From the NCBI RefSeq assembly GCF_003671765.1, contig NZ_QPIB01000009.1, positions 275,713 to 339,712 on the forward strand: a stretch of DNA of 64,000 bases. Direction: 5' to 3'. The stretch comes from Xenophilus sp. E41. GTDB taxonomy: Bacteria; Pseudomonadota; Gammaproteobacteria; Burkholderiales; Burkholderiaceae_C. Shown here piece after piece: positions 1-64,000 of the stretch; the first letter of the stretch is position 1; every line of letters starts with the position of its first letter. Both the position numbers and the translations under genes were made by a program. The notes below the pieces were generated by a model that made no database searches, was not told where the DNA came from, and worked only from the letters and a program-made list of their open reading frames with translations.

Positions 1-257
1 CCGCGCAGGGTGGCGTGGCACACGTGCATGCCCACCGCCACGCTGCCGGCCAGCAGGAAGGTCAACAGGTAGCCGAGGTTGAGCTGGTAGTTGATCGACG
101 CGACCAGCAGCACCAGCAGCGTCGCGCCCAGCATCCAGCCTGCTGCCGTGGGCACGATGTAGACGTTGCGCTGGGTGAGGGCGATCTGGTCCGAAGGCGG
201 CCGGCGCGAGAGGAACCAGCCGTCGATGCGATGGCGCAGTGCTGCCGCCGGGTTCAT
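1..257 (-). CDS. DUF58 family protein, N-terminal part (runs off the left edge)
   Basis: The minus-strand frame opens with ATG at 257, eight bases after the stop of the MoxR gene, and stays open to the window edge (about 85 residues). The visible part has a cytoplasmic lead, the segment LTQRNVYIVPTAAGWM, and two hydrophobic stretches (roughly residues 40-60 and 65-80). This is the usual start of DUF58 proteins encoded directly after MoxR ATPases. The family carries two N-terminal membrane helices and a cytoplasmic vWA-like domain, and the MoxR/DUF58 pair is thought to act as a chaperone-like or metal-insertion system. The C-terminal DUF58 domain lies outside the window, so the family call rests on the N-terminus and the context. 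Confidence 0.75.
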   Translation of the reverse strand, partial: MNPAAALRHRIDGWFLSRRPPSDQIALTQRNVYIVPTAAGWMLGATLLVLLVASINYQLNLGYLLTFLLAGSVAVGMHVCHATLR

Positions 258-265
258 GAACGCAC

Positions 266-1198
<933 letters not shown>

Positions 1199-1263
1199 AT
1201 GCAAACGATACCGCATGGCCTGCGGCCCCCGTGCCCAGTGAGGTCATGCACCGCCTCCGAGAC

Positions 1264-2220
1264 ATGGCACCCACCGGTTACTACATCCATCGCGATTTCT
1301 GGAAGCACGAGATGGGCCGGGGGCATCCGGAATGCCCGGAGCGGCTCGATGCCATCGAGGACCGGCTGCTTCTCACCGGCGTGGCCGACGCGCTCGAGCG
1401 CCACGACGACATCCCGCTGGCCAGCCTGGCGCAGATCACCCGCGCCCACACGGCCGAACACCTCGACCATCTCGAATCGCTGAACCAGCGCCTGGTCGCG
1501 GACGAGTCCGTCGGCGGCCCGGCCTATGCGCAGCTCGACCCCGACACCTCGCTGTCGCGCGGCACGCTGCTGGCGGCGCGCCGTGCGGCCGGCGCCGCCA
1601 TCGCGGCGACCGATGCGGTGATGCGCGGCGAACTCGCCAACGCCTTCTGCGCCGTGCGGCCGCCCGGCCACCACGCCTGCCGCGAGCAGGCGATGGGCTT
1701 CTGCTTCCTCAACAACGTGGCGATCGCGGCGCGGCATGCGCTGGAGCAGCACGGGCTCTCGCGCGTGGCGGTGGTCGACTTCGACGTGCACCACGGCAAC
1801 GGCACCGAGAACATCCTCTCCAACGACCCGCGCGTGCTGATGGTCGGCATCTTCCAGCACCCCTTCTACCCCTTCACCGGCACCGAGCACCCGGCCGCCA
1901 ACATGGTGAACGTGCCCATCCCGGCGTACACCAAGGGCATGGACGTGCGCGAGATGATCGAGTGCATCTGGATGCCGCGCCTGGAGGAGTTCAAGCCGCA
2001 GATGCTCTTCGTCAGCGCCGGCTTCGACGCCCATCGCGAGGACGAGCTCGGCCAGCTGGGCCTTAACGAGAACGACTTCACCTGGATCACCAGCCGCATC
2101 CGCGACGTGGCCAACCGCCATGCCAAGGGCCGCATCGTGTCCCTGCTCGAAGGGGGCTACCACCTCGACGCCCTGGCCCGCAGCGTCGAAGCCCACCTGC
2201 GCGTGCTGGCCGACCTGTGA
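1264..2220 (+). CDS. histone deacetylase family (AcuC/HDAC-like) zinc hydrolase
   Basis: A 318-residue arginase/deacetylase-fold protein. It shows the family signatures HEMGRGHPECPERL near the start, RPPGHHA (the catalytic His pair), VDFDVHHGNGTENI (Asp and His zinc ligands) and SAGFDAHREDELG (second zinc Asp), then a C-terminal EGGYHL with the active-site Tyr. All residues needed for zinc-dependent deacylation are present. In bacteria these enzymes act on acetylated lysines, polyamines or other amides; the substrate here cannot be told from sequence. The start at 1264 (MAPTGYYIHRD) fits homologues; an in-frame ATG at 1246 is an alternative. The mscS gene follows after 22 bases, suggesting co-transcription. 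Confidence 0.9.
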   Translation: MAPTGYYIHRDFWKHEMGRGHPECPERLDAIEDRLLLTGVADALERHDDIPLASLAQITRAHTAEHLDHLESLNQRLVADESVGGPAYAQLDPDTSLSRGTLLAARRAAGAAIAATDAVMRGELANAFCAVRPPGHHACREQAMGFCFLNNVAIAARHALEQHGLSRVAVVDFDVHHGNGTENILSNDPRVLMVGIFQHPFYPFTGTEHPAANMVNVPIPAYTKGMDVREMIECIWMPRLEEFKPQMLFVSAGFDAHREDELGQLGLNENDFTWITSRIRDVANRHAKGRIVSLLEGGYHLDALARSVEAHLRVLADL

Positions 2221-2242
2221 CCGCGGGCCGGCCGAAGGGATG

Positions 2243-3529
2243 ATGGACTGGAACGGTTTCCTGCTGCGACTGCAGCAGATCGACGCGCGCAGCTTCTGGA
2301 TCGAGATCGCCGTGCTGGTGGCCTGCGTGGCGGCGGCCTGGGGCGTGAGCCGCTGGTTCGGCCGCGACCAGCCCAGGGACTCGGTCTGGTTCGGCGAGCG
2401 CACCTTCGATGGCCTGCTGTTCCCGCTGCTGGCGCTCGTGCTGACCGACCTGGCGCGCCGCGGCGTGCTGAACTTCCAGCCCGTGCTGGTCCTGCGCATC
2501 GCGGTGTCGGTGTTCGTCGCGCTGGTGGCGATCCGGCTCTTCGCAAGGGTGCTGCGCGCGGTGTTCCCGACGTCGGCGCTGGTGCGGCTCGTCGAGCGCA
2601 CGATCTCCTGGCTGGCCTGGATCGGCGCTGTGCTCTGGATCGTCGGGCTGCTGCCGCCGGTGCTGGCCGAGTTGGACGAGATCACGCTGGGCTTCGGCAA
2701 GACGCGCGTGAGCGTGCGCACCATCTTCGAGGGCACGCTCTCGGCCGGCGTGGTGCTGGTCATCGCGCTGTGGATCGCCGCGACGATCGAGAAGCGCATC
2801 CTCAGCGAAGCGGTGTCGGACCTGTCGATGCGCAAGGTGGCGTCGAACGCGGTGCGCGCCTTCCTGCTGCTCATCGGCCTGCTGTTCGCGCTGTCGGCGG
2901 TGGGGGTGGACCTCACGGCGCTGTCGGTGCTCGGCGGCGCGCTCGGGGTCGGGCTGGGCTTCGGCCTGCAGAAGCTGGCCGCCAACTACGTGAGCGGCTT
3001 CGTCATCCTGCTGGAGCGCTCGATCCGGATCGGCGACAACGTGAAGATCGACACCTTCGAGGGCCGCATCACCGACATCAAGACGCGCTACACGCTCATC
3101 CGTGCCGGCAACGGGCGGCAGGCGATCGTGCCCAACGAGTCGATCATCACCAGCCGGGTCGAGAACCTCTCGCTGGCCGACCTCAAGTTCAACATCACGA
3201 CCAGCATCGTGGTGGGTTACGACAGCGACGTGGGCCAGGTGCAGTCCGTCCTGTGCGAGGCGGCGAAGGCGCAGCCGCGCGTGATGGGCGAGCCTGCGCC
3301 GGTGGCCTTCCTCACCAATTTCGCGCCGGACGGGCTGGAGTTCACGCTGCACTTCTGGGTGCGCGATCCCGACAAGGGCAAGGACAACCTGCGTTCGGCC
3401 ATCAACATCGCGATCCTCGAAGGGCTGCGCGCCGCGGACATCGACATTCCCTATCCGCAGCGCGTCGTGCGGGTCGAATCCCTGCCCGAAGGTCGGCCAT
3501 CGGCGGCGGGGCAGGGCGCTGGCCTATAA
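2243..3529 (+). CDS. MscS-family small-conductance mechanosensitive channel
   Basis: A 428-residue inner-membrane protein. Four to five hydrophobic segments occupy the first 240 residues, followed by the pore helix and MscS beta domain with the signature GLQKLAANYVSGFVILLERS and the segment IRIGDNVKIDTFEGRI. It is longer than E. coli MscS (286), so it belongs to the extended MscS class with extra N-terminal helices. Its role is probably release of solutes on hypo-osmotic shock. The start is the second of two adjacent ATGs, at 2243, because GAAGG sits four bases upstream; 2240 is equally possible. The stop codon overlaps a TATAAT motif that may be the -10 box of the etfBA promoter. Confidence 0.9.
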   Translation: MDWNGFLLRLQQIDARSFWIEIAVLVACVAAAWGVSRWFGRDQPRDSVWFGERTFDGLLFPLLALVLTDLARRGVLNFQPVLVLRIAVSVFVALVAIRLFARVLRAVFPTSALVRLVERTISWLAWIGAVLWIVGLLPPVLAELDEITLGFGKTRVSVRTIFEGTLSAGVVLVIALWIAATIEKRILSEAVSDLSMRKVASNAVRAFLLLIGLLFALSAVGVDLTALSVLGGALGVGLGFGLQKLAANYVSGFVILLERSIRIGDNVKIDTFEGRITDIKTRYTLIRAGNGRQAIVPNESIITSRVENLSLADLKFNITTSIVVGYDSDVGQVQSVLCEAAKAQPRVMGEPAPVAFLTNFAPDGLEFTLHFWVRDPDKGKDNLRSAINIAILEGLRAADIDIPYPQRVVRVESLPEGRPSAAGQGAGL

Positions 3530-3557
3530 TCCGAAAAAAGCACGATCGTTCTTTTTT
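3525..3557 (+). promoter_or_regulatory. probable etfBA promoter -10 box and TetR-type operator
   Basis: A perfect TATAAT lies at 3525-3530 across the mscS stop codon. Four bases later, at 3534-3557, is an inverted repeat with an A6G arm, an ACGATCGT core and a CT6 arm, mismatched at one pair. It covers the predicted transcription start, where a repressor would block. Palindromes of this ACGATCGT style are, as far as I recall, described for TetR-type fatty-acid regulators of beta-proteobacteria; that link is unverified. No good -35 box is visible. The A-rich and T-rich flanks could also give a weak bidirectional terminator for mscS. Confidence 0.45.
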
Positions 3558-3679
3558 GTCCGCCTTCCGCGTCCTGATTGAAATGGACAGGGGCGCCGGG
3601 GGGCGGGTCCTAGAATGATTTGTTGCCCGGCCCGAGCGCCACGCGGCCGCCGTTTTCGCAAATCCATGGAGTCCAACCA

Positions 3680-4429
3680 ATGAAAGTTCTGGTCCCCGTC
3701 AAACGGGTCGTCGACTACAACGTCAAGGTTCGCGTCAAGTCCGATCAAACGGGCGTGGACATCGCCAACGTGAAGATGAGCATGAACCCCTTCGACGAGA
3801 TCGCCGTGGAAGAGGCGGTGCGTCTGAAGGAAAAGGGCGCCGTGACCGAGGTCATCGCCGTGAGCTGCGGCGATGCCAAGTGCCAGGAAACCCTGCGCAC
3901 CGCGATGGCCATCGGCGCCGACCGCGGCATCCTGGTCGAGACCACCGAGGAGCTCCAGCCCCTGGCCGTGGCCAAGCTGCTCAAGGCCCTGGTCGACAAG
4001 GAACAGCCCGGCCTCGTCATCCTGGGCAAGCAGGCCATCGACGACGACGCCAACCAGACCGGTCAGATGCTCGCCGCCCTGGCCGAGCTGCCGCAGGCCA
4101 CCTTCGCCTCCAAGGTCGAGGTGGCCGGCGAGAAGGTCAACGTCACGCGTGAAGTCGACGGTGGCCTCGAAACGCTCTCGCTGAGCCTGCCCGCGGTCGT
4201 GACCACCGACCTGCGCCTGAACGAGCCGCGCTACGTCACGCTGCCCAACATCATGAAGGCCAAGAAGAAGCAGCTGGACACCGTCAAGCCCGAGGACCTG
4301 GGCGTCGACGTCAAGCCGCGCCTGAAGACCCTCAAGGTCAGCGAACCGCCCAAGCGCGGTGCCGGCGTCAAGGTGCCCGACGTGGCCGCCCTGGTGGACA
4401 AACTGAAGAACGAAGCGAAGGTGATCTGA
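3680..4429 (+). CDS. etfB: electron transfer flavoprotein beta subunit
   Basis: A 249-residue EtfB that begins [20 protein letters not shown]. It contains the beta-subunit pattern [18 protein letters not shown] near residue 35 and the AMP-binding region with [15 protein letters not shown] near residue 115. EtfAB takes electrons from acyl-CoA dehydrogenases in the cytosol and passes them to ETF-ubiquinone oxidoreductase. etfA follows after two bases and an acyl-CoA dehydrogenase lies just beyond a terminator, so the cluster serves acyl-CoA oxidation. The start at 3680 is fixed by homology; the upstream in-frame extension is not family-like. Confidence 0.97.
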
Positions 4430-4431
4430 AC

Positions 4432-5364
4432 ATGACCGCACTTGTTGTTGCCGAACACGACCACGCCACGATCAAGCCCGCCACGCTCAACACCGTCACG
4501 GCCGCCGCTGCCTGCGGCGGCGACGTGCACGTGCTGGTGGCCGGCGCCAACGCCGCCGAAGCCGGCAAGGCCGCCGCGCAGATCGCCGGCGTCGCCAAGG
4601 TCATCGTGGCCGACGGCGCCAGCCTGACCGACGGCCTGGCCGAGAACGTCGCCGCCCAGGTGCTGGCGATCGCGTCCAACTACAGCCACATCCTGTTCCC
4701 GGCCACCGCCGCGGGCAAGAACGTGGCACCGCGCGTGGCCGCCAAGCTCGACGTGGCCCAGATCTCCGACATCACTTTGGTTGTCAGCCCCGACACCTTC
4801 GAGCGTCCGATCTACGCTGGCAACGCCATCGCCACGGTGCAGAGCAGCGACGCCACCAAGGTGATCACCGTGCGCACCACCGGCTTCGATGCCGCGGCCG
4901 CCACCGGTGGCAGCGCTTCGGTCGAGACGGTCGATGCCGTGGCCGACAGCGGCAAGAGCAGCTTCGTGGGCCGCGAGGTGACCAAGAGCGATCGCCCCGA
5001 ACTGACGGCCGCCAAGATCATCGTCTCGGGTGGCCGCGCGCTGGGCAGCTCGGAGAAGTTCAACGAGGTGATGACGCCCCTGGCCGACAAGCTGGGCGCC
5101 GCGCTGGGCGCGAGCCGCGCCGCGGTCGATGCAGGCTACGCCCCCAACGACTGGCAGGTGGGCCAGACCGGCAAGATCGTTGCGCCGCAGCTGTACATCG
5201 CCGCCGGCATCTCCGGCGCGATCCAGCATCTGGCTGGCATGAAGGACTCCAAGGTGATCGTGGCGATCAACAAGGACCCCGAGGCGCCGATCTTCAGCGT
5301 GGCCGACTACGGCCTCGAGGCGGACCTGTTCACGGCCGTGCCGGAACTGGTCAAGGCGCTCTGA
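4432..5364 (+). CDS. etfA: electron transfer flavoprotein alpha subunit
   Basis: A 310-residue EtfA of family length. The N-terminal domain starts [20 protein letters not shown]. The C-terminal FAD domain has the signature [20 protein letters not shown] and the following [19 protein letters not shown], typical of the FAD-binding fold. It pairs with EtfB, encoded two bases upstream, and the spacing implies translational coupling. A strong intrinsic terminator lies 30 bases after the stop, so etfBA is likely a two-gene transcript. Confidence 0.97.
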
Positions 5365-5394
5365 GGCCGTCCCCACACCGATCCGCCATCGAAG

Positions 5395-5421
5395 GGGCAT
5401 CGTTCGCGATGCCCTTTTTTT
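5395..5421 (+). terminator. intrinsic terminator after etfBA
   Basis: A perfect 8-bp stem (GGGCATCG, 5395-5402, with CGATGCCC, 5407-5414) closes a TTCG tetraloop and is followed directly by seven T residues (5415-5421). This is a textbook rho-independent terminator. It separates etfBA from the acyl-CoA dehydrogenase gene 29 bases further on. Confidence 0.93.
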
Positions 5422-5449
5422 GTCCGCTTCGCGGACCCAAGGAGACACC

Positions 5450-7240
5450 ATGAGCTACACCGCCCCCCTCAAGGACATGCTGTTCGACATCGAACACCTG
5501 GCCCGCATCGACGAAATCGCCAAGCTGCCGGGCTTCGAGGACGCCGGCCTCGAGACGGCCCAGGCCGTGCTGGAGGAATGCGCGAGGTTCACGCAGGACG
5601 TCGTGGCGCCGCTGAACGTGGCGGGCGACCGCGAGCCCTCGTCGTTCAAGGACGGCGCCGTCACCACCACGCCCGGCTTCAAGGACGCCTTCGCGCAGTA
5701 CGCCTCGGGCGGCTGGCAGGGCCTGCAGCACCCGGCCGACTTCGGTGGCCAGGGCCTGCCCAAGACCATCGGCGCGGCCTGCGGCGAGATGCTCAACAGC
5801 GCCAACCTCAGCTTCGCACTGTGTCCGCTGCTGACCGACGGCGCCATCGAGGCGCTGCTCACCGCCGGCTCCGACGAGCTCAAGGCCACCTACCTCGAGA
5901 AGCTGGTGAGCGGCGAGTGGACCGGCACCATGAACCTCACCGAGCCGCAGGCCGGCAGCGACCTGGCGCTGGTGCGCACGCGTGCCGAACCGCTGCCCGA
6001 CGGCACGTACAAGATCTTCGGCACCAAGATCTTCATCACCTACGGCGAGCACGACATGGTGGAGAACATCGTGCACCTGGTGCTGGCGCGCGTGGCCGGT
6101 GCGCCCGAGGGCGTCAAGGGCATCAGCCTCTTCGTCGTGCCCAAGTTCATGGTGAACAAGGACGGGTCGCTGGGCGCGCGCAACGACGTGCACTGCGTGA
6201 GCATCGAGCACAAGCTGGGCATCAAGGCCAGCCCCACGGCCGTGCTGCAGTACGGCGACCACGGCGGTGCCGTCGGCTACCTCGTGGGCGAGGAGAACCG
6301 CGGTCTCGAGTACATGTTCATCATGATGAACGCCGCGCGCTACGCGGTGGGCGTGCAGGGCATCGCCGTGGCGGAACGTGCCTACCAGCATGCCGTGGCC
6401 TATGCCCGCGAGCGCGTGCAGAGTCGCCCCGTCGACGGCTCGATGAACAAGAGCGCGCCGATCATCCACCACCCCGACGTCAAGCGCATGCTGATGACCA
6501 TGCGTGCCTACACCGAGGGGTGCAGGGCGATGGCCAGCGTGGCCGCCGCGGCCTACGACGCCGCGCACCACCATCCGGATGCCGAGGCGCGCGCGCAGAA
6601 CCAGGCCTTCTACGAATTCCTCGTGCCGCTGGTGAAGGGCTACAGCACCGAGATGAGCCTGGAGGTCACCTCGCTGGGCGTGCAGGTGCACGGCGGCATG
6701 GGCTTCATCGAGGAGACCGGCGCGGCGCAGTACTACCGCGACGCCAAGATCCTCACGATCTACGAGGGCACCACCGCCATCCAGGCCAACGACCTCGTGG
6801 GCCGCAAGACCGCCCGCGACGGCGGCCGGACGGCGAAGGCCATCGCGGCGCAGGTCGAGCAGACCGAGGCCGAACTCGCGGCCAGCGGCAGCGCCGATGC
6901 GCAGGCCGTGCACAAGCGCCTGAAGGCGGCGCGCGAGGCCTTCCTCGACGTGGTGGACTTCGTGGCCGGCCAGACCAAGGCCTCGCCCAATGCCGTGTTC
7001 GCGGGCAGCGTGCCCTACCTGATGCTGGCCGGCAACCTGGTCGCCGGCTGGCAGCTGGCCCGCTCGCTGCTGGCGGCCCAGGCGCTGGCCGCCAAGGGCG
7101 AAGACGCGGCCTTCATGAACGCCAAGGTCACCACCGCGCGCTTCTACGCCGATCACATCCTGGCCAAGGCGCCGGGGCTGCGCGACAGCATCGTCGACGG
7201 CGCCGAGAGCGTGACGGGGCTGGCGCTCGAAGCCTTCTGA
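5450..7240 (+). CDS. acyl-CoA dehydrogenase, long form with C-terminal extension
   Basis: A 596-residue flavoenzyme. It has the N-terminal helical domain, the middle domain with GTMNLTEPQAGSDL, and the FAD-binding C-terminal domain containing VQVHGGMGFIEETGAAQYYRD and ILTIYEGTTAIQANDLVGRK. About 130 extra residues follow, matching the Acyl-CoA_dh C-terminal-like domain of the AcdA/DmdC group rather than a 380-residue short-chain enzyme. It oxidises an acyl-CoA to the 2-enoyl-CoA and reduces EtfAB, encoded just upstream. The chain-length preference is not readable. The start is supported by AAGGAGA seven bases upstream. Confidence 0.93.
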   Translation: MSYTAPLKDMLFDIEHLARIDEIAKLPGFEDAGLETAQAVLEECARFTQDVVAPLNVAGDREPSSFKDGAVTTTPGFKDAFAQYASGGWQGLQHPADFGGQGLPKTIGAACGEMLNSANLSFALCPLLTDGAIEALLTAGSDELKATYLEKLVSGEWTGTMNLTEPQAGSDLALVRTRAEPLPDGTYKIFGTKIFITYGEHDMVENIVHLVLARVAGAPEGVKGISLFVVPKFMVNKDGSLGARNDVHCVSIEHKLGIKASPTAVLQYGDHGGAVGYLVGEENRGLEYMFIMMNAARYAVGVQGIAVAERAYQHAVAYARERVQSRPVDGSMNKSAPIIHHPDVKRMLMTMRAYTEGCRAMASVAAAAYDAAHHHPDAEARAQNQAFYEFLVPLVKGYSTEMSLEVTSLGVQVHGGMGFIEETGAAQYYRDAKILTIYEGTTAIQANDLVGRKTARDGGRTAKAIAAQVEQTEAELAASGSADAQAVHKRLKAAREAFLDVVDFVAGQTKASPNAVFAGSVPYLMLAGNLVAGWQLARSLLAAQALAAKGEDAAFMNAKVTTARFYADHILAKAPGLRDSIVDGAESVTGLALEAF

Positions 7241-7253
7241 AATCGGACATCCG

Positions 7254-7354
7254 TACGCGAAGGGCGCGAAGGTCACGCGAAGAACGCGAAAGTAATTCCA
7301 AGTTTTCTTGGTTGTTCTTTGCGTCCTTCGCGAAATCTTTGCGACCTTCGCGTA
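7254..7354. repeat. long imperfect inverted repeat (hairpin element)
   Basis: Two arms of about 48 bases (7254-7302 and 7307-7354) are near-complementary, separated by TTTT. Both arms are built from short repeats of the type GCGAAGG/CGCGAAG. The RNA would fold into a long hairpin. It lies between the acyl-CoA dehydrogenase and nitronate monooxygenase genes and contains no gene. It could act as a 3' mRNA stabiliser, a processing site, or a palindromic mobile repeat of the REP/MITE kind. Confidence 0.8.
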
Positions 7355-7398
7355 TGGAGGTCCGCCCCCGCCTTCCCCAACCTTTGACACACAAAGAC

Positions 7399-8361
7399 AT
7401 GTCCAAGCTCCCCGGTGCCCTCGCGAATCTGCCGCTGCCCATCATCGGCTCCCCGCTGTTCATCATCAGCAACCCGAAGCTCGTCATCGCCCAGTGCAAG
7501 GCCGGCGTGGTCGGCTCGATGCCCGCGCTCAACGCGCGACCCGCGGCGCAGCTCGAAGAGTGGCTGGCCGAGATCACCGAGGAACTGGCCGCCTACAACA
7601 AGGCCAACCCGGAGAAGCCTGCGGCGCCCTTCGCCATCAACCAGATCGTGCACAAGAGCAACGACCGGCTCGAGCACGACATGGAGATGGTCGTGAAGTA
7701 CAAGGTGCCGATCGTCATCACCTCGCTGGGCGCGCGCACCGACGTCAACGACGCGGTGCACAGCTACGGCGGCGTGACGCTGCACGACATCATCGACAAC
7801 AAGTTCGCGAAGAAGGCGATCGAGAAGGGTGCCGATGGCCTGATCGCCGTGGCGGCCGGCGCGGGCGGCCACGCGGGCACCAAGAGCCCCTTCGCGCTCA
7901 TCCAGGAAATCCGCCAGTGGTTCGACGGCCCGCTGGCGCTGTCGGGCTCGATCTCCACCGGCGACGCGGTGCTGGCCGCCCAGGCCATGGGCGCCGACTT
8001 CGCCTACATCGGCACCGCCTTCATCGCCACCGAGGAAGCGCGCGCGAGCGACGCCTACAAGCAGGCGATCGTCGACGGCACGTCGGACGACATCGTGTAC
8101 TCGAACCTCTTCACGGGCGTGCACGGCAACTACCTGGCGCCCAGCATCGTCGCGGCCGGCATGGACCCGACGAACCTGCCGCAGGGCGACCTCAAGACCA
8201 TGAACTTCGCCACCGGCGACGGCAGCAAGGCGAAGGCGTGGAAGGACATCTGGGGTTCGGGGCAGGGCATCGGCGCCATCACCGAGGTGGCCACGGCGGC
8301 CGCGTACATCGAGAAGCTCAAGCGCGAATACGCTGCGGCGCGGCGACGCCTGGCGCTCTGA
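7399..8361 (+). CDS. nitronate monooxygenase / 2-nitropropane dioxygenase family FMN enzyme
   Basis: A 320-residue TIM-barrel flavoprotein of the NMO family. It has the N-terminal LPLPIIGSPLFIISNPKLVI, the signature AAGAGGHAGTKSPFAL with the catalytic-type His, and the FMN phosphate-binding segment ALSGSISTGDAVLAAQAMGAD followed by AYIGTAFIATEE. Class I NMOs detoxify nitronates such as propionate-3-nitronate; a role in acyl-CoA metabolism is also possible given the upstream neighbour. The start at 7399 follows a poor ribosome site but matches family N-termini. A 37-base gap separates it from the inverted repeat. Confidence 0.88.
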   Translation: MSKLPGALANLPLPIIGSPLFIISNPKLVIAQCKAGVVGSMPALNARPAAQLEEWLAEITEELAAYNKANPEKPAAPFAINQIVHKSNDRLEHDMEMVVKYKVPIVITSLGARTDVNDAVHSYGGVTLHDIIDNKFAKKAIEKGADGLIAVAAGAGGHAGTKSPFALIQEIRQWFDGPLALSGSISTGDAVLAAQAMGADFAYIGTAFIATEEARASDAYKQAIVDGTSDDIVYSNLFTGVHGNYLAPSIVAAGMDPTNLPQGDLKTMNFATGDGSKAKAWKDIWGSGQGIGAITEVATAAAYIEKLKREYAAARRRLAL

Positions 8362-8719
8362 GGTAGGCACTGCGGGCGCCCTGAGCAATTCGCGCCCCCG
8401 CCGCGCCGGCCTTGCGGCTGGCGCAGATTCGGATATCAGCTGCGAAATCGATAGCTGCTGGCGCACGCAGGACGGGCGCTGCGGCCCGATTTGGCTTTGA
8501 AATCGACGTGGTCAGCACGCGCGAGGGCTTGTCGCCGAGGCGCGTGAGGCGGACCTGCGGCGCGTCGGGCAGCTGACCCTTCAACGAGGCCCGTGCGCCT
8601 CGTTTCCCCTGCGCGCAGCTGCGCATCCGGTGATCCGGCGCGGCCGCCGCCGTGCTGCATTGGCACCTCCATTCATGTGAGCTGGCGCGTGGCCGCGCCT
8701 TGGCGGAGCATTGCGCGGC
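8362..8719. other. intergenic region before the cyd operon
   Basis: No coding frame here looks real. The stretch holds one copy of a dispersed repeat (8439-8503), listed separately, and otherwise nothing I can name before the cyd promoter at 8720. Confidence 0.6.
8439..8503. repeat. dispersed intergenic repeat, copy A
   Basis: About 65 bases are closely similar, in the same orientation, to 58254-58318. Shared blocks include ATAGCTGCT, a CGCGCA/GGCGCA block, and GGGCG followed by CGGCCCGA or CAGCCCGA. Repeats beginning ATAGCTGCT are, as I recall, common between genes in Comamonadaceae; their function is unknown. Confidence 0.65.
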
Positions 8720-8773
8720 TTGGCCTGGATCAAGCTTCGTCGTATGATTGTTGAAAATTCAGTAATTACTGAA
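8720..8773 (+). promoter_or_regulatory. cyd operon promoter with palindromic operator
   Basis: A -35 box TTGGCC (8720-8725) and a -10 box TATGAT (8743-8748) are spaced by 17 bases. Just downstream, at 8758-8773, lies the perfect 16-bp palindrome TTCAGTAATTACTGAA, covering the expected start of transcription. The related palindrome TTCAGGAATTTCTGAA sits in front of the regulator gene at the other end of the cluster (15863-15878), so that regulator probably binds both. An FNR-like half match (TTGGC-N4-ATCAA, 8720-8733) overlaps the -35 box but is weak. Confidence 0.72.
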
Positions 8774-8791
8774 AATTCACGAAAGAGCAGC

Positions 8792-10480
8792 GTGCACGAC
8801 GCCTCCTCCCTCCCAGCGCAACGCGCCGCGCCACGGCGCCGGCCCGACGCCGGCAGCGTGGCGCAATTGCTTGCGGCGGCCTTGTGGCTGCCGCAGGCGG
8901 GGCTGATCGCCTGGGCGGTCCAGCGGCTGGCCGACGGCGGGGGATGGCAGGCGGTGTGGGGGCCGGCGGCGGGCGTACTGGCGCTGGGCCTGCTGCGCGC
9001 GGCCAGCGAGGCCTGGGGCCTGCGCCGCGTCTTCGGCCGCGCGCGAGCCGAACTCTCCGCGCTGCGTGTGCAGGCCACCGCGGCGCTCGCGTCGCGCTCG
9101 CCGGTGGATCGGGCCCGGCCCGCATCCGGCGCCGCGGCCAGCGTGGTGGCCGAGCAGGCCGAAGCGGTGTTGCCCTGGCTCGTGCGCTACCAGCCGGTGC
9201 GGCTGCGCGTGACGGTGATGCCCATCGTCATCGTGTCCGCCGTGGCCTGGTTCTCCTGGGCCGCGGCGCTGGTGCTGCTGGTGGCCGCGCCGCTGATCCC
9301 GCTCTTCATGGCGATCGTCGGCTGGCGCGCACAGGCCGCGAGCGAAGCGCAGATGGTGCGCGTGGGCCAGATGAACGGCTTCCTGCTCGACCGCCTGCGG
9401 GGCCTCGTGACGCTGCGCGCCCTCGGTGCCGTGGACGCGACGGCGGTGCGTCTGCGTGACGCCGCCGAGGGCCTGCGCCAGCGCACGATGGCCGTGCTGC
9501 GCATCGCCTTCCTGTCCTCGGCGGTGCTCGAGCTGTTCTCGGCCCTCGGCGTGGCGATGGTGGCGGTGTACATCGGCTTCCACCTGCTGGGCCACCTGGG
9601 CTTCGGCACCTGGGGGGCACCCTTGACCCTGGGGCAGGGCCTGTTCGTGCTGCTGCTCGCGCCGGCCTTCTTCGAGCCGCTGCGCGACCTGGCCGCCGTG
9701 TGGCACGACCGCGCCACGGGCGAAGCCGCCATCGGGGCGCTCGAGCGCCTGAGCACGCAGGGTCAAGCGCTGCCCGACGCGCGAGCCGATGCGGCGGCAA
9801 CTCGGCCCGTGCGGGCTGCCGGGGCCCTGGCGGTTGCCGTGCGGGGCCTGCGTTTCGCGCACGCCGGCGAAGCGCCGGTCTTCGTGGGTTTCGGCCTGAC
9901 CGTGCATGCGGGCGAGCACGTCGCGCTGATGGGCGCCAGCGGCAGCGGCAAGACGGCGCTGCTGGCCTTGCTTGCCGGCCTGGCCACGCCGAATGCGGGC
10001 GAGATCCGGCTGGGCGATCAAGTGCTCGACAGCGGCAGCGCCGGCGCCTTGCGTGCGCGCATCGGCTGGATGGGCCAGCGTCCCCATGTGTTCGCCGGCT
10101 CGGTCGCCGCCAACGTGGCGCTCGGACGCCCTGCGCTGTCGATGGCCAGCGTCGAGGACGCGATGCGCTTCGCCGCGCTCGACGCGGTGGCGCAGGCCCG
10201 TCCGGCGACCCAGCTCGGCGAGGGTGGCGCCGGCCTGTCCGGGGGCGAGGCGGTACGGCTGGCGCTCGCGCGCCTCGCGGTGCATCCGGATGCCGGGCTG
10301 CTGCTGGCCGACGAGCCGACCGCGCACCTCGATGCCGAGACCGCCGCGCGCGTGGTCGACGCCCTGCTGGCGCTGGCCCGTGGGCGCACGCTCGTCGTCG
10401 CCACGCACGACCCGCGCGTCGCCGCGCGCATGCACCGTGTGGTCACGCTCGGCGCCGACGCGTTGAAGGAGGCAGCATGA
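8792..10480 (+). CDS. cydD: CydD subunit of the CydDC heterodimeric ABC exporter
   Basis: A 562-residue half-transporter. A six-helix membrane domain fills the first 330 residues, then an ATPase domain carries Walker A GASGSGKTALL near residue 380, the signature GLSGGEAVRLALARLA and Walker B LLADEPTAHLD. CydDC exports cysteine/glutathione or handles haem and is needed to assemble cytochrome bd, whose subunits are encoded directly downstream. I chose GTG at 8792 because the longer frame would start inside the promoter and operator. It overlaps cydC by four bases (ATGA). E. coli CydD has 588 residues, so the length fits. Confidence 0.88.
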   Translation: MHDASSLPAQRAAPRRRPDAGSVAQLLAAALWLPQAGLIAWAVQRLADGGGWQAVWGPAAGVLALGLLRAASEAWGLRRVFGRARAELSALRVQATAALASRSPVDRARPASGAAASVVAEQAEAVLPWLVRYQPVRLRVTVMPIVIVSAVAWFSWAAALVLLVAAPLIPLFMAIVGWRAQAASEAQMVRVGQMNGFLLDRLRGLVTLRALGAVDATAVRLRDAAEGLRQRTMAVLRIAFLSSAVLELFSALGVAMVAVYIGFHLLGHLGFGTWGAPLTLGQGLFVLLLAPAFFEPLRDLAAVWHDRATGEAAIGALERLSTQGQALPDARADAAATRPVRAAGALAVAVRGLRFAHAGEAPVFVGFGLTVHAGEHVALMGASGSGKTALLALLAGLATPNAGEIRLGDQVLDSGSAGALRARIGWMGQRPHVFAGSVAANVALGRPALSMASVEDAMRFAALDAVAQARPATQLGEGGAGLSGGEAVRLALARLAVHPDAGLLLADEPTAHLDAETAARVVDALLALARGRTLVVATHDPRVAARMHRVVTLGADALKEAA

Positions 10481-12234
10481 GCCCCCGCCCGGCAGTTCCG
10501 GAGGGGGCTCGCACCGCAGGCGAGGCCGAAGGTGCTTCAATGAACCAGGCCGCCCGAGCTACCGTCGGACCGGCGCTGCGCACGCTGTTCGCGGGCCAGG
10601 CGCGGGCCTTCGCGCTGGGCGCCGCGCTGGCGGTGCTCACCGTCGCGATGGGCATCGGTCTGTTGGGACTGTCGGGCTGGTTCATCACCGCCACGGCGCT
10701 GGCGGGCCTGCAGGCCGCAACGGCCATCGTCTTCGATGTCTTCATGCCTTCGGCCGGGATCCGGCTGCTGGCGCTGGGACGCACCTTCTCGCGCTACGGC
10801 GAGCGCATCGTCACGCACGACGCCACGCTGGGCCTGCTGGCGCGCCTGCGCGAACAGCTGTTCCGTGGCTGGGCGCAGCGGGCACCGGCGCGCGCGCTGG
10901 CCCTGCGCCCCGCGCGGCTGCTGTTCCGCCTGACCGCCGACATCGACGCACTGGAAGCGCTCTACCTGCGGCTGCTGGTGCCGGCGCTGAGCAGCCTGGG
11001 CGCGGCGCTGCTGGCGGGCGTGCTGGTCGGCGTGCACAGCCCGTGGCTGGGTCTGGCGCTCGCGCTGTGGCTGTCGGTCACCGGATGCGCCGTCACCCTG
11101 TGGCTGGCGCGGCGGGCGGCACGGCCCTCGGCCCGGCGCGCGATCGCACTCGAAGCACTGCGTGCGCGCACCGCCGACCTCGTGGCCGGCCAGACCGAGC
11201 TGCTGATGGCCGGTCGCCTCCAGGCACAGCGGCAGGCCATCGCCGCCGCCGACGCACGCATCGCCCGCACCGACGAGCAGCTCAACCGCCTGGAAGCGCG
11301 TGCCGTCTTCATGCAGGGCGCGGCAGGCGCAGTGACGCTGGCGGCGATGGTGCTGGCCGCCGGCTGGCTGGTCGGCGAAGTGCAGGTCGGCGCACCGGTG
11401 GCGGCGTTGTGCATCCTCGTGGCGCTGGCGGCGGGCGAGCCCTTTGCCGCGCTGCGGCGCGGTGCTCTGGAGGCGGGGCGCACTGCCCTGGCGCTGCGGC
11501 GGCTGGCGCCCGCTCTGGGCGCCACGCACGAAGACAACTCACTCGCCGCGCCGGCCGAAGGCGCCGCCGTGCGCATCGAGGCCGCCGAGGTGCGACACCC
11601 CGGCGCATCGCAGGCCGCCCTGCCTGCCCTGTCCTTGCGCATCGGCCCCGGCGAGCGCGTCGCGCTGGTCGGCCCGAGCGGTGCGGGCAAGTCCACGCTG
11701 CTGGCCCTGGTGGCCGGCGAGATCGCCGCGGCGCGCGGCAGCGTGCAGGCGCTGCCTGCCAGCTGGCTCACGCAGCGCATCGACCTGTTCGAGGACTCGT
11801 TGCGCGACAACCTCCGCGTCGCCGCCCCCGCGGCCGACGACGCCACACTGCGCGCCGCGCTCGACGATGCCGGCCTGGGCGCCGACGTCGCCGCGCTGCG
11901 CGCACAGCTCGACACGCCGCTGGGCGAGGGCGGCCTCGGTCTTTCGGGCGGCCAGGCCCGCCGCCTGGCGCTGGCGCGCCTCTTCCTCCATGCGCGGCCG
12001 CTGTGGCTGCTCGATGAGGCGACGGAGGCGCTCGATGCCCCCACCGCCAACGACCTGCTGGCGCGTCTGCGCGTGCGCGCCGCCGGCCACACGTTGCTGA
12101 TCGCCACCCACCTGCGCCGCGAGGCTGCGCTGGCCGACCGGCTGCTGCGCATCGACCACGGCCGGGTGGTGCAGGACCTGCGCCGTGGCACCCCCGAATT
12201 CGAGGCGGCGTTGTCCGCGCTCAGACCGGACTGA
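10477..12234 (+). CDS. cydC: CydC subunit of the CydDC ABC exporter
   Basis: A 585-residue partner of CydD. Membrane helices span roughly residues 30-320 and include the segment GLSGWFITATALAG, typical of CydC. The ATPase has Walker [12 protein letters not shown] near residue 400, the signature GLSGGQARRLALARLF and Walker B LWLLDEATEALD. The ATG overlaps the cydD stop and is preceded by AAGGAGG, so the two are translationally coupled in the expected 1:1 ratio. cydA follows 33 bases later. Confidence 0.93.
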   Translation: MSPRPAVPEGARTAGEAEGASMNQAARATVGPALRTLFAGQARAFALGAALAVLTVAMGIGLLGLSGWFITATALAGLQAATAIVFDVFMPSAGIRLLALGRTFSRYGERIVTHDATLGLLARLREQLFRGWAQRAPARALALRPARLLFRLTADIDALEALYLRLLVPALSSLGAALLAGVLVGVHSPWLGLALALWLSVTGCAVTLWLARRAARPSARRAIALEALRARTADLVAGQTELLMAGRLQAQRQAIAAADARIARTDEQLNRLEARAVFMQGAAGAVTLAAMVLAAGWLVGEVQVGAPVAALCILVALAAGEPFAALRRGALEAGRTALALRRLAPALGATHEDNSLAAPAEGAAVRIEAAEVRHPGASQAALPALSLRIGPGERVALVGPSGAGKSTLLALVAGEIAAARGSVQALPASWLTQRIDLFEDSLRDNLRVAAPAADDATLRAALDDAGLGADVAALRAQLDTPLGEGGLGLSGGQARRLALARLFLHARPLWLLDEATEALDAPTANDLLARLRVRAAGHTLLIATHLRREAALADRLLRIDHGRVVQDLRRGTPEFEAALSALRPD

Positions 12235-12267
12235 GAAGAGAACAGGAAAAGGAAAGGAAACCCACCC

Positions 12268-13875
12268 ATGGACCTCGACATCGTCGCGCTGTCGCGATTG
12301 CAGTTCGCACTCACGGCGCTCTATCACTTCCTCTTCGTGCCGCTCACCATCGGGCTGGCCATCGTCATCGCCATCATGGAGACGGTCTACGTGATGACCG
12401 GCCGCACCGTCTGGCGCGACATGACCAAGTTCTGGGGCGTGCTGTTCGGCATCAACTTCGCGATGGGCGTGGCCACCGGGATCGTGATGGAGTTCCAGTT
12501 CGGCATGAACTGGAGCTACTACAGCCACTATGTGGGGGACGTCTTCGGTGCGCCGCTGGCCATCGAGGGGCTGATGGCCTTCTTCCTCGAAGCCACCTTC
12601 GTCGGCCTGTTCTTCTTCGGCTGGGACCGCCTGTCGAAGGTCGGCCACCTGGTCGCGACCTGGTGCGTGGCACTGGGCTCCAACTTCTCGGCGCTGTGGA
12701 TCCTCATCGCCAACGGCTGGATGCAGAACCCCGTGGGCGCGCAGTTCAACCCGCAGACCATGCGCATGGAGGTGACCGACTTCTTCGCCGTGCTGACCAA
12801 CCCGGTCGCGCAGGCCAAGTTCGTCCACACCGTGTCGGCCGGCTACGTGACCGCGGCGCTCTTCGTGCTGGGCGTGTCGGCCTGGTACCTGCTCAAGGGC
12901 CGCCACGTGCAGCTCGCCAAGCGGTCGATGACGGTGGCCGCGTCCTTCGGCCTGGCCGCCGCGTTGTCGGTTGTGGTGCTGGGCGACGAGAGCGGCTACC
13001 TCTCGACCGAGCATCAGAAGATGAAGCTGGCCTCCATCGAGGCGATGTGGAAGACCGAGCCGGCGCCGGCCGCTTTCACCGCCTTCGGCTTTCCCGACCA
13101 GGCTGCACGCGAGACGCACTTCGCCGTCCACATCCCCTGGGCCATGGGGCTGATCGGCACCCGCTCGCTGACGACCGAGATTCCCGGCATCGAGGACCTG
13201 GTCAAGCGCGCCGAAGTCCACATCCGCGACGGCCTCAAGGCCTACGACGCCCTGCAGCGGATCCGTGCCGCGAAGACTGACGCCGACGTGCCGCCGCAGG
13301 CGCGCGCCGACTTCGAGGTCAACGGCGCCATGCTGGGCTACGCGCTGCTGCTCAAGCGCTATGTCGACGATCCACGCCAGGCCACGCCCGAGCAGATCGC
13401 AAGGGCCGCCTGGGACACCGTACCGCAGGTCGCGCCGCTGTACTGGACCTTCCGCATCATGGTCGGCCTGGGCATGTTCTTCATCCTGCTGACGGCGACC
13501 TTCTTCTGGCTCTCGGCCCGCCGCCGGCTCGATGCGCATCCCTGGCTGCTGAAGGTGGCGCTGTGGTCGATCCCGCTGCCCTGGATCGCCGCCGAGTGCG
13601 GCTGGTTCGTCGCCGAGTTCGGCCGCCAGCCCTGGGTGATCGAGGGCGTGCTGCCCACCGCAGTGGCCGTGTCCAACCTGGGCGCGGGCACGCTGCTGCT
13701 GACCATCGCCGGCTTCGTGGCGATCTACACCGTGCTCTTCGTCATCGAGATGAAGCTGATGCTCAAGGCGATCCGCAAGGGCCCCGCCGAGCACCCGATG
13801 GCGCCGGTCGAGAGCTTCCGTGCCGAGGCCGATCCCGAACTCGCCGCGCGCCCCGCGCTCGCGCCCGTGCGCTGA
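12268..13875 (+). CDS. cydA: cytochrome bd ubiquinol oxidase subunit I
   Basis: A 535-residue integral membrane subunit that carries the three haems and the quinol site of cytochrome bd. The N-terminus [20 protein letters not shown] places the haem b595 ligand at His20. [15 protein letters not shown] holds the b558 His, and [13 protein letters not shown] is the conserved quinol/haem motif. The periplasmic loop around residues 250-390 is long and resembles the E. coli L-type Q-loop, so this is a true bd-I-like oxidase rather than a short-loop CIO form. It is a high-affinity terminal oxidase useful at low oxygen or under nitrosative or sulfide stress. Confidence 0.97.
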
Positions 13876-13897
13876 GCCACCCCGAGGAATTGCAACC

Positions 13898-15052
13898 ATG
13901 ATCCTTCACGAACTCATTTCCTACGACGTGCTGCGCGTCGTCTGGTGGCTGCTGCTGGGCGTGCTGCTGGTCGGCTTCGCGGTGACCGACGGCTTCGACC
14001 TCGGCACGGGTACGCTGCTGCCCTTCGTGGCCCGCAACGACCTGGAACGGCGGGTCGTCATCAACACCGTCGGCCCGGTGTGGGAGGGCAACCAGGTGTG
14101 GCTGATCCTGGGCGGCGGCGCGATCTTCGCGGCCTGGCCGCACATCTATGCGGTGTCCTTCTCGGGCTTCTACCTGGCGATGTTCGCCATCCTGGTCGCG
14201 CTCATCCTGCGGCCGGTCGCCTTCAAGTTCCGCAGCAAGCGCGAGGACCCGGCCTGGCGCAGCCGCTGGGACTGGGCGCTCTTCGTCGGCGGCTTCGTGC
14301 CTTCACTGATCTTCGGCGTCGCGATGGGCAACGTGCTGCAGGGCGTGCCCTTCCGCTTTTCGCCGGAGATGCACATCTTCTACGACGGCAGCTTCTTCGG
14401 CCTGCTCAATCCCTTCGCCGTGCTCTGCGGCCTGGTGTCGGTCGCGATGCTGGTGATGCACGGCGCCGCCTGGCTGGTGCTGAAGTCCGGCGGCGCGGTG
14501 GCGGCCCGGGCACGGGCGGCAGGCATCGGCGCCGCGTTGCTGGCCGCCGCGCTCTATGTGCTGGCCGGCGTGGCGCTGTCGCTGTGGGTGCAGGGCTACC
14601 AGGTCACGAGCCCGGTGGTGAGCACGGGCCCGTCGAACCCGCTGCTCAAGACCGTCGGCCTCCAGGCGGGCGCGTGGTTCGCCAACTATGCGGCGCACCC
14701 GGCGCTGTGGGTCGTGCCGGCGCTCGGCGTCGCCGGGCCGCTGCTGGCCGCCCTCGGCCTGGCGGCGCGGCGCGAACTGCTGGCGCTGCTGGCCAGCGGC
14801 GCGGGCATCGCCGGCATCGTGCTGAGCGTGGGGGTGTCGATGTTCCCCTTCATCCTGCCCTCGTCGATCGACCCGCGCGCCAGCCTCACGGTGTGGGACT
14901 CGTCCTCGAGCCACCTCACGCTCTTCATCATGCTGGTGTGCGTGCTGATCTTCCTGCCGATCATCCTGGCCTACACGAGCTGGGTCTATGCGGTGCTGCG
15001 CGGCAAGGTCGATCCGAGGGCGATCGAGGACGAACGCACCCACGCCTACTGA
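13898..15052 (+). CDS. cydB: cytochrome bd ubiquinol oxidase subunit II
   Basis: A 384-residue membrane protein with eight to nine helices. It has the family pattern [19 protein letters not shown] near residue 25 (the conserved Asp of the proton path) and [19 protein letters not shown] near residue 60. The C-terminus has the [14 protein letters not shown] segment typical of CydB. It forms the heterodimer with CydA. The start follows GAGGAAT; the gene begins 22 bases after cydA. A long upstream in-frame extension overlaps cydA and is not used. Confidence 0.96.
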
Positions 15053-15081
15053 CCACGGCACCCATCAAGAAAGGACACCCC

Positions 15082-15204
15082 ATGTGGTATTTCGCCTGGC
15101 TCCTGGGCCTGCCCCTGGCCGCCGCCTTCGCGGTGCTCAACGCGATGTGGTTCGAGCTGATGGAGGACGACGCCATCCGCCGCGACAAGACACAGAAGCC
15201 GTGA
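15082..15204 (+). CDS. cydX: CydX, small accessory subunit of cytochrome bd
   Basis: A 40-residue single-helix protein beginning MWYFAWLLGLPLAAAFAVLN, then a short acidic/basic cytosolic tail. The N-terminal MWYF-W-LG pattern and the length match the CydX/YbgT family, which stabilises haems and activity of bd oxidases. The start is preceded by AAAGGACACCCC, and the gene lies 29 bases after cydB as last gene of the operon. Small-gene callers often miss it. Confidence 0.92.
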   Translation: MWYFAWLLGLPLAAAFAVLNAMWFELMEDDAIRRDKTQKP

Positions 15205-15247
15205 AGCCCAGGTCGGCGCCGAGGCGCTGGCCGTTCGACGAGGTGGT

Positions 15248-15835
15248 TCAGCCCGTCTTCTTGCCGGCAGCCTTGCGGCCGGCGGCGCCGGTGATGCGGT
15301 CCTTCAGGCCCAGCACCTTGGTCACCGTGGCGCCCATGCCCATGAGCTTGAGCGCAGTCTCCGGGGCCAGCTTCTGCACGTCGTCGAACCAGGTCATCAA
15401 CCGGTCGATCAGATCGTGCATCTCGCGCATGCGCTGCTGCGCATGGCGTTCCTCGTCGGTGTGCACCTCCTCGAGCAGCGCACCACGCAGCATCGAGAGC
15501 GTCGGCTCGATCTCGCGCCGGCGCCGCTCCTCGGCCAGCACGCGGAAGATCTCCCACACGTCGGCCGGCGCCTCGAAGTACTCGCGCCGGTCGCCGGGCT
15601 GGTGGCGCAGCTGCACCAGCCGCCAGGCCTGCAGCTCCTTCAGGCCCATGCTTACGTTCGAGCGAGAGAAGGCGAGCAGCTCGCCGATCTCGTCGGCGTT
15701 GAGCGGCTTCTGCGAAAGGAAGAGCAGGGCGTAGATCTGCCCCACGGTGCGGTTGATGCCCCAGCGGCTGCCCATCTCGCCGAAGTGGGCGACGAACTGG
15801 CGGTTCAGGGGTGGGAGTTCGGCGGGAGAGCTCAT
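15248..15835 (-). CDS. MarR/GbsR-type transcriptional regulator next to cyd
   Basis: A 195-residue protein with an N-terminal winged helix-turn-helix (KPLNADEIGELLAFSRSNVSMGLKEL, roughly residues 43-68) and a mostly helical C-terminal region. It ends in a basic Ala/Lys-rich tail. The GbsR/MarR-like family includes repressors that respond to choline, redox or unknown signals. The gene converges on cydX (43-base gap), and the palindrome 28 bases before its start matches the one at the cyd promoter. It is therefore likely self-regulating and a regulator of cytochrome bd expression; whether it represses or activates cannot be read. Confidence 0.8.
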   Translation of the reverse strand: MSSPAELPPLNRQFVAHFGEMGSRWGINRTVGQIYALLFLSQKPLNADEIGELLAFSRSNVSMGLKELQAWRLVQLRHQPGDRREYFEAPADVWEIFRVLAEERRRREIEPTLSMLRGALLEEVHTDEERHAQQRMREMHDLIDRLMTWFDDVQKLAPETALKLMGMGATVTKVLGLKDRITGAAGRKAAGKKTG

Positions 15836-15856
15836 CCCGCCATTGTGGCGCGCTGC

Positions 15857-15880
15857 TGAAGATTCAGGAATTTCTGAATT
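15857..15880 (-). promoter_or_regulatory. operator of the cyd-linked regulator gene
   Basis: TTCAGGAATTTCTGAA (15863-15878; 14 of 16 bases palindromic) lies 28-43 bases before the regulator start. The match to the cyd operator extends outward on the left: TGAA-N-ATTCAG-N-AATT-N-CTGAA is shared. It points to autoregulation. Confidence 0.68.
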
Positions 15881-15955
15881 TCCTGGTTCGCTGTCGGCGA
15901 CCGGCCTGCGGCGCAGCGCGTCGGCCGATGAGCGAGGCGCGATGGCGCCGCGCGC

Positions 15956-16378
15956 TCATTTCCAGGGCGTGGGCTCCGGCACCTCGGCCGCGGGCTCGAC
16001 GTCGATGCTCTTGAAGTCCGCCGGCGACACGATCTCCAGGTACTCCATGTCGGGCGAGTAGTCGAAGAGGTAGTGCCGGATGCCGGGGCGCTGGTGCACC
16101 ACGTCGCCAGCTTCCACCAGCGTCTCCTTGTCCTCGTACATGAAGCGGGCCCAGCCCTTGACCATGATGACGATCTGGAAGTCCGCCTCGTGGCGGTGCC
16201 AGCCCGTGCCCTTTTCGGGGGCCATGTTCGCCTTGACCAGATGCGCGATCACCTTGCCGTGCGTGGCGTCGGCGATGCCGAGGTCACGGTAGAGGAAGAA
16301 GTCGCGCAGGCCGCCGCCGACGTAGTCGGTGTCGCCAGGCTTCACATGGGAGAACTTCGTCGCCGTCCGATCCAACAT
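15956..16378 (-). CDS. cupin-domain protein
   Basis: A 140-residue small cupin. The metal-site motif appears as GTGWHRHEADFQIVIMVKGWARF near residues 58-80 (His-x-His and Glu-like ligands) and a second motif HQRPGIRHYLFDYS near residue 95. Cupins of this size are dioxygenases, isomerases or small-molecule sensors. The start at 16378 follows AAGGAGTGCCCC. It is the last gene of a leftward group EthD-like/cupin behind paaY, so it may serve aromatic catabolism, but no function is assigned. Confidence 0.8.
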   Translation of the reverse strand: MLDRTATKFSHVKPGDTDYVGGGLRDFFLYRDLGIADATHGKVIAHLVKANMAPEKGTGWHRHEADFQIVIMVKGWARFMYEDKETLVEAGDVVHQRPGIRHYLFDYSPDMEYLEIVSPADFKSIDVEPAAEVPEPTPWK

Positions 16379-16457
16379 GGGGCACTCCTTGGCAGTGAGG
16401 GGGATGCTGCGTCGCAGCACGCATAAAGCATTCCTGCCGGCGGTGCCCCGTCGTGGT

Positions 16458-16769
16458 TCAAACGACGACCTCGCTGATCTGCATCACCGGCGCGATGTCG
16501 GTGTAGTTGCGGATGTCGCCGTTGATCTCCTTCGCGTGCGGGCCGAAGGCGGCCTGGAAGCTCTGCACGGAGTCGCACAGGATGTGGCACATCGCCACGT
16601 AGGCGGGCGCGGATCCCGGGGCCGGGCCGCCCAGCCCCTTGTCGACCTGGTAGCCGCGGCAGGCCTCGCCCATGCGGGCCTGCACCAGCGGCATGTGCTT
16701 GTCGCGGTAGTAGTCGTGGTCGAAGCGCGCACCGTCGGTGTGCGGGTACATGACGCTGACACGGATCAT
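16458..16769 (-). CDS. EthD family small protein
   Basis: A 103-residue ferredoxin-like-fold protein of the EthD/REDY family. The signature is MIRVSVMYPHTDGARFDHDY followed by DKHMPLVQARMG, with the DHDYYRDKH block characteristic. EthD proteins are small dimeric alpha/beta barrels found beside cytochrome P450, polyketide and aromatic-degradation genes; their chemistry is mostly unknown. It lies 36 bases after paaY on the same strand and is preceded by AAGGAGACTCCG. A Gly/Pro-rich insertion near residue 48 is unusual but short. Confidence 0.82.
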   Translation of the reverse strand: MIRVSVMYPHTDGARFDHDYYRDKHMPLVQARMGEACRGYQVDKGLGGPAPGSAPAYVAMCHILCDSVQSFQAAFGPHAKEINGDIRNYTDIAPVMQISEVVV

Positions 16770-16805
16770 CGGAGTCTCCTTGGGGGCTTGGGAATTCGGT
16801 GGCGC

Positions 16806-17408
16806 TCAGCCACGCTTGGTGGCGATCAGCGGCTTCACGTCCGGCGCCTGCAGGCGTGGGCGGTCGGCCTCGACCTGCGCCAGCGGGGCCACTTCGCGCA
16901 GGCTGGCCAGGCTGCGGCGCGTGAGGTCCTGGTAGGTGAGGGTGCCCTCGTGCTTCCAGGCCATCTCCTGCTCGGTCAAGGGGCGCTTGACCTTCGCCGG
17001 CACGCCGGCCACCAGCACCTCGGGCGGGACCTGCGTGCCGGCCGGCACGAAGGCGCAGGCGGCGACGATGGCGCGCTCGCCGATCACCGCGTCGTCCATC
17101 ACCACCGCGTTCATGCCCACGAGGGCGTCGCGGCCCACGATGCAGCTGTGCAGCACCGCGCCATGGCCGATGTGGCCGTTCTCGCGCACCACCGTGTCGT
17201 GGGCCGGGAAGCCGTGCACCACGCAGGTGTCCTGCACGTTCGAGCCGGCTTCCAGCACGATGCGGCCGAAGTCGCCGCGCAGGCAGGCGGCCGGGCCGAC
17301 GTAGCAGCCGGGACCCACGATGACGTCGCCGATCAGCACGGCGGTGGGATGCACATAGGCGCTCGGGTCCACCACGGGGACCACGCCTTCGATGGCGTAG
17401 CAGGGCAT
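16806..17408 (-). CDS. paaY: PaaY-type gamma-carbonic-anhydrase-like hexapeptide protein
   Basis: A 200-residue left-handed beta-helix protein. It begins [20 protein letters not shown] and continues with hexapeptide repeats ([20 protein letters not shown] and others) up to about residue 150, then a C-terminal helix. His residues in [10 protein letters not shown] and NGHIGHGAV are the metal ligands of the gamma-carbonic anhydrase fold. PaaY is a thioesterase that hydrolyses the inhibitory 2-hydroxycyclohepta-1,4,6-triene-1-formyl-CoA side product in phenylacetate catabolism. It is divergent from paaG, sharing the PaaR-type operator region. AGGAG precedes the ATG by about 11 bases. Confidence 0.88.
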
Positions 17409-17490
17409 GGGCTCAATGTCTCCTGATGCGGGCGCGCCGGCCAGCGGGTGCGGCTTTGGCGGGCCTCGGGTTTTCACGGGGAAGCATGAC

Positions 17491-17535
17491 TTGCGTCAAC
17501 GCAGGCGAGGATTCTATGATCTGCCGACCGGTCGG
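17491..17535 (+). promoter_or_regulatory. paaG promoter with TetR-type (PaaR) operator
   Basis: A -35 box TTGCGT (17491-17496) and a -10 box TATGAT (17515-17520) are spaced by 18 bases. The perfect palindrome CCGACCGGTCGG (17524-17535) follows directly, over the expected start of transcription. The TetR-family gene at the end of the operon is the natural binder; PaaR of Burkholderiales is reported to bind CCGACCGGTCGG-like sites, from memory. A second small inverted repeat, TGCGT-CA-ACGCA, covers the -35 region. Confidence 0.75.
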
Positions 17536-17596
17536 TCGAAAGTATTTTCTTCGACAGGACCGCGGTGTAGACCTCATAAGAGACCCGGAGACTCCC

Positions 17597-18394
17597 ATGT
17601 CCGATGCCCTGGTGCTGCAGAGCACGAACGGCCCCGTGCGCACGCTGACGCTGAACCGCCCGTCGGCGCTCAACAGCTTCACGCAGGCCATGCACGGCGA
17701 GCTGATGGCCGCGCTCGAGGCGGCCGCTGCCGACCCGCAGGTGCGCGCGCTGGTGCTGACCGGCGCCGGCCGCGGCTTCTGTGCCGGGCAGGACCTGGCC
17801 GATCCGGCCGTGGCGCCGGAGCCGGGCGGCGCACCCAAGGACCTGGGTGACACGGTGGCCCGCTTCTACCGGCCGCTGGTGCTGCGCCTCAAGAGCTTCC
17901 CGGTGCCGGTGGTGGCCGCGGTCAATGGCGTGGCGGCCGGCGCCGGTGCCAATCTGGCGCTGTGCTGCGACCTCGTCCTTGCCGGTCGTTCGGCCAGCTT
18001 CATCCAGGCCTTTGCCAAGATCGGGCTGGTGCCCGACACCGCCGGCACCTGGCTGCTGCCGCGGCTCGTCGGCCGCGCGCGGGCGCTGGGCCTGGCGATG
18101 CTGGGCGACAAGCTGCCGGCCGAGGAGGCCGAACGCATCGGCCTGATCTGGCGCTGCGTGGACGATGCGGCCCTGGCCGACGAGGCCGTCGCGCTGGCCA
18201 CCCGCCTGGCCGCCATGCCGGTGGCGGCGTTGGCCGCGACGCGCGCGGCGCTCGACGCCGGCCCGTCCCTCTCGCTGGAGGACGCGCTGGACGAAGAGGC
18301 GCGCCTGCAGAGCCGGCTGGGCCGCGCCCACGACTACCAGGAAGGCGTGGCCGCCTTCGCTGCACGTCGCGCCCCTGTGTTCGAGGACCGTTGA
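17597..18394 (+). CDS. paaG: PaaG, 1,2-epoxyphenylacetyl-CoA isomerase (crotonase fold)
   Basis: A 265-residue enoyl-CoA hydratase/isomerase-family protein. The oxyanion-hole segments GAGRGFCAGQDLAD and NGVAAGAGANLALCCD are intact, and LVPDTAGTWLLPRLVG carries the PaaG-type catalytic Asp (Asp147). PaaG turns the ring-1,2-epoxide made by PaaABCE into the oxepin-CoA and also isomerises a later double bond. It is the first gene of the rightward operon. The start at 17597 follows GGAG; the longer in-frame extension runs through the promoter and operator and is rejected. Confidence 0.93.
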   Translation: MSDALVLQSTNGPVRTLTLNRPSALNSFTQAMHGELMAALEAAAADPQVRALVLTGAGRGFCAGQDLADPAVAPEPGGAPKDLGDTVARFYRPLVLRLKSFPVPVVAAVNGVAAGAGANLALCCDLVLAGRSASFIQAFAKIGLVPDTAGTWLLPRLVGRARALGLAMLGDKLPAEEAERIGLIWRCVDDAALADEAVALATRLAAMPVAALAATRAALDAGPSLSLEDALDEEARLQSRLGRAHDYQEGVAAFAARRAPVFEDR

Positions 18395-18397
18395 GCC

Positions 18398-18835
18398 ATG
18401 AGCGATACCACCGCGCAGCAGATCGCCGAGCACGTGCGCCGCGGCATGTTCGCCAACGACCGGGCGCTGCAGGCGCTGGGCATCGCCGTGACCGAGATCG
18501 CGCCGGGGCGGGCGACCGCCACCATGGCGGTGCGCGAGGACATGCTCAACGGCCACGACATCTGCCATGGCGGCCTGATCTCGACACTGGCCGATTCGGC
18601 CTTCGCCTATGCCTGCAATTCCTACGACGAGCTCACCGTGGCCTCGGGCTTCAGCGTCGACTTCGTGGCACCGGGCCGCCTGGGCGACGTGCTGGCGGCC
18701 CGCTGCGCCGAGGTGTCGCGCGCGGGGCGCACCGGCGTTTACGACGTCGAGGTGACGAACCAGAAAGGCGAGCGCGTCGCGATCTTCCGCGGCCGCTCGT
18801 ACACGGCCAGGGGCCGCCCGGCCGTGCCGCGCTGA
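18398..18835 (+). CDS. paaI: PaaI, hotdog-fold phenylacetyl-CoA-type thioesterase
   Basis: A 145-residue 4HBT-superfamily thioesterase with the active-site segment NGHDICHGGLISTLADSAF near residues 48-66 and the second motif SGFSVDFVAPGRLGDVL. PaaI releases CoA from ring-hydroxylated phenylacetyl-CoA that has left the pathway, freeing the CoA pool. It starts three bases after the paaG stop. Confidence 0.93.
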   Translation: MSDTTAQQIAEHVRRGMFANDRALQALGIAVTEIAPGRATATMAVREDMLNGHDICHGGLISTLADSAFAYACNSYDELTVASGFSVDFVAPGRLGDVLAARCAEVSRAGRTGVYDVEVTNQKGERVAIFRGRSYTARGRPAVPR

Positions 18836-18860
18836 AACCGAGAGATCAAGGAGACACCCC

Positions 18861-20177
18861 ATGCCCGTCAAGCGCCCCGCCCCCGGCGACCTGGAGCCGA
18901 TCGAGACAGCCAGCCGCGACGAGATCGCGGCCCTGCAGCTCACGCGCCTGCGTGCCACGCTCGCGCACGCCTACGACAACGTGCCGCACTACCGCCACGC
19001 CTTCGACGAGAAGGGCGTGCACCCGTCCGACCTGAAGCAGCTGTCGGACCTCTCGAAGTTCCCCTTCACGGTCAAGAACGACCTGCGCGACAACTACCCC
19101 TTCGGCCTGCTGGCCGTGCCGCGCGAGAGGCTCGCGCGCATCCACGCCTCCTCGGGCACCACCGGCAAGCCGACGGTGGTGGGCTACACGCAGGGCGACA
19201 TCGACCGCTGGGCCGACCTGGTGGCGCGCTCCATCCGTGCCGCGGGCGGGCGCGCGGGCGATCTCGTCCACGTCTCCTACGGCTACGGCCTCTTCACAGG
19301 CGGCCTGGGCGCGCACTACGGCGCCGAGCGGCTGGGCTGCACCGTCATCCCGATGTCGGGCGGCCAGACCGAGAAGCAGGTGCAGCTCATCCGCGACCTG
19401 CAGCCCTCGATCATCATGGTCACGCCCAGCTACATGCAGGTGATCGTCGAGGAGTTCGCACGCCAGGGCCTGGACGCGCGCGAGTCGTCGCTCAAGGTCG
19501 GCATCTTCGGCGCCGAGCCCTGGACCGAGGCCATGCGGCGCGAGATCGAGGGCCGGGCCGGCATCGACGCCGTCGACATCTACGGCCTCTCGGAAGTGAT
19601 GGGTCCCGGCGTGGCGAGCGAATGCATCGAGTCCAAGGACGGCCCGGTGATCTGGGAGGACCACTTCTACCCCGAGATCATCGACCCCGACACCGGCGAG
19701 GTGCTGCCCGACGGCGAGGAGGGTGAGCTGGTCTTCACCACCCTCACCAAGGAAGCACTGCCGATCGTGCGCTACCGCACGCGCGACCTCACGCGCCTGC
19801 TGCCGCCCACCTCGCGCGCCTTCCGCCGCATGGGCAAGATCGTCGGCCGCAGCGACGACATGCTCATCATCCGCGGCGTGAACGTGTTTCCCACGCAGAT
19901 CGAGGAGATCGTGCTGGCGCACCCGCAGCTCTCGGGCCAGTACCAGCTCCAGGTGCGCCGCGAGGGCCACCTGGACGAGGTCGAGGTGCGCTGCGAGCTG
20001 CAGCCCGAAGGCGCGGCTGCCGCACCCGTGAGCGAGATCGCCGCCTGGGTTCAGCAGCGCATCAAGACGCTGGTGGGCATCAGCACCGTGGTCAGCGTGC
20101 TGCCGCCCGACGCCATCGAACGCACGCTGACCGGCAAGGCCCGCCGCGTGTTCGACCAGCGCACCAAGGCGCGCTGA
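18861..20177 (+). CDS. paaK: phenylacetate-CoA ligase
   Basis: A 438-residue AMP-forming ligase. Motifs are HASSGTTGKPTVVGYT near residue 95 (P-loop-like), GAEPWTEAMR, DIYGLSEVMGPGVA (adenine site), VRYRTRDL and, near the C-terminus, GRSDDMLIIRGVNVFPTQ and TGKARRVFD. It activates phenylacetate to phenylacetyl-CoA with ATP, the first committed step. AAGGAGACACCCC precedes the ATG. It sits between paaI and the epoxidase genes. Confidence 0.97.
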   Translation: MPVKRPAPGDLEPIETASRDEIAALQLTRLRATLAHAYDNVPHYRHAFDEKGVHPSDLKQLSDLSKFPFTVKNDLRDNYPFGLLAVPRERLARIHASSGTTGKPTVVGYTQGDIDRWADLVARSIRAAGGRAGDLVHVSYGYGLFTGGLGAHYGAERLGCTVIPMSGGQTEKQVQLIRDLQPSIIMVTPSYMQVIVEEFARQGLDARESSLKVGIFGAEPWTEAMRREIEGRAGIDAVDIYGLSEVMGPGVASECIESKDGPVIWEDHFYPEIIDPDTGEVLPDGEEGELVFTTLTKEALPIVRYRTRDLTRLLPPTSRAFRRMGKIVGRSDDMLIIRGVNVFPTQIEEIVLAHPQLSGQYQLQVRREGHLDEVEVRCELQPEGAAAAPVSEIAAWVQQRIKTLVGISTVVSVLPPDAIERTLTGKARRVFDQRTKAR

Positions 20178-20195
20178 ACCTTCAAGGAGCAGACG

Positions 20196-21206
20196 ATGTA
20201 CACCCAAGCCATGGACACGCTCGGCAAGGATGCCGAGGACCGCAAGCCGGTGCGCTCGACCGAGCAGGCGATGCTGGAGGCGCGCTTCGATGCGCGCATC
20301 GACGACGGCGCCTTCATCGAGGCCAAGGACTGGATGCCGGACCACTACCGCAAGACGCTGGTGCGGCAGATCAGCCAGCATGCGCATTCCGAGATCGTGG
20401 GCATGCTGCCCGAAGGCAACTGGATCAGCCGCGCGCCCACGCTCAAGCGCAAGGCCATCCTGCTGGCCAAGGTGCAGGACGAGGGCGGCCACGGCCTGTA
20501 CCTCTACGCGGCGGCCGAGACGCTGGGCACCTCGCGCGACGAGATGCTGCACGCGCTGCACACCGGCAAGGCCAAGTACAGCTCGATCTTCAACTACCCC
20601 ACGCTGACCTGGGCCGACGTCGGCGCCATCGGCTGGCTGGTCGACGGCGCGGCCATCATGAACCAGGTGCCGATCTGCCGCTGTTCCTATGCGCCCTATG
20701 CGCGCGCGATGGTGCGCATCTGCCGCGAGGAGAGCTTCCACCAGCGCCAGGGCTTCGAGAGCCTGCTCACCATGATGCAGCACGGCACCGAGGCGCAGAA
20801 GGCGATGGTGCAGGACGCGGTGAACCGCTGGTGGTGGCCCTCGGTGATGATGTTCGGCCCGCCCGACGACCAGTCGCCCAACTCGGCGCAGTCCATGCGC
20901 TGGGGCATCAAGCGCATCTCGAACGACGAGCTGCGCCAGAAGTTCGTCGACGCCGCGGTCGAGCAGGCCAAGGTGTTGGGCGTGACGCTGCCCGACCCCG
21001 ACCTGAAGTGGAACGAGGAGCGCCAGCATCACGACTTCGGCGCCATCGACTGGGACGAGTTCTGGAACGTCATCGCCGGCAACGGCCCCTGCAACCGCGA
21101 GCGGCTCGCCGCCCGCGTCAAGGCCTGGGACGACGGCGCCTGGGTGCGCGAGGCCGCGCTGGCCCACGCCGAGAAGCAGCAGCAACGATTCAAGGAGGCC
21201 GCATGA
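20196..21206 (+). CDS. paaA: phenylacetyl-CoA 1,2-epoxidase, catalytic subunit PaaA
   Basis: A 336-residue bacterial multicomponent monooxygenase subunit with the di-iron ligands in the four-helix core: HSEIVG (Glu66), DEGGH (Glu96, His99) and REESFH (Glu179, His182), each in family context. With PaaC it forms the active heterodimer that epoxidises phenylacetyl-CoA using O2 and electrons from PaaE. AAGGAGCAGACG precedes the ATG, and the stop overlaps paaB by four bases. Confidence 0.97.
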
Positions 21207-21508
21207 GCGAGCAAGCGAAACCCCAGGGCACGGAGTGGCCGCTCTGGGAAGTGTTCGTCCGAACGAAGGCTGGCCTGGACCACAAGCACTGCGGCAGCCT
21301 GCATGCGGCCGACCCCAAGATGGCGATCCAGCTGGCCCGCGACGTCTACACGCGCCGCCAGGAGGGCACCAGCGTGTGGGTGGTGCGCGCCGACCAGATC
21401 GTGGCCAGCGACCCGGGCGACAAGGACATGTACTTCGATCCGATGGAAGACAAGGTGTACCGCCACCCGACCTTCTACCAGCTGCCCGGCGCGGTCGACC
21501 ACATGTGA
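21203..21508 (+). CDS. paaB: phenylacetyl-CoA epoxidase subunit PaaB
   Basis: A 101-residue subunit with the conserved [20 protein letters not shown] near the start and the tail [16 protein letters not shown]. PaaB bridges PaaAC heterodimers in the larger epoxidase complex. The ATG at 21203 overlaps the paaA stop (ATGA) and follows AAGGAGG, so translation is coupled. Confidence 0.95.
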
Positions 21509-21521
21509 GGACGGCACCGAC

Positions 21522-22295
21522 ATGCAGCCATCGATCGCCGTCGCCGACGACCTCGCCACGCAGTACCTGCTGCGCATTGGCGACACAGCACTGATCCTCG
21601 CGCAGCGCCTGGGCGAGTGGACCGGCCACGCGCCGGTGCTTGAGGAGGACATCGCCCTGGCCAACATGGCGCTCGACCTCGTCGGGCAGGCGCGTGCCGT
21701 GCTCTCGCATGCCGGCGCCACCGAGGGCGCGGGCCACGACGAGGACCAGCTTGCCTTCCTGCGCGAGGAGCGCGACTACCGCAACGCCACGTTGGTGGAG
21801 TTGCCGCGCGGCGACTTCGCCTTCACCGTGCTGCGCAACGCGATGGCCGCCACCTTCTTCCGGCTGCTGTGGACGCGCCTGCAGGCATCGTCGGACGCCG
21901 AACTGGCCGCCATCGCCGCCAAGGCCGTGAAGGAGGCGCGCTACCACCAGCAGCACGCGGCCGACTGGGTAGTCCGCCTGGGCGACGGCACGGCCGAGTC
22001 GCGCCGGCGCATGCTGGCCGCGCTCGACATGGCCTGGCCCTACGCGGCCGAGCTCTTCGCCGACGACGCCGTGGACGAGGCGGCGGCGGCCAGCGGGCTC
22101 GGGCCGCGCTGGAGCGAGCTGCGCGCGGAGTGGGAATCGCAGATGGCCGAGGTGCTGGCCGAAGCGGACATGCCGGTGCCGGCAGCATCGAAGTTCCTGA
22201 GCACCGGCAAGCGCGGTGTGCACAGCGAGCACATGGGCTACATCCTGGCCGAGATGCAGCACCTGCAGCGCGCCTACCCGGGAGGCGTGTGGTGA
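21522..22295 (+). CDS. paaC: phenylacetyl-CoA epoxidase structural subunit PaaC
   Basis: A 257-residue helical protein related to PaaA but with a degenerate iron site. Recognisable segments are LRIGDTALILAQRLGEWTGH, NMALDLVGQARAVL and KEARYHQQHAADWVVRLGDG. It holds PaaA in its active shape. The start is 13 bases after paaB, and the end overlaps paaD by four bases (GTGA). Confidence 0.94.
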   Translation: MQPSIAVADDLATQYLLRIGDTALILAQRLGEWTGHAPVLEEDIALANMALDLVGQARAVLSHAGATEGAGHDEDQLAFLREERDYRNATLVELPRGDFAFTVLRNAMAATFFRLLWTRLQASSDAELAAIAAKAVKEARYHQQHAADWVVRLGDGTAESRRRMLAALDMAWPYAAELFADDAVDEAAAASGLGPRWSELRAEWESQMAEVLAEADMPVPAASKFLSTGKRGVHSEHMGYILAEMQHLQRAYPGGVW

Positions 22296-22822
22296 CCGCG
22301 GCGCTGGCCGAGCAGGCCGCGGCGCGTGTCGAACGCGCCTGGGCGGTGCTGGCCGAGGTGCCCGACCCCGAGGTGCCGGCGCTGTCGGTGTGCGACCTGG
22401 GCATCGTGCGCGAGGTGCGCGAGTCCGGCGACGCGCTCGAGGTGGTGCTGACGCCAACCTACTCCGGCTGCCCGGCGACGGAGGTCATCGAGCAGAGCGT
22501 GCTCGATGCGCTGGCCGCGGCGGGCCTCGGCCCTGCGCGCGCCACGCTGCAGCGTGCACCGGCCTGGACCACCGACTGGATCAGCGCCGACGGCCGCCGC
22601 AAGCTGCGCGAGTACGGCATCGCACCGCCGGGCGCCGCCGCGGCGGGGGAGGGCGTGCCCATCCGCATCGTCGGCCGCCGTGCGGCGGCGCCCGCGGTGG
22701 CCTGTCCGCGCTGCGGCAGCGAACGCACCGAGCGCCTGTCGGCCTTCGGCTCCACCGCCTGCAAGTCGCTGTACCGGTGCATCGCCTGCCGCGAGCCCTT
22801 CGAATATTTCAAGCCAATATGA
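22292..22822 (+). CDS. paaD: PaaD, Fe-S/zinc-type maturation factor of the epoxidase
   Basis: A 176-residue protein. The N-terminal MIP18/DUF59 domain has VPDPEVPALSVCDLGIV and TPTYSGCPATEVIEQ, and a C-terminal ribbon has four Cys: CPRCG, then ACKSLYRCIACREPFEY. PaaD is required for an active epoxidase, probably in cofactor assembly. The start is GTG at 22292, overlapping the paaC stop; no ATG fits. It is often also named paaJ in older literature. Confidence 0.92.
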   Translation: MTAALAEQAAARVERAWAVLAEVPDPEVPALSVCDLGIVREVRESGDALEVVLTPTYSGCPATEVIEQSVLDALAAAGLGPARATLQRAPAWTTDWISADGRRKLREYGIAPPGAAAAGEGVPIRIVGRRAAAPAVACPRCGSERTERLSAFGSTACKSLYRCIACREPFEYFKPI

Positions 22823-23904
22823 GCACCTTGTTCCACTCGCTCAAGGTCCGGTCCGTCGAGCCCGACACGCAGGAAGCCGTCATCGTCAGCTTCGAGGTGC
22901 CGCCCGAGCTGCGCGAGACCTTCGGCTTCACCCAGGGCCAGTACCTCACGCTGCGCAAGCAGATCGGGGGACAGGACCTGCGACGTTCCTACTCGATCTG
23001 CGCCGGCGTCGACGACGGCGTGCTGCGCGTGGGCGTGCGCAAGGTGCGCGGCGGCGTGTTCTCGAACTGGATCAACGAGGCCCTCCAACCCGGCGACGAG
23101 ATCAGCGTCATGGCGCCGCAGGGGCGCTTCCACGTGCCGCTGGCGCCGCAGGAGCGGCGGCACCACCTGGGCATTGCGGGCGGCAGCGGCATCACCCCCA
23201 TCCTGTCGATCATGAAGACCGTGCTGGCGCGCGAACCCGGCAGCCGCTTCACGCTCATCTACGGCAACCGCCAGCTGCGCTCCACCATGTTCAAGGAGGA
23301 GCTGGAAGACCTGAAGAACCGCTACCTGACGCGGCTGGTGCTGCACCATGTGTTCTCGGACGAGCACACGGATGCGCCCATCAACATGGGCTTCCTCGAC
23401 CGCGCCAAGCTGGGCGAGTTCCTGTCCACGCTGGTCCCTGCATGGAGCATCGACCATGCCTACATCTGCGGCCCGTTCCAGATGAACGACGAGGCCGAGG
23501 CGGCCCTGCGCGCCGCTGGCGTGCCCGAGTCGGCGATCCACATCGAGCGTTTCGGCATCGCGCAGCCGGCCGCGGCGCCGGTGGGCGCCGTGATGCACGA
23601 GGCGCGACCGGGGGACGCCGAGCGGGCCAGGGTGGTCATCGTGCGCGACGGCCTGCGCCGCGAGATCGACTTCCTGCGCGACCAGCCGAGCATCCTGGAC
23701 TGCGCCTCGGCCGCCGGGCTGGAGGTGCCGTATTCGTGCACCTCGGGCGTGTGCGGCACCTGCCGCGCCAAGGTCATCGAGGGCGACGTGCGCATGGAGC
23801 GCAACTTCGCACTCGACAAGGCCGAGGTGGCGGCCGGCTTCGTGCTGACCTGCCAGGCGCATCCGACCACCGAGCGGGTGGTGCTGTCCTTCGACGAGCG
23901 CTGA
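22819..23904 (+). CDS. paaE: phenylacetyl-CoA epoxidase reductase PaaE
   Basis: A 361-residue class IA-type reductase. An FAD domain holds RRSYSICAGVDDGVLRV, an NAD(P)H domain holds GIAGGSGITPILSIMKTVL, and a C-terminal plant-type [2Fe-2S] ferredoxin domain has YSCTSGVCGTCRAKVIEG plus a final Cys in VLTCQAHP. It delivers electrons from NADPH to the PaaAC di-iron centre. The ATG overlaps the paaD stop (ATGA). Confidence 0.96.
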   Translation: MSTLFHSLKVRSVEPDTQEAVIVSFEVPPELRETFGFTQGQYLTLRKQIGGQDLRRSYSICAGVDDGVLRVGVRKVRGGVFSNWINEALQPGDEISVMAPQGRFHVPLAPQERRHHLGIAGGSGITPILSIMKTVLAREPGSRFTLIYGNRQLRSTMFKEELEDLKNRYLTRLVLHHVFSDEHTDAPINMGFLDRAKLGEFLSTLVPAWSIDHAYICGPFQMNDEAEAALRAAGVPESAIHIERFGIAQPAAAPVGAVMHEARPGDAERARVVIVRDGLRREIDFLRDQPSILDCASAAGLEVPYSCTSGVCGTCRAKVIEGDVRMERNFALDKAEVAAGFVLTCQAHPTTERVVLSFDER

Positions 23905-23916
23905 AGGAGCAGGCGG

Positions 23917-24540
23917 ATGGCGAGAGGACGGGCGGCAGGCTACGACGAGCAGCGCGAGATGATCCTCGAGCAGGCCGGCCTGCTCTTCGCACGGCGCGGC
24001 TACCCGGCCACGTCGATGAACCAGGTTGCCGAGGCCTGCGGCCTGTCGAAGGCCACGCTCTACCACTACTACAAGGACAAGTACACGCTGCTGGTGAACA
24101 TCGCCGAGGCGCACGTCACCCGGCTTGCGGCCATCGTGGAGGAGGTCGCCGCGCGCGGGCTCGGTCCCGAGGCCCGCATGCGCGAGCTGATCCTGAGCCT
24201 GGTGCGCGAGTACGCCACCGCCCAGAGCGCGCACCGCGTGCTGACCGAGGACGTGAAGTTCCTCGAGCCGGAGGACCGCCAGCGGGTGCTGGACCAGGAA
24301 CGCGCCGTGGTGCGCGGGTTCGCCCAGGCGGTGGTGGCGCTGCGGCCCGACCTCGCGAGGACCGTGATGGGCATGCCGCTGACCATGCTGCTCTTCGGAA
24401 TGATCAACTGGATGTTCACCTGGATGAAGCCCGAGGGGCCGCTGGACTACGAGGACATGGCACTGGTGGTGGCCGACCTGTTCCTCGGCGGGCTGCCGGC
24501 TGTCAAGGCGCCGGAACCTGCATCGGCCTCAGGTGTCTAG
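23917..24540 (+). CDS. paaR: TetR-family regulator of phenylacetate catabolism (PaaR-like)
   Basis: A 207-residue TetR protein with the N-terminal helix-turn-helix TSMNQVAEACGLSKATLYHY (residues about 30-50) followed by YKDKYTLL. The C-terminal ligand domain is helical. It lies 12 bases after paaE as last gene of the operon, and a matching TetR-type palindrome lies at the paaG promoter. By analogy with PaaR, phenylacetyl-CoA would be the inducer. This gives negative feedback on its own operon. Confidence 0.85.
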   Translation: MARGRAAGYDEQREMILEQAGLLFARRGYPATSMNQVAEACGLSKATLYHYYKDKYTLLVNIAEAHVTRLAAIVEEVAARGLGPEARMRELILSLVREYATAQSAHRVLTEDVKFLEPEDRQRVLDQERAVVRGFAQAVVALRPDLARTVMGMPLTMLLFGMINWMFTWMKPEGPLDYEDMALVVADLFLGGLPAVKAPEPASASGV

Positions 24541-24618
24541 GTGTTTCAATCTATTCCGCGCAGATATTTAACTTATTAAATTATTGTCCGCTTCCGCTCA
24601 AACCAAGGAGACACAACC
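24541..24618 (+). promoter_or_regulatory. AT-rich leader before the ABC importer genes
   Basis: The bases 24564-24586 are strikingly AT-rich for this genome and contain TTTAA-N4-TTAAA as an inverted repeat. This probably marks a separate promoter for the importer operon. No copy of the PaaR palindrome is present. AAGGAGACACAACC precedes the next ATG. Confidence 0.4.
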
Positions 24619-25770
24619 ATGAAGTTCAAGATCCAAGCCCTGGCCGCCGCGGCGCTGGCCTGTGCAGCCGGCCTGGCCTGGGCCGACCTCACCGTCGGCG
24701 TCACGCTGTCGACCACGGGGCCCGCCGCCTCGCTGGGCATCCCGCAGAAGAACACGATCGCGCTGATGCCCAAGACCATCGGCGGGCAGAAGGTCAACTA
24801 CGTGGTGCTGGACGACGCGAGCGACACCACGACGGCGGTCAACAACACGCGCAAGCTCATCACCGAAAGCAAGGCCGACGTGGTCATCGGCTCGAGCGTG
24901 ACGCCCAACTCGCTGGCCATGATCGACGTGGTGGCCGAGGGCAAGACGCCCATGATCACGCTGGCCGCCTCGGCCCGGATCATCGAGCCCATGGATGACA
25001 AGAAGAAGTGGGTCTTCAAGACGCCGCAGAACGACGGCATGATGGCCCAGGCCATCGTCGACTACATGGCCGCCAAGGGCGTGAAGTCGGTGGCCTTCGT
25101 CGGCTTCTCGGATGCGTATGGCGAAGGCTGGTACGACGTGTTCTCCAAGGCCGCGGCGGCCAAGAACATCAAGCTGGTGGCCAACGAGCGCTATTCGCGC
25201 ACCGACACCTCGGTCACGGGCCAGGCCCTGAAGATCATGTCGGCCAACCCCGACGCGGTGCTGGTCGCCGGCTCGGGCACGCCGGCGGCGCTGCCGCAGA
25301 AGACGCTGGTCGAGCGCGGCTACAAGGGCAAGATCTACCAGACGCACGGCGTCGCCAACAACGACTTCCTGCGCGTGGGCGGCAAGGACGTCGAGGGCAC
25401 CATCCTGCCGGCCGGCCCGATGCTGGTGGCCGAGCAGCTGCCCGACAACAACCCGGTGAAGAAGTCGGCGCTGGCCTATGTGGCCGCCTACGAGGGCGCC
25501 AACGGCAAGGGCTCGGCGGCCACCTTCGGCGGCCACGCCTGGGACGCGGGCCTCGTGCTGCAGGCGGCCGTGCCCGAGGCGCTGAAGAAGGCGCAGCCCG
25601 GCACGCCCGAGTTCCGCGCCGCCCTGCGCGATGCACTGGAGCAGGTCAAGGAAGTCGCCGGCGCGCATGGCGTGTTCAGCATGACGCCGACCGACCACCT
25701 GGGCCTGGACACCCGCGCCCGCGTGATGGTCACGATCCAGAACGGCGCCTGGAAGTACCTGCCGAACTGA
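24619..25770 (+). CDS. branched-chain-type ABC transporter substrate-binding protein
   Basis: A 383-residue periplasmic binding protein of the Peripla_BP_6 family. A signal peptide ([20 protein letters not shown], cut after AWA) is followed by [18 protein letters not shown], the standard start of LivK-like proteins. These bind amino acids, aromatic acids or other small carboxylates. It lies directly after the paa operon and heads a complete importer operon, so uptake of phenylacetate or a related aromatic acid is a fair guess, but substrate is not readable from sequence. Confidence 0.92.
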
Positions 25771-25861
25771 GTTCCCCCAGCCTGGCGGCCGTGCCTTCCC
25801 ACAGAGGGCCGGTCGCCTTCCTGTATCCGGCCGCGTCGCGGCCCTTTGCGAGCGAACCGAC

Positions 25862-26890
25862 ATGGATCTACAGATCGCCCTGCTGCTCGGGCAGGACGGC
25901 ATCGTCAACGGCGCGATCTACGCGCTGATGGCGCTGGCCCTGGTGCTGGTGTTCTCGGTCACGCGGGTGATCTTCATCCCGCAGGGCGAGCTGGTGGCTT
26001 TCGGCGCGCTGTCGATGGCGGCCCTGGGCGCCGGCAAGGTGCCCGGCACGCTGTGGCTGCTGGTGGCGCTGGCCGCCATGGTGCTGGTGGTGGAGTTGTG
26101 GCGCGCGCGGCGCGGCGTCCTCGTCGAGTGGAAATCCACGCTCGCCTGGGCGGTGCTGTTCCCCGCGATCGCGGCCGCCGCGGTGCTGCTGGGCCGGCCC
26201 AGTTCGATCTGGGCCCAGTCGCTGGTCACGCTGCTGCTGGTCACGCCGCTCGGCCCGCTGCTCTACCGCCTGGCCTATCGCCCGTTGGCCCATGCCAAGG
26301 TTCTGATTTTGCTGATCGTGTCGGTGGCGCTGCACGGCGTGCTGGTGGGACTGGGGCTGTTCTTCTTCGGCGCCGAAGGCTCGCGCACGCCGGCCTTCTC
26401 CGATGCAAGGCTGGACATCGGCGGCATCCCGGTGGCCGGGCAGTCGCTGGTCGTGGTCGGCGTCACGGTGCTGCTGGTGGTGCTGATGTTCGTGTTCTTC
26501 GAGCGCTCCATCGTCGGCAAGGCCCTGCGCGCGGTGGCGATGAACCGCGTCGGCGCGCGGCTGATGGGCATTCCCACCGACCTGTCGGGCGACCTGAGCT
26601 TCGCCCTGGCGGCGCTGATCGGCGCGGTGGCGGGCCTGCTCGTGGCCCCGATCACCACGGTGTACTACGACACCGGCTTCCTCATCGGCCTGAAGGGCTT
26701 CGTCGCCGCGATCGTCGGCGGCCTGGCGAGCTACCCGGTGGCGCTGCTGGGCGCGCTGGTCGTGGGCCAGCTCGAATCCTTCTCGTCCTTCTGGGCCAGC
26801 GCCTTCAAGGAGGTGCTGGTGTTCACGCTGATCATCCCCGTGCTGTGGTGGCGCTCGCTGCACAGCCGTCATGTGGAGGACGAGGAATGA
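25862..26890 (+). CDS. livH: ABC transporter permease, LivH type
   Basis: A 342-residue inner-membrane permease. It has [20 protein letters not shown] near residue 18, [15 protein letters not shown] and the EAA-like region [20 protein letters not shown] near residue 225, with about eight helices. It is somewhat longer than E. coli LivH (308) because of an insertion near residues 70-110. It pairs with the LivM half of the next gene. The substrate is set by the binding protein, so the symbol reflects family only. Confidence 0.88.
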
Positions 26891-26927
26891 GCGCCGCGTC
26901 CGCATGCATCCGCGCCGGGAGCCTCGC

Positions 26928-28790
26928 ATGACCCGCCGCCACCTCACACTCCTGTTCGTGGTCGCGCTGGCCGTGGTCTGGCCCTTCCTTTCGGACTTCA
27001 GCACCACCGTCTTCAGCTACATCGCGCTCTACTCGCTGGTGGCCGCGGGGCTGGTCATGCTCACCGGGGTCGGCGGCATGACCTCCTTCGGACAGGCGGC
27101 CTTCGTCGCGATCGGCGCCTATGCCACGGCCTGGGTCTGCACCTCGCCCACGACGGCGGGCGCGCTCGCTGCGCTGCCGCCTGCGCTCGTTCCCTGGCTG
27201 GGTCTGGTTCTGGGCCTGGTGCTGACCTTCCTGGTCGCGTGGAGCCTGGGCGCCATCACCGTCAAGCTGTCGGGCCACTACCTGCCGCTGTGCACCATCG
27301 CGTGGGGGCTGAGCCTGTACTACCTGTTCGGCAACCTGCAGTTCCTGGGCGGCCAGACCGGCATCACCGGGCTGCCGGCACTGAGCATCTTCGGTTTCTC
27401 GCTGGCATCGCCGCGCGTGCTGGGGCCGGTGATCTGGGCCGTGCTGCTGCTCGCGCTGTGGGCGCTGCATAACCTGCTCGATTCACGCGAGGGCCGTGCC
27501 ATCCGCGCGCTCAAGTCCGGCCAGCTGATGGCCGAGTCGATGGGCGTGGACACCGCGCGCCACCGCGTGAAGGTCTTCGTGCTCGCCGCGCTGCTGGCGG
27601 CGCTGTCGGGCTGGCTCTACGCGCACATGCAGCGCTTCGTGAACCCGACGCCCTTCGGCCTGAACATCGGCATCGAGTACCTCTTCATGGCCGTGGTGGG
27701 CGGCGCAGGCCACCTGTGGGGCGCGGTGCTCGGCGCGACGCTCATCACGCTGCTCAAGGAGCAGTTGCAGGACTGGCTGCCGCGCCTGCTGGGCGCGAGC
27801 GGGAACTTCGAGCAGATCGTGTTCGGCCTCTTGATGGTGCTGGTGCTGCAGCGCTTCGCCGAGGGCCTGTGGCCCACGATCGCGCGCTGGAGCACTCGGG
27901 TGCTCAAGCCTGACGTCGAGAAGGCGCCGCGTGCCGCCCAGGCGTTGCCGTCGCGACCGCTGCCGCCTACCGGCGAGCTCCTGCTGGAAGCGGCCGGCGT
28001 GACCAAGCGCTTCGGCGGCCTGGTGGCCAACAGCAACGTGAACATGACGCTGCGCGCCGGCGAGGTGCACGCGCTGATCGGCCCCAACGGCGCCGGCAAG
28101 AGTACCTTCTTCAACATGATCTCCGGCGTGGACGACCCCACGGAAGGGCAGGTGCGGCTGATCGGCACGCCCATGAACGGACGTCCTTCGCGCGACTTCG
28201 CCGCGCTCGGCCTGGGCCGCACCTTCCAGCACGTGCGCCTGCTGGGCGACCGCAGCGTGCTCGAGAACGTCGCGCTCGGTGCGCACCTGCGTGGCCGCAA
28301 GGGCTGGCTCGCGTCCATGCTGCGCCTGGACCGCGCGGAAGAGGCCGACCTGCTGGCCGAGGCGCGGCGCCAGATCGAGCGCTGCGGCCTGGGCGAGTAT
28401 GCCGACCTGCCCGCGGCCTCGCTGGCGCTGGGGCAGCAGCGGGTGGTGGAAATCGCCCGTGCGCTGGCCGGCCAGCCGGCCGCGCTGCTGCTCGACGAGC
28501 CGGCCGCCGGCCTGCGGCACCTGGAGAAGCAGGCGCTGGCCCGGCTGCTCTCGCAACTGCGGGCCGAAGGCCTGGGCATTCTGGTGGTGGAACACGACAT
28601 GGAGTTCGTCATGAACCTGGCCGACCGCGTCACGGTGCTGGAATTCGGCTGCGTGATTGCCGAAGGCACGCCCGAAGCGATCCAGCGCAACCCGCGCGTG
28701 CTCGACGCCTATCTCGGCGGTGGCGACGAAGTGCCTGTGCCTGCGCCGGTGCACGTCGCGCCGGGGACGGTACTGGGAGCGACGAGATGA
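26928..28790 (+). CDS. fused ABC permease-ATPase (LivM-LivG)
   Basis: A 620-residue single-chain fusion. Residues 1 to about 320 form a LivM-type permease (GLVMLTGVGGMTSFGQAAFV; later DTARHRVKVFVLAALLAALS). A linker near 330-350 leads to a LivG-type ATPase with Walker [14 protein letters not shown] near residue 385, signature region LALGQQRVVEIARALAG, Walker B LLLDEPAAGL and the switch His in VVEHDMEFV. Fusions of this kind occur in Burkholderiales. It begins 37 bases after livH and overlaps livF by four bases. Alternative in-frame starts at 26871 and 26904 overlap or crowd livH. Confidence 0.9.
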   Translation: MTRRHLTLLFVVALAVVWPFLSDFSTTVFSYIALYSLVAAGLVMLTGVGGMTSFGQAAFVAIGAYATAWVCTSPTTAGALAALPPALVPWLGLVLGLVLTFLVAWSLGAITVKLSGHYLPLCTIAWGLSLYYLFGNLQFLGGQTGITGLPALSIFGFSLASPRVLGPVIWAVLLLALWALHNLLDSREGRAIRALKSGQLMAESMGVDTARHRVKVFVLAALLAALSGWLYAHMQRFVNPTPFGLNIGIEYLFMAVVGGAGHLWGAVLGATLITLLKEQLQDWLPRLLGASGNFEQIVFGLLMVLVLQRFAEGLWPTIARWSTRVLKPDVEKAPRAAQALPSRPLPPTGELLLEAAGVTKRFGGLVANSNVNMTLRAGEVHALIGPNGAGKSTFFNMISGVDDPTEGQVRLIGTPMNGRPSRDFAALGLGRTFQHVRLLGDRSVLENVALGAHLRGRKGWLASMLRLDRAEEADLLAEARRQIERCGLGEYADLPAASLALGQQRVVEIARALAGQPAALLLDEPAAGLRHLEKQALARLLSQLRAEGLGILVVEHDMEFVMNLADRVTVLEFGCVIAEGTPEAIQRNPRVLDAYLGGGDEVPVPAPVHVAPGTVLGATR

Positions 28791-29545
28791 GCGCGCCTGA
28801 ATCCAAACGCCTCTTCACGCTGGAGGACTTCCACGTGGCCTACGGCACCGTGGAAGCGGTGCATGGTGTGGCGCTGCACATCGACGAGGGCGAAGTCGTC
28901 ACCGTGATCGGTCCGAACGGCGCCGGCAAGAGCACCTTGCTCAACGCCGCGATGGGGCTGTTGCCTTCGCGCGGCGCGGTCACCTTCGATGGCGAGCACA
29001 TCGCGCGCCCGAGCGTCGAGGCGATGGTGGCGCGCGGCGTGGCGCTGGTGCCCGAGCGCCGCGAGCTCTTCGGCGAGATGCCGGTCGAGGACAACCTGCT
29101 GCTGGGCGGCTTCTACCGCTGGCGCACCGGCCGGCGCGACCAGCGCGCGCGCATGGACGAGGTCTTCGCCATCTTCCCGCGCCTGAAGGAGCGGCGCACC
29201 CAGCTGGCCAGCACCCTGTCGGGCGGCGAGCGCCAGATGCTCGCCATCGGCCGCGCGCTGATGGCGCGCCCGCGCCTGCTCATGCTCGACGAGCCCTCGC
29301 TGGGCCTGGCGCCGCTGGTGGTGCGCGAGGTGCTGCAGGTGGTCGGCGCGCTGCGTACGCACGGCGTGTCGGTGCTGCTGGTGGAGCAGAACGCCCGCGC
29401 CGCACTGCAGGTGGCCGACCGGGGCTACGTGCTCGAGACCGGCAGCGTGGCGCTGCAGGGGCCTGCCCAGGCCTTGCTGAACGACCGCCGCATCATCGAC
29501 ACCTACCTGGGGCTGGGCAACCGCCACGCGGTGGCCGCCGCCTGA
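28787..29545 (+). CDS. livF: ABC transporter ATPase, LivF type
   Basis: A 252-residue ATPase. Walker A is [13 protein letters not shown] near residue 42, the signature [17 protein letters not shown] near 145, and Walker [14 protein letters not shown] near 165, followed by [12 protein letters not shown]. It completes the importer with the LivM-LivG fusion and LivH. The start overlaps the previous stop (ATGA). Confidence 0.92.
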
Positions 29546-29584
29546 AACCGGCCCTCTGGCGCCTGGGCCCTGCGACTTTGTTGG

Positions 29585-29637
29585 GATAATCCGCGGCCAT
29601 GAGCGACGTCTACCCGGCCTGCGGAACCCCACGATGA
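29585..29637 (+). promoter_or_regulatory. aroC promoter -10 box and 12-codon overlapping leader ORF
   Basis: A good -10 box GATAAT (29585-29590) predicts transcription starting near 29597, almost on an ATG at 29599. That ATG opens a 12-codon frame ([12 protein letters not shown], stop 29635-29637) whose stop overlaps the aroC ATG at 29634 as ATGA. The leader would be leaderless or nearly so and would couple translation to aroC, which has only a weak ribosome site of its own. The -35 region is poor. Expression of the peptide is untested. Confidence 0.4.
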
Positions 29638-30767
29638 GCGGCAACACCTTCGGCACCCTGTTCGCCGTCACCAATTTCGGCGAGTCGCACGGGCCGGCCA
29701 TCGGCTGCGTCATCGACGGCTGTCCGCCCGGCATGGCGCTGACGGAGGCGGACATCCAGGGCGACCTGGACCGCCGCCGCCCCGGCACCAGCCGCCACGT
29801 CACCCAGCGCAACGAGCCCGACGCGGTGCAGATCCTCTCGGGCGTGTACGAAGGCAAGACCACCGGCACGCCGATCGCGCTGCTGATCCAGAACACCGAC
29901 CAGCGCAGCAAGGACTACGGCGCCATCGCGCAGCAGTTCCGCCCCGGCCACGCCGACTACACCTACTGGAAGAAGTACGGCATCCGCGACCCGAGGGGCG
30001 GCGGCCGTTCGTCGGCCCGGCTCACCGCCCCCATGGTGGCGGCCGGTGCGGTGGCCAAGAAGTGGCTCTTCGAGCAGTACGGCACCGTGTTCCGAGGCTG
30101 CATGGCGCAGATCGGCGACATCGAGATTCCCTTCGCCTCGTGGGAGCACGTGCCGAACAACCCCTTCTTCGCGCCCATCGCCGACGTCGCGCCGCTCGAG
30201 TCGTACATGGATGCGCTGCGCAAGGCCGGCGATTCCTGCGGCGCGAAGATCCGCGTCACGGCCAGCGGCGTGCCCGTGGGCCTGGGCGAACCGCTCTTCG
30301 ACAAGCTCGACGCCGACATCGCCTACGCGATGATGGGCATCAACGCCGTCAAGGGCGTCGAGATCGGCGCCGGCTTCGCCAGCGTCACGCAGCGCGGCAC
30401 CACGCACGGCGACGGCATCGGCCCGGGCGGGCGCTTCGAGAGCAACAACGCGGGCGGCGTGCTCGGCGGCATCAGCACCGGGCAGGACCTGGAGGTGAGC
30501 ATCGCCATCAAGCCCACCAGCTCGATCATCAGCCCGCGGCAGTCGGTCGACGTGCACGACAACCCGGTCGAGGTGATCACCAAGGGCCGGCACGACCCCT
30601 GCGTGGGCATCCGCGCCACGCCCATCGCCGAGGCCATGCTGGCCCTGGTGGTCATGGAACATGCGCTGCGCCAGCGCGCACAGAACGGTGACGTGGCGGG
30701 CCGCCGCCCTCGGGCCGACGCGGGGACCTCCGACGAGGTCGAAGGCCCGCAGTCGTCCTTCCTGTAG
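29634..30767 (+). CDS. aroC: chorismate synthase
   Basis: A 377-residue enzyme with all three family signatures: [19 protein letters not shown] near residue 15, the GRSSAR region near residue 123 and the C-terminal [17 protein letters not shown] near residue 325. It converts EPSP to chorismate with reduced FMN, the last common step of aromatic biosynthesis. The last 30 residues are a low-complexity, charged tail beyond the usual end (E. coli 361). The stop overlaps the GTG of the next gene. Confidence 0.97.
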
Positions 30768-31963
30768 TGTCCGGCCCGGCGGCATCTGCGCCGGCCGGGC
30801 GCAGTCCGCTCCTCGCGTTCGCGGGCCTGTCGGCCAGCTACTTCGCGCACATCGGCTTCTTCAACCCCTACCTGCCGCTGTGGCTGCAGAGCCTGGGGCT
30901 GCCGATCTTCACCATCAGCCTGCTGACCTCCGTGCAGTCCTTCACGCGGGTGTTCGCACCCTACGCCTGGGGCGCGCTGAGCGATCACCTGGGCGACCGC
31001 GTGAAGCTGCTGCGCATCAGCGCCGCCGTCGCGCTGGTCGCGTCCTTCGGGCTGCTGTGGCATGGCGGCGCGTGGTGGGTCTTCATCGTGCTGCTGGTGA
31101 TGTTCGTGCACACCGGCTCGATGATGTCGCTCACCGAGGCGGCCCTGGCGCAGCTGGTGGCCGGCGACTGGGGCCGCTACGGGCGCATCCGGCTGTGCGG
31201 CTCGGCCGGTTTCCTCGTCACGGTGTTCGTGGCGGGCGAATGGTTCGACCGCTTCGGCATGGGCCACTTCCCCGGCTGGGCCTCGATCACGCTGGCGCTG
31301 GTGCTCGTCGCAACGCTGCGCCTGCCCGAGATGCGGGAGCCACCGGCCGCGCGCGGCGCGCCGCGCGTGCCGGTGCTGCCCGTGCTGCGGCAGCCGGCGG
31401 TGCGTTGGTTCTTCGTGTCGCTGTTCTTCCATGTGATGGCGCATTTCTCCGTCTACGGCTTCATCTCGCTGTACCTGGACGCCCTGGGCTACAGCAAGGG
31501 GACCATCGGCGCGCTGTGGGCCGTCTCCGTGGTGGCCGAGATCGCCTGGTTCGGCCTCCAGGGCCGCGTCATCGGCCGCCTGTCGATGCCGCAGTGGCTG
31601 CTGCTGTGCGGGGTGGCGACGGTGCTGCGGCTCGGCATGACGGCCTGGGCCGCCCATTGGTTGTGGGCGCTGGTTGTGGCGCAACTGCTGCATGCGCTGT
31701 CCTTCGCGGCGCACCACACGACCTGCGTGGCGCTGGTGTCGCGGCATTTCCCCGGCCAGCTGCGGGGGCGGGGTCAGGCACTCTTCACGGTGATCGGCTA
31801 TGGTTTCGGTGGCGTGATCGGCGTGCTGGCCGGCGGTGCCGCCGCGCAGCGCTTCGGCTTCGTCGCGATGTTCGGGGCCGCCACCCTGCTGGCACTGGTG
31901 GCCACGGCGTGCGCGTGGCGCACACTGCGTCTCGAAACGCCTCCTGCGCCTTCCCCTGCCTGA
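30767..31963 (+). CDS. MFS transporter, MFS_1-like (HcaT-type)
   Basis: A 398-residue carrier with twelve hydrophobic segments. It has FFNPYLPLWLQSLGLPIFTI near residue 30 and the cytoplasmic loop WGALSDHLGDRVKLLRIS, matching the HcaT/phenylpropionate-permease-like MFS group. The start is a GTG that shares its G with the aroC stop (TAGTG), so it depends on translational coupling; no ribosome site is seen. Substrate unknown. The rhomboid gene follows after 28 bases. Confidence 0.85.
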   Translation: MSGPAASAPAGRSPLLAFAGLSASYFAHIGFFNPYLPLWLQSLGLPIFTISLLTSVQSFTRVFAPYAWGALSDHLGDRVKLLRISAAVALVASFGLLWHGGAWWVFIVLLVMFVHTGSMMSLTEAALAQLVAGDWGRYGRIRLCGSAGFLVTVFVAGEWFDRFGMGHFPGWASITLALVLVATLRLPEMREPPAARGAPRVPVLPVLRQPAVRWFFVSLFFHVMAHFSVYGFISLYLDALGYSKGTIGALWAVSVVAEIAWFGLQGRVIGRLSMPQWLLLCGVATVLRLGMTAWAAHWLWALVVAQLLHALSFAAHHTTCVALVSRHFPGQLRGRGQALFTVIGYGFGGVIGVLAGGAAAQRFGFVAMFGAATLLALVATACAWRTLRLETPPAPSPA

Positions 31964-31991
31964 GACCGCTCCTCCACGAAAGCCCGAACGG

Positions 31992-32582
31992 ATGTTCTCC
32001 CTGCCACCGGCCATCCAGGCCCTGATCCTCTCCAACGTCATCCTGTATTTCGCGCAGGGCATGGTGCCGGGCCTCACGCCGGCGCTGGCGCTGTGGCCCA
32101 TCGGCTCGGGCGAGTTCGCGCCCTGGCAGCTGCTGAGCTACGCCTTCCTGCACGGCGGCCTCACGCACCTGCTGTTCAACATGCTGGGCTTGTGGATGTT
32201 CGGCGCCGACCTGGAGCGCGTGTGGGGTTCGCGCCGGCTGCTGGTGTTCTACGTGGTGAGCGTGCTGGGCGCCGCCGTGGCGCAGCTGGCGGTGGCGGCG
32301 GCCAGCGGCGGCATGTACCCGACGGTGGGCGCCTCGGGGGGCCTGTTCGGCATCCTGGTGGGCTTTGCGATGATGTTCCCGACGCGCAAGATCGTGCCGC
32401 TCATCCCGCCGATCCCGATGCCGGCGCCGGTCTTCGTGGCACTGTACGGTGGGCTGGAGCTCTTCTTCGGCGTGACCGGCAGCTTCGCCGGCGTCGCGCA
32501 TTTCGCCCACCTGGGCGGCCTGGCCGCGGGCTGGCTGCTCATCCGCTACTGGCGCGGCCAGCCGCCGTTCCCGCGCCGCTGA
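31992..32582 (+). CDS. rhomboid-family intramembrane serine protease
   Basis: A 196-residue six-helix protein. It carries the loop WQLLSYAFLHGGLTHLLFNM (His and Asn of the oxyanion site), the active Ser in VGASGGLFGILVGF and the catalytic His in VAHFAHLGGLAAGW. All catalytic residues are present, so it should be an active protease that cleaves membrane proteins. Substrates cannot be predicted. Confidence 0.93.
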   Translation: MFSLPPAIQALILSNVILYFAQGMVPGLTPALALWPIGSGEFAPWQLLSYAFLHGGLTHLLFNMLGLWMFGADLERVWGSRRLLVFYVVSVLGAAVAQLAVAAASGGMYPTVGASGGLFGILVGFAMMFPTRKIVPLIPPIPMPAPVFVALYGGLELFFGVTGSFAGVAHFAHLGGLAAGWLLIRYWRGQPPFPRR

Positions 32583-32605
32583 ACCGTTTCGTTCGAGGAT
32601 TCGCC

Positions 32606-33631
32606 ATGCACTACACCCGCCTGGGCCGCACCGGCCTCACCGTCTCGCGCATCGCGCTGGGCATGATGACCTATGGCACGCCGGCCTGGCGGCCCTGGGT
32701 GATGGAAGAGGGCCCCTCGCGCGAGGTGGTGAAGCACGCCGTCGACCTGGGCATCAACTTCTTCGACACCGCCGACATGTACTCGGCCGGCGAGTCCGAG
32801 GTGCTCACCGGCAAGTTCGTGCGCGAGTTCTGCCGCCGCGAAGAGGTGGTGATCGCCACCAAGGTCTACTACCCCGTCTCGCTCGACTTCAAGGGCGGCA
32901 ACAGCGCGGCGGCCAAGCCCGACCGCGTGCCCAACATGGACGGCCTGTCGCGCAAGCGCCTCTTCCATGCGGTGGATGCGTCGCTGAAGCGCCTGGGCAC
33001 CGACTACATCGACCTCTGGCAGATCCACCGCCTCGACCACGGCACGCCGGTCGAGGAGACGATGGAGGCGCTGCACGACATCGTGAAGAGCGGCAAGGTG
33101 CGCTACATCGGCGGCAGCAGCATGTTCGCCTGGCAGTTCGCCAAGGCGCAGCAGGTGGCCAAGGAGAACGGCTGGACGCGCTTCGTCTCGATGCAGAACC
33201 ACTACAACCTGGTCTACCGCGAAGAAGAGCGCGAGATGATCCCGTTGTGCCACGACCAGGGCGTGGGCCTCATCCCCTGGAGCCCGCTGGCGCGCGGCTT
33301 CCTGGCCGGAAACCGCAAGAGCGACGACAAGACCGCTGGCCAGACGAGCCGCGCGCAGACCGACGACATCGCGCAGAAGTACTACTACAACGACGGCGAC
33401 TTCGAGGTGGTCGAGGTGCTGTCGCGCCTGGCCGCGGCGCGGGGCGTATCCAACGCGACGCTGGCCTATGCCTGGCTGCTGCACAAGGGCATCACCGGCC
33501 CGATCGTCGGCGCGAGCAAGACCTGGCAGCTCGACCAGGCGGTGGCGGCGCTCGACGTCGCCCTGTCGGCCGAGGAGATCGCGCAGCTCGAAGCGCCGTA
33601 CCGGCCGCACCCGATCCTCGGGCACGTCTGA
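32606..33631 (+). CDS. aldo/keto reductase
   Basis: A 341-residue AKR of the YajO/voltage-channel beta-subunit-like group. The tetrad is visible as FDTADMYSAGES (Asp, Tyr), VIATKVYYPV (Lys) and LWQIHRLDH (His). IPWSPLARGFLAG is the cofactor segment, and the C-terminal GASKTWQLDQAVAALD holds the NADPH-phosphate contact region. It reduces an aldehyde or ketone with NADPH; the substrate is unknown. It converges on the PfkB gene with 13 bases between stops. Confidence 0.93.
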   Translation: MHYTRLGRTGLTVSRIALGMMTYGTPAWRPWVMEEGPSREVVKHAVDLGINFFDTADMYSAGESEVLTGKFVREFCRREEVVIATKVYYPVSLDFKGGNSAAAKPDRVPNMDGLSRKRLFHAVDASLKRLGTDYIDLWQIHRLDHGTPVEETMEALHDIVKSGKVRYIGGSSMFAWQFAKAQQVAKENGWTRFVSMQNHYNLVYREEEREMIPLCHDQGVGLIPWSPLARGFLAGNRKSDDKTAGQTSRAQTDDIAQKYYYNDGDFEVVEVLSRLAAARGVSNATLAYAWLLHKGITGPIVGASKTWQLDQAVAALDVALSAEEIAQLEAPYRPHPILGHV

Positions 33632-33644
33632 GAACGGGCGGGGC

Positions 33645-34571
33645 TCAGTCCAGCTCGCCCCGCCGCGGCATGTCCGCCCCGCGGCGCGAACAGGTGATCG
33701 ACGCCGCCCGCGCCGCGAAGCGCAGCAGCGCCGCCATGCGTGGCACGTCCAGCGCATCGAGCGCCTCGGCCGACAGCCCGTCGTGTTCGGCCAGCCAGGC
33801 CAGGATGGCGGCCTGGAAGGTGTCGCCGGCGCCCACGGTGTCGATCACGTCCACCAGCAGCGACTGTGCTGTCGCGTGGCCGTTGCGGTTCCAGGCCTCG
33901 CTGCCTGTGGCGCCGCGCGTCACCACCACCAGGCGGGCGCCGGCGTCGAGCCAGCGCAGCGCGACGTGCGCCGGCGCTTCGTCGGGGTAGAGCAGGCCGA
34001 GGTCCTCGTCGCTCACCTTCACCACGTGCGCGAGCGCCGCCATCTCCTGCACCACCGTGCGCCAGCGCGTCAGGTCGGGCTCGACGTTCAGCCGCACGTT
34101 GGGGTCGTAGGCCACGAGCCGGCGCGTGCGTTCGCGTGCGGCCAGCGCGCGCAGGGCCGAGGCGACCGGCTCCACCACCATCGTGTACGAGCCGAACTGC
34201 AGCACGCGCGCCTCGTCGGGCAGGGCAGGCAGGGCCGCGGCGTCGAGCATGCGATCCGCCGCGCCGTGCCCGTGGAAGGCATAGCTGGGCACGCCGGTGT
34301 GGCCCACCGTGACCACGCTGAGCGTGGTCGGCGCGGCGCTGCGCACCACCAGCGCGGTGCCCACGCCCTCGTCGCGCAGCGCCTGCATCAGGCGCTCGCC
34401 CGGCACGTCCTGCGACAGGCCGGCGAGGAATTGCACCGGCTGCGCCAGCCGTGCCAGCCCCACCGCGACGTTGAACGGCGAGCCCCCCACGCGCGCGTCG
34501 AGCAGCAGCCCGGTGGGCGTGCTGTCGCGCACGTAGACATCCATCAGTGCTTCACCGCAGACAACGAACAT
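33645..34571 (-). CDS. PfkB-family sugar kinase, fructokinase-like
   Basis: A 308-residue ribokinase-fold kinase. It starts MFVVCGEALMDVYV, has VGGSPFNVAVGLARLAQPVQ (sugar site) and ends with the anion-hole/catalytic motif DTVGAGDTFQAAILAWL. It phosphorylates the sugar brought in by the ABC importer encoded just upstream. The order ROK-ATPase-permease-binding protein-kinase resembles the fructose frcRACBK set of rhizobia, so fructose is the best guess. Confidence 0.88.
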   Translation of the reverse strand: MFVVCGEALMDVYVRDSTPTGLLLDARVGGSPFNVAVGLARLAQPVQFLAGLSQDVPGERLMQALRDEGVGTALVVRSAAPTTLSVVTVGHTGVPSYAFHGHGAADRMLDAAALPALPDEARVLQFGSYTMVVEPVASALRALAARERTRRLVAYDPNVRLNVEPDLTRWRTVVQEMAALAHVVKVSDEDLGLLYPDEAPAHVALRWLDAGARLVVVTRGATGSEAWNRNGHATAQSLLVDVIDTVGAGDTFQAAILAWLAEHDGLSAEALDALDVPRMAALLRFAARAASITCSRRGADMPRRGELD

Positions 34572-34612
34572 CGCAAAGCTTCCTCGGTTGTAGGGCACTC
34601 CGGCCGCCGCCG

Positions 34613-34631
34613 GGCCGCCCCCAAGGCGGCC
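34613..34631 (-). terminator. GC-rich hairpin between binding-protein and kinase genes
   Basis: A perfect 7-bp stem, GGCCGCC (34613-34619) with GGCGGCC (34625-34631), encloses CCCAA. There is no T-run, so it is more likely an mRNA-stabilising or attenuating hairpin that keeps binding-protein message above kinase message, a common layout in ABC operons. Confidence 0.35.
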
Positions 34632-34648
34632 GGGCGTCAGGCGGTCGC

Positions 34649-35587
34649 TCAGCGTGGGGCCGACCAGCCCTTGTAGTCCTTCACGTTCGCGCGCGTGATC
34701 AGCGTGGAGGGCAGCAGCGTCATCTGCTGCGCGGGCTTCTTGCCGTTGAGCACGTCCTGGCCGATCTCCACCGCCTTCTGGGCGATCATGTACGGGTCCT
34801 GGCTGGCCGAGGCCTGCACCTGGGTGTCGCTCTTGAGCGCGGTCTCGATGTCGGGTGCGCCGTCCACCGAGGTGATGACGATGTTCTTGCGGTTCAGCTG
34901 CCGGGCCGCCAGGTCGGTGCCCACGGCCTGCGGGTCGTTGATGGCGAACACGGCGTCGATCTTGGGGAAGCGCGTGAGGTGGCTCTGCATCACGTTCAGG
35001 CCGCCTTCGCGCGAGCCCTTGCCGTCCTGGTCGTCCGACAGGATCTTGATGTCGGGCGACTTCTTCAGCACCGCCTTGCAGCCGTTCACCCGGTCGATCA
35101 CCGCCGACACCTGCGGGCCGTTCTGGATGATCACGTTGCCCTTGCCGCCGAGCTTCTCGACGATGTACTGGCAGGCGATCTCGCCGGCCTGCACGTTGTT
35201 GGTCTGCACCGTGGCGTCGGCACCGTTGGCGGCCACGTCCACGCCCACCACGGCGATGCCCGCCTTCTTGGCCTTCACCAGCGCGGGCTCGATGGCCTTC
35301 GCGTCGACGGCGTTCACCAGGATCAGGTTCACGCCGGCGGCGATGAAGCCGTCGATCTGCGAGAACTGCTTGTTCAGGTCGTAATCGGCCGACAGTGCCG
35401 TGACCTTGGCGTTCGGGTTGAGCTGCTTGACCTTGGCCTCGGCGCCCTTGGCGAGCGAGACGAAGAAGGGGTTGCCCAGCGAGCCGAGCGTGATGCCCAC
35501 GCTCTTGATCTGCTGCTGCGCCTGGGCCGCGAGCGGCAGGGCGGCGGAGGCGGCCGCGACGGCCAGGGCGACGAGGTGTTTGCGCAT
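34649..35587 (-). CDS. sugar ABC transporter substrate-binding protein (Peripla_BP_4)
   Basis: A 312-residue periplasmic protein. A signal peptide of about 23 residues (ends AALPLAAQA) is followed by KSVGITLGSLGNPFFVSLAKG and the ribose/fructose-type second domain with NAVDAKAIEPAL and NDPQAVGTDLA. It binds the sugar for the permease and ATPase encoded upstream. AAGGAGACATTCC precedes the ATG. Fructose or a related monosaccharide is likely from the operon layout; ribose cannot be excluded. Confidence 0.9.
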   Translation of the reverse strand: MRKHLVALAVAAASAALPLAAQAQQQIKSVGITLGSLGNPFFVSLAKGAEAKVKQLNPNAKVTALSADYDLNKQFSQIDGFIAAGVNLILVNAVDAKAIEPALVKAKKAGIAVVGVDVAANGADATVQTNNVQAGEIACQYIVEKLGGKGNVIIQNGPQVSAVIDRVNGCKAVLKKSPDIKILSDDQDGKGSREGGLNVMQSHLTRFPKIDAVFAINDPQAVGTDLAARQLNRKNIVITSVDGAPDIETALKSDTQVQASASQDPYMIAQKAVEIGQDVLNGKKPAQQMTLLPSTLITRANVKDYKGWSAPR

Positions 35588-35644
35588 GGAATGTCTCCTT
35601 GATTGAGCGCTGACGGGAAGAAAGAGCGAAGAGCCGTGGGACCT

Positions 35645-36643
35645 TCAGGTCCTTGCGGCGTCCTTGCGGCGGTAGCGGTCGAGGGCGACGGCGCCGATGA
35701 TCACCAGGCCCTTGACGATGTACTGCCAGATGTCCGAGACACCCATCAGGATCAGGCCGTTGGTCAGCACCGCGATGATCAGCGCGCCGATCAACGTGCC
35801 CAGGATGGAGCCGGTGCCGCCGACCAGGCTGGTGCCGCCGAGCACCACCGCGGCGATCGCGTCGAGCTCGTAGGACATGCCCAGCGTGGTGCCGTTGGCG
35901 GCATACAGCCGGGCCGAGGCCATCACCCCGCCCAGGCCCGACAGCAGGCCCGACATCGCATACACGAAGAGCAGCACGGCCCACACCTTGATGCCCGCCA
36001 GGCGCGCCGCTTCCGCATTGCCGCCGACCGAGTAGATGTTCAGGCCCAGCACCGTGCGGCGCAGGATGAACCACGAGATCGCGATGACGGCGAAGGCGAT
36101 GATCACCAGGCAGGGGATGCCGAACACATCGCCGTTGCCGATGAAGGCGAAGGGCAGCTGCGGGTTGAAGACCGTGTTGTCGCCCGCCAGCAGGCGTGCG
36201 ATGCCGCGCACCGCGGTGAGCGAGCCCAGCGTCACGATGAAGGGCTGCAGCTTCACGACCGAGATCAGGAACCCGTTGATCAGGCCGAACAGCAGCCCGC
36301 AGCCCATGCCGGCGGCGATGCCCAGCATGCCCAGCCCGGGGATGTTCGACACCAGCATCGCGGCCACCGCCGAGGCGGCCAGGATCGAGCCCACCGACAG
36401 GTCGATGCCTGCGGTGAGGATCACGAAGGTCATGCCGGCCGCCAGCACGATGTTGATCGAGGCCTGCTGCGTGATGATCGACAGGTTCTGCAGGCTCGCG
36501 AAGTTCTCGGTGCCCAGGCCGAAGCCCACGCACAGCAGCACCAGCACGGGCAGCATGCCCAGCGCGCGCAGGATTTCCTTGCCGCGCGCGCTGGCGGCGG
36601 GGCCGGCCACGGGGGCCGCGGATGCGGTGAGTGGGGCGTTCAT
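35645..36643 (-). CDS. sugar ABC transporter permease, RbsC/FrcC type
   Basis: A 332-residue inner-membrane protein with about nine helices. Family marks are LAAGMTFVILTAGIDLSVGS near residue 75 and GGNAEAARLAGIKVWAVLLF near residue 230, the coupling-helix region. AAGGAGACAGCCC precedes the start. It lies between the ATPase and binding-protein genes of the operon. Confidence 0.93.
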   Translation of the reverse strand: MNAPLTASAAPVAGPAASARGKEILRALGMLPVLVLLCVGFGLGTENFASLQNLSIITQQASINIVLAAGMTFVILTAGIDLSVGSILAASAVAAMLVSNIPGLGMLGIAAGMGCGLLFGLINGFLISVVKLQPFIVTLGSLTAVRGIARLLAGDNTVFNPQLPFAFIGNGDVFGIPCLVIIAFAVIAISWFILRRTVLGLNIYSVGGNAEAARLAGIKVWAVLLFVYAMSGLLSGLGGVMASARLYAANGTTLGMSYELDAIAAVVLGGTSLVGGTGSILGTLIGALIIAVLTNGLILMGVSDIWQYIVKGLVIIGAVALDRYRRKDAART

Positions 36644-36676
36644 GGGCTGTCTCCTTGATCGTTCGTTCGGGTTGTG

Positions 36677-38230
36677 TCAGTGCAGCGTCGGCGCCTCGCC
36701 GGGCACTGCGGCGCCGGTGGCCAGGGCGACGATGTTTTCCTGCGTGATGGGCAGGCCGCTCGCGCCGCCCACCTCGCCGACCAGTCGGCCTTCGCGCATC
36801 ACGACCACGCGGTCGCACACGCCGACGATCTCGGGCAGCTCGCTGGAGATCACCAGCACCGCCATGCCGCGCCGCGCCAGCTCGTCGATGAGGCGGTAGA
36901 TCTCGCTCTTGGCGCCGATGTCCACGCCGCGCGTCGGCTCGTCGAGGATCAGCACGCGCGGGCCCACCTCGAGCAGGCGCGCGAGCAGCACCTTCTGCTG
37001 GTTGCCGCCCGAGAGCGCGCCCACGTTCACGCGCGGCGAGGCCACGCGGATCGACAGCTGGCGGATGGCGTCGATGGCGCGCTTGACGGCGCGCCGGCCG
37101 TCCATCACGCCGCCGGCCCTGGCGTCGCGCGGGCTCACCATCACGTTGATGTTGTCGCGCACCGAGAGGTCGAGGAACAGGCCGTTGCCCTTGCGGTCCT
37201 CGGTGAGGTAGAGGATGCCGTTGCGGATCGCGTCGCCGGGCTGGCGGATGTCGAGCCGGGGGCCGGCGCCGTTGAGCCGCACCTCGCCGGCCGTGGCTGG
37301 GTCGGCGCCGAAGACCAGGCGCGCGAGTTCGGTGCGGCCGGCGCCGACCAGGCCGGCCAGGCCCAGCACCTCGCCCGCATGCAGCTGGAAGCTGCAGCCG
37401 CGCACGCGCCGGCCGTCGGCCAGGTCGGTCACGGTGAGTGCCACCTCGCCCGTGTGCTGGCCGTGGTGCTCCTTGCGGTAGAAGCCCGAGAGGTCGCGCC
37501 CGACCATCATCTTCACGAGCTTGTCGCGCGAGAGCTCAGCGCGGCTCAGGGTGCCGACGTAGGTGCCGTCGCGCAGCACCGTCACCTCGTCGGCGAGCTC
37601 GTCGATCTCGTCCATGCGGTGGCTGATGTAGAGGATGGCCAGGCCTTCGGCGCGCAGGCGACGGATCAGGGCGAACAGGCGCTCCGTCTCGTGCGTCGAC
37701 AGCGGCGTGGTCGGCTCGTCCATGACCAGGATGCGGCAGTCGAACTGCACCGCCCGGGCGATCTCCACCAGCTGGCGCTGTGCGATCGAGAGTTGCGCCA
37801 CCGTGGTGTTCGGACCGAAGTCGGCGCCCAGGCGTTCCAGCGTGCCGGCGCACGCGGCCGCCATGCCGGCGCGGTCGACCGTCGGGCCCTTGGTCATCGG
37901 CCGGCCCATGAAGATGTTCTCGGCCACGCTCAGGTTGGGCGCCAGGCTCAGCTCCTGATAGATCACCGACACGCCGAGGTTCTTGGCGTCGATCGGGCCC
38001 TCGATGCGGGCCGGCTGGCCGCCGATGCGGATCTCGGCGCCGGGGTCGGGCAGGTAGGCGCCCGAGAGGATCTTCATCAGCGTCGACTTGCCCGCGCCGT
38101 TCTCGCCCATCAGCGCGTGGATCTGCCCCGCACGGGCGGTGAGCTGCACGTCCCGCAGCGCCTTCACGCCCGGGAAGGTCTTGGAGATGCCGCGCAGCTC
38201 GAGCAGCGGCGCCGCCGGGGTTTTATGCAT
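36677..38230 (-). CDS. sugar ABC transporter ATPase, double-domain RbsA/FrcA type
   Basis: A 517-residue protein with two tandem ATPase domains. The first has Walker [15 protein letters not shown] near residue 42, signature [14 protein letters not shown] and Walker [15 protein letters not shown]. The second has a degenerate Walker A ([14 protein letters not shown]) and [15 protein letters not shown] with [13 protein letters not shown]. This is the monosaccharide-import (MSD) architecture. The start overlaps the ROK regulator stop by eight bases, so it is translated from the same message; longer upstream frames are shadows of the regulator. Confidence 0.94.
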
Positions 38231-39485
38231 GGAAGGACTCCCTGGGTCGGTGCGCGGGAACCCGCGCGGTGGAATGGCCGCGCAGCACGTCGGCGCGCGG
38301 CGAGAAGCTGAAGAACATCGGCAGGCTGGCCGCGCCGATCGCGCCGGCATCGGCCCCGAAGCTGCCGCGCAGCAGGCGCGGCACCTGGCGCGATTCGGGC
38401 GCGATGGCACGCAGGCCCTGTTCGGTGCGGGCGATCAGCGTGTCGATCAGGCCGGCGTCGATGTCGCAGTCGATCACCACCGCCGGCAGGTCGAGCACGG
38501 CGAGCGTGGCGCGCACGGCCGGCACCAGCGCGTCGACGCAGTCGTCGAGCCATTCGCGCACCTCGGGCCGACCCGAGGCGACCATCGCCTCCAGCTGCGG
38601 GTGCCCCACGACCGGCGTGCCGCCGTGGCGCAGGTGGCGCGTCAGCGCGTTGAGCGAGGCGCGCGAGAGCAGGATGTCCCACTTGCCGCCCTCGGGCGCG
38701 GGCGCCGAGGGCAGGGCGCTCGGCGGCACCGGCATCAGGCCCAGGTCGGCCGCATTGCCCGAGTGGCCGCGCAGGCTCTCGCCGCCCAGCACCGCGCCTG
38801 CCCCCAGCGCGGCACCGAGGTAGACGTACAGGAAATCGTTCTCCTTGCGGCCGACGCCGAAGAACAGCTCGGCGATGGCGGCCGCGCTGCCGTCGTTCTC
38901 CTGGAACACCGGCAGGTCCACCGCCTGGGCCAGGCGCTGGGCGAAATCGACCTCGTCCCAGATTCGGAAGTCGGCTTCCAGGTCGAGCTGCCGCAGCCAG
39001 CTGCCGAGGTTGTAGGGCTGCGCGAGGCCCACGCCGGCCAGCCGGCGGCGCTGCACGGGCGACAGCTCGGCCAGCACGCGCGCGATGTCGGCCTGCACCA
39101 GCGCCAGCGCCTCGTCGGGGTGGGGCAGCAGCTGGTCGTGCACTTCGCGGGCCAGGATGCGGCCCCCCAGGTCGATCAGCACGGTTTCGATGCTGGTGCG
39201 ATCCAGCCGCACGCCCACGCCGTAGGCGCCCTGCGGATTGATGCGGTACAGGCCGGCGGGCTGGCCCCGCTGGCCCTCGTGGCGGCGGCCGGCGCCCTCG
39301 ATCAGGCCCGACTCTTCCAGCGCCTGGACGATGCTGCCGGCCGCAGTGTTCGTCAGCTGCGCCCAGCGGGCCAGGTCGGCCTTCGACGCCTCGCCCGCAC
39401 GGCGCAGCCGCTGCAACAGCGAACGCTCGTTGTACTGGCGAAGGTTGACCGAGTTGGTGCCGCGGCCCGGACCGGTGGTTGACAA
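38223..39485 (-). CDS. ROK-family transcriptional regulator of the sugar operon
   Basis: A 420-residue protein. The N-terminal winged helix ([20 protein letters not shown], about residues 33-52) precedes a ROK sugar-kinase-like domain with the cofactor/sugar segments [20 protein letters not shown] and [10 protein letters not shown]. The canonical zinc-site Cys cluster of ROK proteins is not evident. The start codon is TTG at 39485, supported by AGGAG seven bases upstream; no ATG fits. As first gene of the operon with an operator-like palindrome 41 bases upstream, it likely represses its own operon until sugar binds, as FrcR does in rhizobia. Confidence 0.87.
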
Positions 39486-39525
39486 GCGTGTCTCCTGAGC
39501 GGCGGCCCAGCCCGCCTATTAATTA

Positions 39526-39538
39526 ATTCAAGTTGAAT
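39526..39538 (-). promoter_or_regulatory. operator-like palindrome in the sugar-operon promoter
   Basis: ATTCAA-G-TTGAAT is a perfect inverted repeat in an AT-rich block (39518-39546) that stands out from the GC-rich surroundings. It lies just upstream of the ROK gene, so it is the best candidate for the ROK binding site and operon promoter. Confidence 0.5.
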
Positions 39539-39545
39539 AAAGTTT

Positions 39546-39772
39546 AGGGGGTCGACCGATACGCTCAATCGGGGGTTTTCCCGGAGCACTCGAAGGGGCT
39601 CCGAAGCCGCGGTTCCGAGCTGTTCGTTCCGGAAACGGGCGTGCGCAGCCAGCCGTGACCCAGCCGGAGCGCATGTCACTGGCGCCGGGGCGCTACGAGC
39701 CGGTGCTGGTGCCGGGCGCGTCGGGCAGGCCGGCGTGGCGGCCGCTCGCCGGATCGCCCGGGCGACGGCCGC
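39546..39772. other. intergenic region
   Basis: No believable gene or site is visible between the sugar-operon promoter and the end of the aminotransferase gene. Frames here lack family-like sequence. Confidence 0.5.
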
Positions 39773-40978
39773 TCAGGGCGTCTCGCCGAAAAAGTGCATG
39801 GCGGCGTCCACGCCGCTGCCCGCCAGTGCCACGCCCTGGAGCCGCAACCCCATCTCCACCCCCCGCGACCATGGCGATCAGGGTAAGGTCGTTGCTGTCG
39901 CCCAGATGCCCCATGCGGAACATGCGGCCCTTGAGCTTGCCGAGGCCCGTGCCCAGGGACAGGTCGAAGCGGGCATGGATCAGGCGGCGCAACGCGTCCG
40001 CGTCCACGCCCGCCGGCGTGATCACGCCGGTCAACACCGGCGAGTGGCAGCGCGCGTCGGCGCATTGGATGGGAAGTCCCCAGGCGTCGACGGCTGCCCG
40101 CACGCCCGCGGCCCATCGCTGGTGGCGTGCGAACACGCGCTCCAGGCCCTCGGCCTCCAGCATCTCGATGGCCTCGGCCAATGCGTAGAGCAGGTTGGTG
40201 TTGGGCGTGGACGGCCAGTAGCCGGTGGCGTTCATTGCCACGATCTCTTCCCAGTCCCAGTACGCGCGCGGCAGGCGGGCGGTGCGCGAGGCCGTCAGTG
40301 CCTTCTCCGACAGGGCATTGAAGCTGATGCCCGGTGGCAGCATCAGGCCCTTCTGCGAGCCGCTCACCGTGACGTCGACACCCCACTCGTCGTGCCGGTA
40401 GTCGGCGCAGGCCAGGCCCGAGATGGTGTCGACGATCAGCAGTGCGGGATGGCCCGCGGCATCGATGGCATCGCGCACCGCGCGGATGTCGGAGGTCACG
40501 CCGGTCGAGGTCTCGTTGTGCACCACGCACACCGCGCGGATGTCGCCGCGGGTGTCCGCGCGCAGCCGGGCCTCGATGTGGTCGGCATCGACCCCGTGGC
40601 GCCAGTGGCCGGCCTCCGGCAGCAGTGGATCGGCGTGGGGCGTGGCGACCAATTCGGCATCCAGGCCGAGGCGGGTGGCCACAGCGACGCGAAATGCCCG
40701 GTCTCGTACATCAGCACCTTGTCGCCCGCACTGAGCGTGTTGCACAGCGCCGCCTCCCAGGCGCCCGTGCCCGAGGCCGGGTAGATGACGACCGGCTGCC
40801 GGGTCCTGAAGATCCGCTGCATGCCCTCGATCACCTGGCGGCCCAGCCGGGCGAACTCGGGGCCGCGGTGGTCGATCGTCGGCAGGCTCATCGCGCGCAG
40901 CAGCCGGTCGGGCACCGGGCTCGGCCCGGGGATCTGCAGGAAGTGGTGGCCGGTGGGGTGTGAATCGAGGGTGAGCAT
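39773..40978 (-). pseudogene. class V aminotransferase (serine/alanine-glyoxylate type), two frameshifts
   Basis: Read with two corrections this is a 401-residue PLP enzyme of the SGAT/AGXT family. The start has FLQIPGPSPVPDRLLRAM and PTIDHRGPEFARLG, and the PLP lysine is in VSGSQKGLMLPPG. The tail is AGVEMGLRLQG, ending HFFGETP. The first frame runs from 40978 to about 40679 (after TGG of FASLW), where at least one base is missing. The middle frame runs to about 39860, where a run of six C (39859-39864) has one base too many; the last frame then ends at 39773. The net shift is zero. Either sequencing error or a decayed gene. It sits in one group with the FAD oxidoreductase and TctC genes. 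Confidence 0.85.
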
Positions 40979-41023
40979 CGCTGGCGGTCGGCGGCGGCGT
41001 TTGCAAGAAGAGGGCGTTGGAGG

Positions 41024-42427
41024 TCAGCGCGTCATGCGACGCGACAGCGTCTCTTGCGGCAGGTAGGCGCCGGCCTCGCGCAGGCGCGTCACCAGCGCTT
41101 CCGTGTCGAGGTCGCAGGCGGGCTGCCCGGTGGCGAGCGACTGCGCGGCCGCGGTGGCGGCGGCCTGGCCCATCATGTACGCGGCCGACTGCGCCCGGAT
41201 CGATCCGTGCACCTTGGTGTCGCTCGAATGGCAGCGGCCCGCGACCCAGAGGTTCTGCGACCCCCTGGGCACCAGGATGCTGTAGGGGATCCCGACGCTG
41301 CCGCCAAGCCCGAGGTTGTCCTTGCCGTGGAAGTCCTGCAGGAAACGCTCGTACTCCGCCCTGGAGGTGTTGGTCGGATGCACGTCGGTCGGCCGGTTGT
41401 AGACGGCGATCTGGTCCGGAAACTGCCGGCGCCGACGGAAGTCCTCGATGGTCAGTTCGAACTCGCCGACGATGCGGCGCGAGTCCCGCACGCCCATCAC
41501 CGGGGCGGTGCTCAGCAGCTCGATCTCTTCGCACCCCGGCACGTAGCGGCGGTAGAACTCGGCGTACTCCACCGCGAGCTTGCGGCCGTGCACCATGCCG
41601 TCGCTCAGGCTGCGAACCGACAGCGGGTCGAGCCCGAACACGTGGCCCGCGTTCAGCGTGGCGCTGCGCGGGCCGATCTTGTTCATGCCCGGAAAGAAGC
41701 GGTCTTCCTGCGAGAAGAAGCCGTCCTCGATGCCCTGCGGCACCAGCTCCTTGCGCACGCGTTCCTTGACCGCATCCACGCCGCGCCAGTCCTCCCCGTA
41801 GGCGGAGTCGTCCCAGTTCATCGCGCCGACGAGCGAACACAGCGTGGACGGGGCGACCGAATCGGTGTCGCGCAGCACCACCTTGCATTGCGCGCCGGTC
41901 ATGGCCGCCAGCGCGGCGTCGCCCGTGGCGTCGACGAAGGCCCGGGCCCGGACGTACTCCAGGCCTTCCACGCTGGACAGGATCACGCCCTCGACCCGGC
42001 CGTCGACGAACTCCGCGTCGGCCACGCGTGAGAAGAAGCGCAGCTCCACCCCGGCCTGGATCGCGAAGTCGTCCAGGATGCGCTTGAGCGCCTCCGGCTT
42101 GAACGGCACCCACCGGTTGAGCTGCGCATTCAGGAACTCGGGCACCACGTGCGGGCCGAAGGCCTTCTCCTTCCACATGCGCTCCAGCAGCTCCCGCATG
42201 AAGCCGCCGGCCAGCATGCGTTCGCCGTCCGACACGGGCCCGAAGGACGCGACCAGGCCCGAGGTGCCCATGCCGCCCAGGCAGCCGGTGGCTTCGACCA
42301 GGAGGGTGCGCAGGCCCAGGCGCGCGCCGCAGATGGCGGCCGCGCTGCCGGCGGGGCCGCCGCCTGCCACCACCAGGTCGTAGATGGCGCCAGCGCGGAT
42401 GCTTCGTTGGTAGCTGAATGTGCTCAT
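41024..42427 (-). CDS. FAD-dependent oxidoreductase (FAD_oxidored family)
   Basis: A 467-residue flavoprotein. The N-terminal Rossmann motif is YDLVVAGGGPAGSAAAICGA, followed by LLVEATGCLGGMGTSGLV, which marks the PF12831-type family. ARAFVDATGDAALAAMTGAQ and the C-terminal NLWVAGRCHSSDTKVHGSIR complete the FAD site. Members oxidise hydroxy- or amino-acid-like substrates or act on unsaturated acids. It lies 45 bases upstream of the aminotransferase and 34 bases downstream of a TctC-type binding protein, so uptake, oxidation and transamination of one organic acid or amine is plausible. The start at 42427 (MSTFSY) was chosen over 42448. Confidence 0.88.
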   Translation of the reverse strand: MSTFSYQRSIRAGAIYDLVVAGGGPAGSAAAICGARLGLRTLLVEATGCLGGMGTSGLVASFGPVSDGERMLAGGFMRELLERMWKEKAFGPHVVPEFLNAQLNRWVPFKPEALKRILDDFAIQAGVELRFFSRVADAEFVDGRVEGVILSSVEGLEYVRARAFVDATGDAALAAMTGAQCKVVLRDTDSVAPSTLCSLVGAMNWDDSAYGEDWRGVDAVKERVRKELVPQGIEDGFFSQEDRFFPGMNKIGPRSATLNAGHVFGLDPLSVRSLSDGMVHGRKLAVEYAEFYRRYVPGCEEIELLSTAPVMGVRDSRRIVGEFELTIEDFRRRRQFPDQIAVYNRPTDVHPTNTSRAEYERFLQDFHGKDNLGLGGSVGIPYSILVPRGSQNLWVAGRCHSSDTKVHGSIRAQSAAYMMGQAAATAAAQSLATGQPACDLDTEALVTRLREAGAYLPQETLSRRMTR

Positions 42428-42461
42428 GGATCGGGGTTGCGGAAACAAGGGGGCGTGGCGG

Positions 42462-43448
42462 CTACTTCGCGGACACGGGCTGCGTGACCCTGGCGAAGCG
42501 CTGGATCTCGTCGCGGATGAAACGGCCGAATTCCTGCGGCGGCTGGGTCGCCACTTCGAACCCCATGTCGGCCATCAGGCGGGCGACCTGCTCGTCCTTC
42601 AGCAGCGCCACGACGTCCGAGGAGATCTTCCCGGCCACCGCGGATGGAATGCCGGCGGGGCCGCACAGCCCCGCCCAGTTGACGACCTCGTAGCCGGGGT
42701 AGGTCTCGGCGATGGCCGGCCAGTCGGGGTAGAGCGGGCTTCTCCTGGCGCTGGTCACGCCCAGCACCTTGAGCTGTCCTGCCTTGACGAAGGGCTCGGC
42801 CGAGCTGGCCACGGCAAAGCCCATCGGAATCAGGCCGCCCACCATGTCGGTGTACAGCTTGGCGGCGCCGTTGTAGGGCACGTGCAGCAGGTCGATGCCC
42901 GCTGCGTTGCACAGCAGTTCTCCGGCGAGCTGCGCCGCCGTACCGATGCCGTTCGATCCGAACGAGAGCTTGCCCGGCTGGCTCTTCGCCAGCGCGACCA
43001 GTTCCCGGATGTCGTTGGCCGGCAGCGACCTGGCGCCCACGAGCACCGTGGTGTAGTAGCCCAGCCGCGCCAGCGGGGTGAAGTCCTTGACGGCGTCGTA
43101 GGGCAGGTCGTTGCGCTGCACGGCGTTGATGCTCAGCGAGCTGCCCAGCAGGCCGAAAGTGTGGCCGTCGGGATTGGCGCGGGCCAGCGCCGTGCTGCCG
43201 ATCACCACGCCACCGCCCGGCCGGTTCTCGACGATGACCGAACGCTTCCATTGCGCCTCCAGGCGCTCGGCCAGCACGCGCGCCAGCCGGTCCGCGGCAC
43301 CGCCGGCGGTCTGGGGCACGATCATGTGCACGGTTCGTCCGGGGTAGCTCTGCCCCCATGCAGTCAGGGCCGGCGCGAGGCCTGCCAGCCCCAGGGCCTG
43401 CAGGGCCAGCCGGCGCGATGGCAGCGTCGCGCGACAGCTCGCTTTCAT
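42462..43448 (-). CDS. Bug/TctC family periplasmic solute-binding protein
   Basis: A 328-residue tripartite-tricarboxylate-type binding protein. It has a twin-Arg-containing signal region (SRRLALQALGLAGLAPALTA), then YPGRTVHMIVPQTAGGAADR and the family segment VIVENRPGGGVVIGSTALAR. Bug proteins are greatly expanded in Burkholderiales and bind carboxylates or small amides; no TctAB membrane partner is in the window. AAGGAGACATCC precedes the ATG. It is the first gene of the leftward group under the divergent LysR regulator. Confidence 0.92.
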   Translation of the reverse strand: MKASCRATLPSRRLALQALGLAGLAPALTAWGQSYPGRTVHMIVPQTAGGAADRLARVLAERLEAQWKRSVIVENRPGGGVVIGSTALARANPDGHTFGLLGSSLSINAVQRNDLPYDAVKDFTPLARLGYYTTVLVGARSLPANDIRELVALAKSQPGKLSFGSNGIGTAAQLAGELLCNAAGIDLLHVPYNGAAKLYTDMVGGLIPMGFAVASSAEPFVKAGQLKVLGVTSARRSPLYPDWPAIAETYPGYEVVNWAGLCGPAGIPSAVAGKISSDVVALLKDEQVARLMADMGFEVATQPPQEFGRFIRDEIQRFARVTQPVSAK

Positions 43449-43535
43449 GGATGTCTCCTTCGTTCTTGTCGATGCAACGCCCAAATTCTTGGCTGCGGGC
43501 CGCCATCGATCAATTGAAAAGAACACCGTATCCCT

Positions 43536-43548
43536 TAACCTTTGGTTA
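43536..43548. promoter_or_regulatory. LysR-type box between lysR and tctC
   Basis: TAACC-TTT-GGTTA is a perfect inverted repeat with the T-N11-A form that LysR regulators bind. It lies 24 bases before the lysR start and 88 bases before the TctC start, in the divergent promoter region, so it fits autoregulation and control of the leftward operon. Confidence 0.65.
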
Positions 43549-43571
43549 TACGCAAAGAAGGTGGTGAATCG

Positions 43572-44462
43572 ATGAACCTGAGGCACATGGAAGTCTTCCG
43601 GGCCGTGATGCTCACCGGCAGCATCAGCGGCGCGGCGGAAATCCTGCACGTCTCCCAACCGGCCGTGAGCAAGCTGCTGGCCCATGCCGCGCGGCAGAGC
43701 CAGCTGGTCCTGTTCGAGCGCATCAAGGGGCGGCTGGTGCCCACGCCCGAGGCGCAGCAGCTGTACGAGGAGGTGGAGAAGCTCTGGCGAGGCGTCGAGC
43801 GCGTGCGCGACGTCACGCGTGGCCTGGGGGATCCGAACTCAGGCGTGTTGCGGCTCGCCGTCTCCGCGAGCCTGGGCACGCACCTGGTGCCGCGGGCCGT
43901 CGCCTTGCTCTACGAGCGACACGAGCACGTCAAGGTCAGCATGGAGATCCTGATCGCGCCCATCATGGTGGAGGCGCTGCTCGACCAGAGCGCACATCTG
44001 GGCATCGCCATGCAGCCCATCGACCACCCCAACCTGTCGGCGGTGCGCAGCTACGCCTGCGGCCTCGCGTGCGTGATGCGCAAGGACCACCGCCTGGCCG
44101 CGAAGCGCGAGATCGTTGCGCGCGACCTCGGCGGCGAACGGGTCATTTCCTCGCCGGCCGCCACGCCTTACGGCCAGAGCCTGCGCCGTGCCTACGGGGC
44201 CGCGGCGCGCTCCGCCAAGCTCGACATCGAGGTGCGCTCGGCAGCCAGTGCCTGCTGGTTCGCGCAGGCGGGGGCGGGCATCGCGGTCGTCGACCGCGCC
44301 GCGGTGGCCGGACATTCCTTTGGCGACCTGGTGGTGCGGCCGTTCCGGTGCAAGGAGTCGCTCGAAGTGCGCATCCTGCGCAATGCGTACCGGCCTCTGT
44401 CCGTGCTGCAGCGGAGCTTCTGCGATGCCTTCGAACAGGCCTGGTCGGAAAGCCTGGGCTAG
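43572..44462 (+). CDS. LysR-family transcriptional regulator
   Basis: A 296-residue LTTR. The N-terminal helix-turn-helix is FRAVMLTGSISGAAEILHVS followed by QPAVSKLLAHA, and a two-lobed effector domain follows. It is divergent from the TctC/FAD oxidoreductase/aminotransferase group and most likely activates it in response to the substrate. The start at 43572 is chosen for MNLRHMEVFRAV, the standard LysR opening. Confidence 0.93.
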   Translation: MNLRHMEVFRAVMLTGSISGAAEILHVSQPAVSKLLAHAARQSQLVLFERIKGRLVPTPEAQQLYEEVEKLWRGVERVRDVTRGLGDPNSGVLRLAVSASLGTHLVPRAVALLYERHEHVKVSMEILIAPIMVEALLDQSAHLGIAMQPIDHPNLSAVRSYACGLACVMRKDHRLAAKREIVARDLGGERVISSPAATPYGQSLRRAYGAAARSAKLDIEVRSAASACWFAQAGAGIAVVDRAAVAGHSFGDLVVRPFRCKESLEVRILRNAYRPLSVLQRSFCDAFEQAWSESLG

Positions 44463-44474
44463 CGCCGCGCGCTT

Positions 44475-44960
44475 TCACGCCGCACTGGCCTCATCCTGCT
44501 GCGCCGACGGCTCGGCCGACCGTTCGGTCTTGATGAAGCTGATCTTGCCGTTGGGCTCCAGCACGGCCCACTCGACCTCCGACAGCTGCGCGATGCCCGC
44601 CAGGCGCATCTCGGACTGGATCTCCCCGATCGTCAGGCGGTCGCGCTTCAGGCTGTGCTGCAGCACCTCGCCATGGCGCACGATCACGCGCGGTTCGCCT
44701 TCGAGCAGGCGGGCCGCGCGCGGCGAGAGATACGAGAACCAACTGAGCACCAGCCCCCAGAACGCGAAGGTGCAGATCGCGAGGGTCGCCCCGGTGATGC
44801 TGAAGTCGTTCTGCGTGATGCCCTGCTGGATCAGGTCGCCGATCACGACCATGACGATGAACTCGAAGGGCGTCATCTGGCCCAGCTCGCGCTTGCCCAG
44901 CACCCGCACCAGCAGGTACACGATCGCGAACATGACGGTGGCGCGCAGGACGATTTCCAT
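44475..44960 (-). CDS. DUF421 (YetF-like) membrane protein
   Basis: A 161-residue protein. Three hydrophobic helices occupy the first 75 residues, with the family mark LVRVLGKRELGQMTPFEFIV and GDLIQQGITQNDFS. A cytosolic domain follows with PRVIVRHGEVLQHSLKRDRL. The function of DUF421 proteins is unclear; some relate to envelope stress or spore coats. The ATG overlaps the stop of the upstream hypothetical gene (TGATG), so the two are translationally coupled. Confidence 0.85.
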   Translation of the reverse strand: MEIVLRATVMFAIVYLLVRVLGKRELGQMTPFEFIVMVVIGDLIQQGITQNDFSITGATLAICTFAFWGLVLSWFSYLSPRAARLLEGEPRVIVRHGEVLQHSLKRDRLTIGEIQSEMRLAGIAQLSEVEWAVLEPNGKISFIKTERSAEPSAQQDEASAA

Positions 44961-45493
44961 CAGAAGAGCACCTTCATCGAGCGATGCATCGCCGCCAGCG
45001 GCCGGCCTGCATCCTTGAGCCGGATCTCGCCTTCCACATGGCCGAAGAGGCGCGGGTTGATCTGGGCCGAGATCTTGATCAGCGCATCCTGCCCGGGCTT
45101 CAGGGGGCCGAACTGGAAGGTGAAGTTGCTGTCCTCGCCCGACTCCTTCTCGGGCGTGGGCACCATGCCGTTCACGGTGATGTTCTGCCACAGGCTGGGT
45201 GCGATCTCCAGTTCGAGGCGCTCGACCGGCTGCCGTGCATGGACGTGCACGAGCATCTCGAAGAAGTCGCCGGTGCGGATGACCGCCGGCATCTCCACAC
45301 GCATGCTGGCCGCCTCGCCCTCGGTCGTGCGCGCCTCGAGCCCGGCATGGCCCAGCCATCCCGACAGCCCCAGCACCAACAGCAGCCCGAGCACGATGAC
45401 GGACAGGGGGCTCGCGTGGCGGTCGTACCACTTCGACTTCAGGTGGTCTTCCTGCAATCCGTGCGGCAGGGGGATGTCGTTGGGCGCTTTCAT
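44960..45493 (-). CDS. hypothetical membrane-anchored protein, coupled to DUF421
   Basis: A 177-residue protein I do not recognise. A short basic cytosolic part (about 30 residues) is followed by one helix (SPLSVIVLGLLLVLGLSGWL) and then a soluble beta-rich domain without Cys. It shares an overlapping stop/start with the DUF421 gene, so they probably form a complex. Members of this pairing may occur elsewhere in Comamonadaceae, but I cannot confirm that. ATG at 45493 (MKAPNDIPLPHG) was chosen over the longer frame. Confidence 0.72.
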   Translation of the reverse strand: MKAPNDIPLPHGLQEDHLKSKWYDRHASPLSVIVLGLLLVLGLSGWLGHAGLEARTTEGEAASMRVEMPAVIRTGDFFEMLVHVHARQPVERLELEIAPSLWQNITVNGMVPTPEKESGEDSNFTFQFGPLKPGQDALIKISAQINPRLFGHVEGEIRLKDAGRPLAAMHRSMKVLF

Positions 45494-45683
45494 GTCGTGG
45501 AGGCGGCAATCGCTGCTGTGCCGCGCACGCCCGCACGGTGGCAGGCTCCGGCGCCGCATTTAGGCAGGCTTCGACGCTCGCGCGGGCGCCGCGGTCGGCC
45601 TGTAGGAGCGGCTTGCGGCCAGCGGTCGGACCTCACCGTTTGCTCTCCGCACCGTCGCCCGTTCGCGGGTACGATGGCCCGGC

Positions 45684-47887
45684 GTGGTCGAAGAAGGCAG
45701 CGCGCACGAGGAGTTCAGATTGATCCAGCGAATCTCCGCCGCGCAGCGCACCGCCAGCCTCGACGATGAGCAGCGCAAGGCGCTCCTGATGATCGCTTCC
45801 GGCGCGCCCCTGCCCCAATGCCTGGACGCACTGACGGAGGCCGTCGCGCGCCTGGCGCCCGGCGCCCGCGCCTGCGTGCTGCTGGCCAACCCCGAGCGCA
45901 GCGCCGTGGGCGAAAGCTATTCGTCGCATTTGCCGCCCGGCTTCGCGGACGCCGTGCGCGGGCTGCCGATCGGCCAGGCACTGATCGGCACCTGCGGCGT
46001 GGCCATCCACCAGGGCCAGCCGGTGACCTGCGAGGACATCGAGCGGTCGACGCTGTGGGCGCCGGCCTGGCGGTCCCTGTGCCTGGCCAACGGCATCCTG
46101 GCCTGCCATTCCCACCCGGCACTGGCGCAGGGTGGGCAGGCCGTGGGCTCCTTCTTCCTGTGCCTGTCGCAGGCACGCGCGCCCGACGCATGGGAGCGTC
46201 GCGTGGCCGAATTCGGCGCGCTCGCCACGAGCATCGTGGTCGAGCGCGATCGCGCCGCGACCCATCAACGGCGGGAGATGCAGGCCCTGTCCCGCCTCCA
46301 GGCGCTGAGCGCCGAACTGGTCGGCCCGGGCGAGTTCGAGGCCCTGCTGCAGAAGATCCTGGCGGCCGCGGCGGACATCTCCGGCACCGACAAGGGCAAC
46401 ATCCAGATCTATGACCCGGTGCGCGGCACGTTGAGGATCGTCGTGCACCAGGGCCTGGGCCAGCGCCTGGTCGATCATTTCCGCGAGGACGGGTGGGACG
46501 CGAGCTGCGGGGCGGCCGCCAAGCAGGTGCAGCGCCTGATCGTGCCCGACGTGCAGCAGCTCGAGGGGCTGCGCGGCACCCTGGGCCTGGAGATCGTGGT
46601 CGAGGACGACATCCGCTCGATCCAGTGCACGCCGCTGGTGACGCGCGACGGGCGGCTGCTGGGCATGCTGAACAACCACTACCGGTGGCCCGGCGGGCCC
46701 ACGGCCGATGCGCTGCGCTACATCGACCTGCTCGCGCGCCAGGCCGCGGAGCTGATCGAGCGGCACCAGACCGAATCGGAGCTGGCCGAAGAGCGCCGGC
46801 GAAAGGACGAATTCCTGGCGATGCTCGCGCACGAGCTGCGCAACCCGCTCGCGCCGCTGCGCAACATGCTGGAACTGCAGAAGCTCGCGGAGGGCGACGA
46901 GGCGGTCACGCGCACGGCGCGGGCCGTGATGGAGCGGCAGGTCGTGCAGCTGGTGCGGCTGGTGGACGATCTGCTGGACGTCAATCGCATCACGCGCGGG
47001 CGGCTCGACCTGCGCCTGCAACCGATGCCGCTGCAGGCCGCGGTGCAGCATGCGGTGGAGGTCTGCCGGCCCAAGCTCGAGGAGCATGGCCACCGCCTCT
47101 CGCTCGACGTGCCCGAGGCACCGGTGATGCTTGCCGGCGATCTCGCGCGCCTCACGCAGGTTTTCGGCAATCTGCTGGCGAACGCCATCAAGTACACGCC
47201 CGCCGGCGGCGACATCTTGCTGCGCATGGTCCCGCTCGGCGAGGAGGTGGAAGTCACCGTCACCGACAACGGCGCAGGGATCCCCGCCGAGCACATCGAG
47301 CGCATCTTCGACCTCTTCAGCCAGGTCGATCGGACGCTGGAGCGAGCGCAGGGCGGGCTGGGCATCGGGCTCATGCTGGTGCGGCAACTGGTGACGCTGC
47401 ACGGCGGCACGGTCCAGGCCTTCAGCAGGGGCTTGGGGCACGGAGCGAGTTCCGGGTCCGGCTGCCCTCGACCGCGGGCGCGCTGCAGGGCGAGCCGCCC
47501 GTTGCGCAGGTCCCGGCTTCGTCGCCGGCGCGTCGCGTCCTCGTGGTCGACGACAACCTGGATGCCGCCCGGTCGCTGGTGGCACTGCTCAACGTGAAGG
47601 GCCATCGCGCGCGCATGGCGCTCGATGGCTCGCAGGCGCTCGCGGTGGCCGAGGACATGCAGCCGGAGGTCATCCTGATGGACATCGGCATGCCGGGGCT
47701 GAACGGGCTCGAGACGTGCCGGCGACTGCGCGAACAGCCATGGGGCCGGCAGATCACGATCGTGGCGCTGACCGGGCTCGGCCAGGCGAGCGACCGCGCG
47801 GAGAGCGAGCGCGCCGGCTTCGATGCCCACCTGGTCAAGCCCGTGGACCTCACCACCTTGAGCAGGTTCCTGGCGAACGCCCCCTGA
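45684..47887 (+). pseudogene. hybrid sensor histidine kinase with GAF domains, frameshifted before the receiver
   Basis: With one corrected base this is a 734-residue hybrid kinase. Two GAF-like sensor domains fill about residues 25-190 and 205-350. The HisKA segment LAMLAHELRNPLAPLRNM carries the phospho-His (His383). The ATPase domain has NLLANAIKYTPAGG, DNGAGIP and GLGIGLMLVRQLV. A C-terminal receiver has VLVVDDNLDAARSL and VILMDIGMPG, with Asp667 as acceptor. Near 47440 (GLGHG|SEFRVRLP) one base is missing, so the uncorrected frame ends at 47597 without receiver. It may be an assembly error or a real loss. The start is GTG with a poor ribosome site. Confidence 0.82.
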
Positions 47888-47902
47888 CGGCTGAGCCGCA
47901 CA

Positions 47903-47924
47903 CGCGCGCTCGATGCAGCGCGCG
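47903..47924. terminator. hairpin between convergent genes
   Basis: CGCGCGCT (47903-47910) pairs perfectly with AGCGCGCG (47917-47924) around a six-base loop, between the kinase and a small leftward gene. There is no T-run, so terminator function is only suggested by position. Confidence 0.35.
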
Positions 47925-47930
47925 GCCGGA

Positions 47931-48173
47931 TCAGGGCGCCGAGCTGTTCTCCCTCTGCAGGTATTCGGCGATCCAGGCGCGCGCCCGTTCGGCCAGCGCC
48001 GTCCTCACCTTCTCGGCGGCCTCTCCGTGCCGGGACATCGATACCCGGCACATGGGCACGCCGCGGCGGCACACCACGGCGATGTGCTGATCTTCCTCGT
48101 GCAGGATCTCCATGCTCCAGTCCTGCGGGGCGAGCGGCTGTTCATGAGGGGCCCCTTCTCGATCGAGCTTCAC
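47931..48173 (-). CDS. small hypothetical protein (80 residues)
   Basis: The GTG at 48173 is preceded five bases upstream by GGAGG, and codon third positions are strongly G/C, so this looks like a real gene. The protein has no signal peptide or membrane segment. It begins VKLDREGAPHEQPLAPQ as read, contains a beta-rich middle (IAVVCRRGVPMCRVSM) and ends in an amphipathic helix. No family recognised. The much longer upstream frame lacks coding character. Confidence 0.6.
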   Translation of the reverse strand: MKLDREGAPHEQPLAPQDWSMEILHEEDQHIAVVCRRGVPMCRVSMSRHGEAAEKVRTALAERARAWIAEYLQRENSSAP

Positions 48174-48447
48174 ACGTGCCTCCAGCAAATATCGTGACGA
48201 GCTTACTTCGCGTGCCGCGGCGCGGCCGCAAGGCGTGCGGCAATTCTTGCAGCAAGAGTGCCGGATGGCAGGCAGGCAGGCGCCTGGAACGCGTTCGCCG
48301 GCTGGCCCCGCAATTGCTGGCAATGGACGCATGACATCGATGCGACATGGCGGCAACGGACCGAGACGCCCCCAGGGGCCCCACGCCCGGCCCGAGGACT
48401 TCGCCCCGGTTCGGCAGGGTGCTCCACGGACCCGGACGGCGTTCGAG

Positions 48448-48702
48448 ATGGCGATCGACATGCGAGCGGCGGAGGTCGACGTCCCGCCCTATCCCGAGAT
48501 CCTCCACGCGCTCGGCCAGCCCATGCACGCCGACCACGCCCGGCTCCTGGACCTGGCCTATCTGCACCTGTGCGACGCCTGGGAATTCCAGGTGCGGGCG
48601 CTGTACGCGAGCTGGACGAGGCGGCAGGACGCCGGGCGGCGGCCGATCGCCAGCCGTGCCGGCGAGATGTTCAGGCGCTCCGGGCCTGCGGTGGATGACT
48701 GA
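48448..48702 (+). CDS. small hypothetical protein (84 residues)
   Basis: A frame with strong G/C third positions and a sensible composition, beginning MAIDMRAAEVDVPPYPEILH. The segment ADHARLLDLAYLHLCDAWEF is probably helical. No ribosome site is clear, and the true start could be 48448 or another ATG nearby. No family recognised; it lies between the 80-residue hypothetical and the BLUF gene. Confidence 0.45.
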   Translation: MAIDMRAAEVDVPPYPEILHALGQPMHADHARLLDLAYLHLCDAWEFQVRALYASWTRRQDAGRRPIASRAGEMFRRSGPAVDD

Positions 48703-48880
48703 GGGCGCGTGCCGGGGCGCTCCCCTTCGCGAACGGGCATGCGTTGGACGAATGGTGTTCGCGCCTGGCCCCGGAGCGCCTAGACTGCCGGGCTTTCCTC
48801 GTCGATCGGCGGGCCGTGGCCGCAGAGTGGCTGCCGCCGAGGCCCGGCCATCGGCGAGTGTTTTCCCGTGAAGGTTCTGG

Positions 48881-49321
48881 GTGCTTCTTGAACGCTTGAT
48901 CTACGCCAGTCGAAAGGCACCGGATGTCGATGTGCCCGCACTGGTCGTGCAGGCCGCGCGCTGCAACGAGGCCGCCGGCATCACCGGCGCGCTGGCGACG
49001 CTCGAGGACGATTTCTTCCAGTACCTCGAGGGCACCACGGCGGCGCTGGATGCCTTGCTTCTGAAACTGCTGGCCGACCCGCGTCACTCCGACCTCAAGG
49101 TGCTGGAGCGGCGCGCCATTCCGAGACGCATGTTCGGCGACTGGCGGATGGCGCACCTGCAATGGAACGCCGACACCGAGGCGATCTTCCGCAGTTTCTC
49201 GCCGGATTCGCGCCGTGACCTGCGGGACATCGATCCCAGCACCTGTGCCGCCATGTTCCGGGCGTGGCTGGCCCTGCTCGAAGGCGGCGGTCCGACGCTC
49301 AAGGACATGAACCTCCGGTGA
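48881..49321 (+). CDS. BLUF-domain blue-light photoreceptor protein
   Basis: A 146-residue stand-alone BLUF protein. The FAD-site residues are all present: Tyr8 in LIYASR, Asn29 in ARCNEAAGITGAL, Gln47 in FFQYLEG, and a Trp in FGDWRMAH. Blue light rearranges the flavin hydrogen bonds and alters contacts with a partner. There is no attached effector domain, so it works by protein-protein contact with an unknown partner; the hybrid kinase 1 kb upstream is one candidate. The start is GTG at 48881, and the fragment GAAGG lies nearby upstream. Confidence 0.9.
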   Translation: MLLERLIYASRKAPDVDVPALVVQAARCNEAAGITGALATLEDDFFQYLEGTTAALDALLLKLLADPRHSDLKVLERRAIPRRMFGDWRMAHLQWNADTEAIFRSFSPDSRRDLRDIDPSTCAAMFRAWLALLEGGGPTLKDMNLR

Positions 49322-49326
49322 GCGGG

Positions 49327-49346
49327 CTGCCGCCGTGTTGCGGCAG
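49327..49346 (+). terminator. hairpin after the BLUF gene
   Basis: CTGCCGC (49327-49333) pairs with GCGGCAG (49340-49346) around a six-base loop, five bases after the BLUF stop. A T-run is lacking. It lies between convergent genes and could serve both. Confidence 0.4.
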
Positions 49347-49429
49347 TCGAGCGCACCGGCCGGCACGCGGGCGGCCGAGCCCGTCCCGCGCGTCACGGCG
49401 CGGGCTCGGGCTCGGGCTCGGGCCTGGTG

Positions 49430-49906
49430 CTACTTCCCGTCGCGGTCGGAATCGCCCGGTACCGCCCTTTCGATCGCGTCGCTGGCACGCTGCCATGCGT
49501 CGCGGCTGGCATGCTTGGCGCGGTCCCAGCTGAGGCTGGACCGACCGCGCGATGCATCCCAGTCGCGACCGAGATCGGGCTCGACCTCATCGAAGCGCCT
49601 GCCGGTGTGCTTGTTGAACGAATCCACGCCATAGCCGTAGGCCGGACCGTAGTCGTCGTAGCTGCCGCCTTCCACGTAGGGACGGGTGCTGTAGTTGTCG
49701 CGCCAGTAGGCGTCCTCGGCATCGCGGTCTGCCTTCATGCTCCTGCCCGCGATCGCTCCGGCCACTGCGCCGACGGCGGCGCCCACTGCCGCGCCCACCG
49801 GGCCGGTCATGCCGCCCACCGCCGCACCTGCCGCCGCGCCGCCTGCGACGCCGCCGGCCACGCCGCCTACCACTGCACCTGTCGCCGTCTTTTCGCCTTC
49901 TTTCAT
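49430..49906 (-). CDS. glycine-zipper protein
   Basis: A 158-residue protein. After MKEGEKTATG come about 55 residues of dense Gly/Ala zipper repeats (AVVGGVAGGVAGGAAAGAAV and onward), able to insert into or span membranes. A polar, acidic and aromatic C-terminal region with DRDAEDAYWRDNYSTRPYVE follows. There is no Sec signal. Proteins of this layout are common and mostly unassigned, often linked to stress or envelope. AGGAGACACTCCC precedes the ATG. Confidence 0.75.
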   Translation of the reverse strand: MKEGEKTATGAVVGGVAGGVAGGAAAGAAVGGMTGPVGAAVGAAVGAVAGAIAGRSMKADRDAEDAYWRDNYSTRPYVEGGSYDDYGPAYGYGVDSFNKHTGRRFDEVEPDLGRDWDASRGRSSLSWDRAKHASRDAWQRASDAIERAVPGDSDRDGK

Positions 49907-50218
49907 GGGAGTGTCTCCTGAGGGTTGAGGGAGCCCACACGCTACGAAGGACGATGCAAGCACCCGGCCGGCGAAGCACCTCTGCGTCTGTCGGACAGGG
50001 CACGCGCGACGTGCCCGAGCCAGCACGGCCTGCGCAGACCACAGCAGTGCGTCGCCCCTGACTCGCGACGCTGCGAAGCGCCAGGTGCCGCGGTCGGTGC
50101 CGGCGAGCCGGCGAGCGTGGTCCCGCACCATCACGTCGGCCAGACCTACAGCGCAGGCGGCCCATCCTTTCTAGCTTGACGGGTCCACAAGCAACGCTCG
50201 ACCGACGAGGAACCACAC
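49907..50218. other. divergent intergenic region
   Basis: This 312-base gap separates the glycine-zipper gene and the DUF3606 gene. I see the ribosome sites of both genes and no convincing -10/-35 pair, repeat or small gene. Confidence 0.5.
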
Positions 50219-50443
50219 ATGAACGACAGCGCATTCGCATCAGACGCGGCAGGGCCGGAACGCATCGACATCCGCTCGGAAGACTCCATCGCACGATGGA
50301 CCGGCAAGCTGGACGTCACGGCGGAGCAACTCAAGGAGGCGGTCGACGCCGTGGGCGACAAGGCGCCGGACGTGGAGATGCATCTCAAGGGGACGCGAGC
50401 GACGACCAACGAGGACCAGGTGCGCCAATCCGGCGGCGCGTAA
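50219..50443 (+). CDS. DUF3606 family small protein
   Basis: A 74-residue protein with the DUF3606 layout. RIDIRSEDSIARWTGKLDVT is followed by EQLKEAVDAVGDKAPDVEMH and a short polar tail. The family is widespread in soil and plant-associated proteobacteria, function unknown, often near stress genes. GAGGAACCACAC precedes the ATG. Confidence 0.85.
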   Translation: MNDSAFASDAAGPERIDIRSEDSIARWTGKLDVTAEQLKEAVDAVGDKAPDVEMHLKGTRATTNEDQVRQSGGA

Positions 50444-50453
50444 TCCGCCGGGC

Positions 50454-50479
50454 CGCCGGCCCGAGATCGCGGGCCGGCG
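50454..50479. terminator. strong hairpin between convergent DUF3606 and iclR genes
   Basis: CGCCGGCCCG (50454-50463) pairs perfectly over 10 bases with CGGGCCGGCG (50470-50479), loop AGATCG. It follows the DUF3606 stop by 10 bases and the IclR stop by 34 on the other strand. There is no T-run, but stem and position suit a bidirectional terminator. Confidence 0.45.
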
Positions 50480-50512
50480 CCCGGGCCGTCCACGCCGCCC
50501 CGGCTCGACGGC

Positions 50513-51343
50513 TCAGATCAGATTTCTCATCGCCTGCGCCGTCTCGCGCAGCACCGGCAGCACCCGCGCCACCGCTTCCTCGCTGCCTTCCTGCCCGATC
50601 GGCATGGTGATGTTCAGCGCGCCGACCAGCTCCCCGTGGCGATCGCGCAGCGGCACGGCGATGCCGCGGGAATTCAGGTCCAGCTGCTGTTCCGACAGCG
50701 CCCAGCCCTGGGCGCGGATGCGGGCGAACTCGGTCTTCATCTGGTCCTTGCTCGCGATGGTGTGCGAGGTGAAGACCTTCAGCTCGTGGGTCGCCAGCCA
50801 GTGCGCCAGCGCGTCGTCGGGCCGCAGGGCCAGCATGAGCATGCCCGAGGCGGTGACCTGCGCGGGCACGCGCGCGCCCAGCACGTAGCCGGTGTTCATG
50901 CTGCGGTTGGGGCCGTTGCGCGCGATGTAGACGACCTCGTCGCCGTCGAGCACGCTGAGGTAGGCGGTTTCGTGCGTGCCGGCGGCCACGCGCTGCAGGA
51001 AGGGCTGCACGATGCGTGGCAGCCGCGCCGACTCCAGGTAGGACTGGCCCAGGCGCAGCACGCGCGGCGTGAGCCAGAACAGCTTGCCGTCGCTGGCCAC
51101 GTAGCCCATGTGCTGCAGCGTGAGCAGGTAGCGCCGGGCGGCGGTGCGGGTCATGCCGGTGCGCTGGCCGGCCTCGCTGGCGGTCATGCGCGGGTGGGCA
51201 TCGTCGAAGGCTTCGATGATGCCGACGCCGCGTTCCAGGCCGGCGATCCAGTCGCGCCGGTCGAGGCCGGCGGGTGCGGCGTCGATGTCGTCGGTGTCCT
51301 CTTCGGCGGGGGTGGCGCGGCGAGCGCGCGCAGGGGAGGGCAT
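50513..51343 (-). CDS. IclR-family regulator (PcaU/PobR-like) of the quinate/shikimate module
   Basis: A 276-residue IclR protein. After a low-complexity N-terminus come the wing-helix region DWIAGLERGVGIIEAFDD and TASEAGQRTGMTRTAARRYL (about residues 50-75), then an effector domain with LGQSYLESARLPRIVQPFLQ and a C-terminal SRGIAVPLRDRHGELVGALN. The LERGVGIIEAF and TRTAARRYLLTL blocks resemble PcaR/PcaU/PobR, which sense protocatechuate-pathway acids. It is divergent from an aroE-type gene with a GTTCGATGAT inverted repeat between. ATG at 51343 was chosen because the longer frame reads through that operator. Confidence 0.87.
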   Translation of the reverse strand: MPSPARARRATPAEEDTDDIDAAPAGLDRRDWIAGLERGVGIIEAFDDAHPRMTASEAGQRTGMTRTAARRYLLTLQHMGYVASDGKLFWLTPRVLRLGQSYLESARLPRIVQPFLQRVAAGTHETAYLSVLDGDEVVYIARNGPNRSMNTGYVLGARVPAQVTASGMLMLALRPDDALAHWLATHELKVFTSHTIASKDQMKTEFARIRAQGWALSEQQLDLNSRGIAVPLRDRHGELVGALNITMPIGQEGSEEAVARVLPVLRETAQAMRNLI

Positions 51344-51380
51344 GGCGGGGGAGGCGTGAGTGCGTGAACGAAGCTTGTCC

Positions 51381-51405
51381 GTTCGATGATGCACGATCAT
51401 CGGAC
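51381..51405. promoter_or_regulatory. IclR-type operator, site 1
   Basis: GTTCGATGAT (51381-51390) faces ATCATCGGAC (51396-51405), an inverted repeat with one mismatch and a five-base spacer. It lies between the iclR and aroE-type starts. The half-site matches the GTTCGAT-type boxes known for PcaR/PcaU/PobR regulators (recalled consensus GTTCGATAATCGCAC). It likely controls both divergent genes. Confidence 0.68.
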
Positions 51406-51558
51406 GCGGGGCCATGCCACGCCGCACCTGTCGGCCCCGGCCCGCGCCGCGTACAGTGCGTACCGCGATCCCTGCCGCTTGCGCGGCGGCGAGGCGAGCT
51501 TCATCGAACGCGACGCGGCGTGCACCCGAACGCCGCAGCGGGCAACCCAAGGCACTTC

Positions 51559-52470
51559 ATGGCGGACATCCACGGCAACACCGACCTCTACCTGATTCCC
51601 GGCGACCCGGTCACCAACGTCCGGCTGCCGCGCATGTTCAACGCGGTCTTCGAACGCTGCGGCATCGATGCGGTGATGGTGCCGGTGCAGGTGCGCGCGC
51701 GCGACTTCGCGGTGTGGCTCAAGGCCAGCTTCCTGGCGCGCAACGTCAAGGGCATGGTGATCGCGCCGCCGCACAAGCCGCTGGCCGTGGACCTGCTCGA
51801 CGGCTGCGGCCTCTTCGCGCGCATCGCGGGCTCGGTCAACGTGGTGCGGCGCACGCACACCGGCGACCTGGAGGGCGACCTGTTCGACGGCGAGGGCATC
51901 GTCGGCGCGCTGGACCGTTTCGGCATCCCCTTCCGCGGCCAGCGGGTGCTGATCCTCGGGGCGGGCGTGAGCGCTGCGGCCGTGGGCGTCTCGCTGGCCG
52001 AGGGCGGCGGCGAGAACGGCGCGCGCCACATCGCTTTCCACGACCCGGCGCCCGGCAAGTCGGCCGGCGTGGCGGCGCGCATCGATGCCGCCTTCGACGC
52101 CACGGTGGTGGTGGCACCGGATGCCGATCCGTCCGGCTACGACCTGGTCATCAATGCCACCTCGCTGGGGCTGAAGCCCGACGATCCGCTGCCCTGCGAC
52201 GTGTCGCGCATGGCGCCGCATGCGGCGCTGTTCGACATCCTGCTGCGCAACCAGCCCACGCCGCTGGTGCAGGCGGCCCGTGCCCGCGGCCTGCAGGCGC
52301 AGCCGGGTTTCGAGATGCTGATCCAGCAGATGTCGCACTACATGGACTACTTCGGCCTGCACGAGGCGGCCGAGGTGGTGCGCGAGGACGCGGACTTCAT
52401 CCGCGAACTGATCTACCCGCCGGCGCTGGCGGGCGAGATCCGGCTGCCGGTGCGGCATCCCGGCGCCTGA
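51559..52470 (+). CDS. shikimate/quinate dehydrogenase-type enzyme 1
   Basis: A 303-residue AroE-family oxidoreductase. The substrate domain has IPGDPVTNVRLPRMFNAVFE in place of the biosynthetic SKSP loop, the catalytic Lys73 in VIAPPHK and Asp110 in DLFDGEGIVGAL. The NAD(P) fold has LILGAGVSAAAVGVSLAEGG. It probably oxidises shikimate or quinate to the 3-dehydro acid in catabolism rather than biosynthesis, given the IclR regulator and QuiC gene around it. The C-terminus is extended by about 25 residues. No strong ribosome site precedes 51559; upstream frames lack family sequence. Confidence 0.82.
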   Translation: MADIHGNTDLYLIPGDPVTNVRLPRMFNAVFERCGIDAVMVPVQVRARDFAVWLKASFLARNVKGMVIAPPHKPLAVDLLDGCGLFARIAGSVNVVRRTHTGDLEGDLFDGEGIVGALDRFGIPFRGQRVLILGAGVSAAAVGVSLAEGGGENGARHIAFHDPAPGKSAGVAARIDAAFDATVVVAPDADPSGYDLVINATSLGLKPDDPLPCDVSRMAPHAALFDILLRNQPTPLVQAARARGLQAQPGFEMLIQQMSHYMDYFGLHEAAEVVREDADFIRELIYPPALAGEIRLPVRHPGA

Positions 52471-52885
52471 TAACCGCCTCCTCACAACCTACCGGCAGAT
52501 CGTCACGTTCGTGACGAGTTTGGCTGCATCGCCCGCTGGATGTGGGCTGCGGGCCGATTGCACTTTCCGGACTGCAGCCGTTTCCGGTCCTGCGACAGGC
52601 CGCCGTGCAGGCTTCTGCGCGGTGCCGCGATGTCACGCCGGCCGGCGCGCTCCCCACGGTGGTGCCGTCCGCACCGGCCTAGGGCAAACCCGGCATGCGT
52701 TCGATGATCGCCGCTTGGCGATCGATGATCGAACGCGGTAACAGGCGCGGCCATTGTCGGCACGCGGGGCGCGTTTCTACAGTCCCTCCCCATGCTGTCG
52801 CACCGCTGCCCACCCACCGCCGCCCGTCCCATGCCCCACGCTGCGGTCGGGCGGCGCGTGGCGAAGGCCGGTTGAAGGCCACGCC
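52471..52885. other. intergenic region carrying the quiC operon promoter
   Basis: This 415-base gap holds no believable gene. It contains the IclR-type operator (site 2, below). From about 52740 it is presumed 5' leader of quiC. Confidence 0.55.
52699..52734. promoter_or_regulatory. IclR-type operator, site 2, upstream of quiC
   Basis: GTTCGATGATCG (52699-52710) faces CGATGATCGAAC (52723-52734) across a 12-base spacer. Each half-site is GTTCGATSATCG. The same half-site forms site 1 at 51381-51405, linking the quiC operon to the same IclR regulator. The left half also matches the recalled PcaR box closely. Confidence 0.68.
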
Positions 52886-54781
52886 ATGCACCGTTCCATT
52901 GCCACCGTCTCCCTCAGCGGCACGCTGCGCCAGAAGCTCGAGGCCATCGCCGCCGCGGGCTTCGACGGCTTCGAGCTCTTCGAGGCGGACTTCATCAACT
53001 TCAACGGGTCGGCCACCGAGCTGGGCCGCATCGCCGCCGACCTGGGCCTGACCATCGACCTGTACCAGCCCTTCCGCGATTTCGAGGGCATGCCCGAGGC
53101 GCAGTTCCGCCGCAGCCTCGATCGCGCCGAACGTAAGTTCGACGTCATGCAGGCCATGGGCGCATCGCTCATGCTGTGCTGCTCCAACACCTCGCCGCTG
53201 GTCGCCGACGATCCGGCACTGGCCGCCTCGCAGCTGCATGCGCTGGCCGAGCGCGCCGACCGCCGCGGCCTGCGGGTGGGCTTCGAGGCGCTGGCCTGGG
53301 GCCGGGTCACCTCGCTGTACGGACAGGCCTGGGAGATCGTCCGGCGCGCCGACCACCCGGCGCTGGGTTTGATCCTCGACAGCTTCCACACCCTGTCGCT
53401 GAAGGACGACCCGGCCGGCATCGCCGACATCCCGGGCGAGAAGATCTTCTTCCTGCAGATGGCCGATGCGCCGCTGATGGCCATCGACGTGGTGCAGTGG
53501 GCACGGCACCACCGCAGCTTTCCGGGGCAGGGCGATTTCGATTGCGTGAGCTTTCTCGAGAAGACGCTGCAGGCCGGCTACACCGGGCCGCTGTCGCTGG
53601 AGATCTTCAACGACGTGTTCCGGGAGACGCCGAACCGCCGCACCGCGGTCGATGCGATGCGCTCGCTGCTGTGGCTGGAGAGCGAGGTGCGGGGGCGGTT
53701 GGCCAAGGTCGATTCCATGCAGCCGCCCGTTCACGCTGAGCCGGTCGCGCTGTTCGCCCCGCCGCCTGTGCCCGCGCTCTGCGACATCGGCTTCATCGAA
53801 TTCGCCGCCGACGAGGCCTCGGCGCCTCAGTTGGGCGCGCAGTTCGAGCAGCTGGGTTTCCGCCGGGTCGGCCGGCACCGGTCCAAGGCCGTCACGCTCT
53901 ACCGTCAGGGCGAGGTGCACTTCATCGTCAACGCCCAGCCGGATTCCTTCGCCCGCCAGCGCTTCGAGCTGCACGGCACCTCGGTCTGCGCGCTGGGCCT
54001 GCATGCCGGCGACGCACAGCAGGCGGTCGAACGCGCGGTGGCGATGTGTTCGCTGCGGCACGACAGCCCGCGCGGCCCCGGCGAAGTGTCCGTGCCGGCC
54101 ATCGTGGCGCCGGGCGGCAACCTGATCCATTTCATCCCGGGCGAGATGTCGACCGGCGCCCTGTTCGACGCCGACTTCGTGCTCGACGGCGGGGCCGACT
54201 GCGTCGGCGCGGGCCTGCGCAGCGTCGACCACGTCGCGCTGGGCCTGGCCGTGGACCAGCAGGACACCTGGGTGCTGTTCTCGCGCGCCGTGCTGGGCCT
54301 CACGCCCGGCGAGAGCCTGGAACTGGCCGACCCCTTCGGCCTCGTGCGCAGCCGCGGCGTGGCCAATGCCGATCGCAGCGTGCGCCTGGTGCTCAACGCG
54401 TCGATGAGCCAGCGCACCCGCACCGCACGCACGCTCACGCGCACCGGCGGCGGCGCGGTGCACCACATCGCGCTGGCCTGCGACGACCTCTTCGCCACGG
54501 TGGAGCGCCTGCGCGCGGCCGGCGTGCGCTTCCTGCCGATCTCGCCCAACTACCACGACGACCTGCCGACGCGCCTGGACCTGGCCGACGACCTCGTGGA
54601 GCGCCTGCGCACCGCGGGCGTGCTCTTCGACCGCTCGGCCGCCGGCGACTTCCTGCACATCTACACCGACGGCGGCGAGCAGGGCTTCTTCTTCGAGATC
54701 GTGCAGCGCATCGGCGGCTACGACGCCTACGGCGCGGCCAATGCCGCGGCCCGCATGGCGGCGCAGGCGCAGCAGTCCTGA
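52886..54781 (+). CDS. quiC: bifunctional-type 3-dehydroshikimate dehydratase (QuiC, TIM barrel + VOC fusion)
   Basis: A 631-residue fusion. Residues 1 to about 280 form a xylose-isomerase-like TIM barrel with metal ligands in RVGFEALAWG, LGLILDSFHTLSL and PLSLEIFNDVF. About residues 290-620 form two VOC/4-hydroxyphenylpyruvate-dioxygenase-like modules with IGFIEFAADEA, VDHVALGLAVDQ and a C-terminal GFFFEIVQRIGGYDAYGAAN. This is the QuiC1 layout of Pseudomonas, whose barrel turns 3-dehydroshikimate into protocatechuate; the role of the second half is not settled. Length matches the known fusion of about 635. GAAGG precedes the ATG. Confidence 0.9.
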   Translation: MHRSIATVSLSGTLRQKLEAIAAAGFDGFELFEADFINFNGSATELGRIAADLGLTIDLYQPFRDFEGMPEAQFRRSLDRAERKFDVMQAMGASLMLCCSNTSPLVADDPALAASQLHALAERADRRGLRVGFEALAWGRVTSLYGQAWEIVRRADHPALGLILDSFHTLSLKDDPAGIADIPGEKIFFLQMADAPLMAIDVVQWARHHRSFPGQGDFDCVSFLEKTLQAGYTGPLSLEIFNDVFRETPNRRTAVDAMRSLLWLESEVRGRLAKVDSMQPPVHAEPVALFAPPPVPALCDIGFIEFAADEASAPQLGAQFEQLGFRRVGRHRSKAVTLYRQGEVHFIVNAQPDSFARQRFELHGTSVCALGLHAGDAQQAVERAVAMCSLRHDSPRGPGEVSVPAIVAPGGNLIHFIPGEMSTGALFDADFVLDGGADCVGAGLRSVDHVALGLAVDQQDTWVLFSRAVLGLTPGESLELADPFGLVRSRGVANADRSVRLVLNASMSQRTRTARTLTRTGGGAVHHIALACDDLFATVERLRAAGVRFLPISPNYHDDLPTRLDLADDLVERLRTAGVLFDRSAAGDFLHIYTDGGEQGFFFEIVQRIGGYDAYGAANAAARMAAQAQQS

Positions 54782-54847
54782 GCGGCCCCGTCCGTTTTTC
54801 TTTCCTTCCCTCCACACACACCGACCCTTCCACCCGGAGACAAAGCC

Positions 54848-56257
54848 ATGTCCACAGCCACCGCCCACGAGCCGCAGGGCAAGCACCAGTCGAAGAAGGC
54901 CGCCGCCAGCGGCTGGATCGGCTCCGCGCTCGAGTACTACGACTTCTTCATCTACGCCACCGCCGCGGCGCTGATCTTTCCGCAGATCTTCTTTCCCAAG
55001 GGCGACCCGGCGATCGCGATCATCGCGTCGCTCGCGACCTACGGCGTGGGCTACGTGGCGCGCCCCATCGGCGCCTTCGTGCTCGGCCACCTGGGCGACA
55101 CGCACGGCCGCAAGCAGGTGCTGGTGTGGTGCATGTTCCTGATGGGCTTCTCGACCATTGCCGTGGGCCTGCTGCCCACCTACGACCAGATCGGCCTGTG
55201 GGCGCCCGCGCTGCTGGTGCTGATGCGGCTGATCCAGGGCTTCGCCGTCGCCGGCGAGATCTCGGGCGCCAGCTCGATGATCCTGGAGCACGCCCCCTTC
55301 GGCCGCCGCGGCTTCTTCGCCAGCTTCACGCTGCAGGGCGTGCAGGCGGGCCAGATCCTGGCCGCCGCCGTGTTCCTGCCGCTCGCGCACTACATGCCCA
55401 CCGACCAGTTCAACAGCTGGGGCTGGCGCATTCCCTTCCTGCTGAGCTTCGTCGTCATCATCGCGGGCTGGATCATCCGCCGCGAAGTGGAGGAGACCCC
55501 GGCCTTCACCGACAAGTCCGAAGCCACGCAGCGCGCCCGCTCGCCCATCGTCGACGCCTTCAAGTACAGCACGCCCGACATGCTGCGCGTGGTGTGCATG
55601 GCCCTGATGAACGTGATCCCGGTGGTCGCCACCATCTTCGGCGCCGCCTACGCGGTGCAGCCGGCCTACGGCATCGGCTTCGCCAAGGACATCTACCTGT
55701 GGATCCCGGTGCTGGGCAACATCCTCGCGGTGCTGGTGATCCCCTTCGTGGGCAACCTGTCGGACAGGATCGGCCGCCGCCCGCCCATCATCGTGGGCGC
55801 GCTGCTCTCGGGCCTGCTGGCCTTCGGCTACCTGTACGCCATCAGCATCCGGAGCGTGCCGCTCGCGATCTGCATGTCGCTCCTGATGTGGGGCGTGGTC
55901 TACCAGGGCTACAACGCCGTCTTCCCCTCGTTCTACCCCGAGCTGTTCCCGACCCGCACCCGCGTGTCGGCCATGGCCATCTCGCAGAACATCGGCACCG
56001 CCATCACGGCCATGCTGCCCGCGCTGTTCACCGCCGTCGCGCCTCCCGGTGCGGCCAACATCTGGCTCACGGTGGGCGCCATCGCCTTCGGCATCACCGT
56101 GATCTCGGCCCTGGCTGCGCTCAGCGCCCGCGAGACCTACCGCGTCCACATGAAGGACCTGGGCAACGCCGACGCCGTGCCCGTGCCCCAGGCCGAATAC
56201 GATCGCCTGCGCGAACAGGCCCTGGGCGAGAGCCGCCTGCAGAACGCCGCTGCCTGA
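54848..56257 (+). CDS. MHS-family MFS symporter, shikimate/quinate type
   Basis: A 469-residue carrier with twelve helices. The MHS marks are present: SALEYYDFFIYATAAALIFP near residue 26, LGHLGDTHGRKQVLVW near residue 80 and RLIQGFAVAGEISGASSMIL near residue 125. It probably imports shikimate, quinate or dehydroshikimate with a proton, given its position between quiC and a second aroE-type gene. CGGAGACAAAGCC precedes the ATG. Confidence 0.88.
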   Translation: MSTATAHEPQGKHQSKKAAASGWIGSALEYYDFFIYATAAALIFPQIFFPKGDPAIAIIASLATYGVGYVARPIGAFVLGHLGDTHGRKQVLVWCMFLMGFSTIAVGLLPTYDQIGLWAPALLVLMRLIQGFAVAGEISGASSMILEHAPFGRRGFFASFTLQGVQAGQILAAAVFLPLAHYMPTDQFNSWGWRIPFLLSFVVIIAGWIIRREVEETPAFTDKSEATQRARSPIVDAFKYSTPDMLRVVCMALMNVIPVVATIFGAAYAVQPAYGIGFAKDIYLWIPVLGNILAVLVIPFVGNLSDRIGRRPPIIVGALLSGLLAFGYLYAISIRSVPLAICMSLLMWGVVYQGYNAVFPSFYPELFPTRTRVSAMAISQNIGTAITAMLPALFTAVAPPGAANIWLTVGAIAFGITVISALAALSARETYRVHMKDLGNADAVPVPQAEYDRLREQALGESRLQNAAA

Positions 56258-56284
56258 TCCCCCGCCCCCGAACTTTCGATTCCC

Positions 56285-57118
56285 ATGATTTCCGGCAAGA
56301 CCACCCTCATCGCCCACATCGGCTACCCGACCGAGACCTTCAAGGCGCCGATGATCTACAACCCCTGGTTCGATCAGCAGGACATCGACGCGGTGGTCGT
56401 GCCCATGGGCGTGAAAGCGGAGGACTACGCGGTGTCGCTGCCGCAGATCATGCGTTTCTCGAACCTGCGCGGCGCGCTGGTGACGATGCCGCACAAGATC
56501 TCGACGCTGTCGCTGGTCGACGAGGTGACGCCCACGGCGCGCATCGCCGGCGCCTGCAACGCGATCCTCAAGCGTGCCGACGGCAGCCTGCTGGGCGACA
56601 TGTTCGACGGTGCCGGCTTCGTGCGCGGCGTCGAGCGCAAGGGGCGGCCGTTCAAGGGCACGAGCGTGCTGGTGTCGGGCTCGGGCGGCGTGGGTTCGGC
56701 CATCGCGGCCTCCATCGCCGCCGCCGGCGCGGCCGAGCTGATGCTCTTCGACACGAATCCCGCATCGGCCGAGGCGCTGGCCGGGCGCCTGCGGGCTCAC
56801 TACCCGCAGCTCGTCGTGCACACCGGCTCGAAGGACCCGGCCGGCTTCGACGTGGTGGTCAACGCCACGCCGCTGGGCATGAAGGAGGGCGACCCGCTGC
56901 CCTTCGACGTCGAGCGCATCGCACCCACCACCTTCGTGGGCGAGGTCGTCATGAAGTCCGAATACACGCCGCTGTTGCAGGCCGCCAAGGCACGCGGTTG
57001 CGCGGTGCAGGTCGGCACCGACATGCTGTTCGAGCAGATCCCTGCCTACCTGGAGTTCTTCGGCTTCGGCAGCACCACGCCCGAGGCCCTGCGCGAAGTG
57101 GCGACACTGCGCTACTGA
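56285..57118 (+). CDS. shikimate/quinate dehydrogenase-type enzyme 2
   Basis: A 277-residue AroE-family enzyme. The substrate loop is GYPTETFKAPMIYNPWFDQQ, with Thr16 and Thr18 where the biosynthetic enzyme has Ser. Catalytic Lys71 is in LVTMPHK and Asp108 in GDMFDGAGFV, and the nucleotide site is VLVSGSGGVGSAIAASIA. It differs clearly from enzyme 1 of the same cluster, so the two probably act on different substrates (quinate versus shikimate) or cofactors. It follows the symporter gene by 27 bases. Confidence 0.87.
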   Translation: MISGKTTLIAHIGYPTETFKAPMIYNPWFDQQDIDAVVVPMGVKAEDYAVSLPQIMRFSNLRGALVTMPHKISTLSLVDEVTPTARIAGACNAILKRADGSLLGDMFDGAGFVRGVERKGRPFKGTSVLVSGSGGVGSAIAASIAAAGAAELMLFDTNPASAEALAGRLRAHYPQLVVHTGSKDPAGFDVVVNATPLGMKEGDPLPFDVERIAPTTFVGEVVMKSEYTPLLQAAKARGCAVQVGTDMLFEQIPAYLEFFGFGSTTPEALREVATLRY

Positions 57119-57176
57119 CAGGATGCGCCGCGGGCGGCGCACGACACGGTTCCACAACGAAGAAGGAGACAGCGAG

Positions 57177-58184
57177 ATGAAGAAGAGACAACTGCTGGCC
57201 GCCGCCCTGGCGGCCCTGGGCCTTCTGGCGGCCGGCCCGGCGCTGACGCAGGTGAAGGAGCGCGCCATCAAGTTCGCCTTCCAGAACCAGACCGGCCATC
57301 CGCAGGCCCAGGGCGCGCAGAAGTTCGCCGACCTGGTGGCCCAGAAGTCCGGCGGCAAGATGACCGTCAAGCTCTTCCCGGGCGGTGCGCTCGGCGGCGA
57401 CCTGCAGACCGTCTCGGCATTGCAGGGCGGCACGGTGGAGATGACGGTGCTCAACGCCGGCATCCTCGCGGCGCAGGTCAAGGAGTTCGCCGTCTACGAC
57501 TTCCCCTTCCTGTTCGGCAACGCGCAGGAGGCCGACGCCGTGACCGACGGCCCCTTCGGCCAGAAGCTGCTCGCGCGCCTGGACGAGAAGCAGATGCACG
57601 GACTGGCCTACTGGGACCTGGGCTTTCGCAACCTCACCAACAGCCGCCGCCCGGTGGCGAAGGCCGAGGACATCGCCGGCCTGAAGGTGCGGGTGATCCA
57701 GTCGCCGATCTACATCGACCTGTTCAACACGCTGGGCGCCAACGCCACGCCGCTGCCGTTCCCCGAACTGTTCCCGGCCCTGGAGCAGCGCGTGGTCGAC
57801 GGGCAGGAGAACCCCAACACGGTGATCCTGTCCTCCAAGTTCGCCGAGGTGCAGAAGCACATCACGCAGACGCGGCACATCTACAACCCGCAGGCGCTCA
57901 TCATCAGCAGGAAGTTCTGGGACACGCTCTCGGCCGACGAGAAGAAGGTGCTCACCGATTCCGCTGCCGAGGCCACCGCCTTCCAGCGCCAGGTGTCGCG
58001 CGGCGCCGCCGACTCGGCGCTGGCTGCGCTCAAGCAGGCCGGCATGACCGTGACCGAGTTGCCGCCGGCCGAGGTGGCGAAGCTGCGCGAGAAGGTCAAG
58101 CCCGTGATCGACAAGTACACCGCGAGCGTGGGCGAGTCGACGGTCAAGGAACTGATGGCCGAGATCGCCAAGGTGCGCAAGTAG
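57177..58184 (+). CDS. TRAP transporter solute-binding protein, DctP family
   Basis: A 335-residue periplasmic protein. The signal peptide ends near AAGPALTQ; the mature part starts KFAFQNQTGHPQAQGAQKFA and has the family block MTVKLFPGGALGGDLQTVSA and the ligand-Arg region LKVRVIQSPIYIDLFNTLGA. DctP proteins need DctQ and DctM membrane partners, which are not in the window. It may lend a binding protein to a TRAP carrier elsewhere. The ligand is probably a carboxylate such as quinate or shikimate, from context. GAAGGAGACAGCGAG precedes the ATG, and a strong terminator follows. Confidence 0.9.
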   Translation: MKKRQLLAAALAALGLLAAGPALTQVKERAIKFAFQNQTGHPQAQGAQKFADLVAQKSGGKMTVKLFPGGALGGDLQTVSALQGGTVEMTVLNAGILAAQVKEFAVYDFPFLFGNAQEADAVTDGPFGQKLLARLDEKQMHGLAYWDLGFRNLTNSRRPVAKAEDIAGLKVRVIQSPIYIDLFNTLGANATPLPFPELFPALEQRVVDGQENPNTVILSSKFAEVQKHITQTRHIYNPQALIISRKFWDTLSADEKKVLTDSAAEATAFQRQVSRGAADSALAALKQAGMTVTELPPAEVAKLREKVKPVIDKYTASVGESTVKELMAEIAKVRK

Positions 58185-58208
58185 AGGTGCGCACCTGCCG
58201 CCTGCCTG

Positions 58209-58250
58209 CCACGCCCGCCGGGTCGCATGCCCGGCGGGCGTGGCGCGTTT
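58209..58250 (+). terminator. terminator after the quinate/shikimate operon
   Basis: A perfect 14-bp stem (58209-58222 with 58230-58243) has a seven-base loop and a T-rich tail (GTTTGTT). It ends the operon that starts at quiC. Confidence 0.82.
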
Positions 58251-58253
58251 GTT

Positions 58254-58318
58254 GCTACGGATTTCATAGCTGCTCGCGCAGGCGGGGCGGGCGCCGCAGC
58301 CCGAAATCCTTCGAATCC
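58254..58318. repeat. dispersed intergenic repeat, copy B
   Basis: This is the second copy of the repeat at 8439-8503, in the same orientation, and lies directly after the terminator. The two copies share ATAGCTGCT, GCGCA and GGGCG-type blocks over about 65 bases. Confidence 0.65.
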
Positions 58319-58338
58319 GCCAGAGCGCGGATGCCTTC

Positions 58339-58416
58339 ATGAGTCCTTTCGCAGAAATCCTCTCGTTCGTCGCCACGCGGGTCGCCCGCGGCCGCCGCAA
58401 GGCCGGCGCATGGTGA
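58339..58416 (+). CDS. possible 25-codon leader peptide before the MFS gene
   Basis: ATG at 58339 opens a frame that begins MSPFAEILSFVATRVARGRR and ends at 58416. Its stop (TGGTGA) overlaps the MFS start at 58410. Codon use is GC3-rich, and the basic C-terminus resembles coupling leaders, but the ribosome site is weak. Reported as a possibility only. Confidence 0.28.
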   Translation: MSPFAEILSFVATRVARGRRKAGAW

Positions 58417-59669
58417 GTCCGGTACCGGGCGGTCCCTCGTCTTCGCAGCCGAACGGCGGCTTTCGCCGTCGCCGGCCCATGTCCTTCGCGCTGCTGCTGC
58501 CGCTGCTGCTGGCCGCCCAGCCGGTGGCGACCGACAGCTACTTGCCGGCGCTGCCGGCCATCGCGCGCGAGCTCGGCTCGGCCAGCAGCAGCCTCACCGT
58601 CTTCGTGCTGGCCTTCGGCCTGGCGCAGCTGCTGTGCGGCCCGCTGGCCGACCGCTTCGGGCGCCGGCCGGTGCTGCTCGCGGGCCTGGGCTGCTATGCC
58701 GTGGCGGCCGTGGGCTGTGCGCTGGCCGGCAGCGTGGGCTGGCTGGTGGGGTGGCGGGCGGTGCAGGGCTTCTCGATGGCGGCCATCCTGGTGTGTGCGC
58801 GCGCGGTGCGCGACCTGTACCCGGCGCACGAGGGGCCGCACATCATGGCGCGCGGCCTCACCGGGCTGGGCGTGGTCGCGCTGTTCGCGCCCGTGCTCGG
58901 CGCCTGGCTGGTGCAGGGCCTGGGATGGCGCTGGGTGCTGGGCGCGATGGCCGTCTATGCCGGCGTGCTCTTCGCGCTGTGCTGGCGCGACTTCGCCGAA
59001 ACGCACGCGCCGCTGGCGCCCGGCGAGGCCGCCACGCCCGTGGCCCGCGGCAGTGCGCGCGAGGTGTTCGCGAGCCGGAGCTTCCGCGCCTGGGCATCGC
59101 TCGCGGCCGCCACCTACGGCGGCATCTTCTGCTTCCTGCTGCTCTCGCCGATGGTCTACATCGACCTGCTGGGCCTGTCGCCGGCGCTGTACGGATGGAT
59201 TCCGGCGGGCGGTTCGCTGGTCTACATCGTCAGCACCACCCTGTGCCGGCGCCTGCTGCGGCGCTGGGGCGCCGTGCGCACGGTGCAGCTGGGCGCGTCG
59301 CTGAGCCTCGCGGGTGCCTGCATCCAGGCGCTCGGCTGTGCGCTGTGGCCGCAGTCGGCGCTGCCCCTGCTGCTCGGCCATGCGGTGTACGTGCTGGGCC
59401 ACGGCATCCACCAGCCCTGCGGCCAGGCCGGCGCGGTGGGCGACCTGCCGCAGCTGGCCGGCCGCGCGGTGTCGTGGTCGGGCTTCGCGATGATGCTCGT
59501 CGCCTTCTGCCTGGGGCAGTTCGCAGCGCGCTTCGTCGACAACACCATGAGCCACGGCGCCTGGCCGATGGTGCTGCCGATGGTCGCTGCGGGCCTGGCA
59601 CTCATGGCGATCGCTTTCGGCTGGCTGCCGCGCCTCGGGGTGGCGCGTGTCCCTGCGCGCCCCGCCTAG
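58410..59669 (+). CDS. Bcr/CflA-type MFS drug-resistance transporter
   Basis: A 419-residue carrier with twelve helices. It has PVATDSYLPALPAIARELGS near residue 45 and LCGPLADRFGRRPVLLAGLG near residue 75, the DHA1 Bcr/CflA pattern. It probably exports small drugs or metabolites. The start is uncertain: 58410 follows a weak site, and ATG 58479 (MSFALLLPLL) would remove a 23-residue Arg-rich lead. The upstream region holds copy B of the repeat. Confidence 0.87.
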   Translation: MVSPVPGGPSSSQPNGGFRRRRPMSFALLLPLLLAAQPVATDSYLPALPAIARELGSASSSLTVFVLAFGLAQLLCGPLADRFGRRPVLLAGLGCYAVAAVGCALAGSVGWLVGWRAVQGFSMAAILVCARAVRDLYPAHEGPHIMARGLTGLGVVALFAPVLGAWLVQGLGWRWVLGAMAVYAGVLFALCWRDFAETHAPLAPGEAATPVARGSAREVFASRSFRAWASLAAATYGGIFCFLLLSPMVYIDLLGLSPALYGWIPAGGSLVYIVSTTLCRRLLRRWGAVRTVQLGASLSLAGACIQALGCALWPQSALPLLLGHAVYVLGHGIHQPCGQAGAVGDLPQLAGRAVSWSGFAMMLVAFCLGQFAARFVDNTMSHGAWPMVLPMVAAGLALMAIAFGWLPRLGVARVPARPA

Positions 59670-59947
59670 CGGCCCGGGCGCCAACTACGCAGGGGCGCGT
59701 GGCGGATCAGCAGCGCCGTGGCCACGCCCAGCGGCACGCTGACCAGCGGCGACCACCAGCGCGCAGTGGCCAGGCACAGCACGATCGCGACGACCGCACC
59801 CAGGGTGGCTGCGGCGTCCGAGCTCCGTTCGCGCCCATTGCGCGACCTGCGCGCTTTGTGCGAGGCGCGCGCGATGCGCTTCCAGCGCGCCGGGCGCGGC
59901 CGTGAAGCCGGCGCTGCGGCGCAGCGCAGCGAAGAAGTGGGGGCCAT
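59666..59947 (-). CDS. small hypothetical membrane protein
   Basis: A 93-residue frame. A basic N-terminal half (many Arg/Ser) is followed by two hydrophobic segments, AAATLGAVVAIVLCLATARW and SPLVSVPLGVATALLIRHAP, and a short basic tail. Its end overlaps the MFS stop by four bases on the opposite strand. The hydrophobic half looks real, and the basic half may be a false extension. No family recognised. Confidence 0.4.
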   Translation of the reverse strand: MAPTSSLRCAAAPASRPRPARWKRIARASHKARRSRNGRERSSDAAATLGAVVAIVLCLATARWWSPLVSVPLGVATALLIRHAPLRSWRPGR

Positions 59948-60023
59948 GGTCGACGCTCTCGGGCGACCCCGAGGGCCGATGGCGCGGTTCTAGGCCCCGA
60001 CCAAGACAGCCGTTTGACAGGCC

Positions 60024-61295
60024 CTAGGCGCTGCGCGGTGCCGCCTCGCGCGCGTTGGCACGCTGCGCCAGCATGAACACCGGCATCGCCAGCAGCGCGC
60101 AGCCCGCCAGCACGGCGAAGGCCAGGCCGAAGTGGCCGCGTGCGCCGACCACCGCGTTGGCCACGCCGGCGCTCAGGGCCGCGCCGACGCCCTGCAGCGT
60201 GAGCACCAGGCCCAGCGCCAGGTTGTAGCGGCCGGTGCCGCGCGCGTAGCGCTCGACCATCAGCGGCGTGGCCACGCCCAGCGCGCCGGCCGCGATGCCG
60301 TCGAGCACCTGCACGGGGATGTTGGCCCACACGCTGGGAAAGCCCCAGGCCAGCAGGCCGCGCACCGGCAGGATCAGGATCGCCAGGTAGACGAAGGCCG
60401 ACAGGTCCAGCCGCCGGCTGCGCGCCACCCACAGCGCGACCGGCACCATGGTCAGCTGCGCGACGACGATGGCGACGCCGGTCCATAGCAGCGGCGCGGC
60501 ATCGGGCTGCGTCGCGGCCAGGCGCTGGTTCAGCAGCGGCAGCATGGCCGCGTTGCCCAGGTGGAAGAAGGCGCAGGCCAGCGCGAAGAGCCACAGCGCG
60601 CGGTGCCGCAGCAGTTCGCCGAAGCCACCCGGGCCCTCGGCCTGGGGCGCGCCGGCGCCGGCCTCCACGCCGCGCGCCGCGGCATGGTCGATGTCGCCGG
60701 CGCGGATGGTGGCCAGGCACAGCAGGCTGCCCACGGCCATCACCGTCATCACCGACATCATCCAGGGCGCGCCGAACTGCTGTGCCACGATGCCCGCGCC
60801 CAGTGCCGACACGATGTTGCCGGCGTGGCTCCAGGCCTCGTTGCGCCCGGTCTGCCGGCGCAGTCCCTCGCGCCGCGCCAGGCCCAGCGTGAGCGCGGCC
60901 AGCGCGGCGGCCAGCAGCGCGCCGGCCGCGCCCGCGACCACCTGCGAGCCGACCAGCAGCCACGGCGACTTCGTCATGAAAGCACAGCCGCTGCCCAGCG
61001 TGACCGCGACCACGGCAATGGCCATCAGCGCGCGCTTGGCAGTCCAGCCGTCGGCCCAGGCGCCGGCGAAGGGCGTCATGAGCACGGCGGCCAGCCCGCC
61101 GGCGGTCATCGTGAGGCCGATCAGCGTCTGGTCGACCCGCTGACTCTGCAGGTAAGTGGCGAGGAAGGGGCCGAGCCCGTCGCGCACGTCGGCCAGGAAG
61201 AAGGCCGTCCAGGCCAGGGCCGTGAGCGAGGCAGCGGCGGCGGGCGCGCCGGCCCGCCGGCCGGCCTCCAGGGGCATGGCGAGCGTGGTGGACAT
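60024..61295 (-). CDS. MFS transporter
   Basis: A 423-residue carrier with about twelve helices. It begins with a short Gly/Ala-rich lead, then LTALAWTAFFLADVRDGLGP and the intracellular loop AGAWADGWTAKRALMAIAVV. A charged central loop near residues 205-230 separates the two halves. I recognise the superfamily, not the substrate. The upstream gene on the same strand (61321-61860) ends 25 bases before it, so the three minus-strand genes may form one transcript. Confidence 0.85.
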   Translation of the reverse strand: MSTTLAMPLEAGRRAGAPAAAASLTALAWTAFFLADVRDGLGPFLATYLQSQRVDQTLIGLTMTAGGLAAVLMTPFAGAWADGWTAKRALMAIAVVAVTLGSGCAFMTKSPWLLVGSQVVAGAAGALLAAALAALTLGLARREGLRRQTGRNEAWSHAGNIVSALGAGIVAQQFGAPWMMSVMTVMAVGSLLCLATIRAGDIDHAAARGVEAGAGAPQAEGPGGFGELLRHRALWLFALACAFFHLGNAAMLPLLNQRLAATQPDAAPLLWTGVAIVVAQLTMVPVALWVARSRRLDLSAFVYLAILILPVRGLLAWGFPSVWANIPVQVLDGIAAGALGVATPLMVERYARGTGRYNLALGLVLTLQGVGAALSAGVANAVVGARGHFGLAFAVLAGCALLAMPVFMLAQRANAREAAPRSA

Positions 61296-61320
61296 GGACG
61301 GGCCTCTTCCTCGGCGCGGA

Positions 61321-61860
61321 TCAGCGGGCGGCCAGCGGCGTGCCGTTGACGGTGTGCGCCTCGATCACACGGCCACGGCCCGCGGCCAGCGGCTGCGACG
61401 GCCCTTCGGCGCGCACGTGCTCGCCGGGCTGGAGGCCCAGTTGCGCGAAGCCTTCGGGCTTCAGGTGCACGAAGTCGCCGGTGTCGAGCACGACGCCGTT
61501 GGGAGCGCCGTGCCGGGCGTGGTTGATGCGCAGCACGCGGCCCTCGACCGGTCCGTCGTCGTGCACCGGTGCCACGGGGTGGCCGTCGACCTCGCTCAGG
61601 CGGTGGAAGTCGTAGACCACGTGCGCACCCTCGCCCTTGGGCGAGGCCGGGCGCTCGCTGCCTTCGACCGTGATGCGCTGGCCGGGCTCGAGTTGCGCGA
61701 AGGCGGCCGCGGCAGCGGTGTCGTGCTTGTCGAAGACGAACTGCGTGGGCACGCCGTCGGTGTCGATCAGCACGCCTTCGTGCTCGCCGCGCGGGCTGTA
61801 GATGAGGTGCTGGAAGCGGCCTTCGACCGACCAGACGTCGATGAGTGTGTCGTGGGGCAT
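61321..61860 (-). CDS. hypothetical protein with two beta-module repeats (cytosolic)
   Basis: A 179-residue protein without signal peptide. Two copies of one module are seen. The first is near residues 5-75 (VEGRFQHLIYSPRGEHEGVL, then a second strand pair ending ITVEGSE). The second is near 105-170 (GRVLRINHARHGAPNGVVLD, then FVHLKP and HVRAEGPS). The same pattern recurs twice in the gene upstream, so this is a duplicated module family that I cannot assign; an OB/DUF5666-like small barrel is a guess. Confidence 0.7.
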   Translation of the reverse strand: MPHDTLIDVWSVEGRFQHLIYSPRGEHEGVLIDTDGVPTQFVFDKHDTAAAAAFAQLEPGQRITVEGSERPASPKGEGAHVVYDFHRLSEVDGHPVAPVHDDGPVEGRVLRINHARHGAPNGVVLDTGDFVHLKPEGFAQLGLQPGEHVRAEGPSQPLAAGRGRVIEAHTVNGTPLAAR

Positions 61861-61921
61861 GAGTGAATCTCGCAATGAAGACAGGATGGAAGGGACACGG
61901 GGCCACGGCGGCCCCGACAAG

Positions 61922-62689
61922 TCAGGCCGGGCGGCGGCGCGGGCCGGGGCGCGGTGCGTCGATGGGGCCCGAGAGCACCTCCTGCAGCGCCTGCTGCGTG
62001 GCGCCCAGGCGGGTCGCCTCGATGCCGGTGCCCAGGGGGCTGCGTGTGCCCCAGCCCTGCACGTAGAGCGGGGCACCGGGCTGCAGCAGGCCGCCGATCA
62101 TGCGACCCACGTGCGGCGGGAAGCGCACCACGGTGCCGTCGTCGAGCAGCGCGCCATGCGCGTCGCCGCGGTCGTTGAAGAGCACGCGCGCGATGCGGCC
62201 GCCGGCGCTCATCGAGGCCAGCGCGCCCAGGGGGCGTGGCGGCGGAGGCAGGGCGCCGGGCGAGGGCGGCTGGTCGGTCACGGCGCGGCCGTTGGCGCGG
62301 ATCTCCTGCGCCCGCAGCGCACCGGCATCGCCTGCACGCCAGCCGGTCGCGTCGATGCGGTCACCGACCCTGGCCAGTGCCGTCACGCTGGCCGAAAGAT
62401 GCGGCGCGAAGGCGATCTGGGTGCCGTTGTCCAGCAGCAGGCCGTCGGCCTCGCCGTTGGGGTTGACCAGCCAGCGTGCGACCTGGCCGCTCACGCTGGC
62501 CGTGGCCATCGGTGCCGGGGCCAGCGGGCCGCCCGGGGGTGGCGGCAGCGGGCCGGCCATGCCGGCGGGGTGAGGCATCGGGCCGCCGGGCGGTGCGGGT
62601 TGGGGCGCGGGCTGCGCGACTGCGAGGGCAGAGACTGCCATCAGGCCGGCCAGCAGGCTGGCGCGCAAGGAAGGAAGGGAAGTGGCCAT
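61922..62689 (-). CDS. secreted hypothetical protein with two beta-module repeats
   Basis: A 255-residue protein. The signal peptide MATSLPSLRASLLAGLMAVS ends near ALAVAQ, followed by a Pro/Gly-rich linker to about residue 60. Then come two modules: GQVARWLVNPNGEADGLLLD with GDRIDATGW, and GGRIARVLFNDRGDAHGALL with APLYVQGWG. The pattern (Gly-Val/Ile at a strand start, Gly-Glu/Asp-x-x-Gly-x-Leu-Leu-Asp) matches the modules of the next gene. AAGGAGCACACC precedes the ATG, and a sigma-54-like promoter lies 33 bases upstream. Confidence 0.75.
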   Translation of the reverse strand: MATSLPSLRASLLAGLMAVSALAVAQPAPQPAPPGGPMPHPAGMAGPLPPPPGGPLAPAPMATASVSGQVARWLVNPNGEADGLLLDNGTQIAFAPHLSASVTALARVGDRIDATGWRAGDAGALRAQEIRANGRAVTDQPPSPGALPPPPRPLGALASMSAGGRIARVLFNDRGDAHGALLDDGTVVRFPPHVGRMIGGLLQPGAPLYVQGWGTRSPLGTGIEATRLGATQQALQEVLSGPIDAPRPGPRRRPA

Positions 62690-62721
62690 GGTGTGCTCCT
62701 TGAAGGGATGTGCCATGGGCT

Positions 62722-62737
62722 TCCAAGACGCGTGCCA
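62722..62737 (-). promoter_or_regulatory. sigma-54-like promoter of the beta-module operon
   Basis: On the minus strand TGGCACG-N4-TTGGA matches the -24/-12 consensus TGGCACG-N4-TTGCW except for one base in the -12 element. The predicted start of transcription is near 62712, giving a short leader with AAGGAG. A sigma-54 activator gene lies immediately upstream, which makes the match more credible. Confidence 0.6.
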
Positions 62738-62742
62738 AGGGC

Positions 62743-62818
62743 GATTTCCTTTGAAATCAAGGACTTGCGTCTCCGACCCGCTCCGCGATCGGATGATGGC
62801 CGGACACCCCCTGTCCGG
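62743..62818. promoter_or_regulatory. inverted repeats upstream of the sigma-54-like promoter (candidate activator sites)
   Basis: Two perfect inverted repeats lie here: GATTTC-CTTT-GAAATC (62743-62758) and CCGGACA-CCCCC-TGTCCGG (62800-62818). The second is centred about 97 bases upstream of the predicted start, the usual place for an NtrC-type activator site. It could alternatively be a terminator stem for the activator gene, but no T-run follows in that direction. Confidence 0.5.
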
Positions 62819-62833
62819 AAACACGACAGCTTG

Positions 62834-64000
62834 CTAGTCGAGGCCGTGCTGTGTCAGCTTGGCGTACAGCAGCTGACGGTGGATGCCGAGCTGGCGCGCC
62901 GCCAGCGAGCGGTTGCCGCCCGCCTCGGCCAGGGCGTGACGCAGCAGCAGCTTCTCCAGCCGGTCGATCGCCTCGGGCAGGGTGCCCGCATACCAGTCGG
63001 CGGGCAGGGCGTCGGTGGCCGCAGCGCCGGGCGCGGGCGAGGCATCGGCCAGGTCCAGCTGGTGGATCACCGCGCCGCGCTGCAGCGCCTGGCAGCGCTC
63101 CATCGCATTGCGAAGCTCTCTGACGTTGCCGGGCCATCGATGGGCCAGCAGCGCGGCCGCGGCTTCGGGCGACAGGCGCTTGGCCGGGCCCGGCGCCGCC
63201 GCGATGCGCAGGAAGTGCTCGGCCAGCGGCACGATGTCGGCCAGGCGTTCACGCAGCGGCGGCAGATGGATGGCCAGCACGTCCAGGCGGTAGCGCAGGT
63301 CTTCGCGAAAGCGCCCGTCGGCCACGGCCTGCGCGAGGTCGCGGTGGGTGGCGGCCACCACGCGCACGTCCACCTTCTGCGGGCGGTGGCTGCCCACCGG
63401 CGTCACCTCGCCCTCCTGCAGCACGCGCAGCAGCTTGGCCTGCACGTCCAGCGCCATGTCGCCGATCTCGTCGAGCAGCAGCACGCCGCCGTCGGCCGCC
63501 TTGAAGCAGCCGGGCCGGTCGGCGACCGCGCCGGTGAAGGCGCCCTTCACATGGCCGAAGAGCTCGCTCTCGAGCAGCTCGCGTGGAATGGCCGCGCAGT
63601 TGACGGCGACGAAGGGTTGGGCCGCGCGGTCCGAATGGCGGTGCAGCGCGCGCGCCACCAGTTCCTTGCCGGTGCCCGTCTCGCCGACCACCAGCACCGG
63701 TGCGCGGCTGCCGGCGGCCAGGCCGATGCGCTTGTGCACCTCGCGCATGGCCTCGCTGATGCCGATCATCTCGCCATCGTCCGGCAAGGGGGCACGCTCG
63801 GGCGTGGCCGGCGGCGGTGCCGAGGCGGCCAGCGCGCGCCGCACCACCTCGATCACGCCGTCGCGGCTCACCGGCTTGGTGAGGTGGTCGAAGGCGCCCA
63901 GGCGCATCGCCTCGATGGTGCCGGCGCTGCCGGCGTGCGCGGTGAGCACGACCACCGGCGGCAGGCGCGGCAGGGTGGCCTTCATCGCGGCCAGCGTCTG
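62834..64000 (-). CDS. sigma-54-dependent response regulator, NtrC family (5' end outside the window)
   Basis: A partial gene of at least 388 codons, open to the right edge. The visible N-terminus is the second half of a receiver domain (VVVLTAHAGSAGTIEAMRLG and HLTKPV), with the phospho-Asp outside. The AAA+ domain has Walker A GETGTGKELVARAL, the sigma-54 contact loop GHVKGAFTGAV, Walker B GVLLLDEIGDM and the segment HRWPGNVRELRNAMERC. A Fis-type helix-turn-helix ends the protein (GGNRSLAARQLGIHRQLLYA). It should activate sigma-54 promoters after phosphorylation; the cognate kinase must lie to the right. The likely target is the operon just downstream. Confidence 0.95.
   Translation of the reverse strand, partial: QTLAAMKATLPRLPPVVVLTAHAGSAGTIEAMRLGAFDHLTKPVSRDGVIEVVRRALAASAPPPATPERAPLPDDGEMIGISEAMREVHKRIGLAAGSRAPVLVVGETGTGKELVARALHRHSDRAAQPFVAVNCAAIPRELLESELFGHVKGAFTGAVADRPGCFKAADGGVLLLDEIGDMALDVQAKLLRVLQEGEVTPVGSHRPQKVDVRVVAATHRDLAQAVADGRFREDLRYRLDVLAIHLPPLRERLADIVPLAEHFLRIAAAPGPAKRLSPEAAAALLAHRWPGNVRELRNAMERCQALQRGAVIHQLDLADASPAPGAAATDALPADWYAGTLPEAIDRLEKLLLRHALAEAGGNRSLAARQLGIHRQLLYAKLTQHGLD

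Follow-up and report, generated by a model that had tools for sequence, protein, structure and literature searches.

A class V aminotransferase gene on the minus strand of the window (the whole 64,000-nucleotide stretch of Xenophilus sp. E41 DNA analysed here) is broken by two indels. Very probably this is a recent pseudogenisation in the strain, within an eroding accessory locus. It looks like an ordinary young pseudogene in early gene decay. The 402 triplets between the ATG and the TGA hold no single open frame; instead, one family protein is spread over three successive frames. The preliminary description had read the gene in this way, from the ATG through the C6 run at 39859-39864 to the TGA, and three-frame translation agrees. 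The gene comprises the following features.

40978 (ATG) to 39775-39773 (TGA), minus strand: class V aminotransferase gene, broken
40679 to 40978, minus strand: N-terminal part in the native frame, 100 codons from the ATG; translation 95-96% identical to the orthologues in relatives G008 and G013 over 100-101 residues
40678 to 40684, minus strand: break 1, ten bases missing relative to orthologues in a MAFFT alignment
39861 to 40682, minus strand: middle part in the second frame, with the SQKG lysine motif; 94% identity to the closest relatives
40496 to 40498, minus strand: premature TGA reached from the ATG past break 1
40350 to 40352, minus strand: AAG codon of the presumed PLP-binding lysine in the SQKG motif, aligned with GSQKAL of 6pk1
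39859 to 39864, minus strand: break 2, a six-base G run (as read on the minus strand), one base longer than in all ten aligned orthologues
39773 to 39860, minus strand: C-terminal part with the original frame restored, to the native TGA, from alignment and translation

The native N-terminal frame ends in ETGHFASLW, the middle frame runs from VATRLGLDAE to LIAMVA, and the last frame, of about 29 codons, translates to GVEMGLRLQGVALAGSGVDAAMHFFGETP and then stops. Both breaks are seen when the gene is aligned by MAFFT to the ten orthologues L010-L019, of which five belong to the same genus, four to the same family and one to the same order. Break 1 is a ten-base gap between 40683 and 40682, found in the window copy only; the bases are present in 10 of 10 orthologues, which bears out an earlier suspicion that about ten bases, rather than one, had been lost. 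Its exact position is ambiguous inside a TGG repeat. Break 2, an extra base in a G/C run, is also confined to the window copy. The net change is -9 bases (three codons), leaving both gene ends in the same frame, as had been proposed. Shifts shared with orthologues would have pointed to a wrong gene model, a reading refuted by the absence of both from every aligned orthologue. A codon-usage gene finder, trained on the window genome and one relative, splits the gene unprompted into 40957-40682 and 40682-39864 and leaves the short last frame uncalled.

In the relatives nearest to the window, a short TGG repeat lies at the ends of the ten-base stretch, which suggests that the deletion probably arose by replication slippage between the repeats. 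This deletion and a one-base gain in the homopolymer at break 2 leave the stretch between them, about 272 codons that include the lysine motif, in the wrong frame. Translation from the ATG gives 160 residues, 100 native and 60 foreign, and stops at 40496, ahead of the SQKG motif; the ATG therefore opens no continuous frame that contains this lysine, presumably the PLP-binding residue as in the rest of the family. Because the product would end short of the lysine, no active enzyme is expected from it.

The assignment to class V aminotransferases, made earlier from the letters alone, is upheld by profile searches. Against a PF00266 cut-off of 21.5 bits, the middle piece scores 42.7 and the intact G013 orthologue 56.3, while the N-terminal piece of 100 residues, searched by itself, matches no Pfam family. 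The best NCBIfam match of the intact orthologue is BhcA (NF045640), an L-aspartate--glyoxylate aminotransferase, yet its 425.4 bits (E 1.9e-127) lie under the curated cut-off of 650, so the gene is not placed in BhcA; a Variovorax orthologue falls short as well, at 448 bits. The best match among solved structures is 6pk1, named a serine--glyoxylate aminotransferase, at 327 bits for the intact orthologue and 223 bits for the middle piece. 6pk1 and the window gene have the GSQK motif in common, but the window gene is broken twice. On these matches the ancestral enzyme is filed as a probable class V aminotransferase (fold-type I, PLP) of the serine/alanine/aspartate-glyoxylate branch.

Intact copies are the rule among relatives that carry the gene. 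It is found in 5 of 13 other same-genus genomes and is unbroken in all five over residues 1-403 or 1-404; the other eight have no match at E 1e-20, and the gene is therefore dispensable. Outside the genus, among 80 named loci that are the best 80 of at least 587, 79 hold one full-length match in one frame and the remaining one is cut by a contig start, where full-length means at least residues 25 to 375, so that breaks within the final 29 residues would escape. These loci, 68-80% identical, belong to Variovorax, Acidovorax, Delftia, Hydrogenophaga and others. Compensation by a close paralogue was also considered, and no such paralogue is seen in the window genome, where the next match to the middle piece is 27% identical.

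The aminotransferase is the last gene of an operon whose other members are intact. Its neighbours are as follows.

43572 to 44459, plus strand: divergent LysR-type regulator (PF03466 and PF00126)
42462 to 43448, minus strand: TctC-type tripartite tricarboxylate receptor (PF03401, 197 bits), first gene of the operon, intact, with an inferred start
41024 to 42448, minus strand: FAD-dependent oxidoreductase (PF12831, 302 bits), upstream in the same operon, intact
39615 to 39750, plus strand: 3'-end remnant of a family III CoA-transferase gene, with about 40 residues left at 39628-39750 at 73% identity
39596 to 39615: junction at which about 10.2 kb of the relatives' sequence is absent, placed from flank matches and the gene block in G008 and G013
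38223 to 39485, minus strand: ROK-family regulator (PF00480, 74 bits), on the far side of the junction, intact

The same-strand order TctC, FAD oxidoreductase, aminotransferase is shared by the window and relatives G002, G003, G007, G008 and G013. The divergent LysR gene precedes the operon in the window and in four of these relatives; the stretch examined in G003 ends before that point. The oxidoreductase occurs at 92% identity or more in 6 of 14 same-genus genomes, the same six as the aminotransferase. Outside the genus (L039-L118), at least 61 of 80 loci have a YdiJ/GlcD-like FAD and iron-sulfur dehydrogenase nearby, and at least 49 of 80 have an FCD/GntR regulator. Both counts are minima, since even the aminotransferase was picked up by the gene finder in only 67 of 80. 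In the clustering used, the window-type oxidoreductase is found in none of these 80 loci. The dehydrogenase and FCD/GntR neighbours outside the genus hint at a 2-hydroxy-acid pathway. Beyond the junction, the minus-strand stretch 33645-39485 is a sugar-uptake locus. It holds the ROK regulator, ribose-type ABC transporter genes and, by eye, a PfkB-like kinase, all apparently intact, and the NCBIfam matches of the transporter genes are below curated cut-offs.

In G008, the aminotransferase is separated from the ROK regulator gene by ten predicted genes. The nine that were scanned encode two alpha/beta hydrolases, a GNAT acetyltransferase, a short-chain dehydrogenase, a second TctC, an AraC regulator, an acetoacetate decarboxylase, a 3-hydroxyacyl-CoA dehydrogenase and a CoA-transferase. 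All ten recur in the same order in G013, which has three more beside the aminotransferase, and G002 has nine of the ten before its contig ends. Measured by G008, 10,168 bases are missing at the window's junction. Acetoacetate decarboxylase has no match in the window genome, and CoA-transferase has, beyond the remnant tail, only distant ones there (at most 37% identity). Since dS to the window is lower for G002 and G013 (0.28-0.29) than for the more distant G008 (0.38), the simplest reading of these sequences is that the block was lost in the window's lineage. With about 10.2 kb directly downstream gone, the locus, accessory in the genus, would already have been eroding, and a lack of benefit may be the reason for the gene loss. 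The remnant is 79% identical (135 of 170 aligned columns), less than the 89.7% of the adjoining 4,869-base match; this lower identity may mean that the block was lost first and the aminotransferase broken later.

The age of the breaks can be judged from selection on the remaining sequence. The dN/dS of the window copy against five relatives is 0.118-0.130, within the 0.077-0.144 of the ten pairs among those relatives, so the relaxed selection of a pseudogene is not seen. The window copy differs from G013 at 26 residues, every one of them at a position that is variable among orthologues. With the window copy evolving as intact copies do, the breaks are either young or not real: unrelaxed dN/dS is expected from very recent breaks and equally from sequencing errors. 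Decay is shown by the indels alone, and an error would look alike.

Sequencing or assembly error is the main alternative, in which poor local coverage produced both indels and the strain itself carries an unbroken gene. Several observations fit it: break 2 changes a six-base G/C run by a single base, and homopolymers are classic error sites; the gene is otherwise under normal constraint; and the assembly is a draft in 47 contigs. According to PMC1852416, sequencing errors accounted for many of the interrupted genes in one deposited genome. A survey of frame breaks speaks against such an origin here. G008 genes called by codon usage served as queries against the first 516 kb of the contig that holds the window, and at thresholds of at least 70% identity and at least 70% coverage, orthologues were found for 325 of 444 predicted genes (114,821 codons). 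Of the 325, only the aminotransferase has its frame broken internally. Two further shifts and a stop were also flagged, but at 5' ends and ahead of the likely start codons as assigned in this analysis. In the reverse direction, 320 of 422 genes have a G008 orthologue and none of the 320 is broken. The assembly is thus not generally error-prone in the 516 kb examined, and were indels random, the chance of a second one in the same 405-codon gene would be about 0.35% (405/114,821).

The survey is less sensitive at gene ends. Queries from G008 and G013 detect break 1 and miss break 2, which only the G003 query detects; sensitivity is therefore weak within about 30-40 codons of gene ends, and a few gene-end breaks elsewhere in the surveyed DNA may have gone unseen. 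Two other survey designs gave way to the codon-usage gene finder: with every long ORF as a query, overlapping ORFs in other frames of this GC-rich DNA raised dozens of signals, and filtering by G+C discarded true genes. Error is also at odds with break 1, a loss of ten bases at a short repeat that is unlike usual base-call errors, and with the neighbouring 10.2-kb loss, which indicates that the locus is really changing. Sequencing error and early decay had been left side by side in the preliminary description; the lack of other internal breaks among the 325 compared genes, the repeat-site loss and the adjacent block loss now favour decay, and error is an improbable, if appreciable, alternative. 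That the gene still functions, through recoding, transcript slippage at the G run or two re-initiated fragments that together form an active enzyme, would account for a dN/dS that is not relaxed and draws on the in-frame gene ends left by the net -9 and on a GTG codon that opens the middle frame right at break 1, but it is highly implausible: slippage at break 2, nearly 820 bases away, cannot bypass the ten-base loss, no orthologue seen has such an arrangement, and a ribosome-binding site upstream of the GTG is not evident by eye.

The probable recent pseudogenisation has consequences mainly for annotation, beyond which the case has little significance: the record should show one probable pseudogene here instead of two or three genes, and in this strain no aminotransferase should be counted among the operon's products. 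The locus offers a snapshot of stepwise gene loss, with a block deletion beside a freshly broken coding sequence. A parallel exists in Salmonella, where, according to PMC2916853, young pseudogenes are often removed by deletion. The window gene differs from the young bacterial pseudogenes of that study in being a single case from one strain; it resembles them as a gene that was probably inactivated recently and has intact relatives.
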